DNA from: Roseofilum casamattae BLCC-M143
GTDB lineage: Bacteria > Cyanobacteriota > Cyanobacteriia > Cyanobacteriales > Desertifilaceae
DNA: 62,634 bases
Direction of reading: 5' to 3'
Assembly (NCBI RefSeq): GCF_030068455.1
Contig: NZ_JAQOSQ010000023.1
Span: 1-62,634 of the forward strand
Translations under genes and position numbers: made by a program
Part shown: positions 1 to 62,634 of the stretch, in pieces
Numbering within the stretch: the first letter of the stretch is position 1
How the letters are laid out: every line of letters begins with the position of its first letter
Notes under the pieces: model-generated
The model's input: only the letters and a program-made list of their open reading frames with translations
Database searches by the model: none
Told to the model about the DNA's origin: nothing

Positions 1-534
1 CAACCACCCCTCAACCCAACCTACAGCGAGAAGAACTCTCCACTTCTGCTGGAGCGGAAACGGGAGCAACCAACCCTCAACCCAACCTACAGCGAGAAGA
101 ACTCTCCCCTTCTGCTGGAGCGGAAACGGGAGCAACCAACCCTCAACCCAACCTACAGCGAGAAGAACTCTCCACTTCTGCTGGAGCGGAAACGGGAGCA
201 ACCAACCCTCAACCCAACCTACAGCGAGAAGAACTCTCCACTTCTGCTGGAGCGGAAACGGGAGAAACCCGCACTCAACCCAACCTACAGCGAGAAGAAC
301 TCTCCCCTTCTGCTGGAGCGGAAACGGGAGAAACCCGCACTCAACCCAACCTACAGCGAGAAGAACTCTCCACTTCTGACAACACTCCCCCTTCTGCTGG
401 AGCGGAAACGGGAGCAACCCGCACTCAACCCAACCTACAGCGAGAAGAACTCTCCACTTCTGCTGGAGCGGAAACGGGAGCAACCCGCACTCAACCCAAC
501 CTACAGCGAGAAGTATTATCAACTTCTGTAGAAA
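1..534 (+). repeat. Tandem 66-bp coding repeats, about eight units
   Basis: Units begin at 1, 67, 133, 199, 265, 331, 415 and 481; the last is incomplete. Each is 66 bp and encodes 22 residues containing the core PQPNLQREELS. The unit starting at 331 is 84 bp because it carries an extra 18 bp that repeats part of the unit, so the frame is kept. Copies differ by only a few bases, mainly CAACCAACC versus AAACCCGCA at the junction and CCA versus CCC in the middle. Such homogeneity suggests recent expansion. The array runs off the left edge, so the true copy number is unknown. Confidence 0.95.
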
Positions 535-1064
535 CTCTATCGAGTAATCTTGAAGGATTGTCATCTGTTCAACCGCGAGTGGCACGAAAGTTACCAGAAA
601 GGGGAGATATGTCTCAAGATATATCTCCTGAGAGGAGTAACAGTTTTGTTTCTGCTATGGGTAATACTGGTAGGCAAAACGAGGCAATGAATGTGAAAAA
701 GTCAATGTTATTTCCTCCAGGGATTTCTATGGGAGCAAAGGGTGATGTTTCTAGTAGTGATTTTACTAATCAACCTAAAGACCTGAAAGCATTGATTCAA
801 CAGTCTTTGAAGGCGAAAAGTGAGCTAAAGGAAAAACTCGATCGCCGTAAAGCAGTTCAGGTAAAACCGATCGCACCTAATGAGATAGGCTTGTATAATA
901 CATTGCAAGGAGTTAAGCAAGAGGAGAAGGAGGAGGAAAAAGAGGAAGATAAAACGGATAATGTTGAATTACTGGCTAGGGAAATTTATCAGTTAGTGCG
1001 TCAACGATTTCAGATCGAACAAGAGCGATACGGGCCATCTTACTCTGGTCGTTTGCCTTGGTAG
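1..1064 (+). CDS. Repeat-rich protein of the contractile injection locus, 5' end outside window
   Basis: The reading frame is open from base 3 through the whole repeat array to the stop at 1062-1064, giving at least 353 codons with no start needed inside the window. The N-terminal part seen here is the 22-residue repeat, rich in Pro, Gln, Glu, Thr and Ala and probably disordered. A linker follows (PGISMGAKGDV, then a charged KEEEKEEDK stretch). The last 30 or so residues look like a compact amphipathic helix (ELLAREIYQLVRQRFQIEQE). I do not recognise the family. The gene ends 44 bp before the CIS tube gene on the same strand, so a structural or accessory role in the injection system is inferred from context. 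A start at TTG 558 would be artificial, because the upstream repeats are in frame. Confidence 0.75.
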   Translation, partial: TTPQPNLQREELSTSAGAETGATNPQPNLQREELSPSAGAETGATNPQPNLQREELSTSAGAETGATNPQPNLQREELSTSAGAETGETRTQPNLQREELSPSAGAETGETRTQPNLQREELSTSDNTPPSAGAETGATRTQPNLQREELSTSAGAETGATRTQPNLQREVLSTSVETLSSNLEGLSSVQPRVARKLPERGDMSQDISPERSNSFVSAMGNTGRQNEAMNVKKSMLFPPGISMGAKGDVSSSDFTNQPKDLKALIQQSLKAKSELKEKLDRRKAVQVKPIAPNEIGLYNTLQGVKQEEKEEEKEEDKTDNVELLAREIYQLVRQRFQIEQERYGPSYSGRLPW

Positions 1065-1108
1065 TTTGCTTACATGGAAATGATTAAGAAATAAGGAGAC
1101 TTATTATT

Positions 1109-1987
1109 ATGGGTATTACTTCTGCGCTTTCGAGCACCATGACATCAGCTTTAAAGGGGGCTGTGCTGAATACAGCGGATACCCTGATGTTGCAAGAGGC
1201 CATATCTGTCGATCAAGAGCGCGAAAATGTCTATGATATTTTAGAGGCTCAGAAGCAGAAGGAAGCCTTGCAACTGTATCAACAGCAGTTTATGCAAGGG
1301 GATGTGCGCTTAGTAAAAGCGGCTTTAATTCCTAGGGATGGAGAGGCCAGTAGCATTATCCGGTTTATGTTTAATCCGGAAGAGTTGCGCTTTAACCGCA
1401 GCGTGAAAATTGAGGATATGCAGGGAGCAAGAACGGAGCGAGGATTGCCGAAAGTTAACTTTGGGTTTGTCGAACCTTATAAACTTACGCTGTCTAATTT
1501 GATTTTCGATACTTATGAATCGGGAACCAATGTGTTGGCTCAAATTCAACCTCTGTTAGATGCGGTCGATTTTACTTCATTCAAAGACCCGTTTGACAAG
1601 CAATCGGTCACTGTTAATGGGCAGACTTATACTTACCAAGAGAGGACTCTTGCCGTTTCTCTCGATACTACTGTTGTTTCTTCAGCGGTAAAAACAGTAA
1701 GTGGCGTGGATGTTTATGGACTGGAAGAATATGGCTCGGAAAATTTAGCAAAACAAGCGATTGAGTTAAGGCGACCTCCGGTGTTTTATTTCATCTGGGG
1801 TGAAAAGATTTATATGTGTTGTATGGTGGAGTCTCTTGACTATAGTTTAAATATGTTCCGACCGAATGGGATACCCGTGCGAGCTGTGGTAACGTTGAAC
1901 TTAAAAGAGGTCGATCTTGGTGTTGCCAGTCGTTCCTTTAGCGAGCGTCAGAGCTTTGTCCAAGGGGCTGCTAGTTCTGGTGCCTAA
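1109..1987 (+). CDS. Contractile injection system tube-binding protein (CIS_tube, Afp7/Pvc7-like)
   Basis: The protein has 292 residues. The central stretch, IIRFMFNPEELRFNRSV followed by FGFVEPYKLTLSNLIFDTYESGTNV, is the signature I know from the CIS tube protein N-terminal family (Afp7/Pvc7, related to gp53/LysM-type baseplate adaptors). In that family the protein joins the inner tube to the spike and baseplate. The C-terminal half (PPVFYFIWGEKIYMCCMVESLDYS) fits the same family. A good ribosome site, AAGGAG, lies 12-14 bases before the ATG. The VgrG-like spike gene follows 25 bp downstream, which is the usual order in extracellular and thylakoid-anchored CIS clusters. The family call is strong. 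Whether the machine is thylakoid-anchored cannot be decided from these genes alone. Confidence 0.85.
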   Translation: MGITSALSSTMTSALKGAVLNTADTLMLQEAISVDQERENVYDILEAQKQKEALQLYQQQFMQGDVRLVKAALIPRDGEASSIIRFMFNPEELRFNRSVKIEDMQGARTERGLPKVNFGFVEPYKLTLSNLIFDTYESGTNVLAQIQPLLDAVDFTSFKDPFDKQSVTVNGQTYTYQERTLAVSLDTTVVSSAVKTVSGVDVYGLEEYGSENLAKQAIELRRPPVFYFIWGEKIYMCCMVESLDYSLNMFRPNGIPVRAVVTLNLKEVDLGVASRSFSERQSFVQGAASSGA

Positions 1988-2012
1988 TATCAATATATTG
2001 GAGAGTTAAGCG

Positions 2013-4268
2013 ATGGCTAATAATACTCTGTTGGTCTCTACGCCTTTGGTGGAAATTGAGGGGGCAACTCAGGATGAGATAAGTAAATTTATGCGGGATA
2101 TTTTGCAAATTTCGGTGGAGGAAAGTTTGCATTTACCCAGTATGTTTACTCTCGTGGTGAATAATCCTTACAGTCCATTAGATGAAGAAACAGAAACTTG
2201 GCAGCACGATCGCTTAATTCAAATTGGTAAAAAAGTTCGCATTGGCTTCATTGAAAGTACGGCACAGGAGAGTGAAACAGCCAGTCAAGATTATTTGATT
2301 GATGGGGAAATTACAGGGATTGAAACTCATTTTACGAATACGACTCAGGCTCCAATTGTGATTCGCGGATACGACCTCTCTCATCGCTTCCATCGCGGAC
2401 GTTATAATCGCTCGTTTCAGGATTATACGGATAGTGATATTGTCAAGAAAGTTGCTCGAGAAATGGGGATAACTGCGGGTCAGGTGGATGATAGTCGCAA
2501 AACTCATCAATATGTGTTTCAGGAAAACCAAACTAATATGGAGTTTTTGCGCGAACGGGCGGCTCGGATTGGATTTGAGCTGTTTATCCAAGATGGACAG
2601 CTCCATTTTCGCAAACCGATGGAAAATGAGGTGTTGCAACTGGCGTGGCTGACGGATGTGGAAAATTTTCGGGTGCGGGTGACGAGTTCGGAGAAGGTGG
2701 ATTCGGTGGAGGTGCGCAGTTGGGACTATCAACACAAGAAGCCGATTGTGGCTCGAGTGGAGAATCATGACTTGATTACGAATGTGGAAGGGAAAGGGGA
2801 GGGGATTATCGATACGAGCGATCGCAACGATGCGAGTCTCCTGTTTATTGATAGTAACTTCGGCTCTAATTTGCCGTCTCCGAAATTGATTGTGGTGGAT
2901 AAACCGGTGGCGAGTCCGGATGAAGCGGATGTGATGGCTCAGGCGATTTACGACGAGCTGGGGGGGGAGTTTATTTATGCGGATGCTCAGGCTAATGGCA
3001 ATCCTTTGATTCGGGTGGGTAAGGTGGTGGAGCTGACGCAGATGGGGCGTTATAGTGGCAAGTATTACGTGACGGAAACTCGCCATTTGTATTATCAAGG
3101 GATTTATACGACGGAGTTTAGCGTGCGCGGGACTCGGGGCGGTTCTATTTTTGACGTACTTTCGCCGAATAACCGCTTGCGACCGGGACAAACGTTGATG
3201 GTGGGTATTGTGACGCACAATCGCGATCCGGAGGGGTTGGGACGAGTGCGAGTGAAGTTTCCGACGTTGAATCCGGAGCCGGATGGAAGCGCTCATGCGA
3301 GTCAGTGGGCGAGGGTTGTGGGTGTGGGGGCCGGCCAGCATCGGGGGTTTGATTGTTTGCCGGAAATTAATGATGAGGTGTTGGTAGCTTTCGAGCATGG
3401 AGACGTGCATCGTCCTTATGTGATTGGAGGGTTGTGGAATGGGAAGGATAAGCCACCAGAACGGGTAAATGAGACGATTTCGGCGGGGGGAAAGGTGCGG
3501 TTGCGCACGTTTAAGACGCCGACGGGACATATGTTGCAGTTTGTGGAGGAAGATCGTTATGGCAGTCAGGATGGGGTTTATTTACGGACGAGTGGGGGTC
3601 ACGAACTGCGGCTGAATGATAGCGATCGCTCTCTCGAAATTAGCACGACGGGCAATAACCGGATTCGCTTCGACGATCGCAACCAACGCATCGAAATCCA
3701 CACCCGAGGCGGCCAGCAATACATTCTGGACGATGCGCGGCAAAATGTGACAATGAAATCCAATGGTAGCATTAATCTCAATAGTGCTAGAGGAGTGCAA
3801 GTGAATCCCGGTGTGGGTCAAATGTCGGTATCCGGACATCTGAGCAGTCAAACATTGACGACGGGACAACTGATTGTCGGATTGGGGGCAAATCAAGTTA
3901 ATGTGGGGGAAGCGATCGCCGGATTGCAGCAACAAGTCAATCGCCAACAACAGCAGTTCCAGACCTACGTCCAAGACCAGCAGACCCTAGACCAACAGCA
4001 GGATGCCGCTCGCCAAGCTCTGGCGCAAAAGCTGCAACAGGCGCAAAATCAAGCGACGCAATTGACACAGACGCAACAACAATTGCTACAACAGCAACAA
4101 GTTCAACAGGCGATCGACCAACAGCAAAATCTGGCATTGCAGCAAGCCCAAAATCAACTGCAAAATCTGACCAATCCGCTCTCGCAACTAGCCACTCCTA
4201 GTCCGAATCCCAGTCCAACACCAGCTCCAGCACCAACTCCGACCCCCACGCCAACTCCAGCACCATAA
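2013..4268 (+). CDS. VgrG/Afp8-like spike protein of contractile injection system
   Basis: The 751-residue protein has the VgrG plan. Residues 1-390 are gp27/gpD-like (FQENQTNMEFLRERAARIG). An OB-fold gp5 domain starts near residue 400 (GIVTHNRDPEGLGRVRVKFP, then PEINDEVLVAFEHGD and YVIGGLWNG). A beta-helical stalk follows at about 510-605 (HELRLNDSDRSLEIS, NNRIRFDDRNQRIEIHT). After the stalk comes an unusual tail: a Gln-rich, probably coiled-coil segment (about 640-720) and then a Pro-Thr-rich end (PTPTPTPTPAP). Trimeric VgrG proteins form the puncturing spike at the tube tip and can carry effectors on C-terminal extensions. The gene is probably cotranscribed with the tube gene 25 bp upstream. 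No enzymatic domain is visible in the tail. Confidence 0.9.
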   Translation: MANNTLLVSTPLVEIEGATQDEISKFMRDILQISVEESLHLPSMFTLVVNNPYSPLDEETETWQHDRLIQIGKKVRIGFIESTAQESETASQDYLIDGEITGIETHFTNTTQAPIVIRGYDLSHRFHRGRYNRSFQDYTDSDIVKKVAREMGITAGQVDDSRKTHQYVFQENQTNMEFLRERAARIGFELFIQDGQLHFRKPMENEVLQLAWLTDVENFRVRVTSSEKVDSVEVRSWDYQHKKPIVARVENHDLITNVEGKGEGIIDTSDRNDASLLFIDSNFGSNLPSPKLIVVDKPVASPDEADVMAQAIYDELGGEFIYADAQANGNPLIRVGKVVELTQMGRYSGKYYVTETRHLYYQGIYTTEFSVRGTRGGSIFDVLSPNNRLRPGQTLMVGIVTHNRDPEGLGRVRVKFPTLNPEPDGSAHASQWARVVGVGAGQHRGFDCLPEINDEVLVAFEHGDVHRPYVIGGLWNGKDKPPERVNETISAGGKVRLRTFKTPTGHMLQFVEEDRYGSQDGVYLRTSGGHELRLNDSDRSLEISTTGNNRIRFDDRNQRIEIHTRGGQQYILDDARQNVTMKSNGSINLNSARGVQVNPGVGQMSVSGHLSSQTLTTGQLIVGLGANQVNVGEAIAGLQQQVNRQQQQFQTYVQDQQTLDQQQDAARQALAQKLQQAQNQATQLTQTQQQLLQQQQVQQAIDQQQNLALQQAQNQLQNLTNPLSQLATPSPNPSPTPAPAPTPTPTPTPAP

Positions 4269-4296
4269 TTTGTAATTAAAATCGGACTCCCAGCTC

Positions 4297-4953
4297 ATGG
4301 TTCAAATTCCTTCGACCTCGCAAACTCTCTATCCAGATTCTGATGGTAAACCTATGGCTGAAAATACGGTTCAGTATCGTTGGATTGTGCGCTTGGTGAG
4401 CAATTTAAGACGCTTATTTACCGGACAAAATGTCTTTGTGGCTGGGGATTTACTCTGGTATCCCGTCCGGGTGGAGGTTCCTCCAGCTCCCTCCCTAGCT
4501 CCTGATGCCATGGTTGTTTTCGGGCGACCTCCGGGCGATCGCGGAAGCTATAAGCAATGGGAAGAAGATAATATGGCGCCGCAAGTGGTTTTCGAGATTT
4601 TGTCTCCCAGTAATACCCGCAGCGAGATGCTGGCAAAACAGACGTTTTATCAGCAATATGGGGTACTGGAGATGTTTTTCTACGACCCAGAATCCCGAGA
4701 TTTTTGGGGATTTGCGCGCGGAAGTGTTGAGGAAGAATTTATGTTAATTACCCCTCTGAATTTACCTTGGACTTCTCCTTTGCTGCAAATTCGTTTTGAG
4801 TTATTTGCTGACGGTTTAGCGGTATTTTATCCGAATGGGGAACCGTTTCAAGATCCCGAGGAAGTGATGGAGGAGCGCGATCGAATACAGGAAGAGCGCG
4901 ATCGGGCGATCGCCAAACTTCGAGAACTGGGTATCGATCCTAACCAACTTTAG
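4297..4953 (+). CDS. Uma2 family (DUF820) endonuclease-like protein
   Basis: The 218-residue protein belongs to the restriction-endonuclease-like Uma2 family, which is greatly expanded in cyanobacteria. The core is visible as SLAPDAMVVFG (the Asp of the PD-(D/E)XK fold), then PQVVFEILSPSNTRSEMLAKQTFYQQYGVLEMFFYDPE, cited here for its order of Glu, Ser-Pro-Ser and Lys residues. The C-terminus has a charged helix with an ERDRIQEERDRA repeat, a common ending in this family. It lies 28 bp after the VgrG gene on the same strand, but such genes are scattered in cyanobacterial genomes, so a link with the injection system is not implied. The substrate is unknown. Confidence 0.85.
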   Translation: MVQIPSTSQTLYPDSDGKPMAENTVQYRWIVRLVSNLRRLFTGQNVFVAGDLLWYPVRVEVPPAPSLAPDAMVVFGRPPGDRGSYKQWEEDNMAPQVVFEILSPSNTRSEMLAKQTFYQQYGVLEMFFYDPESRDFWGFARGSVEEEFMLITPLNLPWTSPLLQIRFELFADGLAVFYPNGEPFQDPEEVMEERDRIQEERDRAIAKLRELGIDPNQL

Positions 4954-4961
4954 GATAGCAA

Positions 4962-5459
4962 GTGATGAGTCAATGGTGTAGTATTTCTCTTGAGAATGAC
5001 GATCGCACCCAACCCATGGCCGAGCCAAATTTAGCGCAATTCAAAATAACCCGCGATCGCCTCAGCTTAGACGAAGCGTATCAACTTGCCGACGACCAGA
5101 GCAATGGCGCCGTCGTCCTTATGAGCGGCATGGTGCGCAATCAAACCGACGGCCAGCTCGTGGTCGCCTTAGATTACCAAGCCTACGAACCGATGGCCTT
5201 GGAAGTCTTTGGGCAAATTGCGATCGCCATCTCGCAGAACTATCCCTCAGTAACCAAACTGGTCATTCACCACCGCCTTGGCTACTTAACCATCGGCGAA
5301 GTTAGCGTCATCATCGCCGTCGGCAGCCCCCATCGTGCCGAAGCCTTTGCCGCCTGTCAATATACCATCGATCGCCTCAAAGCCGATGCCCCCATCTGGA
5401 AACATGAATGTTGGGCCGACGGCACCCAAAGTTGGGTCAGTCCGAATAAAACAACATAG
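4962..5459 (+). CDS. moaE: Molybdopterin synthase catalytic subunit MoaE
   Basis: MoaE transfers sulfur from thiocarboxylated MoaD to precursor Z in molybdenum cofactor synthesis in the cytoplasm. The family pattern is clear: GAVVLMSGMVRNQTDG near the start, LDYQAYEPMA, IHHRLGYLTIGEVSVIIAVG with SPHRAEAF, and the C-terminal active-site region LKADAPIWKHECW with its catalytic lysine. The upstream ATG at 4962 gives 165 residues; an ATG at 5016 gives a product closer to the usual 145-150 and is an equally good start. No MoaD or other cofactor gene is adjacent. Confidence 0.93.
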   Translation: MMSQWCSISLENDDRTQPMAEPNLAQFKITRDRLSLDEAYQLADDQSNGAVVLMSGMVRNQTDGQLVVALDYQAYEPMALEVFGQIAIAISQNYPSVTKLVIHHRLGYLTIGEVSVIIAVGSPHRAEAFAACQYTIDRLKADAPIWKHECWADGTQSWVSPNKTT

Positions 5460-5501
5460 TAAAATGGCGATCGATCTTCCCCCGTCGTTCCCTCAAGTAG
5501 C

Positions 5502-6572
5502 ATGATTTTTTCTTTGCTCACTCGGCTTCTCCTGTGGCTGCTCATCGCAGGCATTTCCTATGCCATTCTGCTGAAATGGTTGCCGCAGAAATACTACACC
5601 TGGTTGGGGGGAATCATCATCTTCGTCCTCATTGCCTCCAACTTTTGGAACCCCGGAACCGTCATCGTCAGCGATATCTGGAGGCTCCTCACCGCCCCGC
5701 TCACCCCCCTAGGATTGTCTGCCTGCCTGATTTTGTCCGGCATGTTGTACTTCAAAGAAAACGAAATGCAAAAACCCGGAAAATCACTGCTTTGGTCTGG
5801 GTTTGCCGTCCTCATTATCTTCAGCATTCCCATCGTTGCTTACTCCATGGCCACCTATGCCGAATGGGACCTCATTATTCAAGCGCAAGAGCGGGCTTCC
5901 ATCTGCCAGACCTCTTGTCCCGATCTGGCCTTGCAAAACGTCAGAGCCATCGTGCTCTTAGGTCAGGATACCACCGAAACCATCAAACCCAAGGTCGGGA
6001 GTGGGACAGCCCAAACAACCATAGAATATCAACCCATTCAATTGCGCGATCGCGGCAACTCTCTCTTCTACACCGTCCAAATCTTCTGGAGCGAAATTGC
6101 CGAAAAGCGCGATCCCTTGGTGCTCGTCACTGGAGGTTACCGCTTCCAAGTCTTACCCAATACCGGCCCCGCTCCGCCGAGTGAAGCCGAGGATATTGCC
6201 CAGTTACTCGAAGAATTAGGCGTACATCCTTCCAACCTCAGACCCATATCCCAAGGGGATAACCTCTATCGCTCTGCCGTAGAAGTCAAAAAAATTCTCA
6301 CCGACCAAGGACTGCAAGGCACTCCAGTTCTCCTCGTCACTTCTGCCTTACAGATGCGCCGCGCCCAACTCACCTTTACGCAACTGGGCGTCCCCACCTT
6401 AGCTCGTCCCACAGATTTTATTACCCTGCAACCCCGAGTCAATTGGCGACAAATCCGGTTGTACGATATTATTCCCAGTGCCGAAGCCTTAAGTTTGAGT
6501 TCCCAGGTCACCAACGAATACCTCGCCACCATCTACTACTTCTTGCGAGGTTGGTTATCTCCGTTTCTGTAA
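5502..6572 (+). CDS. YdcF/SanA (DUF218) family membrane protein
   Basis: The 356-residue protein has four hydrophobic segments in the first 130 residues (around 3-25, 33-50, 62-82 and 98-118). These are followed by a soluble DUF218 domain: RAIVLLGQDT, then DPLVLVTGGYRFQ, the SEAEDIAQLLEELGV segment, RSAVEVKKIL and PVLLVTSALQMRRAQLTF. DUF218 proteins such as SanA, ElyC and YdcF are linked to envelope integrity and to SAM binding. The precise reaction here is unknown. The gene starts 42 bp after moaE. It ends before a short spacer with a possible promoter for the Rieske gene. Confidence 0.8.
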   Translation: MIFSLLTRLLLWLLIAGISYAILLKWLPQKYYTWLGGIIIFVLIASNFWNPGTVIVSDIWRLLTAPLTPLGLSACLILSGMLYFKENEMQKPGKSLLWSGFAVLIIFSIPIVAYSMATYAEWDLIIQAQERASICQTSCPDLALQNVRAIVLLGQDTTETIKPKVGSGTAQTTIEYQPIQLRDRGNSLFYTVQIFWSEIAEKRDPLVLVTGGYRFQVLPNTGPAPPSEAEDIAQLLEELGVHPSNLRPISQGDNLYRSAVEVKKILTDQGLQGTPVLLVTSALQMRRAQLTFTQLGVPTLARPTDFITLQPRVNWRQIRLYDIIPSAEALSLSSQVTNEYLATIYYFLRGWLSPFL

Positions 6573-6607
6573 ACTCAGTTGGGGTGAAGCGATCGCCAAA
6601 AGCGCTG

Positions 6608-6613
6608 TATAAT
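6608..6613 (+). promoter_or_regulatory. Possible -10 element before Rieske oxygenase gene
   Basis: A perfect TATAAT lies 33 bp before the GTG start of the Rieske gene, in the 74-bp spacer after the YdcF-like gene. The matching -35 region is weak (TGAAGC about 17 bp upstream), so this is a suggestion only. Confidence 0.35.
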
Positions 6614-6646
6614 TAAGCCGCATCGTTATGGGAAGGCAAACCAGCC

Positions 6647-7708
6647 GTGAGCGAACTCTTACATAATTTCTGGTATACGATCGCCTTTGGCAAAGACCTG
6701 AAACCGGGCCAAATGCTGAGCAAGCGATTGTTAGGCGAACCCATTGTTATCGGGCGGCATAAGGACGGCCGGGTATTTGCCCTGCGCAATATTTGTCCCC
6801 ATCGCGGCATTCCCTTCAGCCACGGTTGGGTAGAAGACAATGACGTGCGCTGTTGCTATCACGGCTGGTGTTTTAATACTCAAAACGGCACTTGTTCGGA
6901 AATTCCGTCCTTAACTGAATACGATGGAGTAGATATTTCTCGGATTCAAGTTCCCGCCTATCCTTGCCGGGAAGTTCAGGGCAATATTTGGGTATATGTT
7001 CCGCAATCTGTATCCGATTTATTGACCTTAGATCGATCGCAACTTCCCGAAATTCCCATTATCCCAGAACTGGGCGATCGCGCTCCCGCCGTCTATGAAA
7101 CCACCATTTTTCCCTGCCATATCGATCATGCCATTATCGGCTTAATGGATCCCGCCCACGGTCCCTACGTTCACGATGCCTGGTGGTGGCGCAGCGGCCC
7201 GAAACGACGCAAACCAAAGCTCAAAGAAAAGCAATACGAACCCGTTCCCCTCGGCTTTCGTCTCGCCCCTTACGTCATGCCCCAAAGTGCGAAACCGTAT
7301 AAAATTTTAGGGAATAAAGTCGCCATTGAAATCATCTTTCAACTGCCAGGAGTTCGCTTCGAGGTACTCAATGGCGATCGCCATCAAGCCTGTGCCTTTA
7401 CTGCCATTACTCCCCTCGACGAAACCAAATGCGAAGTCTTTCAAAGCTTATATTGGACGGTTCCCGGTTTATCTCTCATTAAACCCATCGTTTATTTAAT
7501 GGTCAGTCAATTTTTAGGACAAGACCGAGATGTGGTCATTAAACAACAAGAAGGACTCGCCGACGATCCCAATCTCATGTTAATTGGTGACGCCGATGCC
7601 CAAGCGCGATGGTATTTTCGCCTCAAGCGCGAGTACCTCCAAAGCCAAAAAGAAAATCGTCCCTTTCAAAATCCCATTGAACCAACTATTTTACGCTGGC
7701 AAAGTTAG
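6647..7708 (+). CDS. Rieske [2Fe-2S] aromatic-ring-hydroxylating oxygenase, alpha subunit type
   Basis: The 353-residue protein starts at GTG. The Rieske centre is CPHRGIPFSH followed 16 residues later by CYHGW, which matches C-x-H ... C-x2-H. The mononuclear iron site is visible as DHAIIGLMDPAHGPYVHD, with two His and a nearby Asp. Oxygenases of this layout act on aromatic rings, and cyanobacterial members include relatives of chlorophyll and pheophorbide oxygenases. The substrate cannot be read from the sequence. No ferredoxin or reductase subunit gene is adjacent, so it probably draws electrons from general ferredoxin. Confidence 0.87.
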   Translation: MSELLHNFWYTIAFGKDLKPGQMLSKRLLGEPIVIGRHKDGRVFALRNICPHRGIPFSHGWVEDNDVRCCYHGWCFNTQNGTCSEIPSLTEYDGVDISRIQVPAYPCREVQGNIWVYVPQSVSDLLTLDRSQLPEIPIIPELGDRAPAVYETTIFPCHIDHAIIGLMDPAHGPYVHDAWWWRSGPKRRKPKLKEKQYEPVPLGFRLAPYVMPQSAKPYKILGNKVAIEIIFQLPGVRFEVLNGDRHQACAFTAITPLDETKCEVFQSLYWTVPGLSLIKPIVYLMVSQFLGQDRDVVIKQQEGLADDPNLMLIGDADAQARWYFRLKREYLQSQKENRPFQNPIEPTILRWQS

Positions 7709-7791
7709 CCCTAAAATCTAGAGAGAACCGGATCGCAAAAACACTCAACCTGCGATAGGCTAGATCCCATTTCACCGGAGAACCCAACGCC

Positions 7792-7998
7792 ATGGAAACC
7801 CAAGTCGATTGTGCCAAAGACTGTATCAACGGATGCGTTCTCGGCGACAAATGTCCCAATATCGAATATGCCCAGCAAGCTTCCAGTTTCATTCAAGACA
7901 CTTCACTAGACCGCATGATCGATATTGCTGAAGAAGCCTTGCGCAAGAAACGGATGGCTCCTCCCCAGTGGGTAATTCCCGAATCTCTCGATTCCTAG
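7792..7998 (+). CDS. Small conserved-looking Cys-rich protein, function unknown
   Basis: This 68-residue protein has four cysteines near the N-terminus with the spacing C-x3-C-x3-C-x5-C (CAKDCINGCVLGDKC). A helical region (DRMIDIAEEALRKKR) and a PPQWVIPES end follow. The cysteine cluster could bind a metal or form disulfides. It sits alone between the Rieske gene and ispG, all on the plus strand. I regard it as a real gene because the start is isolated in a spacer, the composition is protein-like, and small Cys proteins of this form are common in cyanobacteria. No function is assigned. Confidence 0.7.
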   Translation: METQVDCAKDCINGCVLGDKCPNIEYAQQASSFIQDTSLDRMIDIAEEALRKKRMAPPQWVIPESLDS

Positions 7999-8073
7999 GT
8001 TATTCCTATTCCCAGGATTCCCCAAATATGAGAATCTATTGACAGCTACTCATCCGATGGTCACGCCGAATCC

Positions 8074-9300
8074 ATGCAAACTCTCTCCAATCCTGCTTCA
8101 GCTCCAGTTCCAACCGCCTCCGAACCCGTAGCTACGGCGATCGTACGACGCAAAACTCGTGCCGTCCCGGTCGGTAACGTCATCATTGGTGGCGGCCATC
8201 CCGTTGTCGTCCAATCCATGATTAATGAAGATACTCTGGATATTGATGGATCGGTAGCTGCCATTCGCAGATTGCATGAAATAGGTTGTGAAATCGTTCG
8301 CGTCACCGTCCCCAGTTTGGGACATGCCCAGGCTCTTCGGGAAATCAAGCAGCAACTCGAGCAAACGTACCAACCCGTTCCCCTCGTGGCTGACGTACAT
8401 CACAACGGGATGAAAATTGCTCTGGAAGTTGCCAAGCACGTGGATAAAGTCCGGATTAATCCCGGATTATATGTCTTTGAGAAACCGAAAGCCAACCGCA
8501 CGGAGTACACCGAAACTGAATTTGCCGAAATTGGCGATAAAATTCGGGAGACCCTCGAACCTTTGGTTATTTCCCTACGCGACCAAGGAAAAGCCATGCG
8601 CATTGGGGTTAATCACGGTTCTCTCGCCGAGCGAATGCTCTTCACTTATGGCGATACTCCAGAAGGGATGGTGGAATCTGCCCTAGAATTTATCCGTATT
8701 TGCGAATCTCTCGATTTCTACAATCTCGTCATTTCCTTGAAAGCGTCGCGAGTCCCCGTCATGCTCGCTGCTTATCGTCTGATGGCGCAACGGATGGACG
8801 AGTTGGGAATGAGCTATCCCCTGCACCTCGGGGTAACGGAAGCCGGGGACGGAGAATACGGCCGAATTAAATCGACGGCGGGCATTGGTACGCTATTAGC
8901 CGAAGGTATTGGCGATACCATTCGCGTTTCCTTAACCGAAGCGCCGGAAAAAGAAATTCCCGTCTGCTACAGCATTCTGCAAGCCTTGGGATTGCGGAAA
9001 ACCATGGTGGAGTACGTGGCTTGTCCGTCCTGCGGCCGCACCTTGTTTAACTTAGAAGATGTCCTGCACAACGTGCGCGAAGCCACCAACCATTTAACCG
9101 GTCTCGATATTGCCGTGATGGGATGTATCGTAAACGGCCCGGGAGAAATGGCCGATGCAGATTATGGTTATGTGGGCAAACAACCGGGATATATTTCCCT
9201 CTATCGCGGTAAAGAAGAAATTAAGAAAGTTCCTGAAGATCGAGGCGTGGAGGAATTGGTTAATTTAATTAAAGCTGATGGACGGTGGGTCGATCCGTAA
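8074..9300 (+). CDS. ispG: 4-hydroxy-3-methylbut-2-enyl diphosphate synthase (IspG/GcpE)
   Basis: IspG carries out the penultimate step of the MEP isoprenoid pathway, converting MEcPP to HMBPP with a [4Fe-4S] cluster; in cyanobacteria ferredoxin is the donor. The protein has 408 residues. It shows the N-terminal TIM-barrel signatures [31 protein letters not shown] and KVRINPGLY, plus the C-terminal cluster ligands CPSCGRT and GCIVNGPGE. The first 25 residues ([15 protein letters not shown]) are a non-conserved lead. Spacing to the neighbouring genes suggests a separate transcription unit. Confidence 0.97.
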
Positions 9301-9482
9301 CCTACAATTGAGCCTGAGAATGGCGGCGATCGCGACTCGAAATTCCCGGAATTGAGAAAAACACGGTAGCATAAAGAAACAAGGAACCACCGATCGCCGT
9401 CTATCGCGATCGCACTCAGAGTAGCTTATGTTCGATTGAGCCTGCTCTTCTCCCCCAATCAATCCCCCGGTTCGGTAAGCTT

Positions 9483-10766
9483 ATGACGAAAACAACACGC
9501 GGACTTGTTCTAGGTGCAACGGCAGTAATACTGACTGCTACCACTGTTGCTGGAGCTGGAATTCATCTGAGAGGTCAGGCCTTTTTCCAGGACGGCCCGA
9601 AAGAATTAGTCGATGAAGTCTGGCAAATTATCAATAACCGATATGTTGATGGTACGTTTAACCAAGTAGATTGGGAAGAAGTACGTCAGAACTACCTAGA
9701 CCGAAAATATACCTCCAACGAAGAAGCCTATGGTGCCATTCGGGAGATGCTGCAGCAACTCGAAGATCCCTACACCCGCTTTATGGATCCCGAAGAGTTC
9801 AAGAATATGCAGATCGATACTTCGGGAGAACTGACTGGGGTAGGCATTCAAATTTCCTTAGATGAAGAAACAAATAAGTTAGTTGTGGTTTCGCCCATTG
9901 AAGATTCTCCAGCCTTTAAAGCGGGAATTCAAGCGCGAGATTTTATCGTGAAAATCGACGGCCAAGATGCTATCGGGATGGATGTCAATGATGCCGTCAA
10001 ACTGATTCGCGGCCCGATAAACTCGGATGTAGTGTTAACAATTATGCGCGGCACTGACGAGATCGATTTCCCCATCAAACGGGAGAAAATCGAGATTCAT
10101 CCGGTTCGCTACAGCTATCGCGAGGGTGGAGTGGTGAATGACGGTATCGGTTATATTCGCTTAACCCAGTTTAGTTCCCCAGCAGCGAAGGAAATGGGTC
10201 AAGCCATTGAAGCACTGGAAGAGGAAGGGGTTTCCGGTTATATTCTCGATTTACGCTCCAATCCTGGAGGCCTGCTCTATTCTAGCGTTGCGATCGCCCG
10301 CATGTGGCTGCCGGGACGAGAAGCGATCGTCTCGACGGTTAACCGACAGGGAGAAACGGAAAGGCAACGGGCGAATAGCCGTCCGTTAACCGATAAACCT
10401 TTAGTAATTTTAGTCGATGGCGGTTCGGCAAGTGCGAGTGAAATTCTCTCCGGTGCCTTGCAAGATAACCAACGAGCCACCATTGTCGGTACAAAAACCT
10501 TTGGGAAGGGACTGGTTCAATCCGTTCAACCTCTAACTCAAGGCTCGGGATTAGCCGTCACTATTGCGAAGTATTTGACTCCCAACGGTCGGGATATTAA
10601 TAAACTCGGCATTGAACCTGACGTGATAGTCGATCTGACTGACGAACAGCGCGATGCATTGCGCAAAGATCGCGATGCGATCGGTACGGCAGCCGATCCT
10701 CAATATTCAGAGGCGCTAAAGGTTTTGAAACAAGAAATTGCCAAGCAACCCAGACATGGGAGTTAG
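9483..10766 (+). CDS. Carboxyl-terminal processing protease (S41 family, CtpA/Prc-like)
   Basis: The 427-residue protein has an N-terminal signal segment (LVLGATAVILTATTVAGAG), so it is exported to the lumen or periplasm. It has a PDZ domain at about 118-200 (GVGIQISLDEETNKLVVVS, then SPAFKAGIQARDFIVKIDG) and an S41 catalytic core. The nucleophile Ser lies in DGGSASASEILSGAL and the Lys in TKTFGKGLVQS, giving a Ser-Lys dyad. Cyanobacteria have several such proteases; CtpA matures the photosystem II D1 protein. I cannot say from this sequence which paralogue this is. Confidence 0.93.
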   Translation: MTKTTRGLVLGATAVILTATTVAGAGIHLRGQAFFQDGPKELVDEVWQIINNRYVDGTFNQVDWEEVRQNYLDRKYTSNEEAYGAIREMLQQLEDPYTRFMDPEEFKNMQIDTSGELTGVGIQISLDEETNKLVVVSPIEDSPAFKAGIQARDFIVKIDGQDAIGMDVNDAVKLIRGPINSDVVLTIMRGTDEIDFPIKREKIEIHPVRYSYREGGVVNDGIGYIRLTQFSSPAAKEMGQAIEALEEEGVSGYILDLRSNPGGLLYSSVAIARMWLPGREAIVSTVNRQGETERQRANSRPLTDKPLVILVDGGSASASEILSGALQDNQRATIVGTKTFGKGLVQSVQPLTQGSGLAVTIAKYLTPNGRDINKLGIEPDVIVDLTDEQRDALRKDRDAIGTAADPQYSEALKVLKQEIAKQPRHGS

Positions 10767-10955
10767 GGTTTAAAATGTAGTGTTGAAGGAATAATAACGG
10801 AATTTCTACCCGCTCCTTCACCTCAATTACAACCGGCAGAAAGATTAATTATGGTTGTTATGAGATGTTCGATCTAGGGAGAGTGGCTGGAGCTGCACTT
10901 AATCGGCAGACGAATAGCGATCGCAGGAATGAAGCGAGCCTGCGATGCGATCCGC

Positions 10956-10987
10956 GAAGCGTACCTATCGCCAATATAGCAGCTTGC
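10956..10987 (+). repeat. Dispersed 32-bp repeat, copy 1
   Basis: The 32 bases here are the exact reverse complement of 35950-35981. The core is TACCTATCGCCAATATAGCA. A shorter related piece (GGCGATAGGTAAGCTTCG) lies at 37673-37690. It falls in the spacer between the protease gene and the convergent PEP-CTERM gene. It looks like a small mobile or REP-like element. Confidence 0.85.
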
Positions 10988-10991
10988 AACA

Positions 10992-11852
10992 CTAGTTAAA
11001 CCGGCGCTTCAGAGCAAAGGCACTGCCTAACAGAGCTAAAGCCAACATCGAACCGGGTTCGGGAGTGGCAACAGGAGGTACAACAGGCGGTGCCTCGAGG
11101 TTTCCAGCAAGGGCGATACCATCATTGAGACATTCATAGAACAGGTGAGCGATAAAGTCTCCACTCGGTAGTAGAGAGCGATCGAAACTAAACCCAAAGG
11201 TATAGTCACCAGTAGCGCCAAAATGTCCGAAGTCAATGCCATCTAAGTCACCTTCTTCGAGCAGTTCAATCTCGCCAATTTTGGTTCCGCTTGCAATCGA
11301 GTTTACTGGTTTGTCGTTGAAATAAGGATCGTTGTAAGCAAAATCTCCCAGGTTTGCCGATCCACCGTTTTCGCTAACTCTAGTGGCATGGGTTTCTAAG
11401 CTGGTAAAGCCACTGTTGCTGCCACCAATACTGGTACCGACAACATTTTCATAAACTCCCAGCTCTAAGCCATTGTCACCATTAGTATCAAAATGAATAC
11501 CATAAAGACTGCCTTGGGAAGACTCCAGATTCTCGTCACCAAAGTTGAAGAATAAATCCCCAAAGGCAATATTATTATTAGTTGCATTTTGATGTTCCCA
11601 TCCTCCTAGAGGAGCATTAGAATTAATCGCAACAGAAACTTTATCAGCCGTATCTTGAATGGCAATACTATAAAACTCATAGCCGCTATCTTCTCCGACA
11701 ATACTGCCACTCTCAACGCCATCATTGAAGGAATCAACCGCATAGTTCCAACCCTGGTGAAAGGTTCCAGCTCGAGCAGATGTTGCCGTGAAACCAAGTA
11801 CGCTAAGGGTTACAGTTGTTGCGATCGCAGTGGTTAATGTCTTGAAAGCCAT
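10992..11852 (-). CDS. PEP-CTERM exosortase-sorted surface/secreted protein
   Basis: The product has 286 residues when started at the ATG at 11850-11852. A longer frame reaches 11897 but adds 15 residues ahead of the signal peptide. The N-terminus is a signal peptide (ALATTVTLSVL-like hydrophobic core ending near TSARA). The C-terminus is a textbook PEP-CTERM tail: TPEPGSMLALALLGSAFALK followed by RRFN. Exosortase recognises this signal and processes it at the membrane. The body is Gly/Asn/Asp-rich with no catalytic motif seen. It resembles the exosortase-dependent surface proteins of cyanobacteria that have no known function. Confidence 0.87.
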   Translation of the reverse strand: MAFKTLTTAIATTVTLSVLGFTATSARAGTFHQGWNYAVDSFNDGVESGSIVGEDSGYEFYSIAIQDTADKVSVAINSNAPLGGWEHQNATNNNIAFGDLFFNFGDENLESSQGSLYGIHFDTNGDNGLELGVYENVVGTSIGGSNSGFTSLETHATRVSENGGSANLGDFAYNDPYFNDKPVNSIASGTKIGEIELLEEGDLDGIDFGHFGATGDYTFGFSFDRSLLPSGDFIAHLFYECLNDGIALAGNLEAPPVVPPVATPEPGSMLALALLGSAFALKRRFN

Positions 11853-12298
11853 GAGGGTTTGTTCCTTGATGTGTTGTTTATTTCTCTTACCACCCACAGT
11901 AGGACAGTTTCAAAACTGGCACAAGGCATAATTCCGGAGTTTCACCAATTCTTCATACAAAATATAACAAGTATCAAGATTAGATTAAGCAGGCGCTCAT
12001 CCATAAAATTCAGCCGCATTTCTTCGGTAACTAATTTAGCTCAAATCCATGAATTTACCGAACTGTTTATCAAGGAATATTGAAGATCCTAGAGAGATCG
12101 CGCAACCGAGTAAACATGACTGGCTCAGGCAAAAACCAGAGAGGAAAATTAGCCGGTGGAAAAATAATGCGATCGCCCATCCGAGCGATCGCCAAGTCTA
12201 AGATCGCGGCAACACCGCAGCCCCCTAACGCCAAAGGGACAGAACTATGTCAGAATATTCACAGCATTTTTGTTCCATTTGCATTTAATCCCTATATT
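11853..12298. other. Divergent spacer between PEP-CTERM gene and ndhC
   Basis: This 446-bp region separates two divergent genes and should hold promoters for both. An open frame continues upstream from ndhC to 12080, but its predicted residues do not resemble NdhC and it contains two GCGATCGC-type palindromes. I treat that frame as chance. No convincing RNA gene or operator was seen. Confidence 0.5.
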
Positions 12299-12661
12299 GT
12301 GTTTGTTCTCAGTGGTTACGAATACTTTTTAGGCTTCCTGATCCTCTGTAGCCTAGTTCCTGTCCTCGCACTCGGAGCGTCCAAGCTGCTGCGTCCTAAA
12401 GTCGCAGGTCCGGAATGCCGCACCACCTACGAGTCCGCTGTCGAGCCAGTCGGGGGAGCGTGGATTCAGTTCAACATTCGCTACTATATGTTTGCTCTGG
12501 TCTTCGTCATCTTCGACGTAGAGACCGTCTTTCTCTATCCTTGGGCTGTTGCCTTCAGCAAACTCGGACTGTTAGCCTTCATCGAAGCTTTGATCTTTAT
12601 TGCCATCCTGGTAGTGGGCTTAGTGTACGCTTGGAGAAAAGGAGCACTGGAATGGTCGTAA
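12299..12661 (+). CDS. ndhC: NAD(P)H-quinone oxidoreductase subunit 3 (NdhC)
   Basis: NdhC is a membrane subunit of the photosynthetic NDH-1 complex (respiration, cyclic electron flow and CO2 uptake). Starting at the GTG at 12299 ([20 protein letters not shown]) gives exactly 120 residues, the usual family length. Conserved parts are [20 protein letters not shown] and [15 protein letters not shown], ending in [11 protein letters not shown]. There are three transmembrane helices. The upstream in-frame extension to 12080 is not conserved, so the GTG is preferred. The stop overlaps the ndhK start by 10 bp, which indicates coupled translation. Confidence 0.96.
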
Positions 12662-13380
12662 ACTCTAGCAAAACAACAATGACACCAACAATTATTAACC
12701 CAGTCGAACGGCCGCAAGTCACCAGCGAACTGTCGGAGAACGTAGTTCTGACTACGGTAGACGACCTGTATAACTGGGCCAAACTCTCCTCGCTCTGGCC
12801 CCTGCTCTACGGTACGGCCTGTTGCTTTATTGAGTTTGCCGCTTTAATTGGCTCTCGGTTTGATTTCGATCGCTTCGGCTTAGTCCCGCGTTCGAGTCCC
12901 AGACAAGCCGATTTATTGATTACGGCGGGAACGATCACCATGAAGTACGCTCCCGCTCTCGTCCGCTTGTACGAGCAAATGCCCGAACCCAAGTATGTCA
13001 TTGCTATGGGCGCTTGCACGATCACTGGAGGCATGTTTAGCATGGATTCTCCTTCTGCCGTACGCGGAGTGGATAAGCTAATTCCAGTGGATGTTTATAT
13101 CCCCGGTTGCCCTCCCCGTCCGGAAGCCATTATCGATGCCATCATTAAGCTGCGCAAAAAAATCGCGAATGAGTCGGTGCAAGAGCGCGGTAAAATGAGC
13201 CAGACTCATCGCTACTATAGCGTGTCGCACCAAATGAAGGTGGTTGAACCGATTTTGACCGGGGAATATTTGCAGTCGGCAACTCGCCAAGCCCCGCCGA
13301 AAGCATTGGCACAAGCCTATGGAATGCCGATTCCAGCAGCATTAGCAGGAGAGAAAGTAGAGGAGATCGAACGTGGTTAA
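12652..13380 (+). CDS. ndhK: NAD(P)H-quinone oxidoreductase subunit K (NdhK)
   Basis: NdhK carries the N2 [4Fe-4S] cluster in the peripheral arm of NDH-1. The ATG at 12652 gives 242 residues and lies inside the end of ndhC, preceded by GGAGAAAAGGAG. Cluster ligands are visible in [22 protein letters not shown] and [11 protein letters not shown]. The longer frame upstream (from 12415) overlaps ndhC in another phase and is not real. The C-terminus ([20 protein letters not shown]) is a typical variable cyanobacterial tail. The stop overlaps the ndhJ start by 8 bp. Confidence 0.97.
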
Positions 13381-13882
13381 AGAAACAGAAGCTGTAGGAA
13401 CGGAGCAGCCAGGAGAGGTTTCTACCTGGTTGAGCGAAAATGGATTTGCTCACGAGTATTTAGGGCGCGATCGCTCTACAGTGGAATTGATTAAAGTGGA
13501 CGCCCAAGTTCTGCTGCCCATTGCCTCGGCGTTATATGCCTATGGCTTTAATTATCTGCAATGCCAAGGGGCTTACGACGAAGGGCCGGGTCAGGAGTTG
13601 GTCAGTTTTTACCATCTGTTGAAGGTCGATGATGATGTCACCGATCCGGAAGAAGTGCGGGTGAAAGTCTATTTACCGCGTAATAATCCGGTGGTTCCTT
13701 CGGTGTATTGGATTTGGAAGGCAGCAGATTTCCAAGAGCGGGAAGCTTACGATATGTACGGCATTGTCTATGAAGGACATCCGAATCTGAAGCGCTTGCT
13801 CATGCCCGAAGATTGGATCGGCTGGCCTCTGCGGAAAGATTATATTTCTCCCGACTTCTATGAGTTGCAAGATGCCTATTAA
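13373..13882 (+). CDS. ndhJ: NAD(P)H-quinone oxidoreductase subunit J (NdhJ)
   Basis: NdhJ is the 30-kDa-type subunit of the NDH-1 peripheral arm. It has 169 residues and starts at GTG, overlapping the ndhK stop. The 30-kDa family signature is seen as [20 protein letters not shown], followed by [20 protein letters not shown] and [18 protein letters not shown]. It is the last gene of the ndhC-ndhK-ndhJ operon, which is the same order as in other cyanobacteria and in chloroplast genomes. Confidence 0.97.
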
Positions 13883-13907
13883 GAGGTATGTTTAGTTCTA
13901 ATGCTAA

Positions 13908-15578
13908 TTGTTGGTTATTAGAGTGCTCATAGAACGTCCTTCCTTCTTCCGTCAGTGGTTGCCAAAAGGATGGACGATCGCCACAACTGCGATCGCCCTT
14001 CCCATCGCAACTCCCATTCTCTGCGTCCTGGCCAAGAGCTTCACCGACACCGGAGATATTTGGCAGCACTTAGTCGAAACGGTGCTCCTGCGCTACCTGC
14101 TCAACTCCTTTGCCCTGATCGCGGGCGTTGGATCTGGGGTATTGCTCTTGGGAGTCGGGTGCGCGTGGTTGGTAACTACCTGTAACTTTTGGGGAAGACG
14201 CTGGTTTGAATGGGCCCTGCTTTTGCCTCTGGCTTCTCCAGCTTACGTTCTGGCTTATACCTATACAGAATGGTTGGAGTACTACGGCCCGGTACAAACC
14301 TCCCTGCGCAACTGGTTTGGCTGGCAAGATGTCAGCGACTATTGGTTCCCTTCCGTGCGATCGCTCCCTAGTGCGATTATTCTCTTTAGCTTGGTTCTCT
14401 ATCCCTACGTTTACCTGCTAACGCGGGTGGCCTTTCTCGAACAAGCCTCTCGAACTCTGGAAGCCAGCCGTTCCCTCGGGTGCAACCCCTGGCAAAGCTT
14501 TGGAAAAGTGGCGCTTCCCCTCGCGCGTCCTGCCATTATTGCCGGACTCTCTCTCGTCTTGATGGAAACCCTGAGCGACTTCGGTACTGTCGAATACTTC
14601 GGAGTCGATACGTTTACCACCGGGATTTACCGGGTTTGGTTTGGTATGGGAGAACCCGCAGCGGCTGCGCAGCTCTCCTCGTTTTTATTGCTTTTTATTT
14701 TAGTTTTTATCGTCTTGGAGCAATGGTCCCGTCGGCAAGCAAAATACTATCAAAGTGGCGATCGCTTTTCTCCAATCCAACCCTATATGCTGCAAGGAGT
14801 ACGCGGTAGTTTAGCCACTTTGAGTTGTCTGATTCCCCTAATGTTTGGGTTCGTGCTTCCGGCGGGACTGTTGGTAAAAATGGCAATCGATAATCCAGAC
14901 AGTTGGCAAGGTCGATTCTGGGAGTATGCACAACATAGCTTTACCTTAGCAGCGATCGCGGCACTATTAGGAATTATATTTTCAGTGACGATCGCCTATG
15001 GAGTGCGACTGTATCCTAACCTCATTATGCAGATTACGGCTCGGATTTCGGCGATCGGTTATGCGATTCCCGGTTCGGTCATTGCTGTGGGTATTCTGAT
15101 TCCTCTAGGAGCCTTCGACAATAGTTTGGATGCTTGGATGCAAGCAACGTTTAATACCTCCACCGGTTTGCTTCTGAGCGGAACAATTTTTGCCCTCATC
15201 TTTGCTTATCTGGTTCGCTTCTTAGCGGTTGCTTTTGGCACGATTGAATCCAGTTTGGGCAAAATTACCCCCAATTTAGACTATGCCTCCCGCAGCCTCG
15301 GTTATGGAGTCACCGAGACTCTCTGGTACATTCACGTCCCAATGATGCGCGGCGGTTTACTCACTGCTGGCATTCTCGTCTTTGTGGATGTGATGAAAGA
15401 ACTACCCGCAACCTTAATTATCCGTCCCTTTAACTTCGATACTCTCGCCATTCGTACCTATCAACTCGCTTCTGACGAACGGCTAGCAGAAGCTGCGGGT
15501 CCCGCATTGGCGATCGTACTGGTGGGCATTATACCCGTTATCTTTCTCAGTTTGCGGATTCGGCGATCGGTTTCGTAA
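13908..15578 (+). CDS. Iron(III)-type ABC transporter permease (FutB/AfuB-like, double MetI domain)
   Basis: The 556-residue protein contains two copies of the binding-protein-dependent permease domain, each with about six membrane helices. The EAA loops are visible as EASRSLGCNPWQSFGKVALP and DYASRSLGYGVTETLWYIHV. The double-domain form and its length fit the FutB/AfuB/SfuB iron permease group, which partners a periplasmic iron-binding protein and an ATPase. Neither partner is in the window. The TTG at 13908 is the longest start; a GTG at 13923 is also possible. Ferric iron as substrate is a family-level inference. Confidence 0.85.
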   Translation: MLVIRVLIERPSFFRQWLPKGWTIATTAIALPIATPILCVLAKSFTDTGDIWQHLVETVLLRYLLNSFALIAGVGSGVLLLGVGCAWLVTTCNFWGRRWFEWALLLPLASPAYVLAYTYTEWLEYYGPVQTSLRNWFGWQDVSDYWFPSVRSLPSAIILFSLVLYPYVYLLTRVAFLEQASRTLEASRSLGCNPWQSFGKVALPLARPAIIAGLSLVLMETLSDFGTVEYFGVDTFTTGIYRVWFGMGEPAAAAQLSSFLLLFILVFIVLEQWSRRQAKYYQSGDRFSPIQPYMLQGVRGSLATLSCLIPLMFGFVLPAGLLVKMAIDNPDSWQGRFWEYAQHSFTLAAIAALLGIIFSVTIAYGVRLYPNLIMQITARISAIGYAIPGSVIAVGILIPLGAFDNSLDAWMQATFNTSTGLLLSGTIFALIFAYLVRFLAVAFGTIESSLGKITPNLDYASRSLGYGVTETLWYIHVPMMRGGLLTAGILVFVDVMKELPATLIIRPFNFDTLAIRTYQLASDERLAEAAGPALAIVLVGIIPVIFLSLRIRRSVS

Positions 15579-15671
15579 TATCAAATTCGGTTAATCGACC
15601 AAAGTTTAGAGGCGATCGCTATTTCACTTTCTTCTCTCTTTATACCCCATATTAATCGGATTTAGTAAGAT

Positions 15672-18600
15672 TTACGGGTTTTGATGGAGCGGAATCGCGA
15701 TCGCAAAGATGGTTTCGCCGGGTTGAGATTGAAAGGATAAATTCCCTTCGTGTTGTTCTGTGATAATTTGATAGGCAATAGATAACCCCAAACCCGTTCC
15801 TTTACCCACAGTTTTGGTCGTGAAAAAGGGGTCGAAAAGGCGAGTTTGTGCTTCTGTTGAGATGCCCTTCCCATTATCGGAGATTGAAATCGTTACTGTT
15901 TTTTCATTGGCTTCAGTGCAAATGGAAATCTGAGGATGAATGCCTGGCGAGTCCTCCAACGCATCAATCGCATTATTCAGAATATTCATAAACACCTGAT
16001 TCAGTTGACTGGCATAGCATTCAATTAAGGGCAAATCGCCGTAATTCTTGACGATCGCGATCGCCCCTTCCGGCCCGTACAAGCGAGGCTGTAAAATTGT
16101 CAGGGTACTTTCTAGCCCTTCATGCAGATCGACAGCTTTCAATTCAGCCTCGTCCAGTCGAGAAAAGTTGCGCAGAGCTGCAATAATAGTTTGAATGCGC
16201 TTGACTCCCGTGCTCATAGAGTCCAAAAGTTGCGGAAAATCTTCCTTGCAATAGTCCAAATCCATCTCTGCTACAATCTCTGCAAGGTCGGGATGGGTAT
16301 CGGCAACTCGATTTTGGTAAAGCTCGATCGCCTGAATCAAATGACGAGCATAATCCTTGGCATAATCGATATTTCCATAGATAAAGCTAATGGGATTGTT
16401 AATTTCGTGCGCAATACCACCCACCATTTGCCCCAAACTAAACATTTTTTCGCTGTGAATCAGGGTGAGTTGGGTGCGCTGCAAATCGTGGAGTTCTCGT
16501 TCGAGCTGAAGGGCTTGTTGGGCTTGTTGGTAGAGGCGGGCATTTTCTAGGGTAATGGCAGCTTGAGCGCAGAGTAATTCGACCATTTCAATCCGATCTG
16601 TCGCGAAGGCACCGGCAACTTGATTGTTTTCTAAGTAAATAATGCCAATCGATCGTCCGCGATCTAACAGAGGTACGCACAACACCGAACGAGATTGATG
16701 GGCTTGAATATAGTCATCTCGGCTGTAGGTATTGTCATCAGCGGCATTATCTAACAGGAGAGACGTTTGGGTACGTTTGACGGTATTGACGATCGCTAAG
16801 GGTACGGCTTGAGAGTCGTCATCGAGAGCGCACTCTATTAGTTCGGTGCGTCCATCAGTATGTTTTGCTTCCAAGATTAATGTCTCGTCTCGGAACAGTA
16901 TTAATGCAACGGTTTCTGCTCCGGCATTTTCTTGGATAACGTGCATGAGATGGCTAATCGCGCGATCGCGTTCGATTTCCTGAGATAGAGTACGACAAGC
17001 TTTCAGCAATGAAGAGAAATCTAATCGATCGCTAACTGATATGGATGTACTCAAGACGGTACTCGTCCTCTCGGTGGAGATTGTGGCATGAGGTTTGGCG
17101 ATCGCTACTGGCGGAGCGAGAATAGAGGAGAGAAGTTGGGGATAGCGCTGTTCGAGATCGTCGGTTTTTGCCTTCGCTCCCCAATGAGCATAGCCATAGT
17201 AAGCCTCTTGCATGTATCCGGATGCGATTTTGTCTTTGCCCCAATCTAGGTAAAATTTAGCAGCGAGTTCGTTGGCGAGGCTTTCTTCTTGAATGTATTC
17301 ATTGGCTTTAGCTCCAGCAATGGCGCGATCGTACCAATCTCCGGCTTCGTATTTCTGCCCCAATACTCGATACTTTTCGGCTTCGACTAACTGCCATTTA
17401 TGTAAATAATTCATCGGCGTAAAGTCCGATCTCCAGCGGATATACTCTTGGTTTTCTTCGACTTTTGCGATCGCCGCTTCGCGATCGCCAGCAGATTCTC
17501 CGATCGATCCCAGAGCAATCAAAGAATCGTAGAAATAAAACCCAACTTCGCACGCCATTCCCGTCCCGCCACCGATCCATTCTTTCGCTGCGATCGTGTC
17601 GGTAGCGGCTCTCTCGAGATCCCCCAAGAAAAATCTGAGGATTGCTCGATGCAAATAAAAATAGAAAACCCCAGTAGCATCGCGAGATTCTAACAGTTCT
17701 GCAAGTCGAGTGCTGCGATCGTCAGTTTCAGAAAGTTCTAACAGAATTTCATCCGGATTACCTAACAGAGCCAGAACGATTTCCAAAATAATCGAACAAT
17801 AGTTCTGAGAGACAAGCAAGTTAAATTTCACCATCACATCCAGGTATGCTCGAACTTGCACTAACAATTCCGGCAAGGAACAGCCAGACCAAAATGAGGC
17901 GACGCAAAATCCTTGAGCGTGATGGCCGAGATACTCGACTCTACCAACATCTAGAGCAGCTTGATACCCTGCTTGAAAGATGGGCAGAGTTTCCCGTAAA
18001 TGATATTGGTTATGGTACAAAAACAAGCCGACCGGGACAAAAGTAATGGCTGGAATGTTTTTATCTTGCGCTCTTGCTGCTAACTGATAGGCTAATTGAC
18101 CGAATTGATTGCTCGTGGCAATATCGCGTTTAAAGTGGAGCAAAAATACGCCATAATCGGCATAACCGGTGGAGGAAGTGGGGGCGTTTCCAGACTGGAG
18201 AGAGAGTTTGGTTTGCAAGCTTCCCAGTAACGGAAATAGAGGAGAATTGCTCAAATAAGCTGCCGGAATCATGCGGGCTGCTATTTTCATAATTGCCAAT
18301 GATTCGGGATGGCTCATGGCAGGTAGATTGAGAATATCTTCGATCGCGCGATCGCCCATTAAGGTTTGAATGTCATCAATTTCTTGCTGTAATTCAACGG
18401 GAGTGACGGCATTGGGAAACTCTACACCCAATTTCTGTAAAATGAATTGCCCGGATTCCACGGCCTCTGCAAATTGATTATTGCCGGTCAAAAATTGCAT
18501 TCTACAGATATAACTGCCCAGTTTATCTAAGAATGTTTTACTCTGGGAAATCGCAGCATCAATCCAGCCATTCATCGCTTCAGAATCTCTGGCAATAGCA

Positions 18601-20198
18601 GCCATTTCTGCCGCGAGTTCGTGCAATTGTAACGTCAGAGTATATTCTCGCTGCCAAGCCTCTTTTCCGAGCAATTCGATCGCAATTTCGGCATGGTTTC
18701 TCGCCGATTCATAAGCCGTTCCTCCTTTTGCTTTTTGACCGGCAGTTAGATTAAAGCGAGCGAGTTCGTCTCGTTTGTGCTGTTCGGCAATTAATGTCGC
18801 TCCATTATTCAGATGACTGACAATTTCAAAAATGCGATCGCCTCGTTCTTCCGGAGAAAGACTCTCGAGTAACAATCCTCCAATTCTATAGTGAATCGAC
18901 GGTTTGCGATCTTCAGGAATAAGAGCATAGGCAGCTTGTTGAACGCGATCGTGCAAGAATTTATAAGAGGGAAGTTGGGTCGCAAAATCGGCGTTTAAGT
19001 CGCGATCGAGTAATGGATCGTTAGTTATCTCTCGATCTTGATAAAACTTGTAGGTCTCGTTTTGCGGTACGACCAATCCTTCTCGCAAAGCGTCCCAGAG
19101 ATCGGCTCCGGTTTCTGCCAGAGATTTCTCCCGAACAATGGCCAGAGTTGATAAGGAGAACGAACTGCCAATACAAGAAGCGAGTTTCAGGCTATCTTGA
19201 GTTTCAACTGTCAGTTTCTGCAACCTCGATATGGTAAAATCAACGACGTTATCATTAATAAAATGTTCGCGAACTTTGTCCAGGTTACACTGCCACGATC
19301 GCGATTCCCAATTTAAGGTTATCCAACCATCATCATGGAGTGCTTTGAGCAATTGCGTGCTAAAAAATGGATTGCCTTGAGTATTCTGAAAGACTAAATC
19401 TGTGAGGGGTTGCGATCGCTCTAGAGAACATTTCAGAGTATTGGAAATCAGATCGTTTAAGTCAGTTGAGGTCAAGGGCGCGAGGGTAATAGTTTCGATA
19501 TTCGTGCCTTGTGCGGTAATTCGATTTAATGCAGCCATCAGAGGATGGGCAAGAGATACTTCATTGTCGCGATAGGCTCCGATGAGTAACAGACAAGATT
19601 TTTCGCTCTCTTCCAGTAAGAGTTCCATTAATTGCAACGATCCAGAATCTGCCCATTGCAAGTCATCAAGAAAAATGGTTAATGGATGTTCGACGGTGGC
19701 AAACACCCTGATGAATTTTTGGAAGAGTAAATTAAAGCGTTGTTGGGCGGCATGTCCTTCTAATTCGGGTACGGGAGGTTGTTCCCCAAGAATAGCTTCC
19801 AACTCGGGAATGGTATCGATAATAACTTGCGCGTTCTCTCCTAAAACCAACAGAATTTTGGCTTTCCATTGTTGTAACTGGGAGTCGCGATCGCCTAAAA
19901 GCTGTCCCATTAAATCTCGGAAGGCTTGGACGAAGGCAGAAAAGGGAATATTGCGCTGGAATTGATCGAATTTCCCTTTAATAAAATACCCTCGGTTTTT
20001 AACAATAGGTTTATGTACTTCGTTAACGACGGTAGTTTTTCCTACGCCAGAATATCCGGCAACCAGAAACAGTTGACTGGTTCCCGACTCTTCCGCCACT
20101 CGCTCGAAGGCAGCGAGCAGTTGCCGCACTTCTGGTTCTCGTCCATAGAGTTTTTCGGGCAGCAGGAAGCGATCGCATAAATCCCGCTCTCCTAACAC
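15672..20198 (-). CDS. AAA ATPase-TPR-GAF-histidine kinase, larger part of a frameshifted hybrid kinase
   Basis: The frame encodes 1508 residues. Near the N-terminus is an ATPase (LVAGYSGVGKTTVVNEVHKP, Walker A at about 45-55; IFLDDLQWADSG, Walker B). A long helical TPR-like middle follows, then a GAF domain at about 1070-1230, and a histidine kinase with H-box GGIAHEINNPISF, N-box NILNNAIDAL, ISDNGKGIS, and FFTTKTVGKGTGLGLSIAY. In many cyanobacteria this block is fused behind a Ser/Thr kinase domain. Here the kinase part is upstream (20246-21091) in another frame. The sequence between (20199-20285) encodes the expected linker (RYQSALGLKYDLE, QTIEPFVLGERDL) in frame with this part. The apparent start is therefore internal to a longer ancestral protein of about 1,800 residues. 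Confidence 0.88.
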   Translation of the reverse strand: MLGERDLCDRFLLPEKLYGREPEVRQLLAAFERVAEESGTSQLFLVAGYSGVGKTTVVNEVHKPIVKNRGYFIKGKFDQFQRNIPFSAFVQAFRDLMGQLLGDRDSQLQQWKAKILLVLGENAQVIIDTIPELEAILGEQPPVPELEGHAAQQRFNLLFQKFIRVFATVEHPLTIFLDDLQWADSGSLQLMELLLEESEKSCLLLIGAYRDNEVSLAHPLMAALNRITAQGTNIETITLAPLTSTDLNDLISNTLKCSLERSQPLTDLVFQNTQGNPFFSTQLLKALHDDGWITLNWESRSWQCNLDKVREHFINDNVVDFTISRLQKLTVETQDSLKLASCIGSSFSLSTLAIVREKSLAETGADLWDALREGLVVPQNETYKFYQDREITNDPLLDRDLNADFATQLPSYKFLHDRVQQAAYALIPEDRKPSIHYRIGGLLLESLSPEERGDRIFEIVSHLNNGATLIAEQHKRDELARFNLTAGQKAKGGTAYESARNHAEIAIELLGKEAWQREYTLTLQLHELAAEMAAIARDSEAMNGWIDAAISQSKTFLDKLGSYICRMQFLTGNNQFAEAVESGQFILQKLGVEFPNAVTPVELQQEIDDIQTLMGDRAIEDILNLPAMSHPESLAIMKIAARMIPAAYLSNSPLFPLLGSLQTKLSLQSGNAPTSSTGYADYGVFLLHFKRDIATSNQFGQLAYQLAARAQDKNIPAITFVPVGLFLYHNQYHLRETLPIFQAGYQAALDVGRVEYLGHHAQGFCVASFWSGCSLPELLVQVRAYLDVMVKFNLLVSQNYCSIILEIVLALLGNPDEILLELSETDDRSTRLAELLESRDATGVFYFYLHRAILRFFLGDLERAATDTIAAKEWIGGGTGMACEVGFYFYDSLIALGSIGESAGDREAAIAKVEENQEYIRWRSDFTPMNYLHKWQLVEAEKYRVLGQKYEAGDWYDRAIAGAKANEYIQEESLANELAAKFYLDWGKDKIASGYMQEAYYGYAHWGAKAKTDDLEQRYPQLLSSILAPPVAIAKPHATISTERTSTVLSTSISVSDRLDFSSLLKACRTLSQEIERDRAISHLMHVIQENAGAETVALILFRDETLILEAKHTDGRTELIECALDDDSQAVPLAIVNTVKRTQTSLLLDNAADDNTYSRDDYIQAHQSRSVLCVPLLDRGRSIGIIYLENNQVAGAFATDRIEMVELLCAQAAITLENARLYQQAQQALQLERELHDLQRTQLTLIHSEKMFSLGQMVGGIAHEINNPISFIYGNIDYAKDYARHLIQAIELYQNRVADTHPDLAEIVAEMDLDYCKEDFPQLLDSMSTGVKRIQTIIAALRNFSRLDEAELKAVDLHEGLESTLTILQPRLYGPEGAIAIVKNYGDLPLIECYASQLNQVFMNILNNAIDALEDSPGIHPQISICTEANEKTVTISISDNGKGISTEAQTRLFDPFFTTKTVGKGTGLGLSIAYQIITEQHEGNLSFQSQPGETIFAIAIPLHQNP

Positions 20199-20245
20199 AA
20201 ATGGTTCAATGGTTTGTTTCGTTTCCCATTGCGATCGACAGGGTT

Positions 20246-21091
20246 CTAAGTCGTATTTAAGTCCGAGAGCACTTTGATAGCGATTTCGGCGTTTTTTGCC
20301 ATTAACTTGAGGATAATCTCGGAGAGGCTCTGAGAATAGATTTTGCTTCTATCTGGCAAGCGATCGCGGGGAGAAATTGGCTGTTGGGCGATATGAGCGT
20401 GAACCAATTCCATCGGATCCTTGCTATTGAAGGGTAAGGCTCCGACGAACAATTCATATAATGTTATGCCCAGAGAATAAAAATCGCTGCGATAGTCAAT
20501 TCCTCGATTCATTCGTCCCGTTTGTTCGAGGGATAAATAAGCGAGAGTTCCTTCTAAAACATTGGGTGTTTTTATGCTTTGTGTTTCTTTGGGTAATCGA
20601 GTGGAAATGCTAAAGTCAATTAATTTGATCTGTTGGGTTTGCGGATGAATCAGGATATTGGCAGGTTTAATATCTTTATGCAGAATACAATGTTGGTGTA
20701 ATTGCTGGAGAATGTCGGTGAGTTGGCAGGCAATATCGAGAAACTGTTCGACGGAGAGAGAAACTCGCTGCTTATACTCTGCCAGGGAGATTCCTCCCAT
20801 ATCTTCCATAATTAAGGCATAGCCATTGTTGTAGCGCTCTAAAGCATAGGGTTGAACTACGCCTTCGATATTGAGAGGTTTAGCGTTCGCGCCAGCGATG
20901 CGGAGCATTATCGCATATTGATTGCGAAATTGTACTAATTCGTTGAAGGAAGGGTATTCGTTACGCATCAATTTGAGCGCAACCGGTTGCCCATTTTCCA
21001 AATTGCGACCGCGATAAATAAGAGTGCGATCGCTTTCGTGGATGAGTTTTTCAGACTGGTAGTTCTGAATTTTGGGTAAAGACGTTTCCAT
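20246..21091 (-). CDS. Ser/Thr protein kinase domain, N-terminal part of the frameshifted hybrid kinase
   Basis: The 281-residue frame is an almost complete protein kinase. Visible parts are VALKLMRNEYPS (ATP-binding Lys), HKDIKPANILIH (catalytic loop), LIDFSIST (DFS in place of DFG, usual for this cyanobacterial group) and SDFYSLGITLYEL. The frame breaks right after IILKLMAKNAE. Reading on in the neighbouring phase gives RYQSALGLKYDLE, the standard continuation, so one base is missing near 20282-20290. A real protein would run on into the ATPase-histidine kinase part. It is either a pseudogene, a phase-variable gene or a sequencing error. Confidence 0.85.
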   Translation of the reverse strand: METSLPKIQNYQSEKLIHESDRTLIYRGRNLENGQPVALKLMRNEYPSFNELVQFRNQYAIMLRIAGANAKPLNIEGVVQPYALERYNNGYALIMEDMGGISLAEYKQRVSLSVEQFLDIACQLTDILQQLHQHCILHKDIKPANILIHPQTQQIKLIDFSISTRLPKETQSIKTPNVLEGTLAYLSLEQTGRMNRGIDYRSDFYSLGITLYELFVGALPFNSKDPMELVHAHIAQQPISPRDRLPDRSKIYSQSLSEIILKLMAKNAEIAIKVLSDLNTT

Positions 21092-21233
21092 GATTGACTC
21101 AGTCGGCTACAACTATTATAAAATTTGCGATCGCACTGAGGCATCCAGAATTATCCGGCAAGGCTGACTTGTCGGATGTTTCATTACATTTACCCGAGAT
21201 ATGGAATAAGGAGACTAAATAGGTTTACTCGAG

Positions 21234-23171
21234 TCAGGTTGCATTCTCGTTCGGGTTGGGAGAAATCTCCTCATCAGCAGCTAGCGATAGTCTACCTTCA
21301 ACTGAGGGAGGGGATGGAGGTTCGGGTGTAGAGGTATCTGATTCTGGAGTATTGGCATTGCGCACCATTTGACTCATCGATCGCAATAGATCTCCCAATT
21401 TACCCTCGTCTAACAATGCATTCACCAAAGCCAGTCCGCTGGTAGACATGAGCAGCTTATTAATATCTCCCATTCCGCTTTGACCGCTACCATTATTATT
21501 CGCACCGGGGAATGAATAAATACGGGTATCGCCGAGGATACCTGGTTGTGGAGCTAAGGCTTTCACAATTTCGGGAATATGGGGAGCTAAACCCGGCCAC
21601 ATTTCGGAGATGAGTTGGGCGGATAATTTCGCATCGGAAAGCACATTTTTCGCTTCAATCACGGCTTTTTCGCCTTCCGCTTCTGCCAGGGCGCGATCGC
21701 GATTTGCTTCGGCTAAAGTGCGAATTGATTCCGCTTCAAATTCTGCTGCTTGTCGGGCAATTTCCGCTTGCCGGCGGCGGCGAAATACATCCAGTTCCAC
21801 GACATTTTGCTCGGAAATTTTCTGCTTCTCCGCTTCTTTTTCCGCTTCGATAATGGTCAAGCGTTGGGTTCGTTGGGCTTGCTCGATTTCTTGCGCTGTA
21901 ATGACCGCCGCTTCTGCTTGCGCCCGTTCCGCATCGGCAGCCAAGCGCTCCCGCTCTTTCTCAACAATTGCGATCGCCGCTTCCTGTTCGGCAATCTTCG
22001 ACTCGCGATCGGCTTCTGCGATTTCAATCTGCGCTCTTAATTGCGATGACTCTACCAGTTTCCGGCGATTAATTTCCGCAACTTCCGATTCTTGTTTCTG
22101 CAAAGCTTGGGCAATATTCAACTGTTTATTCCGCTCTTCCAAAGCAATATCGGCATCAATTTGACTTTGTTGAACCGCCAGTTGTTTTTGAATTTTCTCT
22201 TCTTCCACAGACTGATTCTGCAAAATCTTATTCCGCTCGATTTTCGCCGCTTCCTGATCTTTGGCTTCTTGAATTTCCCGCTCTCGTTGCGCGGTAATAG
22301 ATTCGACTTCCAGCTTTTGATCTAACTTCGCTTCCTCTTTCTCCTTCGCAATGCGCAACGACTGTTTCTCCGCATCCAGCTCTCGCTGCTCGATAGTAAC
22401 TTTCGTCTTCAGCTCCACCTCGCGTTTCTGCTGAATCGACTTCTGAATCGTTTCCGTGCGCAAACGTACTCCTTGGGCGTCGAAGAAGTTATTTTCATCA
22501 TAAGTATCGCTCTCTTCAATCTCGGAAATGGCGATATTATTCAACGTTAAGCCAATTTTCTTCAAGTCTTGTTGAATCAGGTTTAAAACCTCATCGGCAA
22601 AGCCTAATTTATCCGAGTCAATCTCTGCCAGACTTTTCTTTTTCGCTGCTGCCCGAATTGCATCATCTGCCCGTTTCTCCAGGGCATCTTTAATATCTAC
22701 TTCTGAAATATACCCTTGTTGAGATAAGCGCGCGGCAACCGTCAGCACGTCTTGTTTATCAGCGCTGACGCAAACATAAAAGGTAACCCGCATATTCGCG
22801 CGCAAATAGTCTTGGGTGCGCACGGCTAAATTCCCCGTTCGTTCTACATCAATGGAAATTTCGCGCAAAGGAACCCGAGTAATTTCATGGAATCCGGGAA
22901 TGACAATACAACCGCCATTTAAAACTACTCGTTTTTCTTTGATAAATACCCCACCGGTACGTACAAAGGCTTCGTTATTCGGCGTAATTTTATAAACTCT
23001 GGTATAAGCAAAGATCCCGAGCAACAGCAAAAAGACAAAGCCGACAGAACCGCCGACTAAGAGCAGTCCAACCGAGCCGAGTTGACCGATTCCAACTTGG
23101 GCGAGTACGGGTTGCGCCGGCTGCTCGATCATACTGTAAGTCATTAGAGTAGAAGAATTAGAAGGTTTCAT
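21234..23171 (-). CDS. Flotillin/SPFH-domain protein (YqiK-like)
   Basis: The 645-residue protein has one N-terminal membrane segment (VGLLLVGGSVGFVFLLLLGI). An SPFH/Band 7 domain follows (NNEAFVRTGGVFIKEKRVVL, VPLREISIDVERTGNLAVRT, RVTFYVCVSADKQDV). A long Glu/Ala/Lys-rich coiled coil spans about 250-510 and ends with the flotillin-like ALAEAEGEKAVIEAKN. Flotillins organise membrane microdomains as large oligomers. The C-terminal 90 residues are Gly/Ser/Pro-rich. The gene lies just downstream of the NfeD-like membrane gene, the same pairing as yqiJ-yqiK in enterobacteria. Confidence 0.9.
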   Translation of the reverse strand: MKPSNSSTLMTYSMIEQPAQPVLAQVGIGQLGSVGLLLVGGSVGFVFLLLLGIFAYTRVYKITPNNEAFVRTGGVFIKEKRVVLNGGCIVIPGFHEITRVPLREISIDVERTGNLAVRTQDYLRANMRVTFYVCVSADKQDVLTVAARLSQQGYISEVDIKDALEKRADDAIRAAAKKKSLAEIDSDKLGFADEVLNLIQQDLKKIGLTLNNIAISEIEESDTYDENNFFDAQGVRLRTETIQKSIQQKREVELKTKVTIEQRELDAEKQSLRIAKEKEEAKLDQKLEVESITAQREREIQEAKDQEAAKIERNKILQNQSVEEEKIQKQLAVQQSQIDADIALEERNKQLNIAQALQKQESEVAEINRRKLVESSQLRAQIEIAEADRESKIAEQEAAIAIVEKERERLAADAERAQAEAAVITAQEIEQAQRTQRLTIIEAEKEAEKQKISEQNVVELDVFRRRRQAEIARQAAEFEAESIRTLAEANRDRALAEAEGEKAVIEAKNVLSDAKLSAQLISEMWPGLAPHIPEIVKALAPQPGILGDTRIYSFPGANNNGSGQSGMGDINKLLMSTSGLALVNALLDEGKLGDLLRSMSQMVRNANTPESDTSTPEPPSPPSVEGRLSLAADEEISPNPNENAT

Positions 23172-23282
23172 AGGTCAATTATAATTATAACGTTTCACAA
23201 ATTTGTTTTTTTCTCCTCTAGTCTCTCTCTTTTGTGAGACCGAGCAAGACATGACATTGGGGGATGAGGGAGCATGAGATAA

Positions 23283-23951
23283 TCATCCCAACCAGCGCTG
23301 TTCGTCCGTGCTGTCTTTGGCGATCGCCAAATAAAACGATTCGCAGTATTCAATAATGACGACTTTTTCGCCGCGTTGCGGAGTCACGCTAGCCCAGTCT
23401 GGAACTCGCACGTTAATGCTAACTAAGTTATTCGAGGAGTCCGTGACGTCAACTTGGCCGATTTGCACAGTTGGTTGTTTTGGGAGGATTTGCGATACCA
23501 CCGTCCCCGTACATCCAACTAGGCGATCGCTGCTGGCATCTTCACTAAAGGAAGCAAACATCTTGCCAATCGGTTTGGCGATCGCGCTGCCCGCCAGTAA
23601 ACTGAGGGTTAGGGAAACAATGAGAACTCCATTACCGAGCAATCCTCCAGGAAGTCCCAACAGCAGATTCAAAATCCATCCGATCAGTCCCCACAAGGTA
23701 AAATCAATGGCTAAGAGCAATAATAGAGGAGCTTGACCGACACCTAACCAGCCTAAAGCTTGCAGCGCGCTAAAGTTGGCATCGGCATCTACGTCAACGT
23801 CGGCATCAGCATCCACGTCAACATCGACCTCTACATCTCCGTCAATATCTACGTCGCTGTCGTCACCTCCAGAAAAGATAACTAGTAGGAAGAGGAGGAC
23901 TCCGACACCGAGAAAAATCCAGTAGGGGAGATGAGCGAGGTCAAAGACCAT
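23283..23951 (-). CDS. YqiJ/NfeD-like inner-membrane protein with Asp-Val repeat
   Basis: From the ATG at 23951 the product has about 222 residues. The longer frame to 24065 begins at TTG and crosses a GCGATCGC palindrome, so it is less likely. There is a membrane helix near the start (YWIFLGVGVLLFLLVIFSGG). A striking acidic repeat follows, made of DVDVDADADVDVDADA-type units. Then come two or three further helices (PLLLLLAIDFTLWGLIGWIL, GNGVLIVSLTLSLLAGSAIA) and a C-terminal OB-fold-like domain (VGCTGTVVSQI, GQVDVTDSSNNLV, GEKVVIIEY). YqiJ and NfeD proteins partner flotillins, and the flotillin gene follows directly. A calcium-binding role for the acidic run is possible but unproven. Confidence 0.83.
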   Translation of the reverse strand: MVFDLAHLPYWIFLGVGVLLFLLVIFSGGDDSDVDIDGDVEVDVDVDADADVDVDADANFSALQALGWLGVGQAPLLLLLAIDFTLWGLIGWILNLLLGLPGGLLGNGVLIVSLTLSLLAGSAIAKPIGKMFASFSEDASSDRLVGCTGTVVSQILPKQPTVQIGQVDVTDSSNNLVSINVRVPDWASVTPQRGEKVVIIEYCESFYLAIAKDSTDEQRWLG

Positions 23952-24061
23952 TGGAGTAATGGCGATCGCACGAGTCGCCTTAATGATGTACGCTGCCTCT
24001 AGGATATCTGTGGAAAATCCCGAGATCGGAGAACATACAGATTCTCTTAATACTAACTCGT

Positions 24062-25090
24062 TCAAATTTCAAATAACTGAATATTTTTCCTGAGTTGAGA
24101 GAGAAACTTATTCGACGTTATTCTCACCAGAATTGCCGCGATCGTATCTCGATGAATTGTTTTTTCCTTCTCATAAAGCATAGTTTTACATCGCTTATGC
24201 TCGCCTTTCAAATAAGCAACACAATCGGCATACACGCCTTGATTAACCAGCATACCTAAAATTTCACGATACTCCTTCTCACCAATTGCCTTATCTCTTA
24301 ATTGTGCCAGTCTATTTTGTGCTTCCGGATCGGATCGTTGCATCATTAAATAAACAGCTAAGGTTAATTTTCCATTAATAAAATCCGAAAACTGATCTTG
24401 ATAGGGTTTTTCTAATTTTGAGAGGCGCTGTACCGGAAGTGCAAAATCACCAAAATCATTGGCGGCTTGAGTCGCTGCTCCATAAACAGCTCCCATTTCA
24501 TAAAGCAAACGATCTGGTTCTCCAGCCATAATCGATCCGGCAAAAAAACAACTACCGTAAAACACGCCAGAGAGCAATCGACATCGCTGTTGATACGTCT
24601 CTAAAAACTCCTCATAGTTCGGGTATTCATCGATTCTAGAGACTTGCATGTCCTGGATATCCATTCTCTGACCGAGATAAACTTGGTGGTTTATTTTGTT
24701 CAGCAGCGGGACGATTTCGGTTAGTTTATAATCCTCGAGAATCTGCTGTGCAATTTCTCTGAGTTGAAACCCAGCAATGACCAATTGTCGTTTACTCTCA
24801 ACCGTATCATACCCGTGCTTCTCATCTAGAAACCAGTTGATGACATAGGTCGAACAATTGAGAATTTCAAAACTCGCACAAACGGGAAGAATCTCTTTCC
24901 AGTTTTTCCCTCCATTAATTTCATAACCGCTGCGGATTTGTAGATCCCGCAATCGCGGATGACCGTACCGCTTCATTGGCAGGTATTTTACCTCTTCGCT
25001 GAGATGTTCTGTATAATGGGCAATCAGTTCATCAGTAGCTTGGGAAGTTTCGGTCATCACATCAAAATATGTCTTCATTAACTCCTCCAT
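24062..25090 (-). CDS. Divergent isoprenoid-synthase-fold protein
   Basis: The 342-residue, largely helical protein resembles trans-prenyltransferases in its layout. CASFEILNCSTYVINWFLDE occupies the place of the first Asp-rich motif, and QAANDFGDF the place of the second, followed by GKLTLAVYLMMQR where prenyltransferases have GK-x-T-L. The first motif is strongly altered (NWFLD in place of DDxxD) and the second is NDxxD. The GKRLRP substrate-binding stretch is replaced by GKNWKE. It may therefore be a terpene cyclase-like or otherwise specialised enzyme, or inactive. It overlaps the upstream methyltransferase gene by 13 bp, so the two are almost certainly cotranscribed and functionally linked. 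Confidence 0.6.
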   Translation of the reverse strand: MEELMKTYFDVMTETSQATDELIAHYTEHLSEEVKYLPMKRYGHPRLRDLQIRSGYEINGGKNWKEILPVCASFEILNCSTYVINWFLDEKHGYDTVESKRQLVIAGFQLREIAQQILEDYKLTEIVPLLNKINHQVYLGQRMDIQDMQVSRIDEYPNYEEFLETYQQRCRLLSGVFYGSCFFAGSIMAGEPDRLLYEMGAVYGAATQAANDFGDFALPVQRLSKLEKPYQDQFSDFINGKLTLAVYLMMQRSDPEAQNRLAQLRDKAIGEKEYREILGMLVNQGVYADCVAYLKGEHKRCKTMLYEKEKTIHRDTIAAILVRITSNKFLSQLRKNIQLFEI

Positions 25091-25797
25091 TTCTGATAGA
25101 TGCGACCTGGAATATTGTGAGCCGATATCGATCGCAATCCGACAGCGTATAAGATACTTTCTACATGCTCTAGATCGAGTAAACGCATTCTAATTTCTTG
25201 CTCTCCCACCAGTTTGCTCGAGTCGTAGCATCTATAATTTAAGGTCAAATACTGGCGATCGCCAATCCGATCGTTACGCACGCTTCTCTCAAATAAGATA
25301 TCGTTATTCTCCTGCTCCTGTTTGCTATGATTGGAATTGGATGAAAGGATAACTAAACGTCCTCCATTGCATAAATGGTCTGCCACTCGTGCAAAGCTGC
25401 GCTCGATCGCATCCAGCTCCAGAATATGACTCGCGAGCAACCAAGTATCTCCATCCTTAACAAAAGCCCAAGCTCCACCTCGAGAATAAGCAAGATCGAA
25501 TGCTTTGTCGAGATGGAGATTACTGATATCTTCACAATAAAGCTCCACGCGATCGCCTAAACCTTCTCGTGCTTGCGCCAGTAAAGAGGCACTCGTATCT
25601 ATGCCAACTATCGTCAAGTCGGGTTGTAATTGTAAGATTTGCTCCGCCAGCAACCCCGTCCCAATGCCTACATCCAAAATATGTTTTGCATCGCCAAAAA
25701 GATCGATTAGCTCAGTAGCGATCGCCCGATAATCTCGATTATGTTGCACGAAGGCATTATAGAAATCGGACATCCCTTGATACAAGTCAGTTGGCAT
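25078..25797 (-). CDS. Class I SAM-dependent methyltransferase
   Basis: The 239-residue protein has the Rossmann methyltransferase motifs. Motif I is ILDVGIGTGLLAEQIL, motif II ends in IVGIDTSASLLAQAR, CEDISNLHLDKAFDLAYSRG covers the acidic loop, and NGGRLVILSSNSN is the later strand. The start MPTDLYQGMSDFYNAFVQHN resembles small-molecule methyltransferases. The target is not evident. Because its stop overlaps the start of the isoprenoid-synthase-like gene, the substrate may be a terpenoid or prenyl compound. That is inference only. Confidence 0.82.
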   Translation of the reverse strand: MPTDLYQGMSDFYNAFVQHNRDYRAIATELIDLFGDAKHILDVGIGTGLLAEQILQLQPDLTIVGIDTSASLLAQAREGLGDRVELYCEDISNLHLDKAFDLAYSRGGAWAFVKDGDTWLLASHILELDAIERSFARVADHLCNGGRLVILSSNSNHSKQEQENNDILFERSVRNDRIGDRQYLTLNYRCYDSSKLVGEQEIRMRLLDLEHVESILYAVGLRSISAHNIPGRIYQKWRS

Positions 25798-25898
25798 GAT
25801 GCAATATTTAGAAATATTTAACAGTTAAGTACAATACACTAATGGTCTCAAAACCAAGAGATATTATATCCGATTAAGACAAGAGCGATATCTGTCCA

Positions 25899-26876
25899 TT
25901 ATGTCCAAGCACGGAAAAAGGTATTATCTTCCCAAGCTCCAGCAGTCCGCTGCTCGATCGCGGCCATTTGTTCGGCGCTCAAAGGTTGAAAGTTTTGGGC
26001 AACGCGCACGTTTGACTCTAACTGAGCCACGGAATCTGCCGAGATAATGCAACAATGAACGCCAGAGAGCGATAAAGCATATCCCATGGCTTGCTCCATA
26101 CCTTCCAATAAACCCGGTTTGAACAAGCGACCGTAAGCCGGAACTTTCATTGCAATAACGCCCACATTTTGCTGTTTCGCCACGGGTAATGCAATGTCTG
26201 CAAATGACCGGGGATGATGGACTTCGGCAGCATTGAGAGAGATGAGAGTGGTATCAAAAGGATAGCGGCGCAATCCTTCCGCGATAACATCAGGCTCGTG
26301 ATGGCCGGTGATACCAGTATAGCGAATAATGCCTTGTTCTTTGGCTTCTGCGATCGCTGTCATTGCTCCATTTGCGGCAAACATTTCATCTAATGTTTTC
26401 ATAAATGACACGTGATGCATTTGCCACAAATCGAGATAATCTGTATTCAGGCGTTTTAAAGATTTTTCTAAATCGCGCCAGGCGCCATCGCGATCGCGCG
26501 CATCACTCTTCGTTGCTAAAAATATATTATCTCGATAAGCTGGCAATACTTTACCGAGGTGGTCTTCACTGGAGCCATAGTCTGAATTTGCTGCGGTATC
26601 GAAATAACGAATTCCTAATGCGATCGCCTTTTCAATTAATTCTATGGCTTCTGCTTCTTGTTGGGGGTCTTTAATCGGTTTATAGGCCGTTCCCAAACCA
26701 AATACGGGCAGACTTACTCCCGTTTTACCTAAAATTCTCTCCGGCATAGTTCCCAGAGTTGGTTGCGAAGCAGCAATGGATGTAGGTTGCTGTTTTTGGG
26801 TCGCGCTAAATGCTATGCTCCCAGCCGCCGCCGCACCCGCAAGCATGAAATGGCGTCGATTAATATTGTGACTCAT
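25899..26876 (-). CDS. Aldo/keto reductase with Tat-type signal
   Basis: The ATG at 26876 gives 325 residues starting MSHNINRRHFMLAGAAAAG, which has the twin-arginine and hydrophobic core of a Tat signal. A longer frame to 26996 is not needed. The reductase barrel shows RILGKTGVSLPVFGLGTAY, RYFDTAANSDYGSSEDHLGK (catalytic Asp and Tyr), LATKSDARD, and DYLDLWQMHHVSF (active-site His). The enzyme probably reduces a carbonyl with NADPH outside the cytoplasm or at the thylakoid lumen. It is divergently arranged with the lactonase gene. Confidence 0.87.
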   Translation of the reverse strand: MSHNINRRHFMLAGAAAAGSIAFSATQKQQPTSIAASQPTLGTMPERILGKTGVSLPVFGLGTAYKPIKDPQQEAEAIELIEKAIALGIRYFDTAANSDYGSSEDHLGKVLPAYRDNIFLATKSDARDRDGAWRDLEKSLKRLNTDYLDLWQMHHVSFMKTLDEMFAANGAMTAIAEAKEQGIIRYTGITGHHEPDVIAEGLRRYPFDTTLISLNAAEVHHPRSFADIALPVAKQQNVGVIAMKVPAYGRLFKPGLLEGMEQAMGYALSLSGVHCCIISADSVAQLESNVRVAQNFQPLSAEQMAAIEQRTAGAWEDNTFFRAWT

Positions 26877-26940
26877 GGCTCTTATTTTAGCTATGTTATT
26901 TATATCGTCTATTTTAACCTTATTAATAAAATCTGAAGTG

Positions 26941-28098
26941 ATGATACTATCGATCTTATCTTGCCTGACTCTCATGATAGAAGCGAATCCAAACATTCTT
27001 CATCGAAGTCAAGCACCTTCAATGTCGATCGCTCCAATAACTAAAGACTCGATACAGATTGCCTCCGACGAGAACAATCCGAGCGATCGCGCGAATGAAA
27101 TCGAAAAAATTGCCTCTGGATTTGAGTTTGTTGAAGGGCCGCTTTGGCATCCTGACGGTTTTTTATTGTTTAGCGATATTCCAGCAGATACCATCTATCA
27201 ATGGTCTCCCGATCGACCCGTTCGCATTTTTCGCCAACCTTCTGGCCGGGCAAATGGCAACGCATTCGATCGCGAAGGTCGTTTAATTACAGCAGAACAC
27301 AAAACTCGTCGCTTATCGCGTACTCTGGATACTGGAGAAATTATTACCCTAGTCGAGCGATACCAAAATAAACGTCTCAATAGTCCCAACGATCTGGCAA
27401 TAAAGTCAGACGGAAGTATTTATTTCACTGACCCTCCCTATGGCATTAAACCCGATGAAGAAGAACTGGGTTTCTCTGGAGTTTATCGATTAAGCGCAGA
27501 TGGGACCATTACCTTACTGACGAAGGAATTCGAGCGTCCGAATGGAATTATCTTTTCCCCAGACGAGACCAAGCTCTATGTGAATGATTCTCGGCAAGGT
27601 CTAATTCGGGTGTTTGCCGTGAAGTCCGACGGAACTCTCGGCCGCAGTCGCGTCTTTGCACGGTTCCACGATAATGGGAAAGAAGGCGTACCTGACGGTA
27701 TGGCGATCGATAGACAAGGTAATGTTTATAGTACCGGTCCGGGAGGAGTGTGGGTCTTTTCTCCTTCCGGTCAATGGTTGGGGACGCTACCAGTGCCGGA
27801 AGTTCCTTCTAATGTTACTTGGGGCGATCGCGACAATAACACCCTTTATATTACAGCCAGACATAGTATTTACCGCATTCGCTTCACCGGCGATCGCGCA
27901 AAAAAAACCCCTCAGCGGGGGAGCCAAGGGGGGAATCATCAGGGTGCATCTACCATTCCACTATCCCGAGAGAGGCGATCGCGATCCGGAAAGCTTCCGC
28001 AAAAATTTGAGGATGTCCAATGGCAGTCAATAACAACTGTTATTTCTGATTCACCTAATCATCTCGATCGGAATCAAGATTGTCCAGGTTGTTGTTGA
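26941..28098 (+). CDS. SMP-30/gluconolactonase family protein with an odd C-terminal extension
   Basis: The beta-propeller core is clear: FEFVEGPLWHPDGFLLFSD, GRANGNAFDREGRLITAEH, NKRLNSPNDLAIKSDGSIYF, and FERPNGIIFSPDETKLYVND (metal-binding Glu, Asn and Asp). SMP-30 enzymes are calcium- or zinc-dependent lactonases. The start is uncertain (ATGs at 26875, 26941, 26974 and 27022); the first overlaps the divergent reductase start. The recognisable family ends near SIYRIRF (about 27880). The last 65 or so residues (KKTPQRGSQGGNHQ...) are encoded by a GC-rich repeat or terminator sequence and overlap the end of the opposite gene by 44 bp. They probably arose by loss of the native stop. Confidence 0.82.
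   Translation: MILSILSCLTLMIEANPNILHRSQAPSMSIAPITKDSIQIASDENNPSDRANEIEKIASGFEFVEGPLWHPDGFLLFSDIPADTIYQWSPDRPVRIFRQPSGRANGNAFDREGRLITAEHKTRRLSRTLDTGEIITLVERYQNKRLNSPNDLAIKSDGSIYFTDPPYGIKPDEEELGFSGVYRLSADGTITLLTKEFERPNGIIFSPDETKLYVNDSRQGLIRVFAVKSDGTLGRSRVFARFHDNGKEGVPDGMAIDRQGNVYSTGPGGVWVFSPSGQWLGTLPVPEVPSNVTWGDRDNNTLYITARHSIYRIRFTGDRAKKTPQRGSQGGNHQGASTIPLSRERRSRSGKLPQKFEDVQWQSITTVISDSPNHLDRNQDCPGCC
27900..27921 (-). terminator. Rho-independent-type hairpin
   Basis: Read on the minus strand this is CCCC-GCTGA-GGGG followed by eight T. It lies about 130 bp beyond the stop of the minus-strand gene at 28055-29761 and could end its transcript. On the plus strand it is translated as part of the lactonase extension. 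Confidence 0.6.
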
Positions 28099-29761
28099 TA
28101 TCCTGCAACGTCGTTTTGATTAACATTTCGTTGCTGAGTTCCTCTTGGATCTCTTGCTCATCGAGAGTTTTCATTGCATTGTTCCCATCAAGAGCTTTAG
28201 CATCTTTATAAGTATTCTCCAGTTTGGTTTGCCAGTTGAGAAGGATTTGCCATTTATCGGAATACTCATCTTGACTGGGTTCAGCTAAACCATCCGTGGC
28301 TTTACTGGCCTCCATTTCTGCATCGTAGTGAGCGCCTAAAGCGTCCTTGAGTACCTCCATTTCCTGAATCATTGGGTCGATAACAGCCTTTAGACCTTCA
28401 ACCAGCTTGTTCAGTCCAGCTTGAGAGGCTTGCAGCTCGGTTTTATATTGTTGCAGATATTCTGTTAGGTTAGTTTTCGCTTCATTCTCGTTATTACTGC
28501 GATCGACAATTTCTTCAACAATATCTTCTGTATCTCTGGGAGTAGACATATAGGTATACATATTAAGTTTGCTCTTAATATACGCTGCGGCGTCGGTTAA
28601 ATGACCGATCCTTACGAATGGGTGCGAGTACATATGATAGCGTTCTAAATGTTTGCCCGCTGCCGACAATCCTGTATCCTCAGAACTGAGATCGATTAAC
28701 TCGACAAAAGCTTCTTGGGTATAGCAAGTTTTTGGGAGTTTAGAATTGGTTTGGTTTTGTACGATCTGCTGTTGATTAATATCGTCTGTGGAGTATACCT
28801 GTGGAATTGAACCATCTTTAGTTTCTACATTTTTTGTCTTCCATTTCTGTTCGGTGAGGACATCGGGCCGTTTAAATCCACCAAGTCCACTAGCACTAAT
28901 CTGAATCCCAGCAGCTTTCAGTACTCTTTCCCCAAAGAGCGCGCAATTAATCTCATTTTGCTTCGCTGTCCATGTTGTTAAGTTGCGATTGTATTTATAG
29001 AAATCGCTATTGTTGCTGGTTTGGCGAGCATATTTCAGAGCTTTCTTCGCATTCTTCTTCGAGATCTTCCAAGTTTTTTTCAGTCCTGCTCCCTTGGAAC
29101 CAATGGTTTGCAGAATCTCACCTTGATTTTGGGGACTTACAGAAAAACCGACGTTCTCGCCCGTAGCATCGAGTTCGATTTGGTAACCGACGGGACGACC
29201 CTGACTAAAGTATTCGAGGAAAATTGTCGTATGTCCTCCGCCGCCCATAATACCGGATGTTTTGAAGGAGGTCACGGTAATAAACGCATCTTTGACGGTA
29301 TCGGCTTTATAAGTCTTGGTAAAAATAGGAGAAGCATCGCTGTAGTAATGATTATCTTCTGTATTTAACCGCAACCGTTGGACTGAAGTATTCTGCGCTC
29401 CTCGCAGAGGGGCACTTAAAGCAGGTAGGCTTTGGTTCATCCAGGTAGGGGGATACTGGTAGCTCTCTGCTGAGGGTTGCCTTTGGATGTGAACGTAACT
29501 GTAATCTATTGACGATCGCGCGTCTGCACTTTTGGCTTGAATTGCTGTGGCCTGTCTTTCCGAACTGGCATTTGCGGTTGGATCGATGCTACTACCCCAG
29601 ACTTTTTCGAGAAGGGAGCCACTTTGCTCTAGAGCCGAACGTTCTCTGACTAGTGGCTGGTTTTGTTCTTCTTGTGAGGCTTGTAGAGAGATTTTGGACT
29701 TCCCCGAGAGCTTGGCTCGGCGAGCTTTGCGCCGAGTCCCATACATTTTTCCTCGTCCCAT
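28055..29761 (-). CDS. Unrecognised protein with permuted-papain (LRAT/NlpC-like) signature, possible CIS cargo
   Basis: The 568-residue protein starts with a very basic segment (TRRKARRAKLSGKSK) and a disordered stretch with IQAKSADARS, YVHIQRQPS and SVQRLRL. Such IQAK/IQRQ phrases recall proteins associated with extracellular CIS. The middle domain has GGGGHTTIFLEY (His177), YQIELDA and NCALFGERVLKAAGI (Cys273). His before an Asn-Cys-x2-Phe motif is the order of circularly permuted papain-fold enzymes (LRAT, YiiX, some NlpC/P60). The C-terminal third (about 410-550) is helical or coiled coil. No signal peptide or membrane helix is seen. Function is unknown; a hydrolase or acyltransferase cargo is inference. 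Confidence 0.6.
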   Translation of the reverse strand: MGRGKMYGTRRKARRAKLSGKSKISLQASQEEQNQPLVRERSALEQSGSLLEKVWGSSIDPTANASSERQATAIQAKSADARSSIDYSYVHIQRQPSAESYQYPPTWMNQSLPALSAPLRGAQNTSVQRLRLNTEDNHYYSDASPIFTKTYKADTVKDAFITVTSFKTSGIMGGGGHTTIFLEYFSQGRPVGYQIELDATGENVGFSVSPQNQGEILQTIGSKGAGLKKTWKISKKNAKKALKYARQTSNNSDFYKYNRNLTTWTAKQNEINCALFGERVLKAAGIQISASGLGGFKRPDVLTEQKWKTKNVETKDGSIPQVYSTDDINQQQIVQNQTNSKLPKTCYTQEAFVELIDLSSEDTGLSAAGKHLERYHMYSHPFVRIGHLTDAAAYIKSKLNMYTYMSTPRDTEDIVEEIVDRSNNENEAKTNLTEYLQQYKTELQASQAGLNKLVEGLKAVIDPMIQEMEVLKDALGAHYDAEMEASKATDGLAEPSQDEYSDKWQILLNWQTKLENTYKDAKALDGNNAMKTLDEQEIQEELSNEMLIKTTLQDINNNLDNLDSDRDD

Positions 29762-29894
29762 GATTTTCCTCCTTTAGCTGCGATCGCGTGACTCGCCACA
29801 TCACTGCCCTTAACTTTCGTCAGCACCTCTTACTTAGGATACCTCTTACTTTATCTGGCGATCGCCACAACCGACCGATCGCACTTTCTCCATT

Positions 29895-30002
29895 CTACGC
29901 GATCGCTTCGGCCGGAGAAACCGGGTTTCTTTTCTCTTGGACTTCTTCTTTTTCTTCTGTCGATAGTTGTTTAACCACTTCGACAACGTCATTAAAGGTC
30001 AT
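29895..30002 (-). pseudogene. Remnant of a small antitoxin-like gene fused to a palindromic repeat
   Basis: After a good ribosome site (GGGAG, four bases before ATG 30002) the frame reads MTFNDVVEVVKQLSTEEKEE, which resembles the start of small helical antitoxin-like proteins. It then runs into the palindromic repeat, giving KRNPVSPAEAIA and a stop. The upstream extension of the frame to 30116 is itself repeat-derived (ARNPVS). I read it as a truncated gene. Confidence 0.4.
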
Positions 30003-30112
30003 TTTCTCCCATACCTCTGCGATCGCATTTCCTTCCTCTCTCCCACTATAAGCGATCGCCTCCTCCAAAGAAACCGGGTTTCTGGCATCTTCGCGCAATA
30101 AACCTTCTGCTT

Positions 30113-30268
30113 TCAAAGTGGGATATGAATAATCCGGTTTTGATAGTCGTTTGGATCTCCAGCGAGAGCGATGAGAATTAGATCGTCTAAAATTTGCCCA
30201 ATGTTGGCTTTATATTGTTCGCGGTAGAGCGGATCTAAGTTTTCATCAAGAAGATACTGAATATTCAT
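30113..30268 (-). pseudogene. DUF5615 (PIN-like) toxin with internal deletion
   Basis: This 51-codon gene begins MNIQYLLDENLDPLYREQ, the N-terminus of DUF5615 PIN-like toxins with its conserved Asp-Glu. It then jumps directly to YKANIGQILDDLILIALAG and ends DPNDYQNRIIHIPL, the usual C-terminus. The middle 50 or more residues of a normal protein (about 110 residues) are absent, but the frame is kept. The start overlaps the end of the DUF433 gene by 23 bp, the normal arrangement for this toxin-antitoxin pair. The toxin is probably inactive. Confidence 0.7.
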
Positions 30269-30599
30269 TATTCCTCTTGAGGGTGCTTTGTCTTTCTGCT
30301 CTCAATTTTCGGAGTTTGAGGATAAATTCTGGCGGATTTTCATCTTGTGCCTGCTCGGATTTGGTACAGTGGGTTAACCACTCCGACATGTATTGGCTAA
30401 TTTTTTCTCGATCGCTTAAATAGAACAATATGGTTGCGTAGACTTGCTCTAAGGTTAGTGTCGGATAGGTTTTGGTAATCTGCTCTGGGGTTCGATAGCG
30501 ATAAATATATTCGTACAGTATGCTTTCAATGCCGATACGAGAGCCGTTGATGCGGATATCGTTGGGGGTAAGAATATGGAAATAGTCTTCTAGTTGCAT
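30246..30599 (-). CDS. DUF433 family antitoxin-like protein
   Basis: The ATG at 30599 gives 117 residues (MQLEDYFHILTPNDIRINGS). The frame extends to 30635 but that part is repeat sequence. The body, RIGIESILYEYIYRYRTPEQITKTYP then LTLEQVYATILFYLSDRE, is the DUF433 helix-turn-helix-like domain, which is usually an antitoxin next to a DUF5615 toxin. The partner directly downstream is present but internally deleted. The C-terminal 35 residues are charged and less conserved. Confidence 0.8.
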   Translation of the reverse strand: MQLEDYFHILTPNDIRINGSRIGIESILYEYIYRYRTPEQITKTYPTLTLEQVYATILFYLSDREKISQYMSEWLTHCTKSEQAQDENPPEFILKLRKLRAERQSTLKRNNEYSVSS

Positions 30600-30771
30600 T
30601 GGTATTGAGCGATCGCCACATTTTCTCGATCGCATTTCCTTCGTCTCTCCCAGTATAAGCGATCGCTCCCTTCCGAAGAAACCGGGTTTCTTTCATCTTC
30701 CGGTAGATAGCAAAACCTTCGATAGAAACCCGGTTTCTGGCATCTTCGCGCGATCGCTGCAGCGCGCCCAT

Positions 30772-31989
30772 CGCAGGGCAAACGCATACTCAAGAAGCAA
30801 GGAGTGAGACAAGAAAGTGATGGTCCCATCCAGCTTTGAGTCGTTTGGCTTTGATACCAGCTTTGGTCGATGAGTCTTGCCTCAAAAGATTGAGTGCCAG
30901 ATGGCGAACCAGAGCAAAGTTCTCTGGTGCATGGTCTTTGCGAATACGACAAGCATCTTCATTGAATGCCATATCCAGTACCCAATGGACCTGATTTTCA
31001 ATTCCCCAATGACTGCGAACGGCTTTGGCAAAGCGTTCGACTCCCCCATCGAGACTGACCAGATAGTAGCGACGCTCAATGGCTACTGGCTTACCTCGAA
31101 TCCTTCGTTGGGATTCGACCATTCCCACTCGCTTGAGTCCCACCCAGCGTTCGGCATCAACCAGATGTTCCACTGACTCCAACAGCCAATGACGGCGGAT
31201 TTCAATTCGACCATGACCCCCATCAATTGTACGATGAAACTCGTGGGGTATATCTTGGAAGTTAATCTGCTCGACCCAGTCAAACAGTTGTACAACATCT
31301 TGATGTAGGTTTCCTTGGTTGCCTTTGAGGCTCAGAACATAGTCACCTCCTTGCTCGATGATTTGTTCGGCGATCGCCGTTTGAGTCCCCATGGCGTCAA
31401 TGGTGACCAGACAACCGTTGAGGTCGAGTACTTTCAGCAGTTCTGGGATTGCTGATATCTCGTTTGACTTCTCATTCACCTTTACCTGAGCTAACACCAG
31501 TCGGTTTTGACAGGCCCAAGCACTGACCATGTGAATTGCCCCCTTTTTACCGCCGCTGTCGTAGGAATGACGCAGGGTTTTACCGTCAATGGCAACTATT
31601 TCTCCCTCCCTTAATTGTCCAATTGAGCGAACCCAACTCAAGAAGCAGCTCGAGAGCGCCTCCGGGTTTAATGCAGCGAATAACCGAGCAATGGTGTCAT
31701 GGGAGGGAATGCCATTGGGCAATTGCAGAAAACTTTTGAGCCACTCTTCTTTGGCTTTTCCATACAGTTCAATCTCTACCCAGCTCTCGGCTCCACAAAT
31801 TACAGCACAGATGGTTAGGGCGATGATATCGAGCAACTGGTGTTCAATCAAATGTACTGCTCTCGGGTCTTCTAGCTCCTGGAAATGTTCGAGCAGGCTT
31901 GGGGGTTTCTCTTGAGTTAAAGGCATTGGCTTGAAGGCGGCAAACGCTACCCCCTGATTTTCTCATTTCGAGTATGCGTTTGCCCTGCG
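30772..31989 (-). mobile_element. ISAs1-family insertion sequence
   Basis: The element is about 1,218 bp, bounded by perfect 20-bp inverted repeats: CGCAGGGCAAACGCATACTC at 30772-30791 and its complement at 31970-31989. It carries one intact transposase gene. No direct target duplication of 8-10 bp is visible (left flank GCGCGCCCAT, right flank TTAGAAACCG), so the flanks may have recombined through the palindromic repeats on both sides. Confidence 0.9.
30790..31926 (-). CDS. ISAs1-family DDE transposase
   Basis: The 378-residue protein is full length for the family. It shows the H repeat-associated N-terminus (LLEHFQELEDPRAVHLIEHQ), DTIARLFAALNPEAL, the first catalytic Asp in EIVAIDGKTLRHSYD, and the second in LVTIDAMGTQTAIAEQI. 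YVLSLKGNQGNLH follows, and the Glu is in RSHWGIENQVHWVLDMAFNED. The stop lies just inside the left inverted repeat. The reading frame is uninterrupted, so the element may still be mobile. Confidence 0.95.
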   Translation of the reverse strand: MPLTQEKPPSLLEHFQELEDPRAVHLIEHQLLDIIALTICAVICGAESWVEIELYGKAKEEWLKSFLQLPNGIPSHDTIARLFAALNPEALSSCFLSWVRSIGQLREGEIVAIDGKTLRHSYDSGGKKGAIHMVSAWACQNRLVLAQVKVNEKSNEISAIPELLKVLDLNGCLVTIDAMGTQTAIAEQIIEQGGDYVLSLKGNQGNLHQDVVQLFDWVEQINFQDIPHEFHRTIDGGHGRIEIRRHWLLESVEHLVDAERWVGLKRVGMVESQRRIRGKPVAIERRYYLVSLDGGVERFAKAVRSHWGIENQVHWVLDMAFNEDACRIRKDHAPENFALVRHLALNLLRQDSSTKAGIKAKRLKAGWDHHFLVSLLAS

Positions 31990-32040
31990 TTAGAAACCGG
32001 GTTTCTGGCATCCCCCCGCGATCGCGCGATCGCCATTTTT

Positions 32041-32265
32041 TTACAAGAGTTCGATGAATTCCTCTACGGTTAGCTCCACATCTCCGATAATCTTTCTTAA
32101 TAACCCTTTGCCCAGAGTCTTACCGGGATGTATGGGAATGGTTGTTACTCTTTCGTCTTCATCTTTCAAGCGCACGTGGCTTCCTTTTTGTCGAATAATC
32201 TCAAAGCCAATTTTCTCTAGCGCTCTAATGGCTTGTTGTCCGGAAATGGCTGGCAGTTTGCTCAT
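32041..32265 (-). CDS. hicA: HicA-family mRNA interferase toxin, copy 1
   Basis: The 74-residue protein has the HicA/YcfA double-stranded RNA-binding fold: ISGQQAIRALEKIGFEIIRQ, then KGSHVRLKD with the catalytic His, and TIPIHPGKTLGKGLLRKIIG. HicA toxins cleave mRNA and are neutralised by HicB. It lies three bases after its hicB gene. The product is identical in sequence to copy 2. Confidence 0.9.
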   Translation of the reverse strand: MSKLPAISGQQAIRALEKIGFEIIRQKGSHVRLKDEDERVTTIPIHPGKTLGKGLLRKIIGDVELTVEEFIELL

Positions 32266-32268
32266 TGT

Positions 32269-32484
32269 TTAAACAGCTACTTTTTCGATGCCGATAAATG
32301 CCGTTTTCTCGCTTTCTGTATCGCTTTCTAGACAAAGAGAGATGGCTTCTTTGATATTATCGAGAAGTTCCTCGAGGGTTTCGCCTTGACTGTAACAGCC
32401 TTGGAGTTGTGGGACTTCGCCGATGTAGTAACCGTCTTCATCTTGTTCGATGAGGACATAGTATTCTCGGGTGGGTTGGTTCAT
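32269..32484 (-). CDS. hicB: HicB-family antitoxin, copy 1
   Basis: The 71-residue protein has the partial RNase-H-like HicB fold: YYVLIEQDEDGYYIGEVPQL, QGCYSQGETLEELLDNIKEA. No extra C-terminal DNA-binding domain is present, as in many cyanobacterial HicB proteins. It precedes hicA in the same operon. The protein is identical to copy 2; one silent change (CAT/CGT region near 32455) distinguishes the genes. Confidence 0.9.
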   Translation of the reverse strand: MNQPTREYYVLIEQDEDGYYIGEVPQLQGCYSQGETLEELLDNIKEAISLCLESDTESEKTAFIGIEKVAV

Positions 32485-32632
32485 CTCTTCGGGGTAATTG
32501 ATACTGGTTTGATTTTACCCGATCGCCCCCCCCAAAGAAACCGGGTTTCTCGCATCTCCCGCTAAAGCACCAAATTTCCGTTAGAAACCCGGTTTCTGGC
32601 ATCCCCGCGCGATCGCGCGATCGCCATTTTTT

Positions 32633-32857
32633 TTACAAGAGTTCGATGAATTCCTCTACGGTTAGCTCCACATCTCCGATAATCTTTCTTAATAACCCTT
32701 TGCCCAGAGTCTTACCGGGATGGATGGGAATGGTTGTTACTCTTTCGTCTTCATCTTTCAAGCGCACGTGGCTTCCTTTTTGTCGAATAATCTCAAAGCC
32801 AATTTTCTCTAGCGCTCTAATGGCTTGTTGTCCGGAAATGGCTGGCAGTTTGCTCAT
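32633..32857 (-). CDS. hicA: HicA-family mRNA interferase toxin, copy 2
   Basis: Identical 74-residue product to the gene at 32041-32265, including the KGSH catalytic motif. The DNA differs at a single base near 32729 (TGTATGGG versus TGGATGGG on the plus strand). It is the upstream member of the tandem array relative to transcription, which is leftward. Confidence 0.9.
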   Translation of the reverse strand: MSKLPAISGQQAIRALEKIGFEIIRQKGSHVRLKDEDERVTTIPIHPGKTLGKGLLRKIIGDVELTVEEFIELL

Positions 32858-32860
32858 TGT

Positions 32861-33076
32861 TTAAACAGCTACTTTTTCGATGCCGATAAATGCCGTTTTC
32901 TCGCTTTCTGTATCGCTTTCTAGACAAAGAGAGATGGCTTCTTTGATATTATCGAGAAGTTCCTCGAGGGTTTCGCCTTGACTGTAACAGCCTTGGAGTT
33001 GTGGGACTTCGCCGATGTAGTAACCGTCTTCATCTTGTTCGATGAGGACGTAGTATTCTCGGGTGGGTTGGTTCAT
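32861..33076 (-). CDS. hicB: HicB-family antitoxin, copy 2
   Basis: Identical 71-residue product to the gene at 32269-32484. It lies three bases before hicA copy 2. The region upstream (33077-33130) is the same as that upstream of copy 1, so both copies probably have the same promoter and the same autoregulation. Confidence 0.9.
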   Translation of the reverse strand: MNQPTREYYVLIEQDEDGYYIGEVPQLQGCYSQGETLEELLDNIKEAISLCLESDTESEKTAFIGIEKVAV

Positions 33077-33328
33077 CTCTTCGGGGTAATTGATACTGGT
33101 TTGATTTTACCCGATCGCCCCCTCCAAAGAAAACGGGTTTCTCGCATCTCCCGCTGAAGCACCAAACTTCCGTTAGAAACCAGGTTTCTGGCATCCCCGC
33201 GCGATCGCGAATCGGGTGATGTTGAGTTGAGTTAATGATTCCGATCGCATTTGCTGTAGGTCGAGCGCTGCTATCCGATCGCATTTCCCTTATTTTACTT
33301 TATCTGGCGATCGCACTTTCCCTACTTT

Positions 33329-33376
33329 AACTCACCTCGCGATCGCCACTTCACTGTTATGATCGCGAGGTGAGTT
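33329..33376. repeat. Perfect 16-bp inverted repeat at the end of the hicA relic
   Basis: AACTCACCTCGCGATC at 33329-33344 is the exact complement of 33361-33376, with a 16-base loop. It contains the GCGATCGC-type core. The right arm covers the stop-proximal codons of the hicA relic. Confidence 0.85.
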
Positions 33377-33475
33377 CTCCAAATTCCTCTACCGTTAGTT
33401 CTGCATCTCTGAAAATTTTCTTAATAGCCCTTCGCCCAAAGTTTTACTGGGATGAATAGGAATGGTTATTACTCT
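33357..33475 (-). pseudogene. Third hicA copy, C-terminal half only
   Basis: Read leftward from 33475 the frame gives RVITIPIHPSKTLGEGLLRK, then IFRDAELTVEEFGELTSRS and a TAA at 33357. This aligns in frame with the C-terminal half of the intact HicA proteins, with about a dozen substitutions and a changed end. The N-terminal half and its hicB are missing. It is older than the two nearly identical copies. Confidence 0.8.
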
Positions 33476-33486
33476 TGAATATACAT

Positions 33487-33510
33487 AGGGTGCGTTCAAT
33501 AACGCACCCT
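33487..33510. terminator. Perfect 10-bp hairpin downstream of RTX gene
   Basis: AGGGTGCGTT and AACGCACCCT flank a CAAT loop. It lies about 50 bp beyond the stop of the minus-strand RTX gene and may end its transcript, although no T-run follows. The same hairpin type is a common dispersed element in cyanobacteria. Confidence 0.5.
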
Positions 33511-33557
33511 AATGCTAGCTACTCACTTTCAATAAAGTCCAGTTCTATTGGAGAGGA

Positions 33558-35270
33558 CTAGACGAAGTTGGTAGCAACTAGAGAAGTAGCTGCAACATCA
33601 ATAAGAGTCGCCAACGCAATATCTTCAGTTGCATTAAAACCTAATAGCCCGTTCCGTTCAATGTAAATTAGTGAATCTGCAGTGGCAGCAGCACCACTAT
33701 TTACGACACCAGTATTTGAACCACTATCTGTAATGTAGGTTGCACCAACAGTTCCAAAAGTACCTGCAACTTCAGCAGCAGTTGCAGAACCTACATTAAC
33801 TGGTCTACCACCAAAGTTGACTGAAGTCACATTTCCTGTACCACCTGCTGCGGTAGGTACGGTTACATTCTGGAAATTTACGCTCCCTATAGATATCTGG
33901 TCTTGGTTAACATCAAAGACCTGAATATAGTCTGCGTCTGCTTGAACAATAGCACCTGGTACATTCAAAATCCCATTCGGACCAGCAGCTTGAGCACTCA
34001 AAATCCCATTCAAGTTATAAACAAAGCGGTCTGTTCCATCACCAGTATTGCTACCATCAAACCCAGTCAGGGTATCACTACCAGCGCCACCTTCTAGTGT
34101 ATCAGCATCATTACCACCAACAAGGCTGTCTGCACCATTCTGACCTAGCAGAGTATCGTTCTGGTCTCCACCAACAAGGATATCACCATCGTTACCACCA
34201 TCGATGAAGTCGTTACCGATACCGCCGTCGATGCTATCATGACCTGCTTCACCTTGGATATTGTCATCCCCTGCACCACCAAGAATGGTATCTCCTCTCT
34301 GAGGAACAGTTATGCCTTGTGCGAATGTATTTGCAGCATTTGCGGTTTCACCACCACCAGCAATGCTGTCATTACCTGCACCACCAACTATAGAGTCAGC
34401 TCCGGATTCTGTGGTACCACCACGGATGGTATCATTGCCATTTCCCCCTAGGAGAGTATCTCCTAAGTTAACTCCATTGTTACCACCTTGGATACTGTCA
34501 TTTCCATCATCACCACTATACCAATCTTGGCCAGTAGCTCCAACAGTTGCTCCTAAGCGACCAATCGTGTCATCACCCGCATCACCTAAAACTGTATCAT
34601 TACCAGCAACAACATCATCACCTGTCGGAATTCTATTAGTCGTGGTTGTACCAGAAGTAGTGTTAACTAATGTCGGGTCAACATCGATGTAGTCGTTTCC
34701 TTGACCGCCTCGGATGGAGTCATTTCCACCACCACCAACAATGGTGTCGCTATCAGCACCACCTAGGATAGTATCGGCTTGAGAAACACTTGTGTTGTTC
34801 CCATTATCACCCCAGATAATATCAGTACCAATGTCGCCAGAAAGGAAGTCGCTTCCATTTAAACCTTTGACGGTGTCTGCACCCTGTCCTCCGTACAGAG
34901 TCTCAATGAAACCCGTTGCGGAATTTCCAGAACCATAAACGCTGTCATTGCCCTGTCCGCCAAATAACTGAGAAACGCTACCGCCATTGCCGACAATAGT
35001 ATCGTTACCCAGGTCGCCTGAGAGGATATTAATGGAAAGGAAGATAGGACTACCGACGATGCTGTCGTTTCCTTGACCGCCAAAGATGATTGCTGAGGGA
35101 GATAACTGAGCATTGATCGTATCGTCTCCTTGCAGACCAAAGGCGAGATCTTGGGAACCCAGGTTCAGGTTAATCAGATTAAAAGACAGCCCTGTATCGT
35201 TCCCGGAGGTTCCCGTCCAGGTACGAGTTTGAGGGTTATTCGGGGCAGTTACTAAAGAAAATCCGCTCAT
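33558..35270 (-). CDS. RTX-type (hemolysin-like) calcium-binding repeat protein
   Basis: The 570-residue acidic protein is built from nonapeptide GGxGxDx repeats from about residue 30 to 400, for example GGQGNDSIVG, GGGGNDSIRGGQGNDYID, GGAGDDNIQGEAGHDSIDGG and GGAGSDTLTGFDG. Each pair forms a calcium-binding beta-roll turn. The C-terminal 150 residues (DRFVYNLNGILSAQ ... LIYIERNGLLGFN) resemble the end domain that follows such repeats in cyanobacterial type I secreted proteins. No N-terminal signal peptide is seen, as expected for type I export. No enzymatic domain is visible. A transporter gene is not adjacent. Confidence 0.87.
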   Translation of the reverse strand: MSGFSLVTAPNNPQTRTWTGTSGNDTGLSFNLINLNLGSQDLAFGLQGDDTINAQLSPSAIIFGGQGNDSIVGSPIFLSINILSGDLGNDTIVGNGGSVSQLFGGQGNDSVYGSGNSATGFIETLYGGQGADTVKGLNGSDFLSGDIGTDIIWGDNGNNTSVSQADTILGGADSDTIVGGGGNDSIRGGQGNDYIDVDPTLVNTTSGTTTTNRIPTGDDVVAGNDTVLGDAGDDTIGRLGATVGATGQDWYSGDDGNDSIQGGNNGVNLGDTLLGGNGNDTIRGGTTESGADSIVGGAGNDSIAGGGETANAANTFAQGITVPQRGDTILGGAGDDNIQGEAGHDSIDGGIGNDFIDGGNDGDILVGGDQNDTLLGQNGADSLVGGNDADTLEGGAGSDTLTGFDGSNTGDGTDRFVYNLNGILSAQAAGPNGILNVPGAIVQADADYIQVFDVNQDQISIGSVNFQNVTVPTAAGGTGNVTSVNFGGRPVNVGSATAAEVAGTFGTVGATYITDSGSNTGVVNSGAAATADSLIYIERNGLLGFNATEDIALATLIDVAATSLVATNFV

Positions 35271-36074
35271 CGTTCACTCCACAACGTTGTTTATATGTAC
35301 TCAGATCTAGTGCAGAGACACAGTTTACATAAAGTGTCATCGAGCATGATAACCGAAATTTTGCCAATCGGCCGGAAATTTCAGTTTTTTTACTGCGATA
35401 GACGCATCACTTTTTCCCTCGGGGGCAGTATGCCGGCAATGCTCTCATAGGGACTCTAGGAGCGCATTCAACCGCAAGTGACAGAAATCATGATACCACC
35501 AGAAATCGAAAATGTGTCTACCTGCACCAGAATTTTTTTTCCAAACTCCACGAGTCCCGCTCGTTCCGTTTTGTTTCCTGTACCTACAATAGTTCTCCCC
35601 ACCATTTCGGACGAACCCGAAACCCGGTTCCTGGCATCTGCCGCGAGGGATCCGCCAAATTGCAGGGCGATCGCCAGTTATTTTGTAGGGGCGAGTTCAC
35701 AAAGGCTATTAGTCGGAAATGGATAGTTGATTGCAATAACAGTGAAACATAAAATCGTAAAGCCAATGAGAGCTGAGCGGAGCCGAAGCTCGGACACCGC
35801 AACCAACCCGGACGTTGGCTGAGCGAAGCCGAAGCCCGACTGCGCTCAGTCCTCACATAATTATTTGTCTCACTTTTAATCGAATTGACTAGGAGATATT
35901 GGAGAACCCGCCCCTACGGTGTTTCGGGTTCTGTTCGTCATGGCGGATCGCAAGCTGCTATATTGGCGATAGGTACGCTTCAAAGATCGCACTCTCGCTT
36001 CATTTAGGCGATCGCCATTCATCAGTCCGTTAAACCCAGCTCCAACAACCCATCCCCAAATCCAACGTACTATT
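35271..36074. other. Repeat-bearing intergenic region
   Basis: This 800-bp stretch separates the divergent RTX and Uma2 genes. It holds a degenerate copy of the AGAAACCCGGTTTCT palindrome near 35619 and two similar blocks containing GAGC(G/C)GAAGC(C/T)CG between 35765 and 35845. The second copy of the 32-bp dispersed repeat follows at 35950-35981. Open frames here are short and repeat-derived, so I call no gene. Confidence 0.6.
35950..35981 (-). repeat. Dispersed 32-bp repeat, copy 2
   Basis: Exact reverse complement of 10956-10987. It lies in the spacer before the Uma2 gene at 36075. Confidence 0.85.
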
Positions 36075-36671
36075 ATGATTGCAGCCCGAGAACATTACCC
36101 CCAACTCACCCCAGAAGAATATTTTGAGTGGGAAGAACAACAACTGGAAAAACACGAATACATCGACGGGCAAGTCTACGCCATGAGCGGTGGCAGCGTA
36201 AACCACGGACGTATCGCCATCCGGTTTACAGCCATGTTTGAGGCTCATTTAGAAGGCAGTAGTTGCATTGTTGGCAACTCCGACATCAAGGTCAATATTG
36301 TTGAAACTAGTAACTATACTTACCCCGATGCCAGCATTACCTGCGACGATCGCGATCGCGAGAGCACCCAATCGATTACCTATCCCTGTCTCATTGTAGA
36401 AGTCTTATCGAAAAGCACAGAAGCTTACGATCGAGGCGGTAAATTTCGCTTATATCGCAACAACCCAGTCCTCCAGGATTACTTACTCGTCAGTTCCACC
36501 AGCATCGAAATGGACTTGTATCGCAAAAATGATGCCGGAGAATGGATAATTATCAATTACCGAGCCGGAGACACCGTCGAGCTGAGCAGCATCAATCTCA
36601 GCTTTCCCATCGAGCAAGTCTATCGCAATCTAACCCTGGCGCCAGAGTTCCGTGAAGAAGAGTCAAAGTAG
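36075..36671 (+). CDS. Uma2 family (DUF820) endonuclease-like protein
   Basis: The 198-residue protein shows the complete family pattern: LTPEEYFEWEEQQLEKHEYI with the family Glu, DGQVYAMSGGSVNHGRIA, YTYPDASITCDDRDR with the catalytic-type Asp, YPCLIVEVLSKSTEAYDRGG, KFRLYRNNPVLQDYLLVSS. The fold is PD-(D/E)XK. It is a second, clearly different paralogue from the one at 4297-4953. The biological substrate is unknown. Confidence 0.9.
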   Translation: MIAAREHYPQLTPEEYFEWEEQQLEKHEYIDGQVYAMSGGSVNHGRIAIRFTAMFEAHLEGSSCIVGNSDIKVNIVETSNYTYPDASITCDDRDRESTQSITYPCLIVEVLSKSTEAYDRGGKFRLYRNNPVLQDYLLVSSTSIEMDLYRKNDAGEWIIINYRAGDTVELSSINLSFPIEQVYRNLTLAPEFREEESK

Positions 36672-36808
36672 CGATTGTTTATACTGTAGCGGGCCGCCCA
36701 TCTCTCTCGGGCGATCGCCGCAATCCTATCGATTCTGCTAGAAGAGTCGTTATAGCGATAAATGCGATCGTTTATACTATCATGGGAACCCATCTGGCGA
36801 TCGCATCC

Positions 36809-37660
36809 ATGAAAACCGATACCTTCTTCTACCAAATCTTCCAACAATTCCCGCAATTCTTCTTTGAACTATGCAACCTGCCCAGCAGCACCGCCAACAA
36901 CTACACCTTCACCTCCATCGAAGTCAAACAACTCGCCTTCCGCATCGACGGCCTCTTTCTCCCCACCAACAACGATCCCAAGCTTCCCCTCTACCTCGTC
37001 GAAATCCAATTTCAACCCGACTCCAACCTCTACTACCGCCTCTTTAGCGAACTCTTCCTCTACCTCAGACAATACCAGCCCCAACATCCTTGGCGCATCG
37101 TCGTTATCTATCCCAACCGCACCATCGAACCCGAAAGCAAACCCCACTTCACCGAACTCCTCACCCTTCCCAACGTCACCCGCATCTACTTGAACGAGAT
37201 GCCTCCAACCTCCCTCGGAGTCGGCATCATCCAACTCATCCTGGAACCTGCCAACCGCGCTCCCGAAACTGCCCTCACCCTAGTCGAACAAGCCAAAGCA
37301 CAACTCAACCAAACCCAAGTGCGCGATCGCCTGATTAACTTAATCGAAACTATAATTGTCTATAAACTCCCCAACAAAAGCCGAGAGGAAATTGCCGCCA
37401 TGCTAGGACTAAGCGACCTCAAACAAACTCGAGTTTACCAAGATGCCCTCGCCGAAGGTATCGAACAAGGCATCGAACAAGGTATCGAACAAGGCATCGA
37501 ACAAGGCATCGAACAAGGCATCGAACAAGGCATCGAACAAACACAACGCCAAGCCATTTCCGCGATGTTTGGTCTTGGCATTACCCCAGAAACCATTGCC
37601 GAGTCCTTGAATCTCCCTTTGGTAACCGTGACCAACATCCTGGGCGAACAAAATAACTAA
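36809..37660 (+). CDS. Rpn-family (DUF2887-type) nuclease-like protein with GIEQ repeats
   Basis: From the ATG at 36809 the protein has 283 residues; an ATG at 36782 adds nine residues across a GCGATCGC site. It begins MKTDTFFYQIFQQFPQFFFE, then FRIDGLFLPT (catalytic-type Asp) and LYLVEIQFQPDSNLYYRLFS (Glu-x-Gln), the PD-(D/E)XK core of the Rpn/DUF2887 group. These are recombination-promoting nuclease relatives common in cyanobacteria. Near the C-terminus are seven copies of Gly-Ile-Glu-Gln, then a short helix-turn-helix-like end (GITPETIAESLNLPLVTVTN). The repeats may vary in number between strains. Confidence 0.85.
   Translation: MKTDTFFYQIFQQFPQFFFELCNLPSSTANNYTFTSIEVKQLAFRIDGLFLPTNNDPKLPLYLVEIQFQPDSNLYYRLFSELFLYLRQYQPQHPWRIVVIYPNRTIEPESKPHFTELLTLPNVTRIYLNEMPPTSLGVGIIQLILEPANRAPETALTLVEQAKAQLNQTQVRDRLINLIETIIVYKLPNKSREEIAAMLGLSDLKQTRVYQDALAEGIEQGIEQGIEQGIEQGIEQGIEQGIEQTQRQAISAMFGLGITPETIAESLNLPLVTVTNILGEQNN
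37457..37540 (+). repeat. Seven 12-bp tandem repeats coding GIEQ
   Basis: GGCATCGAACAA or GGTATCGAACAA occurs seven times in a row within the Rpn-family gene. The unit is a multiple of three, so copy changes keep the frame. Confidence 0.95.
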
Positions 37661-37830
37661 ACCCGACTGGGGGCGATAGGTAAGCTTCGCAGGCGAACTA
37701 TTCCCCTGGCGCGATCGCCTCCATCACCGTGTTAGCCTGAATCTCCAAGACTTCGGAAATAAATTCCAACAATATTTTAACTAAGTCACCTGAAATAAAC
37801 TCAGGTTTACAAATTAGAGTTAATTAAGAA

Positions 37831-37901
37831 GCGGGTAACGCGATTCGAACGCGCGACATTCACCTTGGCAAGGTGACGCTCTACCACTGAGCTATACCCG
37901 C
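37831..37901 (-). tRNA. tRNA-Gly (GCC)
   Basis: The minus strand folds as a standard 71-nt tRNA: acceptor GCGGGTA, D-arm with GCTCAGTGGTAGAGC, and anticodon arm CACCTTGCCAAGGTG with anticodon GCC. The T-arm contains GTTCGAATC and the 3' side reads TACCCGC. CCA is not encoded. Confidence 0.97.
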
Positions 37902-38016
37902 ATAATACTTATCTATACTATCTAGAATATCTTGACTTGTCAACCCCACGTTCAATTTTTGTTGGAGGACGGGTCTAGCAAAGGACGATCGCCAATATGA
38001 GGCGATCGCTCAACAC

Positions 38017-38757
38017 TCAGAACACATCGGTCATTGAAATTGACGTTCCATTTGTTCCATTAGCATGGCTCTGTACGACCCGTCCATCGCGGAACCAAAT
38101 GGTGCGTTTGGTTAACCGAGCCACTTCCGGCTCGTGGGTGACCATCACCACGGTCATGCCTCGGTTATTCAAGTCGGTGAAAATATTCATCACCTCTTCC
38201 GTCGTTTTCGTATCCAGGGCGCCAGTCGGTTCGTCAGCCAGGAGAACCACGGGATTATTGACGATCGCCCGCGCAATAGCGACTCGCTGCTGTTGCCCCC
38301 CAGAAAGCTGATTCGGACGATTTTGCATTCGATTGCCCAATCCCACTTGTTTCAGGGCTTCAGCCGCTCTCGCGCGCCGCTCCTGGCTTTTCACGCCGCC
38401 GTATACCATCGGTAACATCACATTTTCGAGAGCGGTTAATTGTGCCAGCAAATGAAATTGTTGAAATACAAACCCCAATTTGCGGTTGCGAATCCCAGCC
38501 AGTTCTTTCGCTGGCAATTGCGCTACATCCGTTCCATCCAAATAATAGTGTCCGTTGCTCGGTCGATCCAAACAGCCAATAATATTCATTGCCGTTGACT
38601 TTCCCGATCCAGAGGGGCCCATAATCGCACAATACTCCCCAGAATGAATGGTCAAACTGACATCAGAAATTGCCTGGACTTCCACATCTCCCATTTGATA
38701 AATTTTGGAGATATGTTCTAAACGAATAATTGCCGTTTTCGTTGAATGATTATCCAT
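38017..38757 (-). CDS. ABC transporter ATPase (MacB/LolD type)
   Basis: The 246-residue ATPase has Walker A GPSGSGKSTAMN, the Q-loop GFVFQQFHLL, the signature LSGGQQQRVAIARA, Walker B VVLLADEPTGALD and the H-loop VMVTHEP. It matches the MacB/LolD class that powers mechanotransmission rather than transport through the membrane. It is the last gene of a three-gene operon (adaptor, permease, ATPase), read leftward. The short spacing to the permease gene (50 bp) supports one transcript. Confidence 0.93.
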   Translation of the reverse strand: MDNHSTKTAIIRLEHISKIYQMGDVEVQAISDVSLTIHSGEYCAIMGPSGSGKSTAMNIIGCLDRPSNGHYYLDGTDVAQLPAKELAGIRNRKLGFVFQQFHLLAQLTALENVMLPMVYGGVKSQERRARAAEALKQVGLGNRMQNRPNQLSGGQQQRVAIARAIVNNPVVLLADEPTGALDTKTTEEVMNIFTDLNNRGMTVVMVTHEPEVARLTKRTIWFRDGRVVQSHANGTNGTSISMTDVF

Positions 38758-38807
38758 AATCGATTGTTATTCTGGGGAATGGGGAACAGCGAAGGTCGTT
38801 CAATTAT

Positions 38808-40025
38808 TCATGCGGTACGCAAGGCGACGATGGGATCGAGTTTCGCCGCTTGTCTGGCAGGAAAAACGCCAAAAAACAAGCCAATGGTTCCAGAAACGCA
38901 GACAGCCGTTGCGATCGCGCCCAAGGAAACCCCTGCTTCTAGAGGGGTAAACGCGGCGACTACCAAGATCCCGGACACTCCCAATCCAGTGCCCACCAAT
39001 CCACCAATAATGGAGAGAAACACGGCTTCGATCGTAAACTGAACTAAAATATCTCCTCCCGAAGCACCAATGGCTTTGCGCAAGCCAATTTCTTGGGTGC
39101 GTTCGGTAACCGAAACCAGCATAATATTCATAATTCCAATACCGCCAACGAGCAGAGAAATTCCCGCGATCGCCGCCAGCATAAAAGTCAGCGCTCCGGT
39201 AATACTGCCGAGAATATTCATCAGTTCTTTTTGCGATCGCACGGTAAAGTCATCTTCCTCGACAATCTTATGGCGAAATCTGAGTAAGTTTTCAATTTGA
39301 AACTTGGCGGCTTCCATGCGATCGTCCGAGACAATTGAAATAGAAAGAAAAGTAACTTGCGTGCCATAGGGAGAGGTATTTCCGGTAACGCGATCGGTCA
39401 TTGTCGTTAGGGGCACGTAAGCAGTCATATCCATATTGTCGCCAAAGGAAGCTCCTTTGGGTTGCATCACGCCAATCACGCGCAAACTCACCGACTTCAG
39501 ACGCACGGTTTCCCCAATGGGATTGGTATTGCCAAATAACTGTTTGGCTAACTCCGATCCTAACGCGACAACTGTTTCGCGACGCTTCAAGTCTAATTCG
39601 CTAATAAAGCGACCTTTGGCTACATCTAAACTGCGGACGGGGAGCAAGTCTGGAGTACTGCCAGTAATGCCAGTGGAGACATTATTGCGCCCGTAACTCA
39701 TGGTTTCGCTCGCCGTGAGCATGGGAGCTACGGCTTCGACGGAAGGGACTTGTTCGTCGATGGCGATCGCATCTTCTAAGGTTAAGGTTTGCGGCGAATA
39801 GACAGGCCGGCTTTGCGCTTCCGGACTTCCGGGCAACACAAATAATACATTAGGCCCGAGGGAGTCTACTTGTTTAGTGACATAGGTTTGCGCGCCTTCC
39901 CCAATACCAATCATCGCAATTACCGAAGAATTACCAATGATAATTCCCAGCATGGTTAAACTGCTGCGCATTTTATTCGCCAGCAAGGTTTTCCCAGCAA
40001 TCCTGACACTCTCGAAAATGTCCAT
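38808..40025 (-). CDS. MacB-type ABC permease (FtsX domain)
   Basis: The 405-residue protein starts MDIFESVRIAGKTLLANKMR, typical of MacB-family permeases, with one N-terminal helix (SSLTMLGIIIGNSSVIAMI). A large periplasmic MacB-PCD domain follows, with three C-terminal helices in the FtsX domain (GSITGALTFMLAAIAGISLL, VSVTERTQEIGLRKAIGAS). The split ATPase/permease arrangement differs from the fused E. coli MacB. The likely partner is the adaptor gene 24 bp upstream and a TolC-like outer-membrane channel that is not in this window. The exported substrate is unknown. Confidence 0.92.
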   Translation of the reverse strand: MDIFESVRIAGKTLLANKMRSSLTMLGIIIGNSSVIAMIGIGEGAQTYVTKQVDSLGPNVLFVLPGSPEAQSRPVYSPQTLTLEDAIAIDEQVPSVEAVAPMLTASETMSYGRNNVSTGITGSTPDLLPVRSLDVAKGRFISELDLKRRETVVALGSELAKQLFGNTNPIGETVRLKSVSLRVIGVMQPKGASFGDNMDMTAYVPLTTMTDRVTGNTSPYGTQVTFLSISIVSDDRMEAAKFQIENLLRFRHKIVEEDDFTVRSQKELMNILGSITGALTFMLAAIAGISLLVGGIGIMNIMLVSVTERTQEIGLRKAIGASGGDILVQFTIEAVFLSIIGGLVGTGLGVSGILVVAAFTPLEAGVSLGAIATAVCVSGTIGLFFGVFPARQAAKLDPIVALRTA

Positions 40026-40049
40026 TATTGACTCTCCTGAACTCAGCCT

Positions 40050-41666
40050 CTATTCCAATTCTGGATTAATAATTTTCTCCAAGTTCTCGCCTTCGGGCAG
40101 TTCGACAAAAACTCGTTCTCCCGGTTCGATGCCTTCTAAAATTTCAATGCGATCGCCCAATACCGAACCAATAGTAACCGCTTGAAACTCCGGGCGATTT
40201 TTCTCATCGGGAACCAGTACGCCCGTCTGTCCCTTATTTGTGATAATCGAAACGGTAGGAACGACGAGAGCATCGACTAATTCATTGCCGATAAAATATA
40301 AGTCCGCATTCATTCCCGACTGCAGCGCGTCTAACCCAGTGTCGATCGCTATCCGAACTTGAAATAGGGTAACATTTTGCTCTTTAATGGCTTCCGGGGC
40401 AATTAATTTGACGCGGCCGGCGAACGTGCGATCGGGATAAGCGTCGGCAATGACTTCGACCTTTTGATTGGGTTTAATCTGGCTGATATCGGCTTCCGGG
40501 ACTTTGGCTAGAATTTCTAAGCCTTGGGCCAGAGCGACGATAGAGGTGGAAGTGGCCGAGTCTGCGGAAGACGCTGCGGTTGCCGGGGTGACGAAGGCTC
40601 CCGGTTCGGCATATTTCTGCACGATTTCTCCGGCAAAGGGCGCTCTTACTTCCGTATCTTCCAGTTGTACTTGATAGTATTGCAGGTTGGCGCGGGCTTC
40701 GGCGAGTTCGGCTTCCGCTTTGGCGATATCTTCCGGACGGGTTCCGTTGATTAGGCGATCGAGAGCAGCTTTTTGCTCGCGCACGGCAGCTCGCGCTTCG
40801 TCAATATCTTCAGTGCGGGAGCCATTCTCGAGCCGTTGCAGCCGTCGTTTCGCTTCCATCACTCCCGCTTCCGTTTGATTCAGATAGGCGCGCGCGCGGC
40901 GTTGTTCGTCGGTTTTGCGATCGAGTTCGTCTTGGGCAATGGCTCCTTCGTCAGCTAGGACTCGATTGCGTTTTAGTTGGTCTGTGGCGAGTTGTAAGCG
41001 AGACTCAGCTTCAGTAACCAGCGATCGCGCCCGCTCTAGAGCCGCTTGGGCTTCTTGAATATCTTCCGGACGACTTCCGGCTTGCAACTCCGATAGAGTG
41101 GCTTGCGCTCGTCCCAGTCTGGCTCGTGCTTCGGCAATATCTTCCGATCGCGTCCCGGCGATCGCTTTCTCCAGTTCCGCTTCTCCTCGGTTGTAGCGCG
41201 CTTGAGCTTGTCGCAGTTGGGCTTGCAACTCCCGGCTTTCCATGCGCGCGATGGCCTGATTTTCCTCGACGCGATCGCCTTGTTCCACATACAGTTCGGC
41301 TAATCTACCCTGCACTTTCGGGCTAATATTCACGCGGCGAATGGGTTGCACGACTCCGGTAGAGTTTATACGAATGGTGAGGGTCGAAGATTCAGCAGGA
41401 GTCGTGAGGGAAGCGATCGCGTCAGTCTTCGGAGCAGAGCGGGTTGTCGTGAAATAAACCATGCTCGTCGTGCCGACAACAGAAACGGCAACCAATCCCA
41501 ACAGCCAAGGCAGCGGCTTCTCTAGTTTGGGGTGTATTAGAGGCAATTGCACGATCTCAGCAGTCCTTAAGAGTTCGATAGCAGGTTCGCTCGATAAGAG
41601 TGTTCCTATCTTTAGAGTAGACTGCTTTTTCCTCTTCTGGGTTTCCAGAACTGGACATTTTGACAA
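40050..41666 (-). CDS. Periplasmic adaptor (MacA/HlyD type) with extended coiled coil
   Basis: The 538-residue protein has an N-terminal membrane anchor (LPWLLGLVAVSVVGTTSMVY). Lipoyl-like halves (GRLAELYVEQGDRVEENQAI, and VRAPFAGEIVQKYAEPGAFV) surround a long helical hairpin. C-terminal beta-barrel strands follow (VEVIADAYPDRTFAGRVKLI, VPDEKNRPEFQAVTIG). The hairpin contains four G-(S/T)-R-x-E-D-I segments, which suggests internal duplication. Total length exceeds the roughly 370 residues of E. coli MacA. It is the first gene of the exporter operon. DevB-type adaptors of cyanobacteria are related, but the permease here is MacB-like. Confidence 0.9.
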   Translation of the reverse strand: MSKCPVLETQKRKKQSTLKIGTLLSSEPAIELLRTAEIVQLPLIHPKLEKPLPWLLGLVAVSVVGTTSMVYFTTTRSAPKTDAIASLTTPAESSTLTIRINSTGVVQPIRRVNISPKVQGRLAELYVEQGDRVEENQAIARMESRELQAQLRQAQARYNRGEAELEKAIAGTRSEDIAEARARLGRAQATLSELQAGSRPEDIQEAQAALERARSLVTEAESRLQLATDQLKRNRVLADEGAIAQDELDRKTDEQRRARAYLNQTEAGVMEAKRRLQRLENGSRTEDIDEARAAVREQKAALDRLINGTRPEDIAKAEAELAEARANLQYYQVQLEDTEVRAPFAGEIVQKYAEPGAFVTPATAASSADSATSTSIVALAQGLEILAKVPEADISQIKPNQKVEVIADAYPDRTFAGRVKLIAPEAIKEQNVTLFQVRIAIDTGLDALQSGMNADLYFIGNELVDALVVPTVSIITNKGQTGVLVPDEKNRPEFQAVTIGSVLGDRIEILEGIEPGERVFVELPEGENLEKIINPELE

Positions 41667-41711
41667 GTGGACGGTTAAAACAGTCTGTCTTCTAGCTTGC
41701 GTGTCGCCCCT

Positions 41712-44700
41712 TCAGCGTGTCGGCACGTGGCGATCGCACAATTGTCTGTACTGTTGACCTGTAGGATTATTCTGCAAATACCCCGCCAACCACTCGCACC
41801 CCGTCTCCAACAAACGATCCAGTTGTAACTCCTCCAAATCCCAAACCACAATGCCATCTCGGCTGACCGAAATCAAACCCTTGCCATCCGCGCTAAACTC
41901 CACCGCATCAATGCGACGATCCGAGCTGCCAGTGAGCGCGTGGAGGAGCGTACCATCCCTGCGCCATAATCGAATCGTATTATCGCTCGCCGAAGCCAAA
42001 GTCTGGCCGTCGGGACTAAAACTCACACTCGTAACAAAATCGCCCTCATGTTCCAGAGGCTTAATCAACAACTCCCCTTCCCGGTTCCAGAGTTTCACCC
42101 GACTATCGAGACCGGCCGTTGCGATCGTCTGGCCGTCTGGAGAAAACGCCACCCCCCAAACCGCTCCTCGATGGGGAAGAGTTGCCACTTGAGTTCCGTC
42201 AACCCGCCAGAGCTTCACCCGCGCATCATCGCTAGCTGCCGCAATTAACTGACCGTCGGGACTAAAACTAATCCAATTAATCGCAGAAACATCCGTAAAC
42301 AAGGTTCGCACAAATGTACCGTCCTTGCGCCACAACTTCACCGCCCCATCTTTACTTCCAGATGCAATTAACTCTCCATCGGGAGAATAACTCACGCTTA
42401 AAACCACATCTCGATGGCCGCGCAACTCGTGCAACAACCGGCCGTTCGTATCCCAAATCTTAATCTGCCGATCTTCGCCTCCAGTGACGATTTGCCGGCC
42501 ATCCGGACTAAAATCGACGCCCCAGACATCTCCTTTATGGCCTTTCCATTGGTGCAATAGTTTACCATTCCACTTCCTAATACCGATCGCCCCGCGATCG
42601 CCAATCGTTGCAACCCTCCGACCATTGGGACTTCTGGTCGCTCCATTCATCTTGCCTTGCACTTCCCAAAGCTTCATCAAAGAACGATCCCAGCGCCATA
42701 ATTTAACCGTAGTATCTAAACTCGCCGAAGCAATACGGCGGCCGTCCGGACTAAAACTCGCCTGGGGAACCCAATGACGATGACCTTGCAAGGTTCTTTG
42801 CAACCGTCCGTCTCGCCCGCTCCAAATCTTAATTGTCTTATCCCGACTCGTTGTCGCAAAATGCTCGCCATCGGGGCTAAACTCAATATCGAGAACCTTA
42901 TCGTTATGAGCATTAAACTGATGTACCAATCCATCTCGATTCCAGAAGCTCACGGTTCCCTGTCGAGTTTGCGTTCCCGGCTGAATCGTCTGTCCTGCTG
43001 CCGCTAATAACTTGCCATCCTTCGACCAATCCAAACTGTAAACTTCCTGATTAGAACCAAAGGCTTTAATCAAAGATCCATCCAGTCCCCACAAACAAAT
43101 CCGACCGTCAAAACTCGCCGTTGCGATCGTCTTTCCATCCGGAGAAAAGCTCGCACTTAACACCGATTGTTCGTGGCGCAACGTCACGACTTCCGAGCCA
43201 TCCATCCGCCAAATTTTTACCGTTTTATCCCGACTAGTCGAGGCAATGAGAGGATTTTCTAGATTGTCACTTAAGACTAAAGAAATAATTTTATCCTTAT
43301 GACCCTTTAACTCAATATACTCCAAGCGATCGGAATCAGAAACACTATTGAGGTCGCCGAACTTCTTTAAATTCCATAACTTAATTGTCTTATCCCAACT
43401 TGCCGAAATCAACCATTGACTATCCGGACTAAAGGCAACGGAAGTTACGATATCCGTATGGCCCTTATAGGCAGGAATGGTAAAATAATGTTTTCCCTGG
43501 GAACTCCAAACCCGAATTGTCTTGTCTTCTCCTGCCGTCGCAATTAACCGACCGTCGGGACTAAAATCAACGGAATAAACCCCATCGGCATGACCTTCTA
43601 AACGATTTTCTTCTGCTACCTTATAAATGGAATAAGATAAGTTTTGTTCGATGGTTTGTGCAATATCTTGAGGAAAAAAAACCATATCTTGCAGTTGATT
43701 TCCTGCTTCTATTCCCCGAACTAATCCCTCAATTTCTTCATGCAGATCGACAAAGGCTTCTGAAGATGATCCTAAGCTCTTAATCTGAGTCACTATCCCA
43801 TTCCAGGTAAAGCCGAGTAAAATTAAAATCGCGCAGCCTGCTCCCATTAACAACGCATTAATAATCCGTCGGCGCTGATATTCGCTATTGCGATGGCGTT
43901 CTTTGGCTTCGGCAAGAGCCGTTAATAACTGTCGCTCTTGACGGAGAGTTTCAATCGTCGATTGTCCCTGAGATAGCAATTTTTTTTCTTGGTTTAACGA
44001 TTTCAAGTCCGATATCTTGTGGTCCGATCGCGAATCGGGAATGTAGGCTTCTAAATCTTCTCGGACAAACTTATATCGTTCTTGAGCCAACTTAGAAATT
44101 AATTGATTCTCATGTCGTAAATCGGCGATCGCTCTCTGGTTATCTGCATTTTGTTTCTGTAGTTCTGCTCGTTCGTGACGAATGACATGGTTTTCATTAT
44201 CTTGAATAAAATCAACTAAGTAATCGTGAACCAACTGATAGCGAGACTCCACTTCATCGGGGATTAAATAAATCAAACCAGAATCGCAGAAAATATCCAC
44301 AATTAAACTTAACTGCTGCTCGGATAACTCCGTTCCAATTTCAGTCATAATTTCTGACTTCGTCTTCACGGGGCGAGTCCCTTCTTCATCAGTAAAGAGA
44401 TAAATTATTTGCCTAGCCTGCCGGTAATTTTCCGCACCACAATCGCTAATTACCGATTCCAAAAAATCTTTAACTAACTGCTCTTTCGTCCCAAAATTTT
44501 GATAAGACTCTAATGTCGTAATCTTATTCTCTTGCAACTGCGACCCTACAATTTGCAGTTCAATGGGTCTCACCTCATTAGTCCCGCTCGAGAGATCTTC
44601 AACTAAGGCGGAAATTAGATCGTCGTCCAACTCAAACTGAGTGTTTTGAGTAATGTTTTTAATCGTTTCAAAGGTTTGGTCTTTCCCAAAATTACCCAAG

Positions 44701-46946
44701 GGATAGCGATTGGCTTTATCCAAAAGATTACAGCCAATCGAATCTAGAGCAATCGAGCGCTCGATTTCCAGGAGATGATGTAAATAATCTTCTCGAATGG
44801 AAAAAATAACTTTCACCGAAGGTAATCTCAAACATTCAGACAAAAAACGATAAAAATCTTGTCGCTCTTGAGACTCAGAACAGGCAAAGAAAAACTCTTC
44901 AAACTGATCGAAAATGAGAATCATTAACCCATTGAGATCTCCTGTATTTCGCAGGTGCTCTAAATAGACATCTGTGGTGAATGCTGATAATTCAAATTCC
45001 CGATCGCCGGCCAATCGAAGTGCTTGCGTTAAGGCTTGTCCGAACGTAACAATCCAATCGTGATAAACTCGTATAACCACGGGAATAGGAATGCGATCGC
45101 CCAAGGTTTTCCCCTGCAATGCTGGAATCAAACCAGCGCTCACCGTGGAGCTTTTCCCAACCCCAGACGGGCCGTGAATAATGGTTACCTTATAGTCCGC
45201 GCGACTAATTCGATAAATGAGCTGCTGCACGTCCTGCTGTCGGTTGGAGGTGGCAATCGCTTCGGCCACCTCTCCAATAACCTCTCCAGCATTACCTTCA
45301 CTCTGCATAACATTAGCGAGTAAAGGATTGAGCGCTTGTTGTGACGGCCGCAACTGAGCCGCTCCTACAAACGGACGAAAGCCGTATTGCGCTTGCACTG
45401 CGCGGCTTTCTTGCTTCAGCAAAAACGCTTCTCGATAGCATCCTTCCTGAAAATAAAGCGATCGCACTCCATCTAACAATCGTAAATAGCGATGGGGATC
45501 GTGACGAGAATAACTACATGCGATCGCCCGTGGTAACTCCAATTTTGCCTGCTTTAAACTCTCTTTGGCCGCATCCTCTCGATCTAAATTTCCCTGACAC
45601 TTAACCAACAACAACCGAAACAATTGACTCCACAATAAATAATATAATCCTTGCGGAATTAACACGGGTCGTTTTTCCTGACGGTAACGCTCGTCTACAG
45701 ACGCCAAAATCCGCAAGCATTCCTCCAGTTTCTTGCCAGCCATTTCCCATTCACCCGTTTCCGCAGCCAGCTTTCCTAAAAAACCATAATCCAAGGCCAA
45801 CTGCACCGGCGACCCAAACTTCTGATGCAGCTCTAGAGATTTTTGAGTGAACTCTAATAAGGTTTCCCAAGCTTGTAAATGTTGCAGAACATCGCTCACT
45901 TGTCCGGTCATTTGTGCAATCAAATCCTCGCGATCGCAGGCCATAAAGCACTCAATAGATCGATCGAAATAAAACCTGGCTTGTTCCCAAAGTTCGCGCT
46001 CGCCTCCATTATTTTGTCCTTGCCGCGCGAAACAAAGTCCTAAATAAAATAAGAGCAATCCTTTACGATCTAAAGATAGTTCGACAATCGCTTCTGTTGT
46101 CTCCTCTTCTCCTCGATAAGTTTGAGGTTGCCAATAATAAAGCGTTTGTTGATAATAGGCGATCGCCTCATCAATATTCCCCTGCATCAAGCGATCTTGA
46201 CCCAATAACATCGATAGATTTGCCTGCAATGAGGGTTCGAGGTAGCTTTCTCGTTGCTGCAGTGTCTGCAACGCAAACTCCAACTGTTCGCGATCGGAAC
46301 CATAACTAGCGACCCCAGATTTAGCATACTCTCCGCTCGCCGACTGTGGAGGTAAAAACGACACGGGAAACGCCATCAGTTGTTTTGATTCTTGGCTTAA
46401 TAGAGTTGAAAATAAAGTATCGGCTTTTCGACCGATCAACTGCTGTAATTCTTCAGTCGTTAGATCGAATGAAATTGGATTCGCAGCAAAATTCGCCAGA
46501 TCGGGAGCAAGCTGCAAAATATGAGTTAAGCCAGTGTCGTTGGCCCACAACACTAACGGACAATGCAATTGTTTCCGAAACTCATCCCGAATAACATTAG
46601 TAGAAACCAACAACTCTTGCCGGTTAGTAATTGATTCGAGACCGAGAACAAATAAAGCAGAGTACGAAGGTGTTGCCTGATTGAGATTGAGTTTAACCGC
46701 TCGATAAAGATTAGTTGTCTCTGGGGCAAGATGCAACAACCGAATGGGTGAAAGAATCGGCGATCGCGCTGCTAGGATTTCTGGCAAGCGCTGCAATACA
46801 CGCTCTTTTAAATTGGGATAATTGCAGCGCACTAACACCAGAGAAAATTGCCCCTGAGACAACGAAATCGAACGGGCTAATCGCGTCAAAGACCGTTGAT
46901 TATCTATGAAGGTGTTGGAGTCCGAACTGCTTTCTGTGCTAGCCAT
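41712..46946 (-). CDS. STAND NTPase with N-terminal receptor-like region, membrane helix and WD40 propellers
   Basis: The 1744-residue protein begins with a domain seen in cyanobacterial STAND proteins (FSLVLVRCNYPNLKERVL, ALFVLGLESITNRQELL, CPLVLWANDTGLTHILQLAP). Helical TPR-like repeats follow. An nSTAND1-type NTPase comes at about 570-900: Walker A IIHGPSGVGKSSTVSAG, Walker B LMILIFDQFEEFFF, and a VKVIFSIREDYL sensor region. Next are a coiled coil and one hydrophobic segment near 1035-1055 (LLMGAGCAILILLGF). About 14 WD40 repeats (SFSPDGR ... KLWR) run from about 1115 to 1720. STAND proteins act as nucleotide-driven switches in signalling or defence. It overlaps the upstream ATPase gene by 43 bp, so the two are probably coupled. 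Confidence 0.88.
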   Translation of the reverse strand: MASTESSSDSNTFIDNQRSLTRLARSISLSQGQFSLVLVRCNYPNLKERVLQRLPEILAARSPILSPIRLLHLAPETTNLYRAVKLNLNQATPSYSALFVLGLESITNRQELLVSTNVIRDEFRKQLHCPLVLWANDTGLTHILQLAPDLANFAANPISFDLTTEELQQLIGRKADTLFSTLLSQESKQLMAFPVSFLPPQSASGEYAKSGVASYGSDREQLEFALQTLQQRESYLEPSLQANLSMLLGQDRLMQGNIDEAIAYYQQTLYYWQPQTYRGEEETTEAIVELSLDRKGLLLFYLGLCFARQGQNNGGERELWEQARFYFDRSIECFMACDREDLIAQMTGQVSDVLQHLQAWETLLEFTQKSLELHQKFGSPVQLALDYGFLGKLAAETGEWEMAGKKLEECLRILASVDERYRQEKRPVLIPQGLYYLLWSQLFRLLLVKCQGNLDREDAAKESLKQAKLELPRAIACSYSRHDPHRYLRLLDGVRSLYFQEGCYREAFLLKQESRAVQAQYGFRPFVGAAQLRPSQQALNPLLANVMQSEGNAGEVIGEVAEAIATSNRQQDVQQLIYRISRADYKVTIIHGPSGVGKSSTVSAGLIPALQGKTLGDRIPIPVVIRVYHDWIVTFGQALTQALRLAGDREFELSAFTTDVYLEHLRNTGDLNGLMILIFDQFEEFFFACSESQERQDFYRFLSECLRLPSVKVIFSIREDYLHHLLEIERSIALDSIGCNLLDKANRYPLGNFGKDQTFETIKNITQNTQFELDDDLISALVEDLSSGTNEVRPIELQIVGSQLQENKITTLESYQNFGTKEQLVKDFLESVISDCGAENYRQARQIIYLFTDEEGTRPVKTKSEIMTEIGTELSEQQLSLIVDIFCDSGLIYLIPDEVESRYQLVHDYLVDFIQDNENHVIRHERAELQKQNADNQRAIADLRHENQLISKLAQERYKFVREDLEAYIPDSRSDHKISDLKSLNQEKKLLSQGQSTIETLRQERQLLTALAEAKERHRNSEYQRRRIINALLMGAGCAILILLGFTWNGIVTQIKSLGSSSEAFVDLHEEIEGLVRGIEAGNQLQDMVFFPQDIAQTIEQNLSYSIYKVAEENRLEGHADGVYSVDFSPDGRLIATAGEDKTIRVWSSQGKHYFTIPAYKGHTDIVTSVAFSPDSQWLISASWDKTIKLWNLKKFGDLNSVSDSDRLEYIELKGHKDKIISLVLSDNLENPLIASTSRDKTVKIWRMDGSEVVTLRHEQSVLSASFSPDGKTIATASFDGRICLWGLDGSLIKAFGSNQEVYSLDWSKDGKLLAAAGQTIQPGTQTRQGTVSFWNRDGLVHQFNAHNDKVLDIEFSPDGEHFATTSRDKTIKIWSGRDGRLQRTLQGHRHWVPQASFSPDGRRIASASLDTTVKLWRWDRSLMKLWEVQGKMNGATRSPNGRRVATIGDRGAIGIRKWNGKLLHQWKGHKGDVWGVDFSPDGRQIVTGGEDRQIKIWDTNGRLLHELRGHRDVVLSVSYSPDGELIASGSKDGAVKLWRKDGTFVRTLFTDVSAINWISFSPDGQLIAAASDDARVKLWRVDGTQVATLPHRGAVWGVAFSPDGQTIATAGLDSRVKLWNREGELLIKPLEHEGDFVTSVSFSPDGQTLASASDNTIRLWRRDGTLLHALTGSSDRRIDAVEFSADGKGLISVSRDGIVVWDLEELQLDRLLETGCEWLAGYLQNNPTGQQYRQLCDRHVPTR

Positions 46947-48307
46947 TGCTTGAACTTTTGATGTTCTCGAAGCGCAGGATTAAGAGCAAACCAAGATCCT
47001 TGTGAATCTCGATACTCAAAAACAAACATACTACGCAAGAGAGTTAAATATTCCAGCTCTCCTTGTACGCTTTGCTGGGTAACCACTTGGTATAATAGTT
47101 CCCATTCTTCGTCTTTAATCGAAGTTGTCAAATAATCTCGACGGTCTCGAATGACTGCCTCTAGTATATCCCTGGAAAAAGGAGGATCTTCTTGTTGCAA
47201 GCAACTAAACAGCATTCCTAACAAATTGCGCATATGACCGCCGCTGACTTGGCAAAGACGGTCTAATAAGTCCGGAGTTTGGAAGAGTTGGATAATTTTC
47301 TCTTCCTGCTCTTCGGTGCTGCTCTGGGGAAACGCACGAGTTAATACCATCTGCCGCAGCAGTTTCATGCCTAGAGGAAAGGTTTCCCCCGTCCGCGTTT
47401 TCACTGGAACCATGGGAAGTACTTTCGGCGTAATTCCTCCTCCCAGACGGTTTTTCAGCGTTTCGCACTCGCTCGAGAAAATCAACGATAGGGGAATGGT
47501 ATAGACTAAATGACAGTTGAGTTGCCTCAGTTGTTGCCCTCGGTCGATAAATAAATATTCCGGTAACAGTCGTCCGGCGGGCCCGGCTTGGTTGTGGACT
47601 CGGTCTAGGTTATCGACAATGACGACTAACCCCTTTTTCCCCTGACCCTTGAGCTGTTGGTTAGCTACGTCGAGTAGTTCTTGGTTAATCGCTTCCAGGA
47701 TACCAGCCGTGCGCGGTTCTAGGAAGTTGCGCAACCGGTGTCGCAGTTTCGGGCTTTCTCTGGTTTTGGCGGTGAGGCTGGCAATACCTAAAGGTAGTGA
47801 AAACCCGACCTCGCCGCTACTGCTGGCACTAAATTCACCAACACCGGGTACGGATGCTTGAGCGCTAAAATCAATGGGAGTTTGCAGAAATTCAACGGCA
47901 TCGTGTAATAGACTCTGAAACCGGCGCGGTTGCAAATTAACCGAGGCACGTTGCAGTTGTTCGCTCACTTGCCGGGCGATCGCCAGTAAGATATCGGTAA
48001 TGTCCATATCGCCCATATCTAGGTCTTCTGACGATTCAAAGTAGACCACTTCAAAGTTTTGTTCTTCGAGTAATGCTTTTAGACGCAACAGCTCTGTTGA
48101 TTTACCGCAACCAATATGACCGGTAAACAGTTGGCAAGTGGGGCGATCGGGAGATAATGTAGTGATGGTTCGTCCCAAAGTCCTGACAATCTTCCCGCCA
48201 CGCACTGTAGAAAAGTCGATATAATAGGGGCGGTTGTTGGGATCGCCGAGGTCTAAAGGGGTGGATGGATTGCAAGCCTGATAAAAGCGCCCTAAATCTA
48301 AAATCAT
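46904..48307 (-). CDS. AAA/KAP-like P-loop ATPase, partner of the STAND protein
   Basis: The 467-residue protein has an N-terminal cap (FYQACNPSTPLDLGDPNNRP), Walker A LFTGHIGCGKSTELLRL, Walker B GLVVIVDNLDRVHN and a sensor-like HLVYTIPLSLIFS. A C-terminal helical region contains CQVSGGHMRNLLGMLFSCLQ. The end, LVVRS-free RSMFVFEYRDSQGSWFALNP, looks like a winged-helix domain found in orc/cdc6-like and KAP-like ATPases. The cytoplasmic substrate is unknown. It is the first gene of a two-gene operon and its stop lies 43 bp inside the STAND gene. The start codon is ATG at 48307. Confidence 0.83.
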   Translation of the reverse strand: MILDLGRFYQACNPSTPLDLGDPNNRPYYIDFSTVRGGKIVRTLGRTITTLSPDRPTCQLFTGHIGCGKSTELLRLKALLEEQNFEVVYFESSEDLDMGDMDITDILLAIARQVSEQLQRASVNLQPRRFQSLLHDAVEFLQTPIDFSAQASVPGVGEFSASSSGEVGFSLPLGIASLTAKTRESPKLRHRLRNFLEPRTAGILEAINQELLDVANQQLKGQGKKGLVVIVDNLDRVHNQAGPAGRLLPEYLFIDRGQQLRQLNCHLVYTIPLSLIFSSECETLKNRLGGGITPKVLPMVPVKTRTGETFPLGMKLLRQMVLTRAFPQSSTEEQEEKIIQLFQTPDLLDRLCQVSGGHMRNLLGMLFSCLQQEDPPFSRDILEAVIRDRRDYLTTSIKDEEWELLYQVVTQQSVQGELEYLTLLRSMFVFEYRDSQGSWFALNPALREHQKFKQWLAQKAVRTPTPS

Positions 48308-48331
48308 TAGTCTCGCGTTATAAGTAGATGT

Positions 48332-48345
48332 AGATAACGTTATCT
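48332..48345. promoter_or_regulatory. Perfect 14-bp palindrome upstream of the ATPase/STAND operon
   Basis: AGATAACGTTATCT lies 25 bp before the ATG of the ATPase gene. Its position suits an operator, but no regulator is known and no second copy was noticed nearby. Confidence 0.4.
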
Positions 48346-48531
48346 GAATTCAACCGATCGCAATTAAGTACCCATTCGCAGTTTCCGCGTTCCGATCGTC
48401 ATTACCCGATCGTTACTAAATGTAAACTATACCAGAGGAAGAAACGGTTAGGATGTTTTTGCTCCAGCCGTTCTGCCAAGCTTATCTCTGCCATAAATAG
48501 GTATCCTAGCTCGCTCCGTCTTGACCCGACA

Positions 48532-48744
48532 TTAACACCCCAGCCACTTACATTCAGCTTCTCCTCCCTGTTCGTCTCTGGCTGCTAGTAATAATGACGA
48601 AGACGCCAGTGAAGACATCTCGACATCCGAATTAGGGGAGGGGTGCGCGCTAGATCGGTTGGCTTCGCTCCCAGTCAGAGATAATAGGGGAGTGCTCAAG
48701 CACAATATCATTAGTAGTGGTGTGAATTGGTGAATTGTGAACAT
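48532..48744 (-). CDS. Possible small secreted protein
   Basis: From the ATG at 48744 the frame has 70 codons. The start MFTIHQFTPLLMILCLSTPL reads as a signal peptide with a hydrophobic core, followed by a Ser-rich mature part (SSLASSSLLLAARDEQGGE) that ends with two cysteines (CKWLGC). No family is recognised. It stands alone between the ATPase operon and hpsA, so it may be real or chance. Confidence 0.4.
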   Translation of the reverse strand: MFTIHQFTPLLMILCLSTPLLSLTGSEANRSSAHPSPNSDVEMSSLASSSLLLAARDEQGGEAECKWLGC

Positions 48745-49228
48745 TATAACCTTCTCCTTCACCTAAGTTTTAGGGGAATTAGACAACGATCGCAGGGGAG
48801 CCAAAAACCCTTGGGTATTGCTCCAACTAACTCACTCTTCGTCCAATCCATTTGCGCTTCAGGAAGAAATACTCGGTCAACTCAGAATCTTTAAAATCGG
48901 TATTAGCTATATTCTCTCAAAGACAATTAATCAATTGGCAAAGTTCGCCCAATGTGGTGAAATCTAGGCGAATTGGAGCGATCTCTATTGACAAACAGCA
49001 ATTAAAATAGTAAGCGACAGCTTGTCCGAGGCGATCGCCGCATTCCCACGTAATTTACGCACAATTTTTAACAAGAGACGGACAAGTAAATGTAAATTTA
49101 CGGTTGATACCGAGCAAAAAAATTTGTTAAGACAGAAAAGAATATTTATCAATGGTCAGATTTTGTTGGCATTGAGGGTAACTTTGCTATATGACCATTA
49201 GCCTCTCCTCTACCTAGGACAGCCTCTT
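48745..49228. other. Upstream region of hpsA
   Basis: This 484-bp region is AT-rich (for example TTTACGGTTGATACCGAGC near 49092 and AAGAATATTTATCAATGG near 49137) and should contain the hps promoter. No clear sigma-70 pair, operator or RNA gene could be assigned. Confidence 0.5.
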
Positions 49229-52200
49229 ATGTCTATCCAACGCCTGCTCGGAAAAATCCGGAACAGTTTCCTTCGTTTAGGACAAGCCATAGCTCGATGG
49301 TTTTCCCGTTTCGTCTACGGCCGCATCCGAACGTTATTAGGTAGCAAGCGGCGACCTCAAGCCGGTTTCGTCTTGCCCACTGTAACCATGGTGATGCTAG
49401 TCGTCTCCTTATTGACCCTGGCCATGTTACTGCGATCGACCGATCGCGCCAAAAACGCTCACAACTTCCGGGTGAACGAAGCCACCTTAAATGCCGCCGC
49501 ACCCGCTCTCGACCGAGCCAGAGCCAAGATAGACAAACTCTTCAGCGACCCCAGTCTCTCAGGTCGCGGTACCCCTTCAGATGATTCCTTGATTAACGCA
49601 ATCTCCACCGCCATTGGTAACTACACCTTTGGAGACGAAACCGCTCTCACCCTCATCTATGATGTGGATGAGCAAGATGGTGCTGGGCAATCTGATACTG
49701 ATGGAGATGATGATTTCAACAGCGGAAACATTAGCCGCTCCAGACCGGAAACCCTTACATCCGCCTGGAAATTCCCCATCGATACTGACAACGACGGATT
49801 ATTCGATACCTTTACTCTCTATGGTATTTACTTGGCGAACAGTCCCGGAGAAGACGAGCGGCCGCGCTATCCCCTCGAAGCCCGCACTCCTCCCCTCAGC
49901 GAAGGACAGAAACCCGGTAAATGTCAAAGCAGTGTGGTTACCTCAGCCAACAAAGTCGGAACCAGTGGATGGCTCAAAATAGATGACAAGCTGAAAAAAA
50001 GCGTCTACGTTTATGCGACCAACGTTCCCATTACCAGCTTGACCAACTTAAACGCTGCGGACTATGAAACATTTGAAGGCGCTGGTGGTTTCTCGGCAAT
50101 TGAATATCAACAAGACCGCAGCCGCATCCCCCTCGCCAACAATGCTGTCGTCTACGAAGATGACTTGCGGATTATGCCGGGTGCTGGAATCGAACTGAAC
50201 GGACGTATTCTCACCAACGGTAACTTACTGACTGGGGACAATGGAGAAGACGTTCGTTTCTGGCTAGTGAGCAGCCCCGAGTCTTGTTTTTACGAAGAGG
50301 AAGCCAGCAAAATTCTTGTTGGAGGCAACTTAGCGAACGGACGAGTCACCGATACTAGCGATAAGAAGAACGCACTCCTCGATTTATTCCAAGGTAAGGC
50401 GACTACTCCCAAAAAAAAGCAAAATTTAGGTAAAAGTCAAAAGAGTATTACCGCTAAAGGTGGGCAAGCCGTATACAACAATACGTTTGCGTATCAGGAG
50501 CGAGTTGACTATTTAGTGGATGCTGCGATCGCAGCCGGTGGCGGTACGGGCGCTTATACAGACAATGGCAAGAGTGCAGAAGAATACCGGATTGAGACAT
50601 ATCCGACTGATGTGATTCCCCAAGAGATAATCAACAGCGCCCAAAGCCGCATTCAAGCTAATGGCGACCTAGATTTAGTCGAAACCATCCAGGAAGAGCT
50701 ACAGATTTATTTCAGACAGCGAACTCGCCGAGTCCCCTATGCCGAAGTTCCGGCTGGCGAAAATGCTGTATTTATTGGCTCGACGGCCTATAACGACAGT
50801 TCTATTGATAGCCAGGGTAAAGCTAAAACCTTCTTCACGCTAGATCGCTTCGGTAGCGACGTAGATAAAACCGGACTCAGCCCCCTACGTCCCCCCAACA
50901 GTTGGATGTATCCTGTCAATCCGGACGATAACTCGACCACCTACATGAAAGCGAAAGATGGTTCGAGCGAGCTAAAACTGGATATTGATAAGCCTCCCGC
51001 TTCCGATCCGAGCTTGCGTGAAGGGAAAGAATACCTGCAAGGCGATCGCGTTCTCCTCGGTAACAACCTACCCGAATACGTCTACAACCCAGCCACCCAA
51101 GAATTTGTTCAAAACGGCGAACAAGACCTACAAAAGAAAGATAACAAATGGTTTGAAACTAACGGGAATGACACCACAGACAACATTCGCACTCGTACCT
51201 CTCAAGTAACAACGCTCGCGCAACCGGGAGCCACCGAACGCGATGGCTTCTGGGAACTCAGCGCAGCTGAAGAACCAGAGGATCCTCGCATTGAGACAGT
51301 AGGCGGTTTGCGCGTCGTCACTGGTGCCGGACTGTATTTACCGAAAGCCAGTGATGGCTCTCTCCCTAGTTTCCCAGGAACTATTCCCGATCCCGAAGCA
51401 TGGCCCCTGGATTACACGGCATGGCCTGATTGGATGCCCGTACCTCACGAACACTATGACTCTAGCGACAACCCCATTGTTTACGATGAACTTGGTAAGC
51501 CAATTGGAGGTAAATCAACATCATCAAAGCTAGGAGACAGCAAACATCCTTACCTAGTGATGCGCGCTACCGCCGTCTACCACTACGACAAGAACCCTAC
51601 TGGAGATAAGGGCGACCCCTACGATCCCAATGAAACCAAAACTCCAGACCGCTATCAAACCCCAATAGCTTGCATTAGCAGCTACTACGATCCAACAGAT
51701 GAGACCAGCGCTAAGGATGTGAGTGCTGGGGGTAATAGCAATAACGGAATCGTCTACAAGTGGCCGGGCGATCAATGGAAAAACTATCTCAGCTATCAAG
51801 CTAAACTCCGTTTCCCGAATGGGAATTGGGTCAATCCGATTCTGCACGATATAGACAAAGATAATCCTAATGGATCTAAAAAAATCAATCTGACATCAGG
51901 TGCCTTGGAATCCGGAAAAAGCCTAACCCTATCCGAGAGAACCGCCATTGACACTGCTATGTGTGCCTACTCGATATTCAAGAACCCTGGCAGTAATAAA
52001 GACCAGAGTTTAATCGACAATGACACCATCAAAGAAACCACATTCCTTGATGCCCGCGAAATCAAAGCGATCGAAGCAATTGAAGCTACCATACCAACAA
52101 CAGCACCCGATATCTATGAACCCAGCAACTACGATCGCCCCATAGAAGAACGCCAGCCTCTCGAGATCCGGGCAACCGTACTCGATTTAGACAAAATGAG

Positions 52201-55084
52201 GAAGAAAACGTTTGGGTCAGCATCGCCAACTCAAGAATACATCTTCCCCAATAGCGGCATTATTTATGCTACCCGCGAAGATGCCGTACGGGATAATTCC
52301 GTTCCCGGCCAAGCCGAACAAAGCTCCAAAGACAGCGTTCTCGATCCCTATCGCCATCCGAATGGGATTATGCTGACCAATGGCTCCAACCTGAGGCGAG
52401 AAACAGACTACCGCTTAGAAGAGCGCGGCTTGATTCTTGCAACGAACTCATCCGTCTACGTCAAAGGTGAATTTAATCTACATACCAAGGGCGGCGAGTT
52501 TAAGAACGAAACAACTCATTTAGATTACAGTCGCAAGAACGCCGATCTCAATCCTAACTTTGCTTGTCGGAAAGGTCAGTTCGCCGAGTGCACAGAAGGG
52601 GATGACTGGAGGCCGGCGACGGTTATTGCCGATGCCGTTATGCTCCTCTCTAGCAACTTCAACGAAGGTTACCGTACTGATGGTGACTACGATCTGCGCT
52701 TTAACTTCGACGACCCCGCTCACTGGTGGAAAGATGGAGATGCCTATAAGTACAGTATTGTCAAACCTTCCAATAATATTGCTCCCGTTGGATTTGATGC
52801 CGATGGAAATGGAACGATTAATGAGAATACTAAAGTCAGCGAAACATCCTTGACTAATTTGACGGCTGGCATTCGCGCAGCATTTGGCAGCGATAATACC
52901 GATTCTAGTAGTCCCAACCGGACCGATCTCAATCTTGATGGAGATGCAGACGATAACGAAGTTAAAGAAACAGATATTTCGGCTGCAACTGTAGCTCGTG
53001 CCATCCGACGACTGAATGGTTTCTGGGATAACAACTTCGTAACCAGTCGTGCGTTTACCGACAGTGACTATTCCGACAAAAACAAGAAACCCGATCCCAG
53101 CTTTTCCGGCCACAGCTCCTACTTCAATAACTTCGTTACTCCGATTCAACGGCGAGTTGAATTCCCAGAGTACTTAATGGAAATGTGTCCGAAACTCCCC
53201 GTTTCTGCCTGCGGTCCGGACGATTGGTACATCATTGGCTACGATGCCAATTCTCCTGGTTCTCCTGGGGACGCGATTGGTGACGGAGACACGGATGATA
53301 CATTCAAAGAATCAGATATCCCAGTCTATTTCAATCCAGATAATGACCTGGATGACACCATACAAGAATATGTTTCCTATGATTTAAACGGAGACGGTAC
53401 TCTTGATAGCACTACTGCTCTGAATGAAGCAAAACTTGCGATCGATCTCGATGGTGATAATGCAACGACTACCACCGATAAGTTTGAGGGGATTCTTGGT
53501 ATCGATTTGAATGGCGACGGTACGGTAGATAGTAACGCTGACATTGCAGAATCAAGCATCAAACTCGATATAGATGGAGATGGAGATATTGAAGATAAAG
53601 ATCTAACAGAGAAGTCATGGGGTTCGGGTTTAGACCTGAATGGTGATGGTGAAATCAAGGATGATGTGAAGATAACTGAAGACAATATTCCTCTTATCGA
53701 TTGGAATGGTGATGGAGACTACTTAGATGGTTTTAAGGAAGACGGTACTGACTCAGGGTTGTTTGATGTTAATGCAGACGGAGAAGTTAACGATGAAACA
53801 GTAAAAGAGTCTGACATAAAATTCCACGTTAGCGATCTAATTTACAGTGGTATGACGTTGGATCTCAATAGGATCGGTACTAATTCGGGAACAACGTCGC
53901 GACCTCCAAGTGATGCTGCTTACCAACAATTTCCAAGGCGAGTTGCTTTTCTCAGAGATAGAAACAACACCCTGAGACTCGATAACAATACACCTATTGT
54001 ATTTGCCATCGATCACCAGAATGATAGTAATGATACAAATGATATCGTTAACTATGCCGGCTACAGTAACTTTGATGTTCCCACCGTTGAAGGAAAATTT
54101 GCCAGCCACATTCTAGGTACTAACTTCCTCGGAGTTATCGAAACACTTATGGGAGAATCACTTCGAGGAACGCACACGGTCAACACTGACTCACTCGATG
54201 CAAATAATCGTAAGAGAAGTAACACATTGTGGTTCAAGACAACAACGAATAGTGGCGATCCAACCAGCGGTGATTACTATGGTACAGGAAGTAGCGCCCG
54301 AGGGCTGTTCTATATTAATGCGTTAAAAGGAACTATTCCTGGAGAACAACCTCTACTCGTTCCACTGTTGCAACTGCAAGTGACGACAAATACGCCTAGC
54401 GATACGAACGATTTTACCAGCAACAATATTGGAGGGAAATCTAATACGCAGAGTCAAAAGATCAACTGGATGCTGCCGGCTGGGGCAAATACCCAATATA
54501 ACCTGGTCATGGCCACTGGAGACATCCCGGGACGACCTCAAGATAACAACGGCGGTTTTGGAAACTTCCCCCGCTTCTTGGAAAACTGGGGTCAGGGCAG
54601 CGATCAGAAAACGGTTACTATCTTAGGCTCGTTCATTCAACTGGTTCGTAGCTCTTACGCCAACGCTTCTTTCTTCCCGTATATACCGAACAGTCAAGAT
54701 GGTATTACCTATGGAGGGATTGAGGATCGAGACGGAACGTTGTTTGGCTACACGCAAGCCTATTCAACGGGTAACAATGTAATTAAAAATAATAAAGGTC
54801 GATTGCCCTACTACTTCGCTCCCAAAAGAGCTTGGGGATTTGATGTGGCGCTGCTGACTCAGCAACCGGACTTGTTCTCGCAACAGTTCACGACTCCGCC
54901 AACAGCCGATCCCAACGAATTCTTCCGTCAAGTGAGCCGAGACGATGACTGGGTGAAAACCTTGCTCTGTGCGGCTCAAGAAACTGGCGGGTTCGATAAT
55001 GCGGATGCGGGTTATGGAAGCAACTATACCTATGCTATTCCCCAAGACCAACGCCCGAGTACTTGCCCAGTTAAACCCAATTAA
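49229..55084 (+). CDS. hpsA: Hormogonium polysaccharide biosynthesis protein HpsA
   Basis: The 1951-residue protein matches HpsA. A basic start (RLLGKIRNSFLRLGQAIARW) leads to a prepilin-like segment, AGFVLPTVTMVMLVVSLLTL, followed by DRAKNAHNFRVNEATLNAAA. A very long extracytoplasmic body follows. In Nostoc punctiforme the hps genes are required for gliding and polysaccharide secretion. Residues from about 1230 to 1530 contain many DxNxDGxxD-type loops (DLNGDGTLDS, DLNGDGTVDS, DIDGDGDIED, DLNGDGEIKD, DWNGDGDYLD, DVNADGEVND), which look like dockerin/EF-hand calcium loops. The gene heads the hpsA-hpsB-hpsC operon. Confidence 0.88.
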   Translation: MSIQRLLGKIRNSFLRLGQAIARWFSRFVYGRIRTLLGSKRRPQAGFVLPTVTMVMLVVSLLTLAMLLRSTDRAKNAHNFRVNEATLNAAAPALDRARAKIDKLFSDPSLSGRGTPSDDSLINAISTAIGNYTFGDETALTLIYDVDEQDGAGQSDTDGDDDFNSGNISRSRPETLTSAWKFPIDTDNDGLFDTFTLYGIYLANSPGEDERPRYPLEARTPPLSEGQKPGKCQSSVVTSANKVGTSGWLKIDDKLKKSVYVYATNVPITSLTNLNAADYETFEGAGGFSAIEYQQDRSRIPLANNAVVYEDDLRIMPGAGIELNGRILTNGNLLTGDNGEDVRFWLVSSPESCFYEEEASKILVGGNLANGRVTDTSDKKNALLDLFQGKATTPKKKQNLGKSQKSITAKGGQAVYNNTFAYQERVDYLVDAAIAAGGGTGAYTDNGKSAEEYRIETYPTDVIPQEIINSAQSRIQANGDLDLVETIQEELQIYFRQRTRRVPYAEVPAGENAVFIGSTAYNDSSIDSQGKAKTFFTLDRFGSDVDKTGLSPLRPPNSWMYPVNPDDNSTTYMKAKDGSSELKLDIDKPPASDPSLREGKEYLQGDRVLLGNNLPEYVYNPATQEFVQNGEQDLQKKDNKWFETNGNDTTDNIRTRTSQVTTLAQPGATERDGFWELSAAEEPEDPRIETVGGLRVVTGAGLYLPKASDGSLPSFPGTIPDPEAWPLDYTAWPDWMPVPHEHYDSSDNPIVYDELGKPIGGKSTSSKLGDSKHPYLVMRATAVYHYDKNPTGDKGDPYDPNETKTPDRYQTPIACISSYYDPTDETSAKDVSAGGNSNNGIVYKWPGDQWKNYLSYQAKLRFPNGNWVNPILHDIDKDNPNGSKKINLTSGALESGKSLTLSERTAIDTAMCAYSIFKNPGSNKDQSLIDNDTIKETTFLDAREIKAIEAIEATIPTTAPDIYEPSNYDRPIEERQPLEIRATVLDLDKMRKKTFGSASPTQEYIFPNSGIIYATREDAVRDNSVPGQAEQSSKDSVLDPYRHPNGIMLTNGSNLRRETDYRLEERGLILATNSSVYVKGEFNLHTKGGEFKNETTHLDYSRKNADLNPNFACRKGQFAECTEGDDWRPATVIADAVMLLSSNFNEGYRTDGDYDLRFNFDDPAHWWKDGDAYKYSIVKPSNNIAPVGFDADGNGTINENTKVSETSLTNLTAGIRAAFGSDNTDSSSPNRTDLNLDGDADDNEVKETDISAATVARAIRRLNGFWDNNFVTSRAFTDSDYSDKNKKPDPSFSGHSSYFNNFVTPIQRRVEFPEYLMEMCPKLPVSACGPDDWYIIGYDANSPGSPGDAIGDGDTDDTFKESDIPVYFNPDNDLDDTIQEYVSYDLNGDGTLDSTTALNEAKLAIDLDGDNATTTTDKFEGILGIDLNGDGTVDSNADIAESSIKLDIDGDGDIEDKDLTEKSWGSGLDLNGDGEIKDDVKITEDNIPLIDWNGDGDYLDGFKEDGTDSGLFDVNADGEVNDETVKESDIKFHVSDLIYSGMTLDLNRIGTNSGTTSRPPSDAAYQQFPRRVAFLRDRNNTLRLDNNTPIVFAIDHQNDSNDTNDIVNYAGYSNFDVPTVEGKFASHILGTNFLGVIETLMGESLRGTHTVNTDSLDANNRKRSNTLWFKTTTNSGDPTSGDYYGTGSSARGLFYINALKGTIPGEQPLLVPLLQLQVTTNTPSDTNDFTSNNIGGKSNTQSQKINWMLPAGANTQYNLVMATGDIPGRPQDNNGGFGNFPRFLENWGQGSDQKTVTILGSFIQLVRSSYANASFFPYIPNSQDGITYGGIEDRDGTLFGYTQAYSTGNNVIKNNKGRLPYYFAPKRAWGFDVALLTQQPDLFSQQFTTPPTADPNEFFRQVSRDDDWVKTLLCAAQETGGFDNADAGYGSNYTYAIPQDQRPSTCPVKPN

Positions 55085-55130
55085 GCTAAAAATCTCTAGT
55101 TCAGTTCTACCACTTGTCTGAGGAAAAGCC

Positions 55131-55988
55131 ATGTTTACCCCAAAGCTCAAAAACCTCCATCCCCCATCTCCCGATGCTGGGTTTACCCTGATTGAATCCG
55201 TGGTTGCGATCGTTCTTCTCAGCGTTATGCTAGTGGGTGTTGCTCCGGTTATCGTCCTCTCCACGGCAACCCGAGTTCAGGCACGGCGCGTCGAGATGGC
55301 AACGCAAGCTGCTCGAGCTTATGTGGATGGAGTCCGCTCTGGGGTAATTTTTCCTCCCTATATGGTAGTTGAACTTGATGAAACTACAGAGAAAACCGTC
55401 AGTGGCGAGACGATACAGGAATTTGATTCCCAGCGAGATGCGGTATTTTCTGCTGTACTTCCCCCTGCGGGGAATGCTCTAGGAACTTGCGTGGAACCAG
55501 GAACTAAGCCCAAAACACTCAAACCTGAAAATTATCCGTATTGCAATAATCCCAAGGAACCGAAAGCAGCCCCAACATCAGGAGCGGGTGCCAGCAGTTC
55601 CGATGTAAGCTTGTATTGTCTGGACTTAGATCTTGATGGTAAATGTACGGGTAGCAGTCATGGAGACTTAATCGTGCAAGCTTATCGCAGTTCGGGAGTA
55701 CAAGACTCGAAAGCTTTGACAGCGGCGGAACTGAAAGGAACGATTAAACAGAAAAATGGCATTTCTGAAGATGAAAGCATGAGACAAGGCTATATCCTTG
55801 GATTGCGAGTGTATCGTGCTGATGCGTTTGATGGATCTGGAAACCTGAAAGCTGGCACTGCTCAGAGGTCTTATGGTGCAACGTGGGATAAGAAAGCTCC
55901 TTTAGTGGAAATGACGACTGAAATTAAAGGAACGGGAGAGGCAACATTTGACTCTCTCTGCGGCCGCCTCGGCGGGACGTGTTCTTAA
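55131..55988 (+). CDS. hpsB: Pseudopilin HpsB
   Basis: The 285-residue protein has a type IV prepilin leader and helix: DAGFTLIESVVAIVLLSVML, with cleavage expected after Gly and the conserved Glu at +5. ATRVQARRVEMATQAARAYV continues the helix. The Cys-containing C-terminal part is variable. It follows hpsA by 46 bp and overlaps the longest possible hpsC frame, consistent with the hps operon. HpsB is one of the pseudopilins thought to assist secretion of hormogonium polysaccharide. Confidence 0.87.
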   Translation: MFTPKLKNLHPPSPDAGFTLIESVVAIVLLSVMLVGVAPVIVLSTATRVQARRVEMATQAARAYVDGVRSGVIFPPYMVVELDETTEKTVSGETIQEFDSQRDAVFSAVLPPAGNALGTCVEPGTKPKTLKPENYPYCNNPKEPKAAPTSGAGASSSDVSLYCLDLDLDGKCTGSSHGDLIVQAYRSSGVQDSKALTAAELKGTIKQKNGISEDESMRQGYILGLRVYRADAFDGSGNLKAGTAQRSYGATWDKKAPLVEMTTEIKGTGEATFDSLCGRLGGTCS

Positions 55989-56041
55989 TACAGTACATCG
56001 ATGTTGGTAAATTTGGAAAAATGGGTATTGGTGGGAGACTG

Positions 56042-57205
56042 ATGATGAGAGATTTTTTGCAACGACTTTTATTCTACAACTGCAAATTACGGCGCGCATC
56101 CTTAAGTTCGGGATCTAAAGGTGGCTTTACTTTAATCGAGCTATTGGTGGCCCTGGTTGTGGCTTCAATTATGATTAGTACTCTGTTAGGGTTTATGGTT
56201 AATATCCTGACCACAGACCGTAGGGAACAGGCAAAGGCAACGACGGAACAGGAAATGCAAAGTGCTTTAGATTATATTGCTCGCGATTTAGAGCAAGCAG
56301 TATATATCTATGATGCGGAAGGTTTGCAAGAAATTACGAATGGCTATAGTACGACCACAGCCACCGGACAAAGTCAATTAGAGACCGATAGTGATGAGGT
56401 TTATAGAGTTCCCGTCTTGGTATTTTGGAAGCGAGATGTTTTGCGAGCCGACCAAACCATTAATGTCACCAAAAAGAAAGGTACAACAATTGGCTGTCTA
56501 GTCAAGTCAGATCTAAAACCATGCAACGACCAAGATTACCCGGTTTATTCGCTCGTGGCTTATTACCTGATGAAAGATAAAACATGCGGTGATAAATGGT
56601 CTTGTGCGGCTCGTATCGGTCGCTTTGAGATTCGCGATGGTATCCAAGATGCAGATGGGACAGTCCAAGATGGGACGCGCGATAGTGTTGACTACGATTT
56701 GTTTCCAAGTAAAGGATTTAAGCCATTTGTTCTGACCGGCAGTTTAGAAGCATCGATGAATAGCTGGGAGAAGGATGATGAAGCATTTGACAACAATGTT
56801 GAAGTTTTGATTGACTATATCGACCAAACAACGATCGCAGAGATGAACAACAGCGATAATCCCAAACATCGCAAGCAAGAAGATTGCCAAGGGGTGTTCG
56901 GTTTTGAAGATGATGATGCAAACAATAATCCGCAAATGGTTCCCAACTACGAAAACTATAGTCAAGATGGCATCACCTTAAATAAGGCAGCCCGAGATAT
57001 GTTTAAGACGGGAAGTTTCTACGCTTGCGTTGATTCCAACCGCACTTTAGCTCGAGTCTTTATCCGAGGAAATAGTGTAGCGCGAATCGTTCGGAATGAC
57101 CAAATTGCTACTCAAGCCAAGTATCGGGAGAACGCCTCAGCATTTTTTCCAACTGCGAGCATTCAAGTGCAAGGACGAGGATTGGTGAATCTGGAGAAAA
57201 ATTAA
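56042..57205 (+). CDS. hpsC: Pseudopilin HpsC
   Basis: The ATG at 56042 is preceded by GGTGGGAG and gives 387 residues; the frame is open back to a GTG at 55979 that overlaps hpsB. The prepilin segment is GGFTLIELLVALVVASIMIS, then FMVNILTTDRREQAKATTEQ and MQSALDYIARDLEQAVYIYD, the typical PilW/GspJ-like start of HpsC. The C-terminal half (FVLTGSLEASMNSW, FKTGSFYACVDSNRTLARVF, FPTASIQVQGRG) carries few cysteines. It is the third gene of the operon. Confidence 0.87.
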   Translation: MMRDFLQRLLFYNCKLRRASLSSGSKGGFTLIELLVALVVASIMISTLLGFMVNILTTDRREQAKATTEQEMQSALDYIARDLEQAVYIYDAEGLQEITNGYSTTTATGQSQLETDSDEVYRVPVLVFWKRDVLRADQTINVTKKKGTTIGCLVKSDLKPCNDQDYPVYSLVAYYLMKDKTCGDKWSCAARIGRFEIRDGIQDADGTVQDGTRDSVDYDLFPSKGFKPFVLTGSLEASMNSWEKDDEAFDNNVEVLIDYIDQTTIAEMNNSDNPKHRKQEDCQGVFGFEDDDANNNPQMVPNYENYSQDGITLNKAARDMFKTGSFYACVDSNRTLARVFIRGNSVARIVRNDQIATQAKYRENASAFFPTASIQVQGRGLVNLEKN

Positions 57206-57239
57206 GAGAAAATAGAAGGAGATTAGGGAGGATTTTATT

Positions 57240-57944
57240 ATGCGATTATGGTGGATGGGTTGGTTGAAGTTACGCCAATCTGAGGTAGAAGGATTTACCT
57301 TAATTGAAGTTCTAGTAGCGATTGTCATTGTCGGAATTCTGAGTGCTATGGCCACGCCAACCTGGCTGGGTTTTGTTCGTCAGCAAAGGGTGAGTGCTAT
57401 TAATGAAGATATTTCTCTGGCTTTGCGAAATGCTCAACAAAAAGCCAGAAGTACAAAAATTGCTCAGGCGGTGAGCGTACGCATTAATGATAGTGGATTG
57501 GCGCAAGTGGCGATTCATGAGAAAGGTGCCGATATTACTGAAATTAACAAGTTAGATGAGCCAACATGGACCAATTTGGGCAACGATAAGGGCGTTTCCG
57601 GAACAGATGTTTTGCTGTTCTCGAATTTAGTGCCTAATCTTTCGAGTAGTAAGAATATTAATACTTTAGATAAGAGTGTTAGTTCAGACACTTATCCGCA
57701 ACCCATATCCAAGGATGATAAGGGACCGGTGACTATCGTTTTTAATCAGTTCGGTAGCCTAGATGGGGATGATGTTGCGGCACTTGAATTTGGAGTAAGG
57801 GGATTGGTGATTGGTGTAGGCGTACCAGCAGGGAGCAGCGCAACCAAACCAGTCAAGGATTCCGAGCGTTGTATCAAAGTAAAGACCTTATTGGGAGCAA
57901 TGGAGTTGGGGATCGGAGAAGAGGAATGCAAACCGTGGCAATAG
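57240..57944 (+). CDS. GspH/FimT-type pseudopilin, likely HpsD
   Basis: The 234-residue protein has a strong ribosome site (GGGAGG) and a prepilin segment EGFTLIEVLVAIVIVGILSA followed by MATPTWLGFVRQQRVSAINE, the GspH/FimT pattern. In Nostoc hpsB, hpsC and hpsD encode pseudopilins, so this is probably the HpsD position. I leave the symbol empty because only position and fold support it. The downstream glycosyltransferase genes hpsE-G are not here; minCDE follows instead. Confidence 0.8.
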   Translation: MRLWWMGWLKLRQSEVEGFTLIEVLVAIVIVGILSAMATPTWLGFVRQQRVSAINEDISLALRNAQQKARSTKIAQAVSVRINDSGLAQVAIHEKGADITEINKLDEPTWTNLGNDKGVSGTDVLLFSNLVPNLSSSKNINTLDKSVSSDTYPQPISKDDKGPVTIVFNQFGSLDGDDVAALEFGVRGLVIGVGVPAGSSATKPVKDSERCIKVKTLLGAMELGIGEEECKPWQ

Positions 57945-58043
57945 TTGTTACTGAGAGAATTGCCATGTTTCAATCGGGGCGATCGCTACGGAGTGATGGT
58001 CTGATAAAATACTGGCTAGACCTGCTCTGCATAGGCGAGATCC

Positions 58044-58991
58044 ATGTCCGATCCTTCCATTTCTCCAGCCTCATTAACCTTTGCGGTTAGTTTAGATTCG
58101 GATGCTCTAGAAACAGCAGCAAATGAGGTTCCGGCCGAACCGACTCCCCCTACGGTAACCGACGAACAACCGACAGAAGCCTCTGAAGAGACTTCAGAGA
58201 TAGCAGAATCTCTAGAACCGCAGTTGGCTCCGGAACCGATTCTGTTAAAAGATATTCCCGTTCGCCTGAAGGCGGAAGGGTCTTATTTCCGTTTAATTTT
58301 ACCTCCAGAAGGGGAACTCACTTGCACTTGGATGGAATTATCGCAACAAATTCAAGTGTTGTTGAAAGGGAGCGAGCTGCTGAAAAACCTGGGAGAAGCA
58401 ACCGTTCCCCTGTATTTACTCGCCCGAGATCGACTGTTGGACAGCCGACAACTGCAAGGAATTTCCGATCTTCTGGCTCCTTTCCACCTGCAACTGGAGC
58501 GAGTTGAAACCCAGCGCCGACAAACGGCGATCGCGGCAGTAACTTGCGGTTATAGTGTGGAGCAAATGAGTGCCAGCGATCCGCTCAAAACCAATAGTTC
58601 GCCGACAGTGAGATTGCAAGAAGATCCGCTCTATTTGCAAACCACTTTGCGATCGGGGGTGGAAATTCGTCACCCAGGAACCATTATCATTCAAGGAGAT
58701 ATTAACCCAGGAGCCTCGGCGATCGCCGATGGTGATATCCTCGTGTGGGGACGGTTGCGCGGAGTGGCTCATGCCGGTTCCGCTGGCAATCCCAACTGCA
58801 CGATTATGGCTCTGGATATGGAACCGACTCAAATTCGCATTGCCGGACAAGTGGCTCGTACTCCCAAACATTCCTTACCTAAACCTTATCCAGAAGTTGC
58901 TTATGCCACTCCCGAAGGAATCCGCCTTGCCGCTGCGATGGATTTTCCCAAAGTCCGCTATGCTTTAGTCACTGACCAAGAAGAAGTTTAA
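58044..58991 (+). CDS. minC: Septum site-determining protein MinC
   Basis: The 315-residue protein has an N-terminal disordered Pro/Glu-rich stretch of about 65 residues (EVPAEPTPPTVTDEQPTEAS) that is absent from E. coli MinC. A MinC_N domain follows, then the beta-helical MinC_C domain, seen as LRSGVEIRHPGTIIIQGDIN and GDILVWGRLRGVAHAG. MinC inhibits FtsZ at the cell poles and is positioned by MinD. It is the first gene of minCDE and lies 14 bp before minD. Confidence 0.95.
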   Translation: MSDPSISPASLTFAVSLDSDALETAANEVPAEPTPPTVTDEQPTEASEETSEIAESLEPQLAPEPILLKDIPVRLKAEGSYFRLILPPEGELTCTWMELSQQIQVLLKGSELLKNLGEATVPLYLLARDRLLDSRQLQGISDLLAPFHLQLERVETQRRQTAIAAVTCGYSVEQMSASDPLKTNSSPTVRLQEDPLYLQTTLRSGVEIRHPGTIIIQGDINPGASAIADGDILVWGRLRGVAHAGSAGNPNCTIMALDMEPTQIRIAGQVARTPKHSLPKPYPEVAYATPEGIRLAAAMDFPKVRYALVTDQEEV

Positions 58992-59005
58992 GCCAGATCT
59001 CGATC

Positions 59006-59809
59006 ATGAGTCGTATTATTGTCGTTACATCAGGCAAGGGAGGGGTGGGAAAAACCACCTGTACCGCGAATTTAGGAATGGCTCTCGCTCAACGAGGACG
59101 GCGGGTGGTACTCGTCGATGCCGATTTTGGGTTGAGAAACTTAGATTTACTCCTGGGTTTGGAAAACCGCATTGTCTATACAGCGGTGGAAGTAATTGCT
59201 GGAGAGTGCCGACTGGAGCAAGCTTTGGTGCGAGATAAGCGTCAATCGAAGCTGGTGCTCTTACCCGCCGCGCAAAATCGGACCAAAGATGCCATCACTC
59301 CCGAGCAAATGGCGAAATTGATCCATCGCTTGCGACCGAACTTCGATTACGCGATTGTAGACTGTCCGGCCGGGATTGAAATGGGATTCCAAAATGCGAT
59401 CGCCGCCGCGGAAGAAGCGGTCATTGTCACTACCCCAGAAATTGCGGCCGTACGCGATGCCGACCGCGTCATCGGTCTCTTGGAAGCCAATAATATCAGT
59501 AAAATTCGCTTAATTGTGAATCGGATTCGACCGAATATGATTCAGTCGAATGATATGATGTCGGTTCAGGACGTGCAAGAAATTTTGGCGATTCCGTTAC
59601 TCGGGATTATTCCCGATGACGAACGAGTCATTATCTCGACTAACCGAGGAGAACCCTTAACTCTCTCTGGTGCTGGAGAGTCCTCCCTACCGGGTATGGC
59701 CTATGGCAATATTGCCCGTCGTTTGGAAGGAGAGAAAGTTCCATATCTCGACCTATTTGCTCCAGAGGGCAATTTTTTCAGCCGTCTGTTTCAGCGATTT
59801 CGGAAATAA
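59006..59809 (+). CDS. minD: Septum site-determining ATPase MinD
   Basis: The 267-residue protein has the deviant Walker A motif TSGKGGVGKTTCTANLG, VVLVDADFGLRNLDLLLGLE, and YAIVDCPAGIEMGFQNAI. It ends with a short amphipathic helix (FFSRLFQRFRK) for membrane binding. MinD recruits MinC to the membrane and is released by MinE. It lies between minC and minE with close spacing. Confidence 0.97.
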   Translation: MSRIIVVTSGKGGVGKTTCTANLGMALAQRGRRVVLVDADFGLRNLDLLLGLENRIVYTAVEVIAGECRLEQALVRDKRQSKLVLLPAAQNRTKDAITPEQMAKLIHRLRPNFDYAIVDCPAGIEMGFQNAIAAAEEAVIVTTPEIAAVRDADRVIGLLEANNISKIRLIVNRIRPNMIQSNDMMSVQDVQEILAIPLLGIIPDDERVIISTNRGEPLTLSGAGESSLPGMAYGNIARRLEGEKVPYLDLFAPEGNFFSRLFQRFRK

Positions 59810-59879
59810 GCTCATTGATGGGCCGCAATGACTGACCATCTACCTAAGGACTATCTCCTTCTTTAATCCCGAATATCTT

Positions 59880-60443
59880 ATGCTTAACGATCTCCTAGAA
59901 CGTCTCTTGCCTTGGACTGCTCGGCCCTCTAGCCGGGACGCCGTCAAGCAGCGCTTAAAAGTGGTACTTGCATACGATCGCGCTGGCATTAGTCCGGGAA
60001 TTTTAGAGGAGATGCAAAAGGATATTGTGGCAGTACTGTCTCGATATGTGGAACTCGACGACGAACAGCTTCAGTTTTCCATCGAAAATAGCGATCGCGC
60101 TACAGCATTAATTGCAAATTTCCCGATTCGACGCATTAAAGGAAACTCGGAAGAGTCCTCGGTTGCTTCTACCCCAGATGTTGAAGAGATGGCGAAAACC
60201 TTAGAGGAGCTGACTGAGGAAGAGCAAGAACCCAACTCCGAACTTGAAGAGTTGTTTCTTGATGGCTCTCCAACTTCTTCAGAACTCGATGCTTCTGCCA
60301 GCTCTGCTGATGCAACTGCAACATCCGATCCCGCGAACGAACAAACTATTACATCCTCTAAGCAAGACTCTGCAAAGCTTCCAGAGAAAAAAAGCCCGCA
60401 AGTATCCGATCGAAAGGTGCGTAAATCATCCAAATCCGAGTAA
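59880..60443 (+). CDS. minE: Cell division topological factor MinE with long acidic tail
   Basis: The first 90 residues are MinE: LLERLLPWTARPSSRDAVKQ (membrane helix and start), RLKVVLAYDRAGISPGILEE (MinD-contact helix), ILAVLS-like IVAVLSRYVELDDEQL and FSIENSDRATALIANFPI. Ordinary MinE proteins have 80-110 residues. Here about 97 more residues follow, rich in Glu, Ser, Asp and Thr and ending in a basic KKSPQVSDRKVRKSSKSE stretch. The tail looks disordered. It may regulate MinE or contact other division proteins, but it could also be a lineage extension with no function. Confidence 0.95.
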   Translation: MLNDLLERLLPWTARPSSRDAVKQRLKVVLAYDRAGISPGILEEMQKDIVAVLSRYVELDDEQLQFSIENSDRATALIANFPIRRIKGNSEESSVASTPDVEEMAKTLEELTEEEQEPNSELEELFLDGSPTSSELDASASSADATATSDPANEQTITSSKQDSAKLPEKKSPQVSDRKVRKSSKSE

Positions 60444-60475
60444 GATAAAGTACAGACACTTACTTTATTTTGCTT

Positions 60476-60901
60476 ATGTCGTTAGAAGCTGACTCTCAAG
60501 CGACAACTTGTAGTTCTCTGAGCGCGTGTGTTAAAGCGTTAGGAATATCCGAGATCGAGCGTCATCTATTTCTTTGTGCAGACCAGAGCGTTCCGAAATG
60601 CTGCGATCGCCAAGTTAGTCTTGAGGCCTGGAATTATTTAAAGACTCGCTTAAAACAGCTCAACTTAGATCGCCCAACCTCCGAGCCATCTCCGACAATT
60701 TTTCGTACCAAGAGTAATTGCTTGCGGGTTTGTCAGCAAGGGCCGATCTTAGTTGTTTACCCGGATGGTGTATGGTATCACAGTTGTACGCCAGAAGTCA
60801 TCGAACGGATTATTAACGAGCATTTGCTTGGAAATGAAATTGTACGTGACTACGTGTTTCTCACCCATCCTCTGCCCGATACTTCCGTAAATTCACACTG
60901 A
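60476..60901 (+). CDS. Thioredoxin-fold [2Fe-2S] ferredoxin-like protein
   Basis: The ATG at 60476 gives 141 residues. The cysteine arrangement, [18 protein letters not shown] in the first half and [20 protein letters not shown] in the second, matches the thioredoxin-like [2Fe-2S] ferredoxins. The phrase [19 protein letters not shown] is typical of cyanobacterial members. An electron-transfer or cluster-sensing role is likely; the partner is unknown. It follows minE by 32 bp but is probably not functionally linked. Confidence 0.82.
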
Positions 60902-61199
60902 TTTTTCTCTGTTGGAGCAGATATTGCGAAACAATTTAAGTAAATTCAGTGAAATAAATTCGTGCGTCTCTTACATTTTCCGAGAAAGTACGCTAAGATG
61001 CAGACATAGAGTGAAAACCAATGCCAGTATATTCACTAAATTTAAAAGGCTAGCTCTTGCTCGCGATCGGATCGGCGTTGACCGATGGGTACGAGCAACG
61101 GAAATAACCGAGAGCGATCGCGCGATCGCTTTCTGCAACATTCAATGAATCTACTGGCATGATGGTAATTTCTTGCAAATTTTCTGAGGGTATACTGAT
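60902..61199. other. Spacer before the response regulator gene
   Basis: No convincing gene is seen. A 78-codon frame at 60912-61148 has low-complexity basic content and crosses GCGATCGC runs, and I reject it. The promoter of the response regulator should lie here. Confidence 0.5.
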
Positions 61200-61844
61200 A
61201 TGACAATTCACAGCGACCAAAAACAACTGCTTCTGATCGATGACGATCCCAATTTGATTCTCTTAGTCCAAGACTATTTGGAGTTCCGAGGTTATGAAGT
61301 AACCACCGCAGAAAATGGGCAACAGGCTTTGGAAATCCTAGAAGATAACACTCCAGATATGATTATCTGTGATGTCATGATGCCAGAGATGGACGGGTAC
61401 GAATTTGTCGAAAATGTGCGCCAAGACGATACGACCTCTTGGATCCCCGTCCTATTCTTGTCGGCAAAAGGTCAAAGTCAAGACCGGGTTAAGGGTTTAA
61501 GTAAAGGAGCCGATGTTTATATGGTGAAACCGTTTGAACCAGAAGAATTAGTCGCTCAAGTTGAATCGTCCTTAAAACAAGCATCGCGAATGATGCATCA
61601 TCAATCCAAAGGCGGGAATACAGAAGTGAGCTTCCCGAAAGTTCCCGACGATGTCAGCTTAACTCCAACCGAGCGCAAAGTCGTACAAAAAGTGGCTCAA
61701 GGAAGTTCTAATCGAGAAATTGCAGAAATTCTTAACGTGAGTCAACGTACGGTAGAAAGTCATGTCTCCAATATGCTAGGCAAAACCAACTTGCATAACC
61801 GAACCGAACTCGCTCGCTGGGCTATGGAAAACAGTTTGGCTTAA
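61200..61844 (+). CDS. NarL/LuxR-type response regulator
   Basis: The 214-residue protein has a receiver domain (LLLIDDDPNLILLVQDYLEF, DMIICDVMMPEMDGYEF with the phosphorylated Asp, VLFLSAKGQSQD and VKPFEPEELV). A LuxR-type helix-turn-helix domain follows: LTPTERKVVQKVAQGSSNRE then IAEILNVSQRTVESHVSNML. The arrangement resembles Ycf29/NarL-class regulators of cyanobacteria and plastids. No kinase gene is adjacent, so the signal is unknown. Confidence 0.92.
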   Translation: MTIHSDQKQLLLIDDDPNLILLVQDYLEFRGYEVTTAENGQQALEILEDNTPDMIICDVMMPEMDGYEFVENVRQDDTTSWIPVLFLSAKGQSQDRVKGLSKGADVYMVKPFEPEELVAQVESSLKQASRMMHHQSKGGNTEVSFPKVPDDVSLTPTERKVVQKVAQGSSNREIAEILNVSQRTVESHVSNMLGKTNLHNRTELARWAMENSLA

Positions 61845-61998
61845 GGGGAGTACCGGTCAATGGATTAGCCTATGTCTTCAGGGTTGCATCTACTAGGTCT
61901 TCCATTGCCAATCCCCAGAGAACAAATGCCTTAATTTCAGCGTTTGGCGATCGCGTCCGGGCAAAATCTGCTATACTAACATTAGCTTATGCAGGTTT

Positions 61999-62071
61999 GC
62001 TGGTGTAACTCAGTTGGTAGAGTAGCTGATTTGTAATCAGCCTGTCAGGAGTTCGAGTCTCCTCACCAGCT
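61999..62071 (+). tRNA. tRNA-Thr (TGT)
   Basis: The 73-nt sequence folds as a standard tRNA: acceptor GCTGGTG/CACCAGC, D-arm ACTCAGTTGGTAGAGT, anticodon arm GCTGATTTGTAATCAGC with anticodon TGT, and T-arm AGGAGTTCGAGTCTCCT. CCA is not encoded. A possible -10 box (TATACT at 61972-61977) precedes it. Confidence 0.97.
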
Positions 62072-62084
62072 TTTAAACAAAACG

Positions 62085-62140
62085 TGTAGGAGTGAGACTC
62101 TCGCTCCTGGCAGTCCGATTACAAACCGGCTGCTCTACCT
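62085..62140 (-). pseudogene. Inverted tRNA-Thr-like relic
   Basis: The minus strand reads GGTAGAGCAGCCGGTTTGTA, then ATCGGACTGCC and AGGAGCGAGAGTCTCACTCC. This matches the D-arm, anticodon arm (TTTGTAA loop, so TGT again) and T-arm of the tRNA-Thr gene 14 bp away, in opposite orientation and degenerate. The acceptor stem is missing. Confidence 0.7.
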
Positions 62141-62194
62141 AAAATCTACCTAAAACCACCCTAACACCATAGGGGTGGAAAGGCTAGTGGTCTG

Positions 62195-62634
62195 TCAATG
62201 CTTTATTAACGGATATAAATGCTTTAACTTAATCCGAGCTTCTTCAGTGGTAAATTGCCAATCCATGACTGAGCCAGTTTGATTTCTCTGTTTCTCCCAA
62301 GCCGCTATTTCCTTTTTCAATATATCTTTTTTGGCAATACGTCGATTCAGACATTGTCGGTTTAAAACACTTAATTCAATTTCTGCCATATTTAACCAAC
62401 TGCCATGTTTTGGAGTATAGTGAAATTCTAATTTGCTCAAAATACGTTGAGCTTCATCCGGTTCAAAAGCCTTATATAATGAGGCTTTCACATGGGTATT
62501 CAAGTTATCCTGTACCAGAATTATTTTTTCAGCACCAGGAAAACATTCGTCAACGAGATACTTCATTTGTTGACCATAATCTCTTTGAGTGCGTTGGTCA
62601 GTCACTTCTACATGTCTCCAACCTGTTAGAGGTT
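62195..62634 (-). CDS. IS630-type transposase, cut by right window edge
   Basis: The frame is open beyond the GTG at 62605 to the window edge (LTGWRHVEV upstream), so the 5' end lies outside. At least 146 residues are visible: TDQRTQRDYGQQMKYLVDEC, KIILVQDNLNTH with the second catalytic Asp, and FHYTPKHGSWLNMAEIELSV with the final Glu. These are the DDE signatures of IS630/Tc1-type transposases. The C-terminal part is intact here. The element end was not identified. Confidence 0.9.
   Translation of the reverse strand, partial: PLTGWRHVEVTDQRTQRDYGQQMKYLVDECFPGAEKIILVQDNLNTHVKASLYKAFEPDEAQRILSKLEFHYTPKHGSWLNMAEIELSVLNRQCLNRRIAKKDILKKEIAAWEKQRNQTGSVMDWQFTTEEARIKLKHLYPLIKH

What the first reader, a model, noticed from the sequence alone, without database searches (positions are those of the whole stretch)
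1..4268. 3' end of a contractile injection system cluster, with a possible cyanobacterial-specific component
Three genes in a row on one strand are a repeat protein, a CIS_tube protein and a VgrG-like spike. Known cyanobacterial CIS include thylakoid-anchored types. The repeat-rich first protein does not match a component I know, and its position ahead of the tube gene suggests a linker, ruler or anchor.
Basis: partly seen in the sequence, partly recalled or inferred. Interest (0 to 1): 0.7.

Follow-up and report, generated by a model that had tools for sequence, protein, structure and literature searches.

The report
Giant repeat plug of cyanobacterial nanosyringe
The repeat protein at the edge of this sequence sits where the small plug of a bacterial nanosyringe should be, but here and in many cyanobacteria it is a very long repetitive chain that may reach into the syringe barrel and that carries the same short motif as the proteins the syringe is thought to deliver.

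Summary
In detail: three genes in a row encode a repeat protein, a CIS_tube (Cis7) protein and a VgrG-like spike (Cis8). The window starts inside the repeat array at a contig end; another contig of the same genome ends in the same array and carries the N-terminus, preceded by a tube initiator (Cis5). Cap, sheath, three tube proteins and baseplate genes lie on two further contigs. The repeat protein occupies the Cis6 "spike plug" position. In cyanobacteria with this CIS type it is usually about 1,100 aa (270-2,568 in 31 genes checked as whole), with a conserved C-terminal helix and a low-complexity, often tandem-repeat middle whose sequence turns over almost completely. A [VIL]Q motif recurs in the repeat units (20 of 24, 10.3 expected) and is also enriched in eCIS_core cargo proteins. 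No sequence homology to the known 50-aa plug was detectable. A pseudokinase/membrane/substrate-binding protein, resembling Streptomyces CisA in layout, occurs in 22 of 386 genomes, all 22 with this plug. Best reading: a hub-anchored, lumen-reaching plug with cargo-like motifs. Tape measure and injected effector remain rivals. The evidence is sequence only; no structure was obtained.

The parts
1..1064 (+). C-terminal part of the plug-position (Cis6-position) repeat protein; N-terminal part is on contig C5 (L003:18181-19998)
   Evidence: intact homologue L052:5458-8190 in a same-genus genome
1..528 (+). 66-bp tandem repeat, 7.7 copies, 22-aa unit with one LQRE per unit
936..1061 (+). conserved C-terminal helix (profile A1), the proposed anchor in the spike/tube-initiator hub
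   Evidence: helix by sequence pattern only, hub location is inference
1109..1987 (+). Cis7, second tube-initiator layer (CIS_tube PF19266); no LysM match in Pfam
2013..4268 (+). Cis8, VgrG-like spike with a Q-rich coil and a P/T-rich C-terminal tail

Best explanation
The repeat protein is the plug-position (Cis6) component of a cyanobacterial contractile injection system whose genes are dispersed over the genome. Its short C-terminal helix sits in the hub formed by Cis5, Cis7 and the Cis8 spike, as the 50-aa plug does in Anabaena and Algoriphagus. The long disordered repeat chain, which takes the place of the small flexible loop of the known plug, extends up the inner-tube lumen. There it displays many copies of a cargo-type [VIL]Q[R/K/P] motif, so it either binds or co-packs the eCIS_core cargo or is handled by the same loading machinery. 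Shown by computation: gene position, conserved C-terminal helix, repeat turnover, motif sharing, co-occurrence. Inferred: hub anchoring, disorder, lumen location, copy number, role in loading.
For: Position cis5-[this]-cis7-cis8 in the window genome and relatives. The Cis5 gene matches NCBIfam CIS5_fam E 6.8e-25 (below that model's cut-off) against CIS1_fam 1.5e-4. The known plug occupies this position, plugs the spike cavity, and its flexible loop reaches the lumen (passages of PMC8894136 and PMC8894135). Helix gene ending within 800 bases upstream of cis7 in 64 of 79 named loci; 31 ORFs checked as whole are 270/1120/2568 aa min/median/max. Repeat units: 24 with no shared 5-mer, 20 carry [VIL]Q, 10.28 expected by shuffling, tail 1.9e-6; 7 of 29 against 4.99 expected in other tandem-repeat ORFs. 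The same pair is enriched in eCIS_core N-parts: 2.46-fold, 31 of 34 above 1.5; background ORFs 1.00-fold, 11 of 126 above 1.5. In genome G019 the plug-position gene itself carries an eCIS_core domain, 45.8 bits against cut-off 22, plus a helix matched by profile A5 but not A1.
Against: No detectable homology of the helix to the known short plug (hhalign probability 0.2% and 0.8%; no PDB hit below E 0.4). The N-terminal segment is conserved only in part: its profile matches 13 of 45 ORFs. A second, 87-aa gene just upstream of cis5 carries a related helix (hhalign 93.5%) and could be the plug instead. Five of 20 arrays lack the motif, four of them from one genus. eCIS_core proteins of genomes outside this plug type also show the motif, 1.84-fold, 4 of 8 read from 15 loci; the two from G174, which has the short plug, hold 25 against 10.6 expected. 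So it is not a private plug-cargo code. Eleven of 79 loci with enough upstream sequence had no helix gene next to cis7. Three copies of the longest chain would need 112% of an AlgoCIS-sized lumen. No structure or experiment.
Confidence: 0.5

Rival explanations
1. Tape measure: the protein takes the place of the phage tape measure protein and sets tube length, wrapped by the tail assembly chaperone before the tube forms.
For: In the phage-like locus of G058 the tape-measure-like gene (named by place and composition) lies directly before the CIS_tube gene (L067). A tail-assembly-chaperone-like gene is present in the own genome (phrog_508, E 1.3e-4), and two gp41-like genes precede cis5 in G091 (named by recall). 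The tape measure gene is absent from the Streptomyces CIS cluster although its particles are identical in length (passages of PMC12237407).
Against: P 4.9-16.3% and S/T/N/Q 27-49%, against P 1.7% in the phage protein, does not suit a helical ruler. Lengths range 270-2568 aa, and tandem arrays should be unstable (inference).
Confidence: 0.2
2. It is itself a cargo: a chain expelled into the target, with the helix as its docking part.
For: Shares [VIL]Q with eCIS_core proteins; in G019 the plug-position protein carries an eCIS_core domain; a plug must move when the tube fires (inference).
Against: No Pfam domain above its cut-off in the other nine pieces of plug-position proteins scanned (two, seven), and repeats turn over freely.
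Confidence: 0.12
3. The [VIL]Q motif is a cleavage site for the HExxH domain of eCIS_core proteins, so that plug and cargo linkers are cut during loading or firing.
For: Motif enriched in both proteins; eCIS_core has an HExxH motif (passages of PMC11297309 and PMC8213781) and was found in 22 of 22 searched genomes with this plug plus the own genome.
Against: No cleavage evidence; [quoted passage not shown] The residue after Q varies (most often P, K, R, A, T in plugs; R, M, A, P in cargo).
Confidence: 0.1
4. Non-functional repeat expansion in a linker, harmless to the machine.
For: Extreme turnover and length variation; a transposase-like ORF interrupts the gene in G255.
Against: C-terminal helix conserved, N-terminus in part, and the motif kept beyond chance.
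Confidence: 0.1

Closest known systems
Cis6/Alg6/Afp6/Pvc6 spike plug (Asl3322 of Anabaena, Algo6)
   Same: Position between cis5 and cis7; a C-terminal helix after a variable linker; cyanobacteria among the hosts.
   Different: 50-58 aa against a median of about 1,100 aa; no detectable sequence homology. G091 has a short-plug gene at one CIS locus (L101) and a giant one, in two ORFs, at another (L133).
Phage tape measure protein
   Same: Gene place after tube/chaperone genes and before the CIS_tube/hub genes; long.
   Different: P/S/T-rich tandem repeats rather than a proline-poor chain.
eCIS_core (DUF4157) cargo proteins
   Same: [VIL]Q-rich low-complexity linkers, sometimes tandem.
   Different: No eCIS_core domain in the plug-position proteins scanned except that of G019; the plug has the helix and a fixed gene place.
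Streptomyces CisA (for the partner gene L003:14589-16991)
   Same: N-part, transmembrane-like segment, substrate-binding-like C-part; CIS locus.
   Different: N-part is kinase-like with HGN where I expect HRD (motif reading from recall), not disordered; topology of the cyanobacterial protein and homology to CisA not tested.

Membership tests
Extracellular-type contractile injection system (CIS) | sheath, tube, baseplate gp25/J, spike, cap genes in the genome | tested here: met
   Sheath, three gp19 tubes and Pvc16_N cap on C9; gp25, Baseplate_J, Tail_P2_I on C1; Cis5 on C5; Cis7 and Cis8 in the window
Extracellular-type contractile injection system (CIS) | eCIS_core (DUF4157) cargo candidates | tested here: met
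   seven eCIS_core domains in three ORFs
Extracellular-type contractile injection system (CIS) | Pvc15-type AAA ATPase | tested here: inconclusive
   AAA + WHD protein on C5, L004:1970-3961; generic AAA matches, none above its cut-off in NCBIfam; not in the operon
Cis6/Alg6 spike plug | gene between cis5 and cis7 | tested here: met
Cis6/Alg6 spike plug | sequence homology to Asl3322/Algo6 | tested here: not met
   hhalign A4 against A1 and A5, probability 0.2% and 0.8%; A1 and A5 have no PDB match below E 0.4
Cis6/Alg6 spike plug | N-terminal strand, flexible linker, C-terminal helix | tested here: inconclusive
   alignments of the ends, N-profile in 13 of 45 ORFs; structure prediction could not be completed
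Cis6/Alg6 spike plug | three copies in the spike cavity | not testable with these tools
   needs a structure
Phage tape measure protein | gene between tube/chaperone and hub genes | tested here: met
Phage tape measure protein | helical, proline-poor chain | tested here: not met
   composition only, one phage protein as yardstick
Phage tape measure protein | length proportional to tube length | not testable with these tools
   needs electron microscopy
Thylakoid-anchored CIS of Anabaena | transmembrane Cis13, extended Cis12, Cis19 crown | not tested
   features from PMC8894136; no search made for them

The most novel reading that the evidence does not exclude
A separate class of CIS in cyanobacteria uses a giant hub-anchored disordered plug chain as an internal cargo rack: dozens of cargo-like [VIL]Q[R/K/P] repeats run up the tube lumen, organise eCIS_core cargo there and replace the tape measure, while an obligate pseudokinase/transmembrane/substrate-binding partner recruits or fires the particle at a membrane.
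Probability: 0.22. Interest if true: 0.85.

Novelty: new variant of a known kind. Interest (0 to 1): 0.68.

Why it matters
How CIS cargo is held in the tube, and what sets tube length where no tape measure gene is known, are open questions to my knowledge. A plug-position chain that differs about ninefold in length between strains (270-2568 aa) is a natural experiment on both. The near-perfect co-occurrence with a CisA-like membrane protein gives a second, independent handle on how cytoplasmic CIS reach a membrane.

Tried and rejected
Homology to solved plugs: none. Pfam, NCBIfam and PHROGs on pieces of the repeat protein and its homologues: nothing meaningful (phrog_31419 at E 7e-4 is a 15-residue stretch). 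Counts with a drop: 15 of 79 loci had no helix gene upstream of cis7, four of them with under 200 bases of upstream sequence and 11 with more; in G352 the helix gene lies elsewhere, beside cis5 and the pseudokinase. The 45 ORFs called complete (129/1112/2568 aa) include pieces: at least L218, L240 and L257 have their N-terminal part in a separate ORF just upstream; a stricter test (N-profile or a cis5-like gene next upstream) keeps 31, and its pattern misses some cis5 genes, e.g. that before the 129-aa ORF of L259. One of the 24 units is a masked array of X and counts as lacking the motif. Fourteen of 43 control rows were dropped by hand as pieces of plug-position or cargo proteins or a shadow frame; before that the control read 19 of 43, 11.83 expected. 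In one search one of the eight ORFs read (L268) is the G019 plug-position protein, not a cargo. Rejected: thylakoid anchor (no evidence), chance ORF and non-coding repeat (coding homologues). No structure prediction was obtained.
Full report
What is there. The window is G000:C23:1-62634 of a 5.1-Mb genome in 74 contigs; the named relatives of its Cis7 are cyanobacteria. At its left edge three + strand genes follow one another: a repeat protein (open at the edge, to 1064), a CIS_tube protein (1109-1987) and a VgrG-like spike (2013-4268). The edge is a contig end in a 66-bp tandem repeat. The only other match of that repeat in the genome is the right end of contig C5, 85% identical, where an ORF of 606 aa runs off the contig. 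The same-genus genome G213 has one intact gene of 910 aa with both ends in the same gene order.

The operon and the rest of the machine. On C5, overlapping start/stop codons link a pseudokinase/transmembrane/substrate-binding protein (L003:14589-16991), an 87-aa helix protein (16988-17251) and Cis5 (17251-18141), followed by the repeat protein (18181-). Cap (Pvc16_N), sheath, three gp19 tubes and a tail-assembly-chaperone-like gene lie on C9; gp25, Baseplate_J and Tail_P2_I genes on C1. Seven eCIS_core domains lie in three ORFs of 514, 2394 and 2795 aa. An AAA+WHD gene on C5 may be the loader but is not identified as such. No tail fibre, PAAR or tape measure gene was searched for in the own genome.

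The protein occupies the plug position. In Anabaena and Algoriphagus three copies of a small Cis6/Alg6 protein plug the spike cavity next to Cis5 and Cis7; a flexible loop points into the lumen, and Alg6 is needed for assembly (passages of PMC8894136 and PMC8894135; section 7 of PMC8894136). Anabaena's plug, Asl3322, is 50 aa. In the present CIS type the gene at that place is usually long. A Cis7 query matched 24 of 386 cyanobacterial genomes; a profile of the repeat protein's C-terminal helix (A1, built from 17 of these) matched 24 of 386, 23 in common. The two odd ones are G058, a phage-like locus with no helix match, and G043, a weak match. In the named collection 79 loci came back, all titled as cyanobacteria; 64 have a helix gene within 800 bases upstream of cis7, and the 45 not open at the 5' end are 129 to 2568 aa, median 1112. 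Some of these are pieces; 31 that pass a stricter test are 270 to 2568 aa, median 1120. A second CIS class in cyanobacteria also has a long protein there, with a related helix (A5 against A1, hhalign 96%, separate sequences). The helix shows no detectable homology to the short plug, so I do not file the protein as a member of that family; I say that it sits and probably works like one. The 87-aa protein beside cis5 has a related helix too (93.5%) and is a competing candidate for the plug itself.

Repeats turn over, a motif stays. Between G000 and G213 Cis7 is 85% identical and the pseudokinase 73%, yet the repeat units are 22 and 28 aa and share little but LQR. The non-redundant set has units of 12 to 61 aa. 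After I had noticed LQR by eye, a scan of all residue pairs at distances 1-3, ranked by number of proteins, put I..K, IQ, QP, EI and Q.K first in the linkers, with QR and LQ further down at 3.35- and 2.17-fold, and QR, LQ and Q.K first in the N-parts of eCIS_core proteins. Pooled [VIL]Q is 1.95-fold over composition in 24 linkers (15 above 1.5-fold), 2.46-fold in 34 eCIS_core N-parts (31 above) and 1.00-fold in 126 other ORFs (11 above). On 24 non-redundant units 20 carry it, 10.28 expected, tail 1.9e-6; other tandem-repeat ORFs in the same loci give 7 of 29, 4.99 expected, after 14 rows were dropped. Against: five of 20 arrays lack it (four in one genus, whose units hold no Q). In three second-class plug-position proteins it is 17 against 10.2, 6 against 4.1 and 32 against 29.1, so weak. 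eCIS_core proteins of genomes outside the plug class also have it (1.84-fold, 4 of 8; seven of 15 loci gave no readable ORF). So the motif is a property of cargo at large that the giant plug shares, not a lock-and-key pair. Units within one genus or family are not independent events.

A fusion. In genome G019 the 428-aa gene five bases upstream of cis7 carries an eCIS_core domain (45.8 bits, cut-off 22) and a C-terminal helix matched by A5 (16.5 bits) but not by A1. One case only, but it ties the plug position to cargo.

A partner. The pseudokinase-like protein matches 22 of 386 genomes at E <= 1e-20, and all 22 are among the 24 with the helix profile, also where it lies on another contig. Within the named loci (at most 10 kb of flank) it was found in 20 of 79. 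Pfam finds PBP_like_2 (1.1e-11) and a weak Pkinase match (0.021, below cut-off); in seven aligned homologues H-G-N is invariant at the place where I expect HRD (motif placement from recall), and a hydrophobic segment separates the two parts. Streptomyces CisA, needed for CIS contraction, also has a transmembrane segment and a substrate-binding-like periplasmic domain (abstract and passages of PMC12237407). Homology was not tested.

Mechanism. Shown: position, conserved helix, turnover, motif, co-occurrence. Inferred: the helix anchors in the hub, and the chain fills part of the lumen. With AlgoCIS dimensions (90.2 x 3.6 nm), three copies of 1112 aa would take about 49% of the lumen and three of 2568 aa 112% (0.134 nm3 per residue recalled), so either tubes are longer, copies fewer or the chain is not all inside. 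A ruler is possible by gene place and chaperone but fits the composition poorly.

Literature. Searches for thylakoid CIS, Pvc6, DUF4157 with contractile injection, plug protein with tape measure, Cis6 with cyanobacteria, tandem repeats with eCIS and cyanobacteria, and pseudokinase with CIS showed no description of a giant plug or of this partner in the titles and abstract starts listed or the passages read; the last two searches returned no paper. No paper was read whole, supplements were not seen, and the library holds open-access papers only.

Noticed in passing
L003:14589-16991 (contig C5): Kinase-like (HGN for HRD), transmembrane-like, PstS-like protein in one operon with Cis5; 22 of 386 genomes, all 22 with the giant plug. 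CisA-like candidate for membrane recruitment.
   Followed up: partly
L003:16988-17251 and relatives (e.g. L052:8844-9110, L071:12557-12796): 87-aa protein between the pseudokinase and Cis5 whose C-terminal helix is related to that of the repeat protein.
   Followed up: partly
L104:203-1489 (G019): Plug-position protein with an eCIS_core domain.
   Followed up: partly
L019:6215-13399 and L020:2776-11163: Two related giant ORFs of 2394 and 2795 aa, each with three eCIS_core domains and long IQR-containing linkers.
   Followed up: no
L003:8395-9945: 516-aa protein with no eCIS_core match whose N-terminus (RRK, later QFGPK) resembles that of the eCIS_core protein L021:5068-6612; possible cargo about 5 kb upstream of the pseudokinase gene.
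   Followed up: no
L053:1204-2469 / L147:13204-14469 (G255): A transposase-like ORF (named by recall) lies inside the repeat array of the plug-position gene, splitting it.
   Followed up: no
window 4297-4953: Uma2-family gene 28 bases downstream of the spike.
   Followed up: no
window 37455-37540: 12-bp tandem repeat, 7.2 copies, 95% matches.
   Followed up: no
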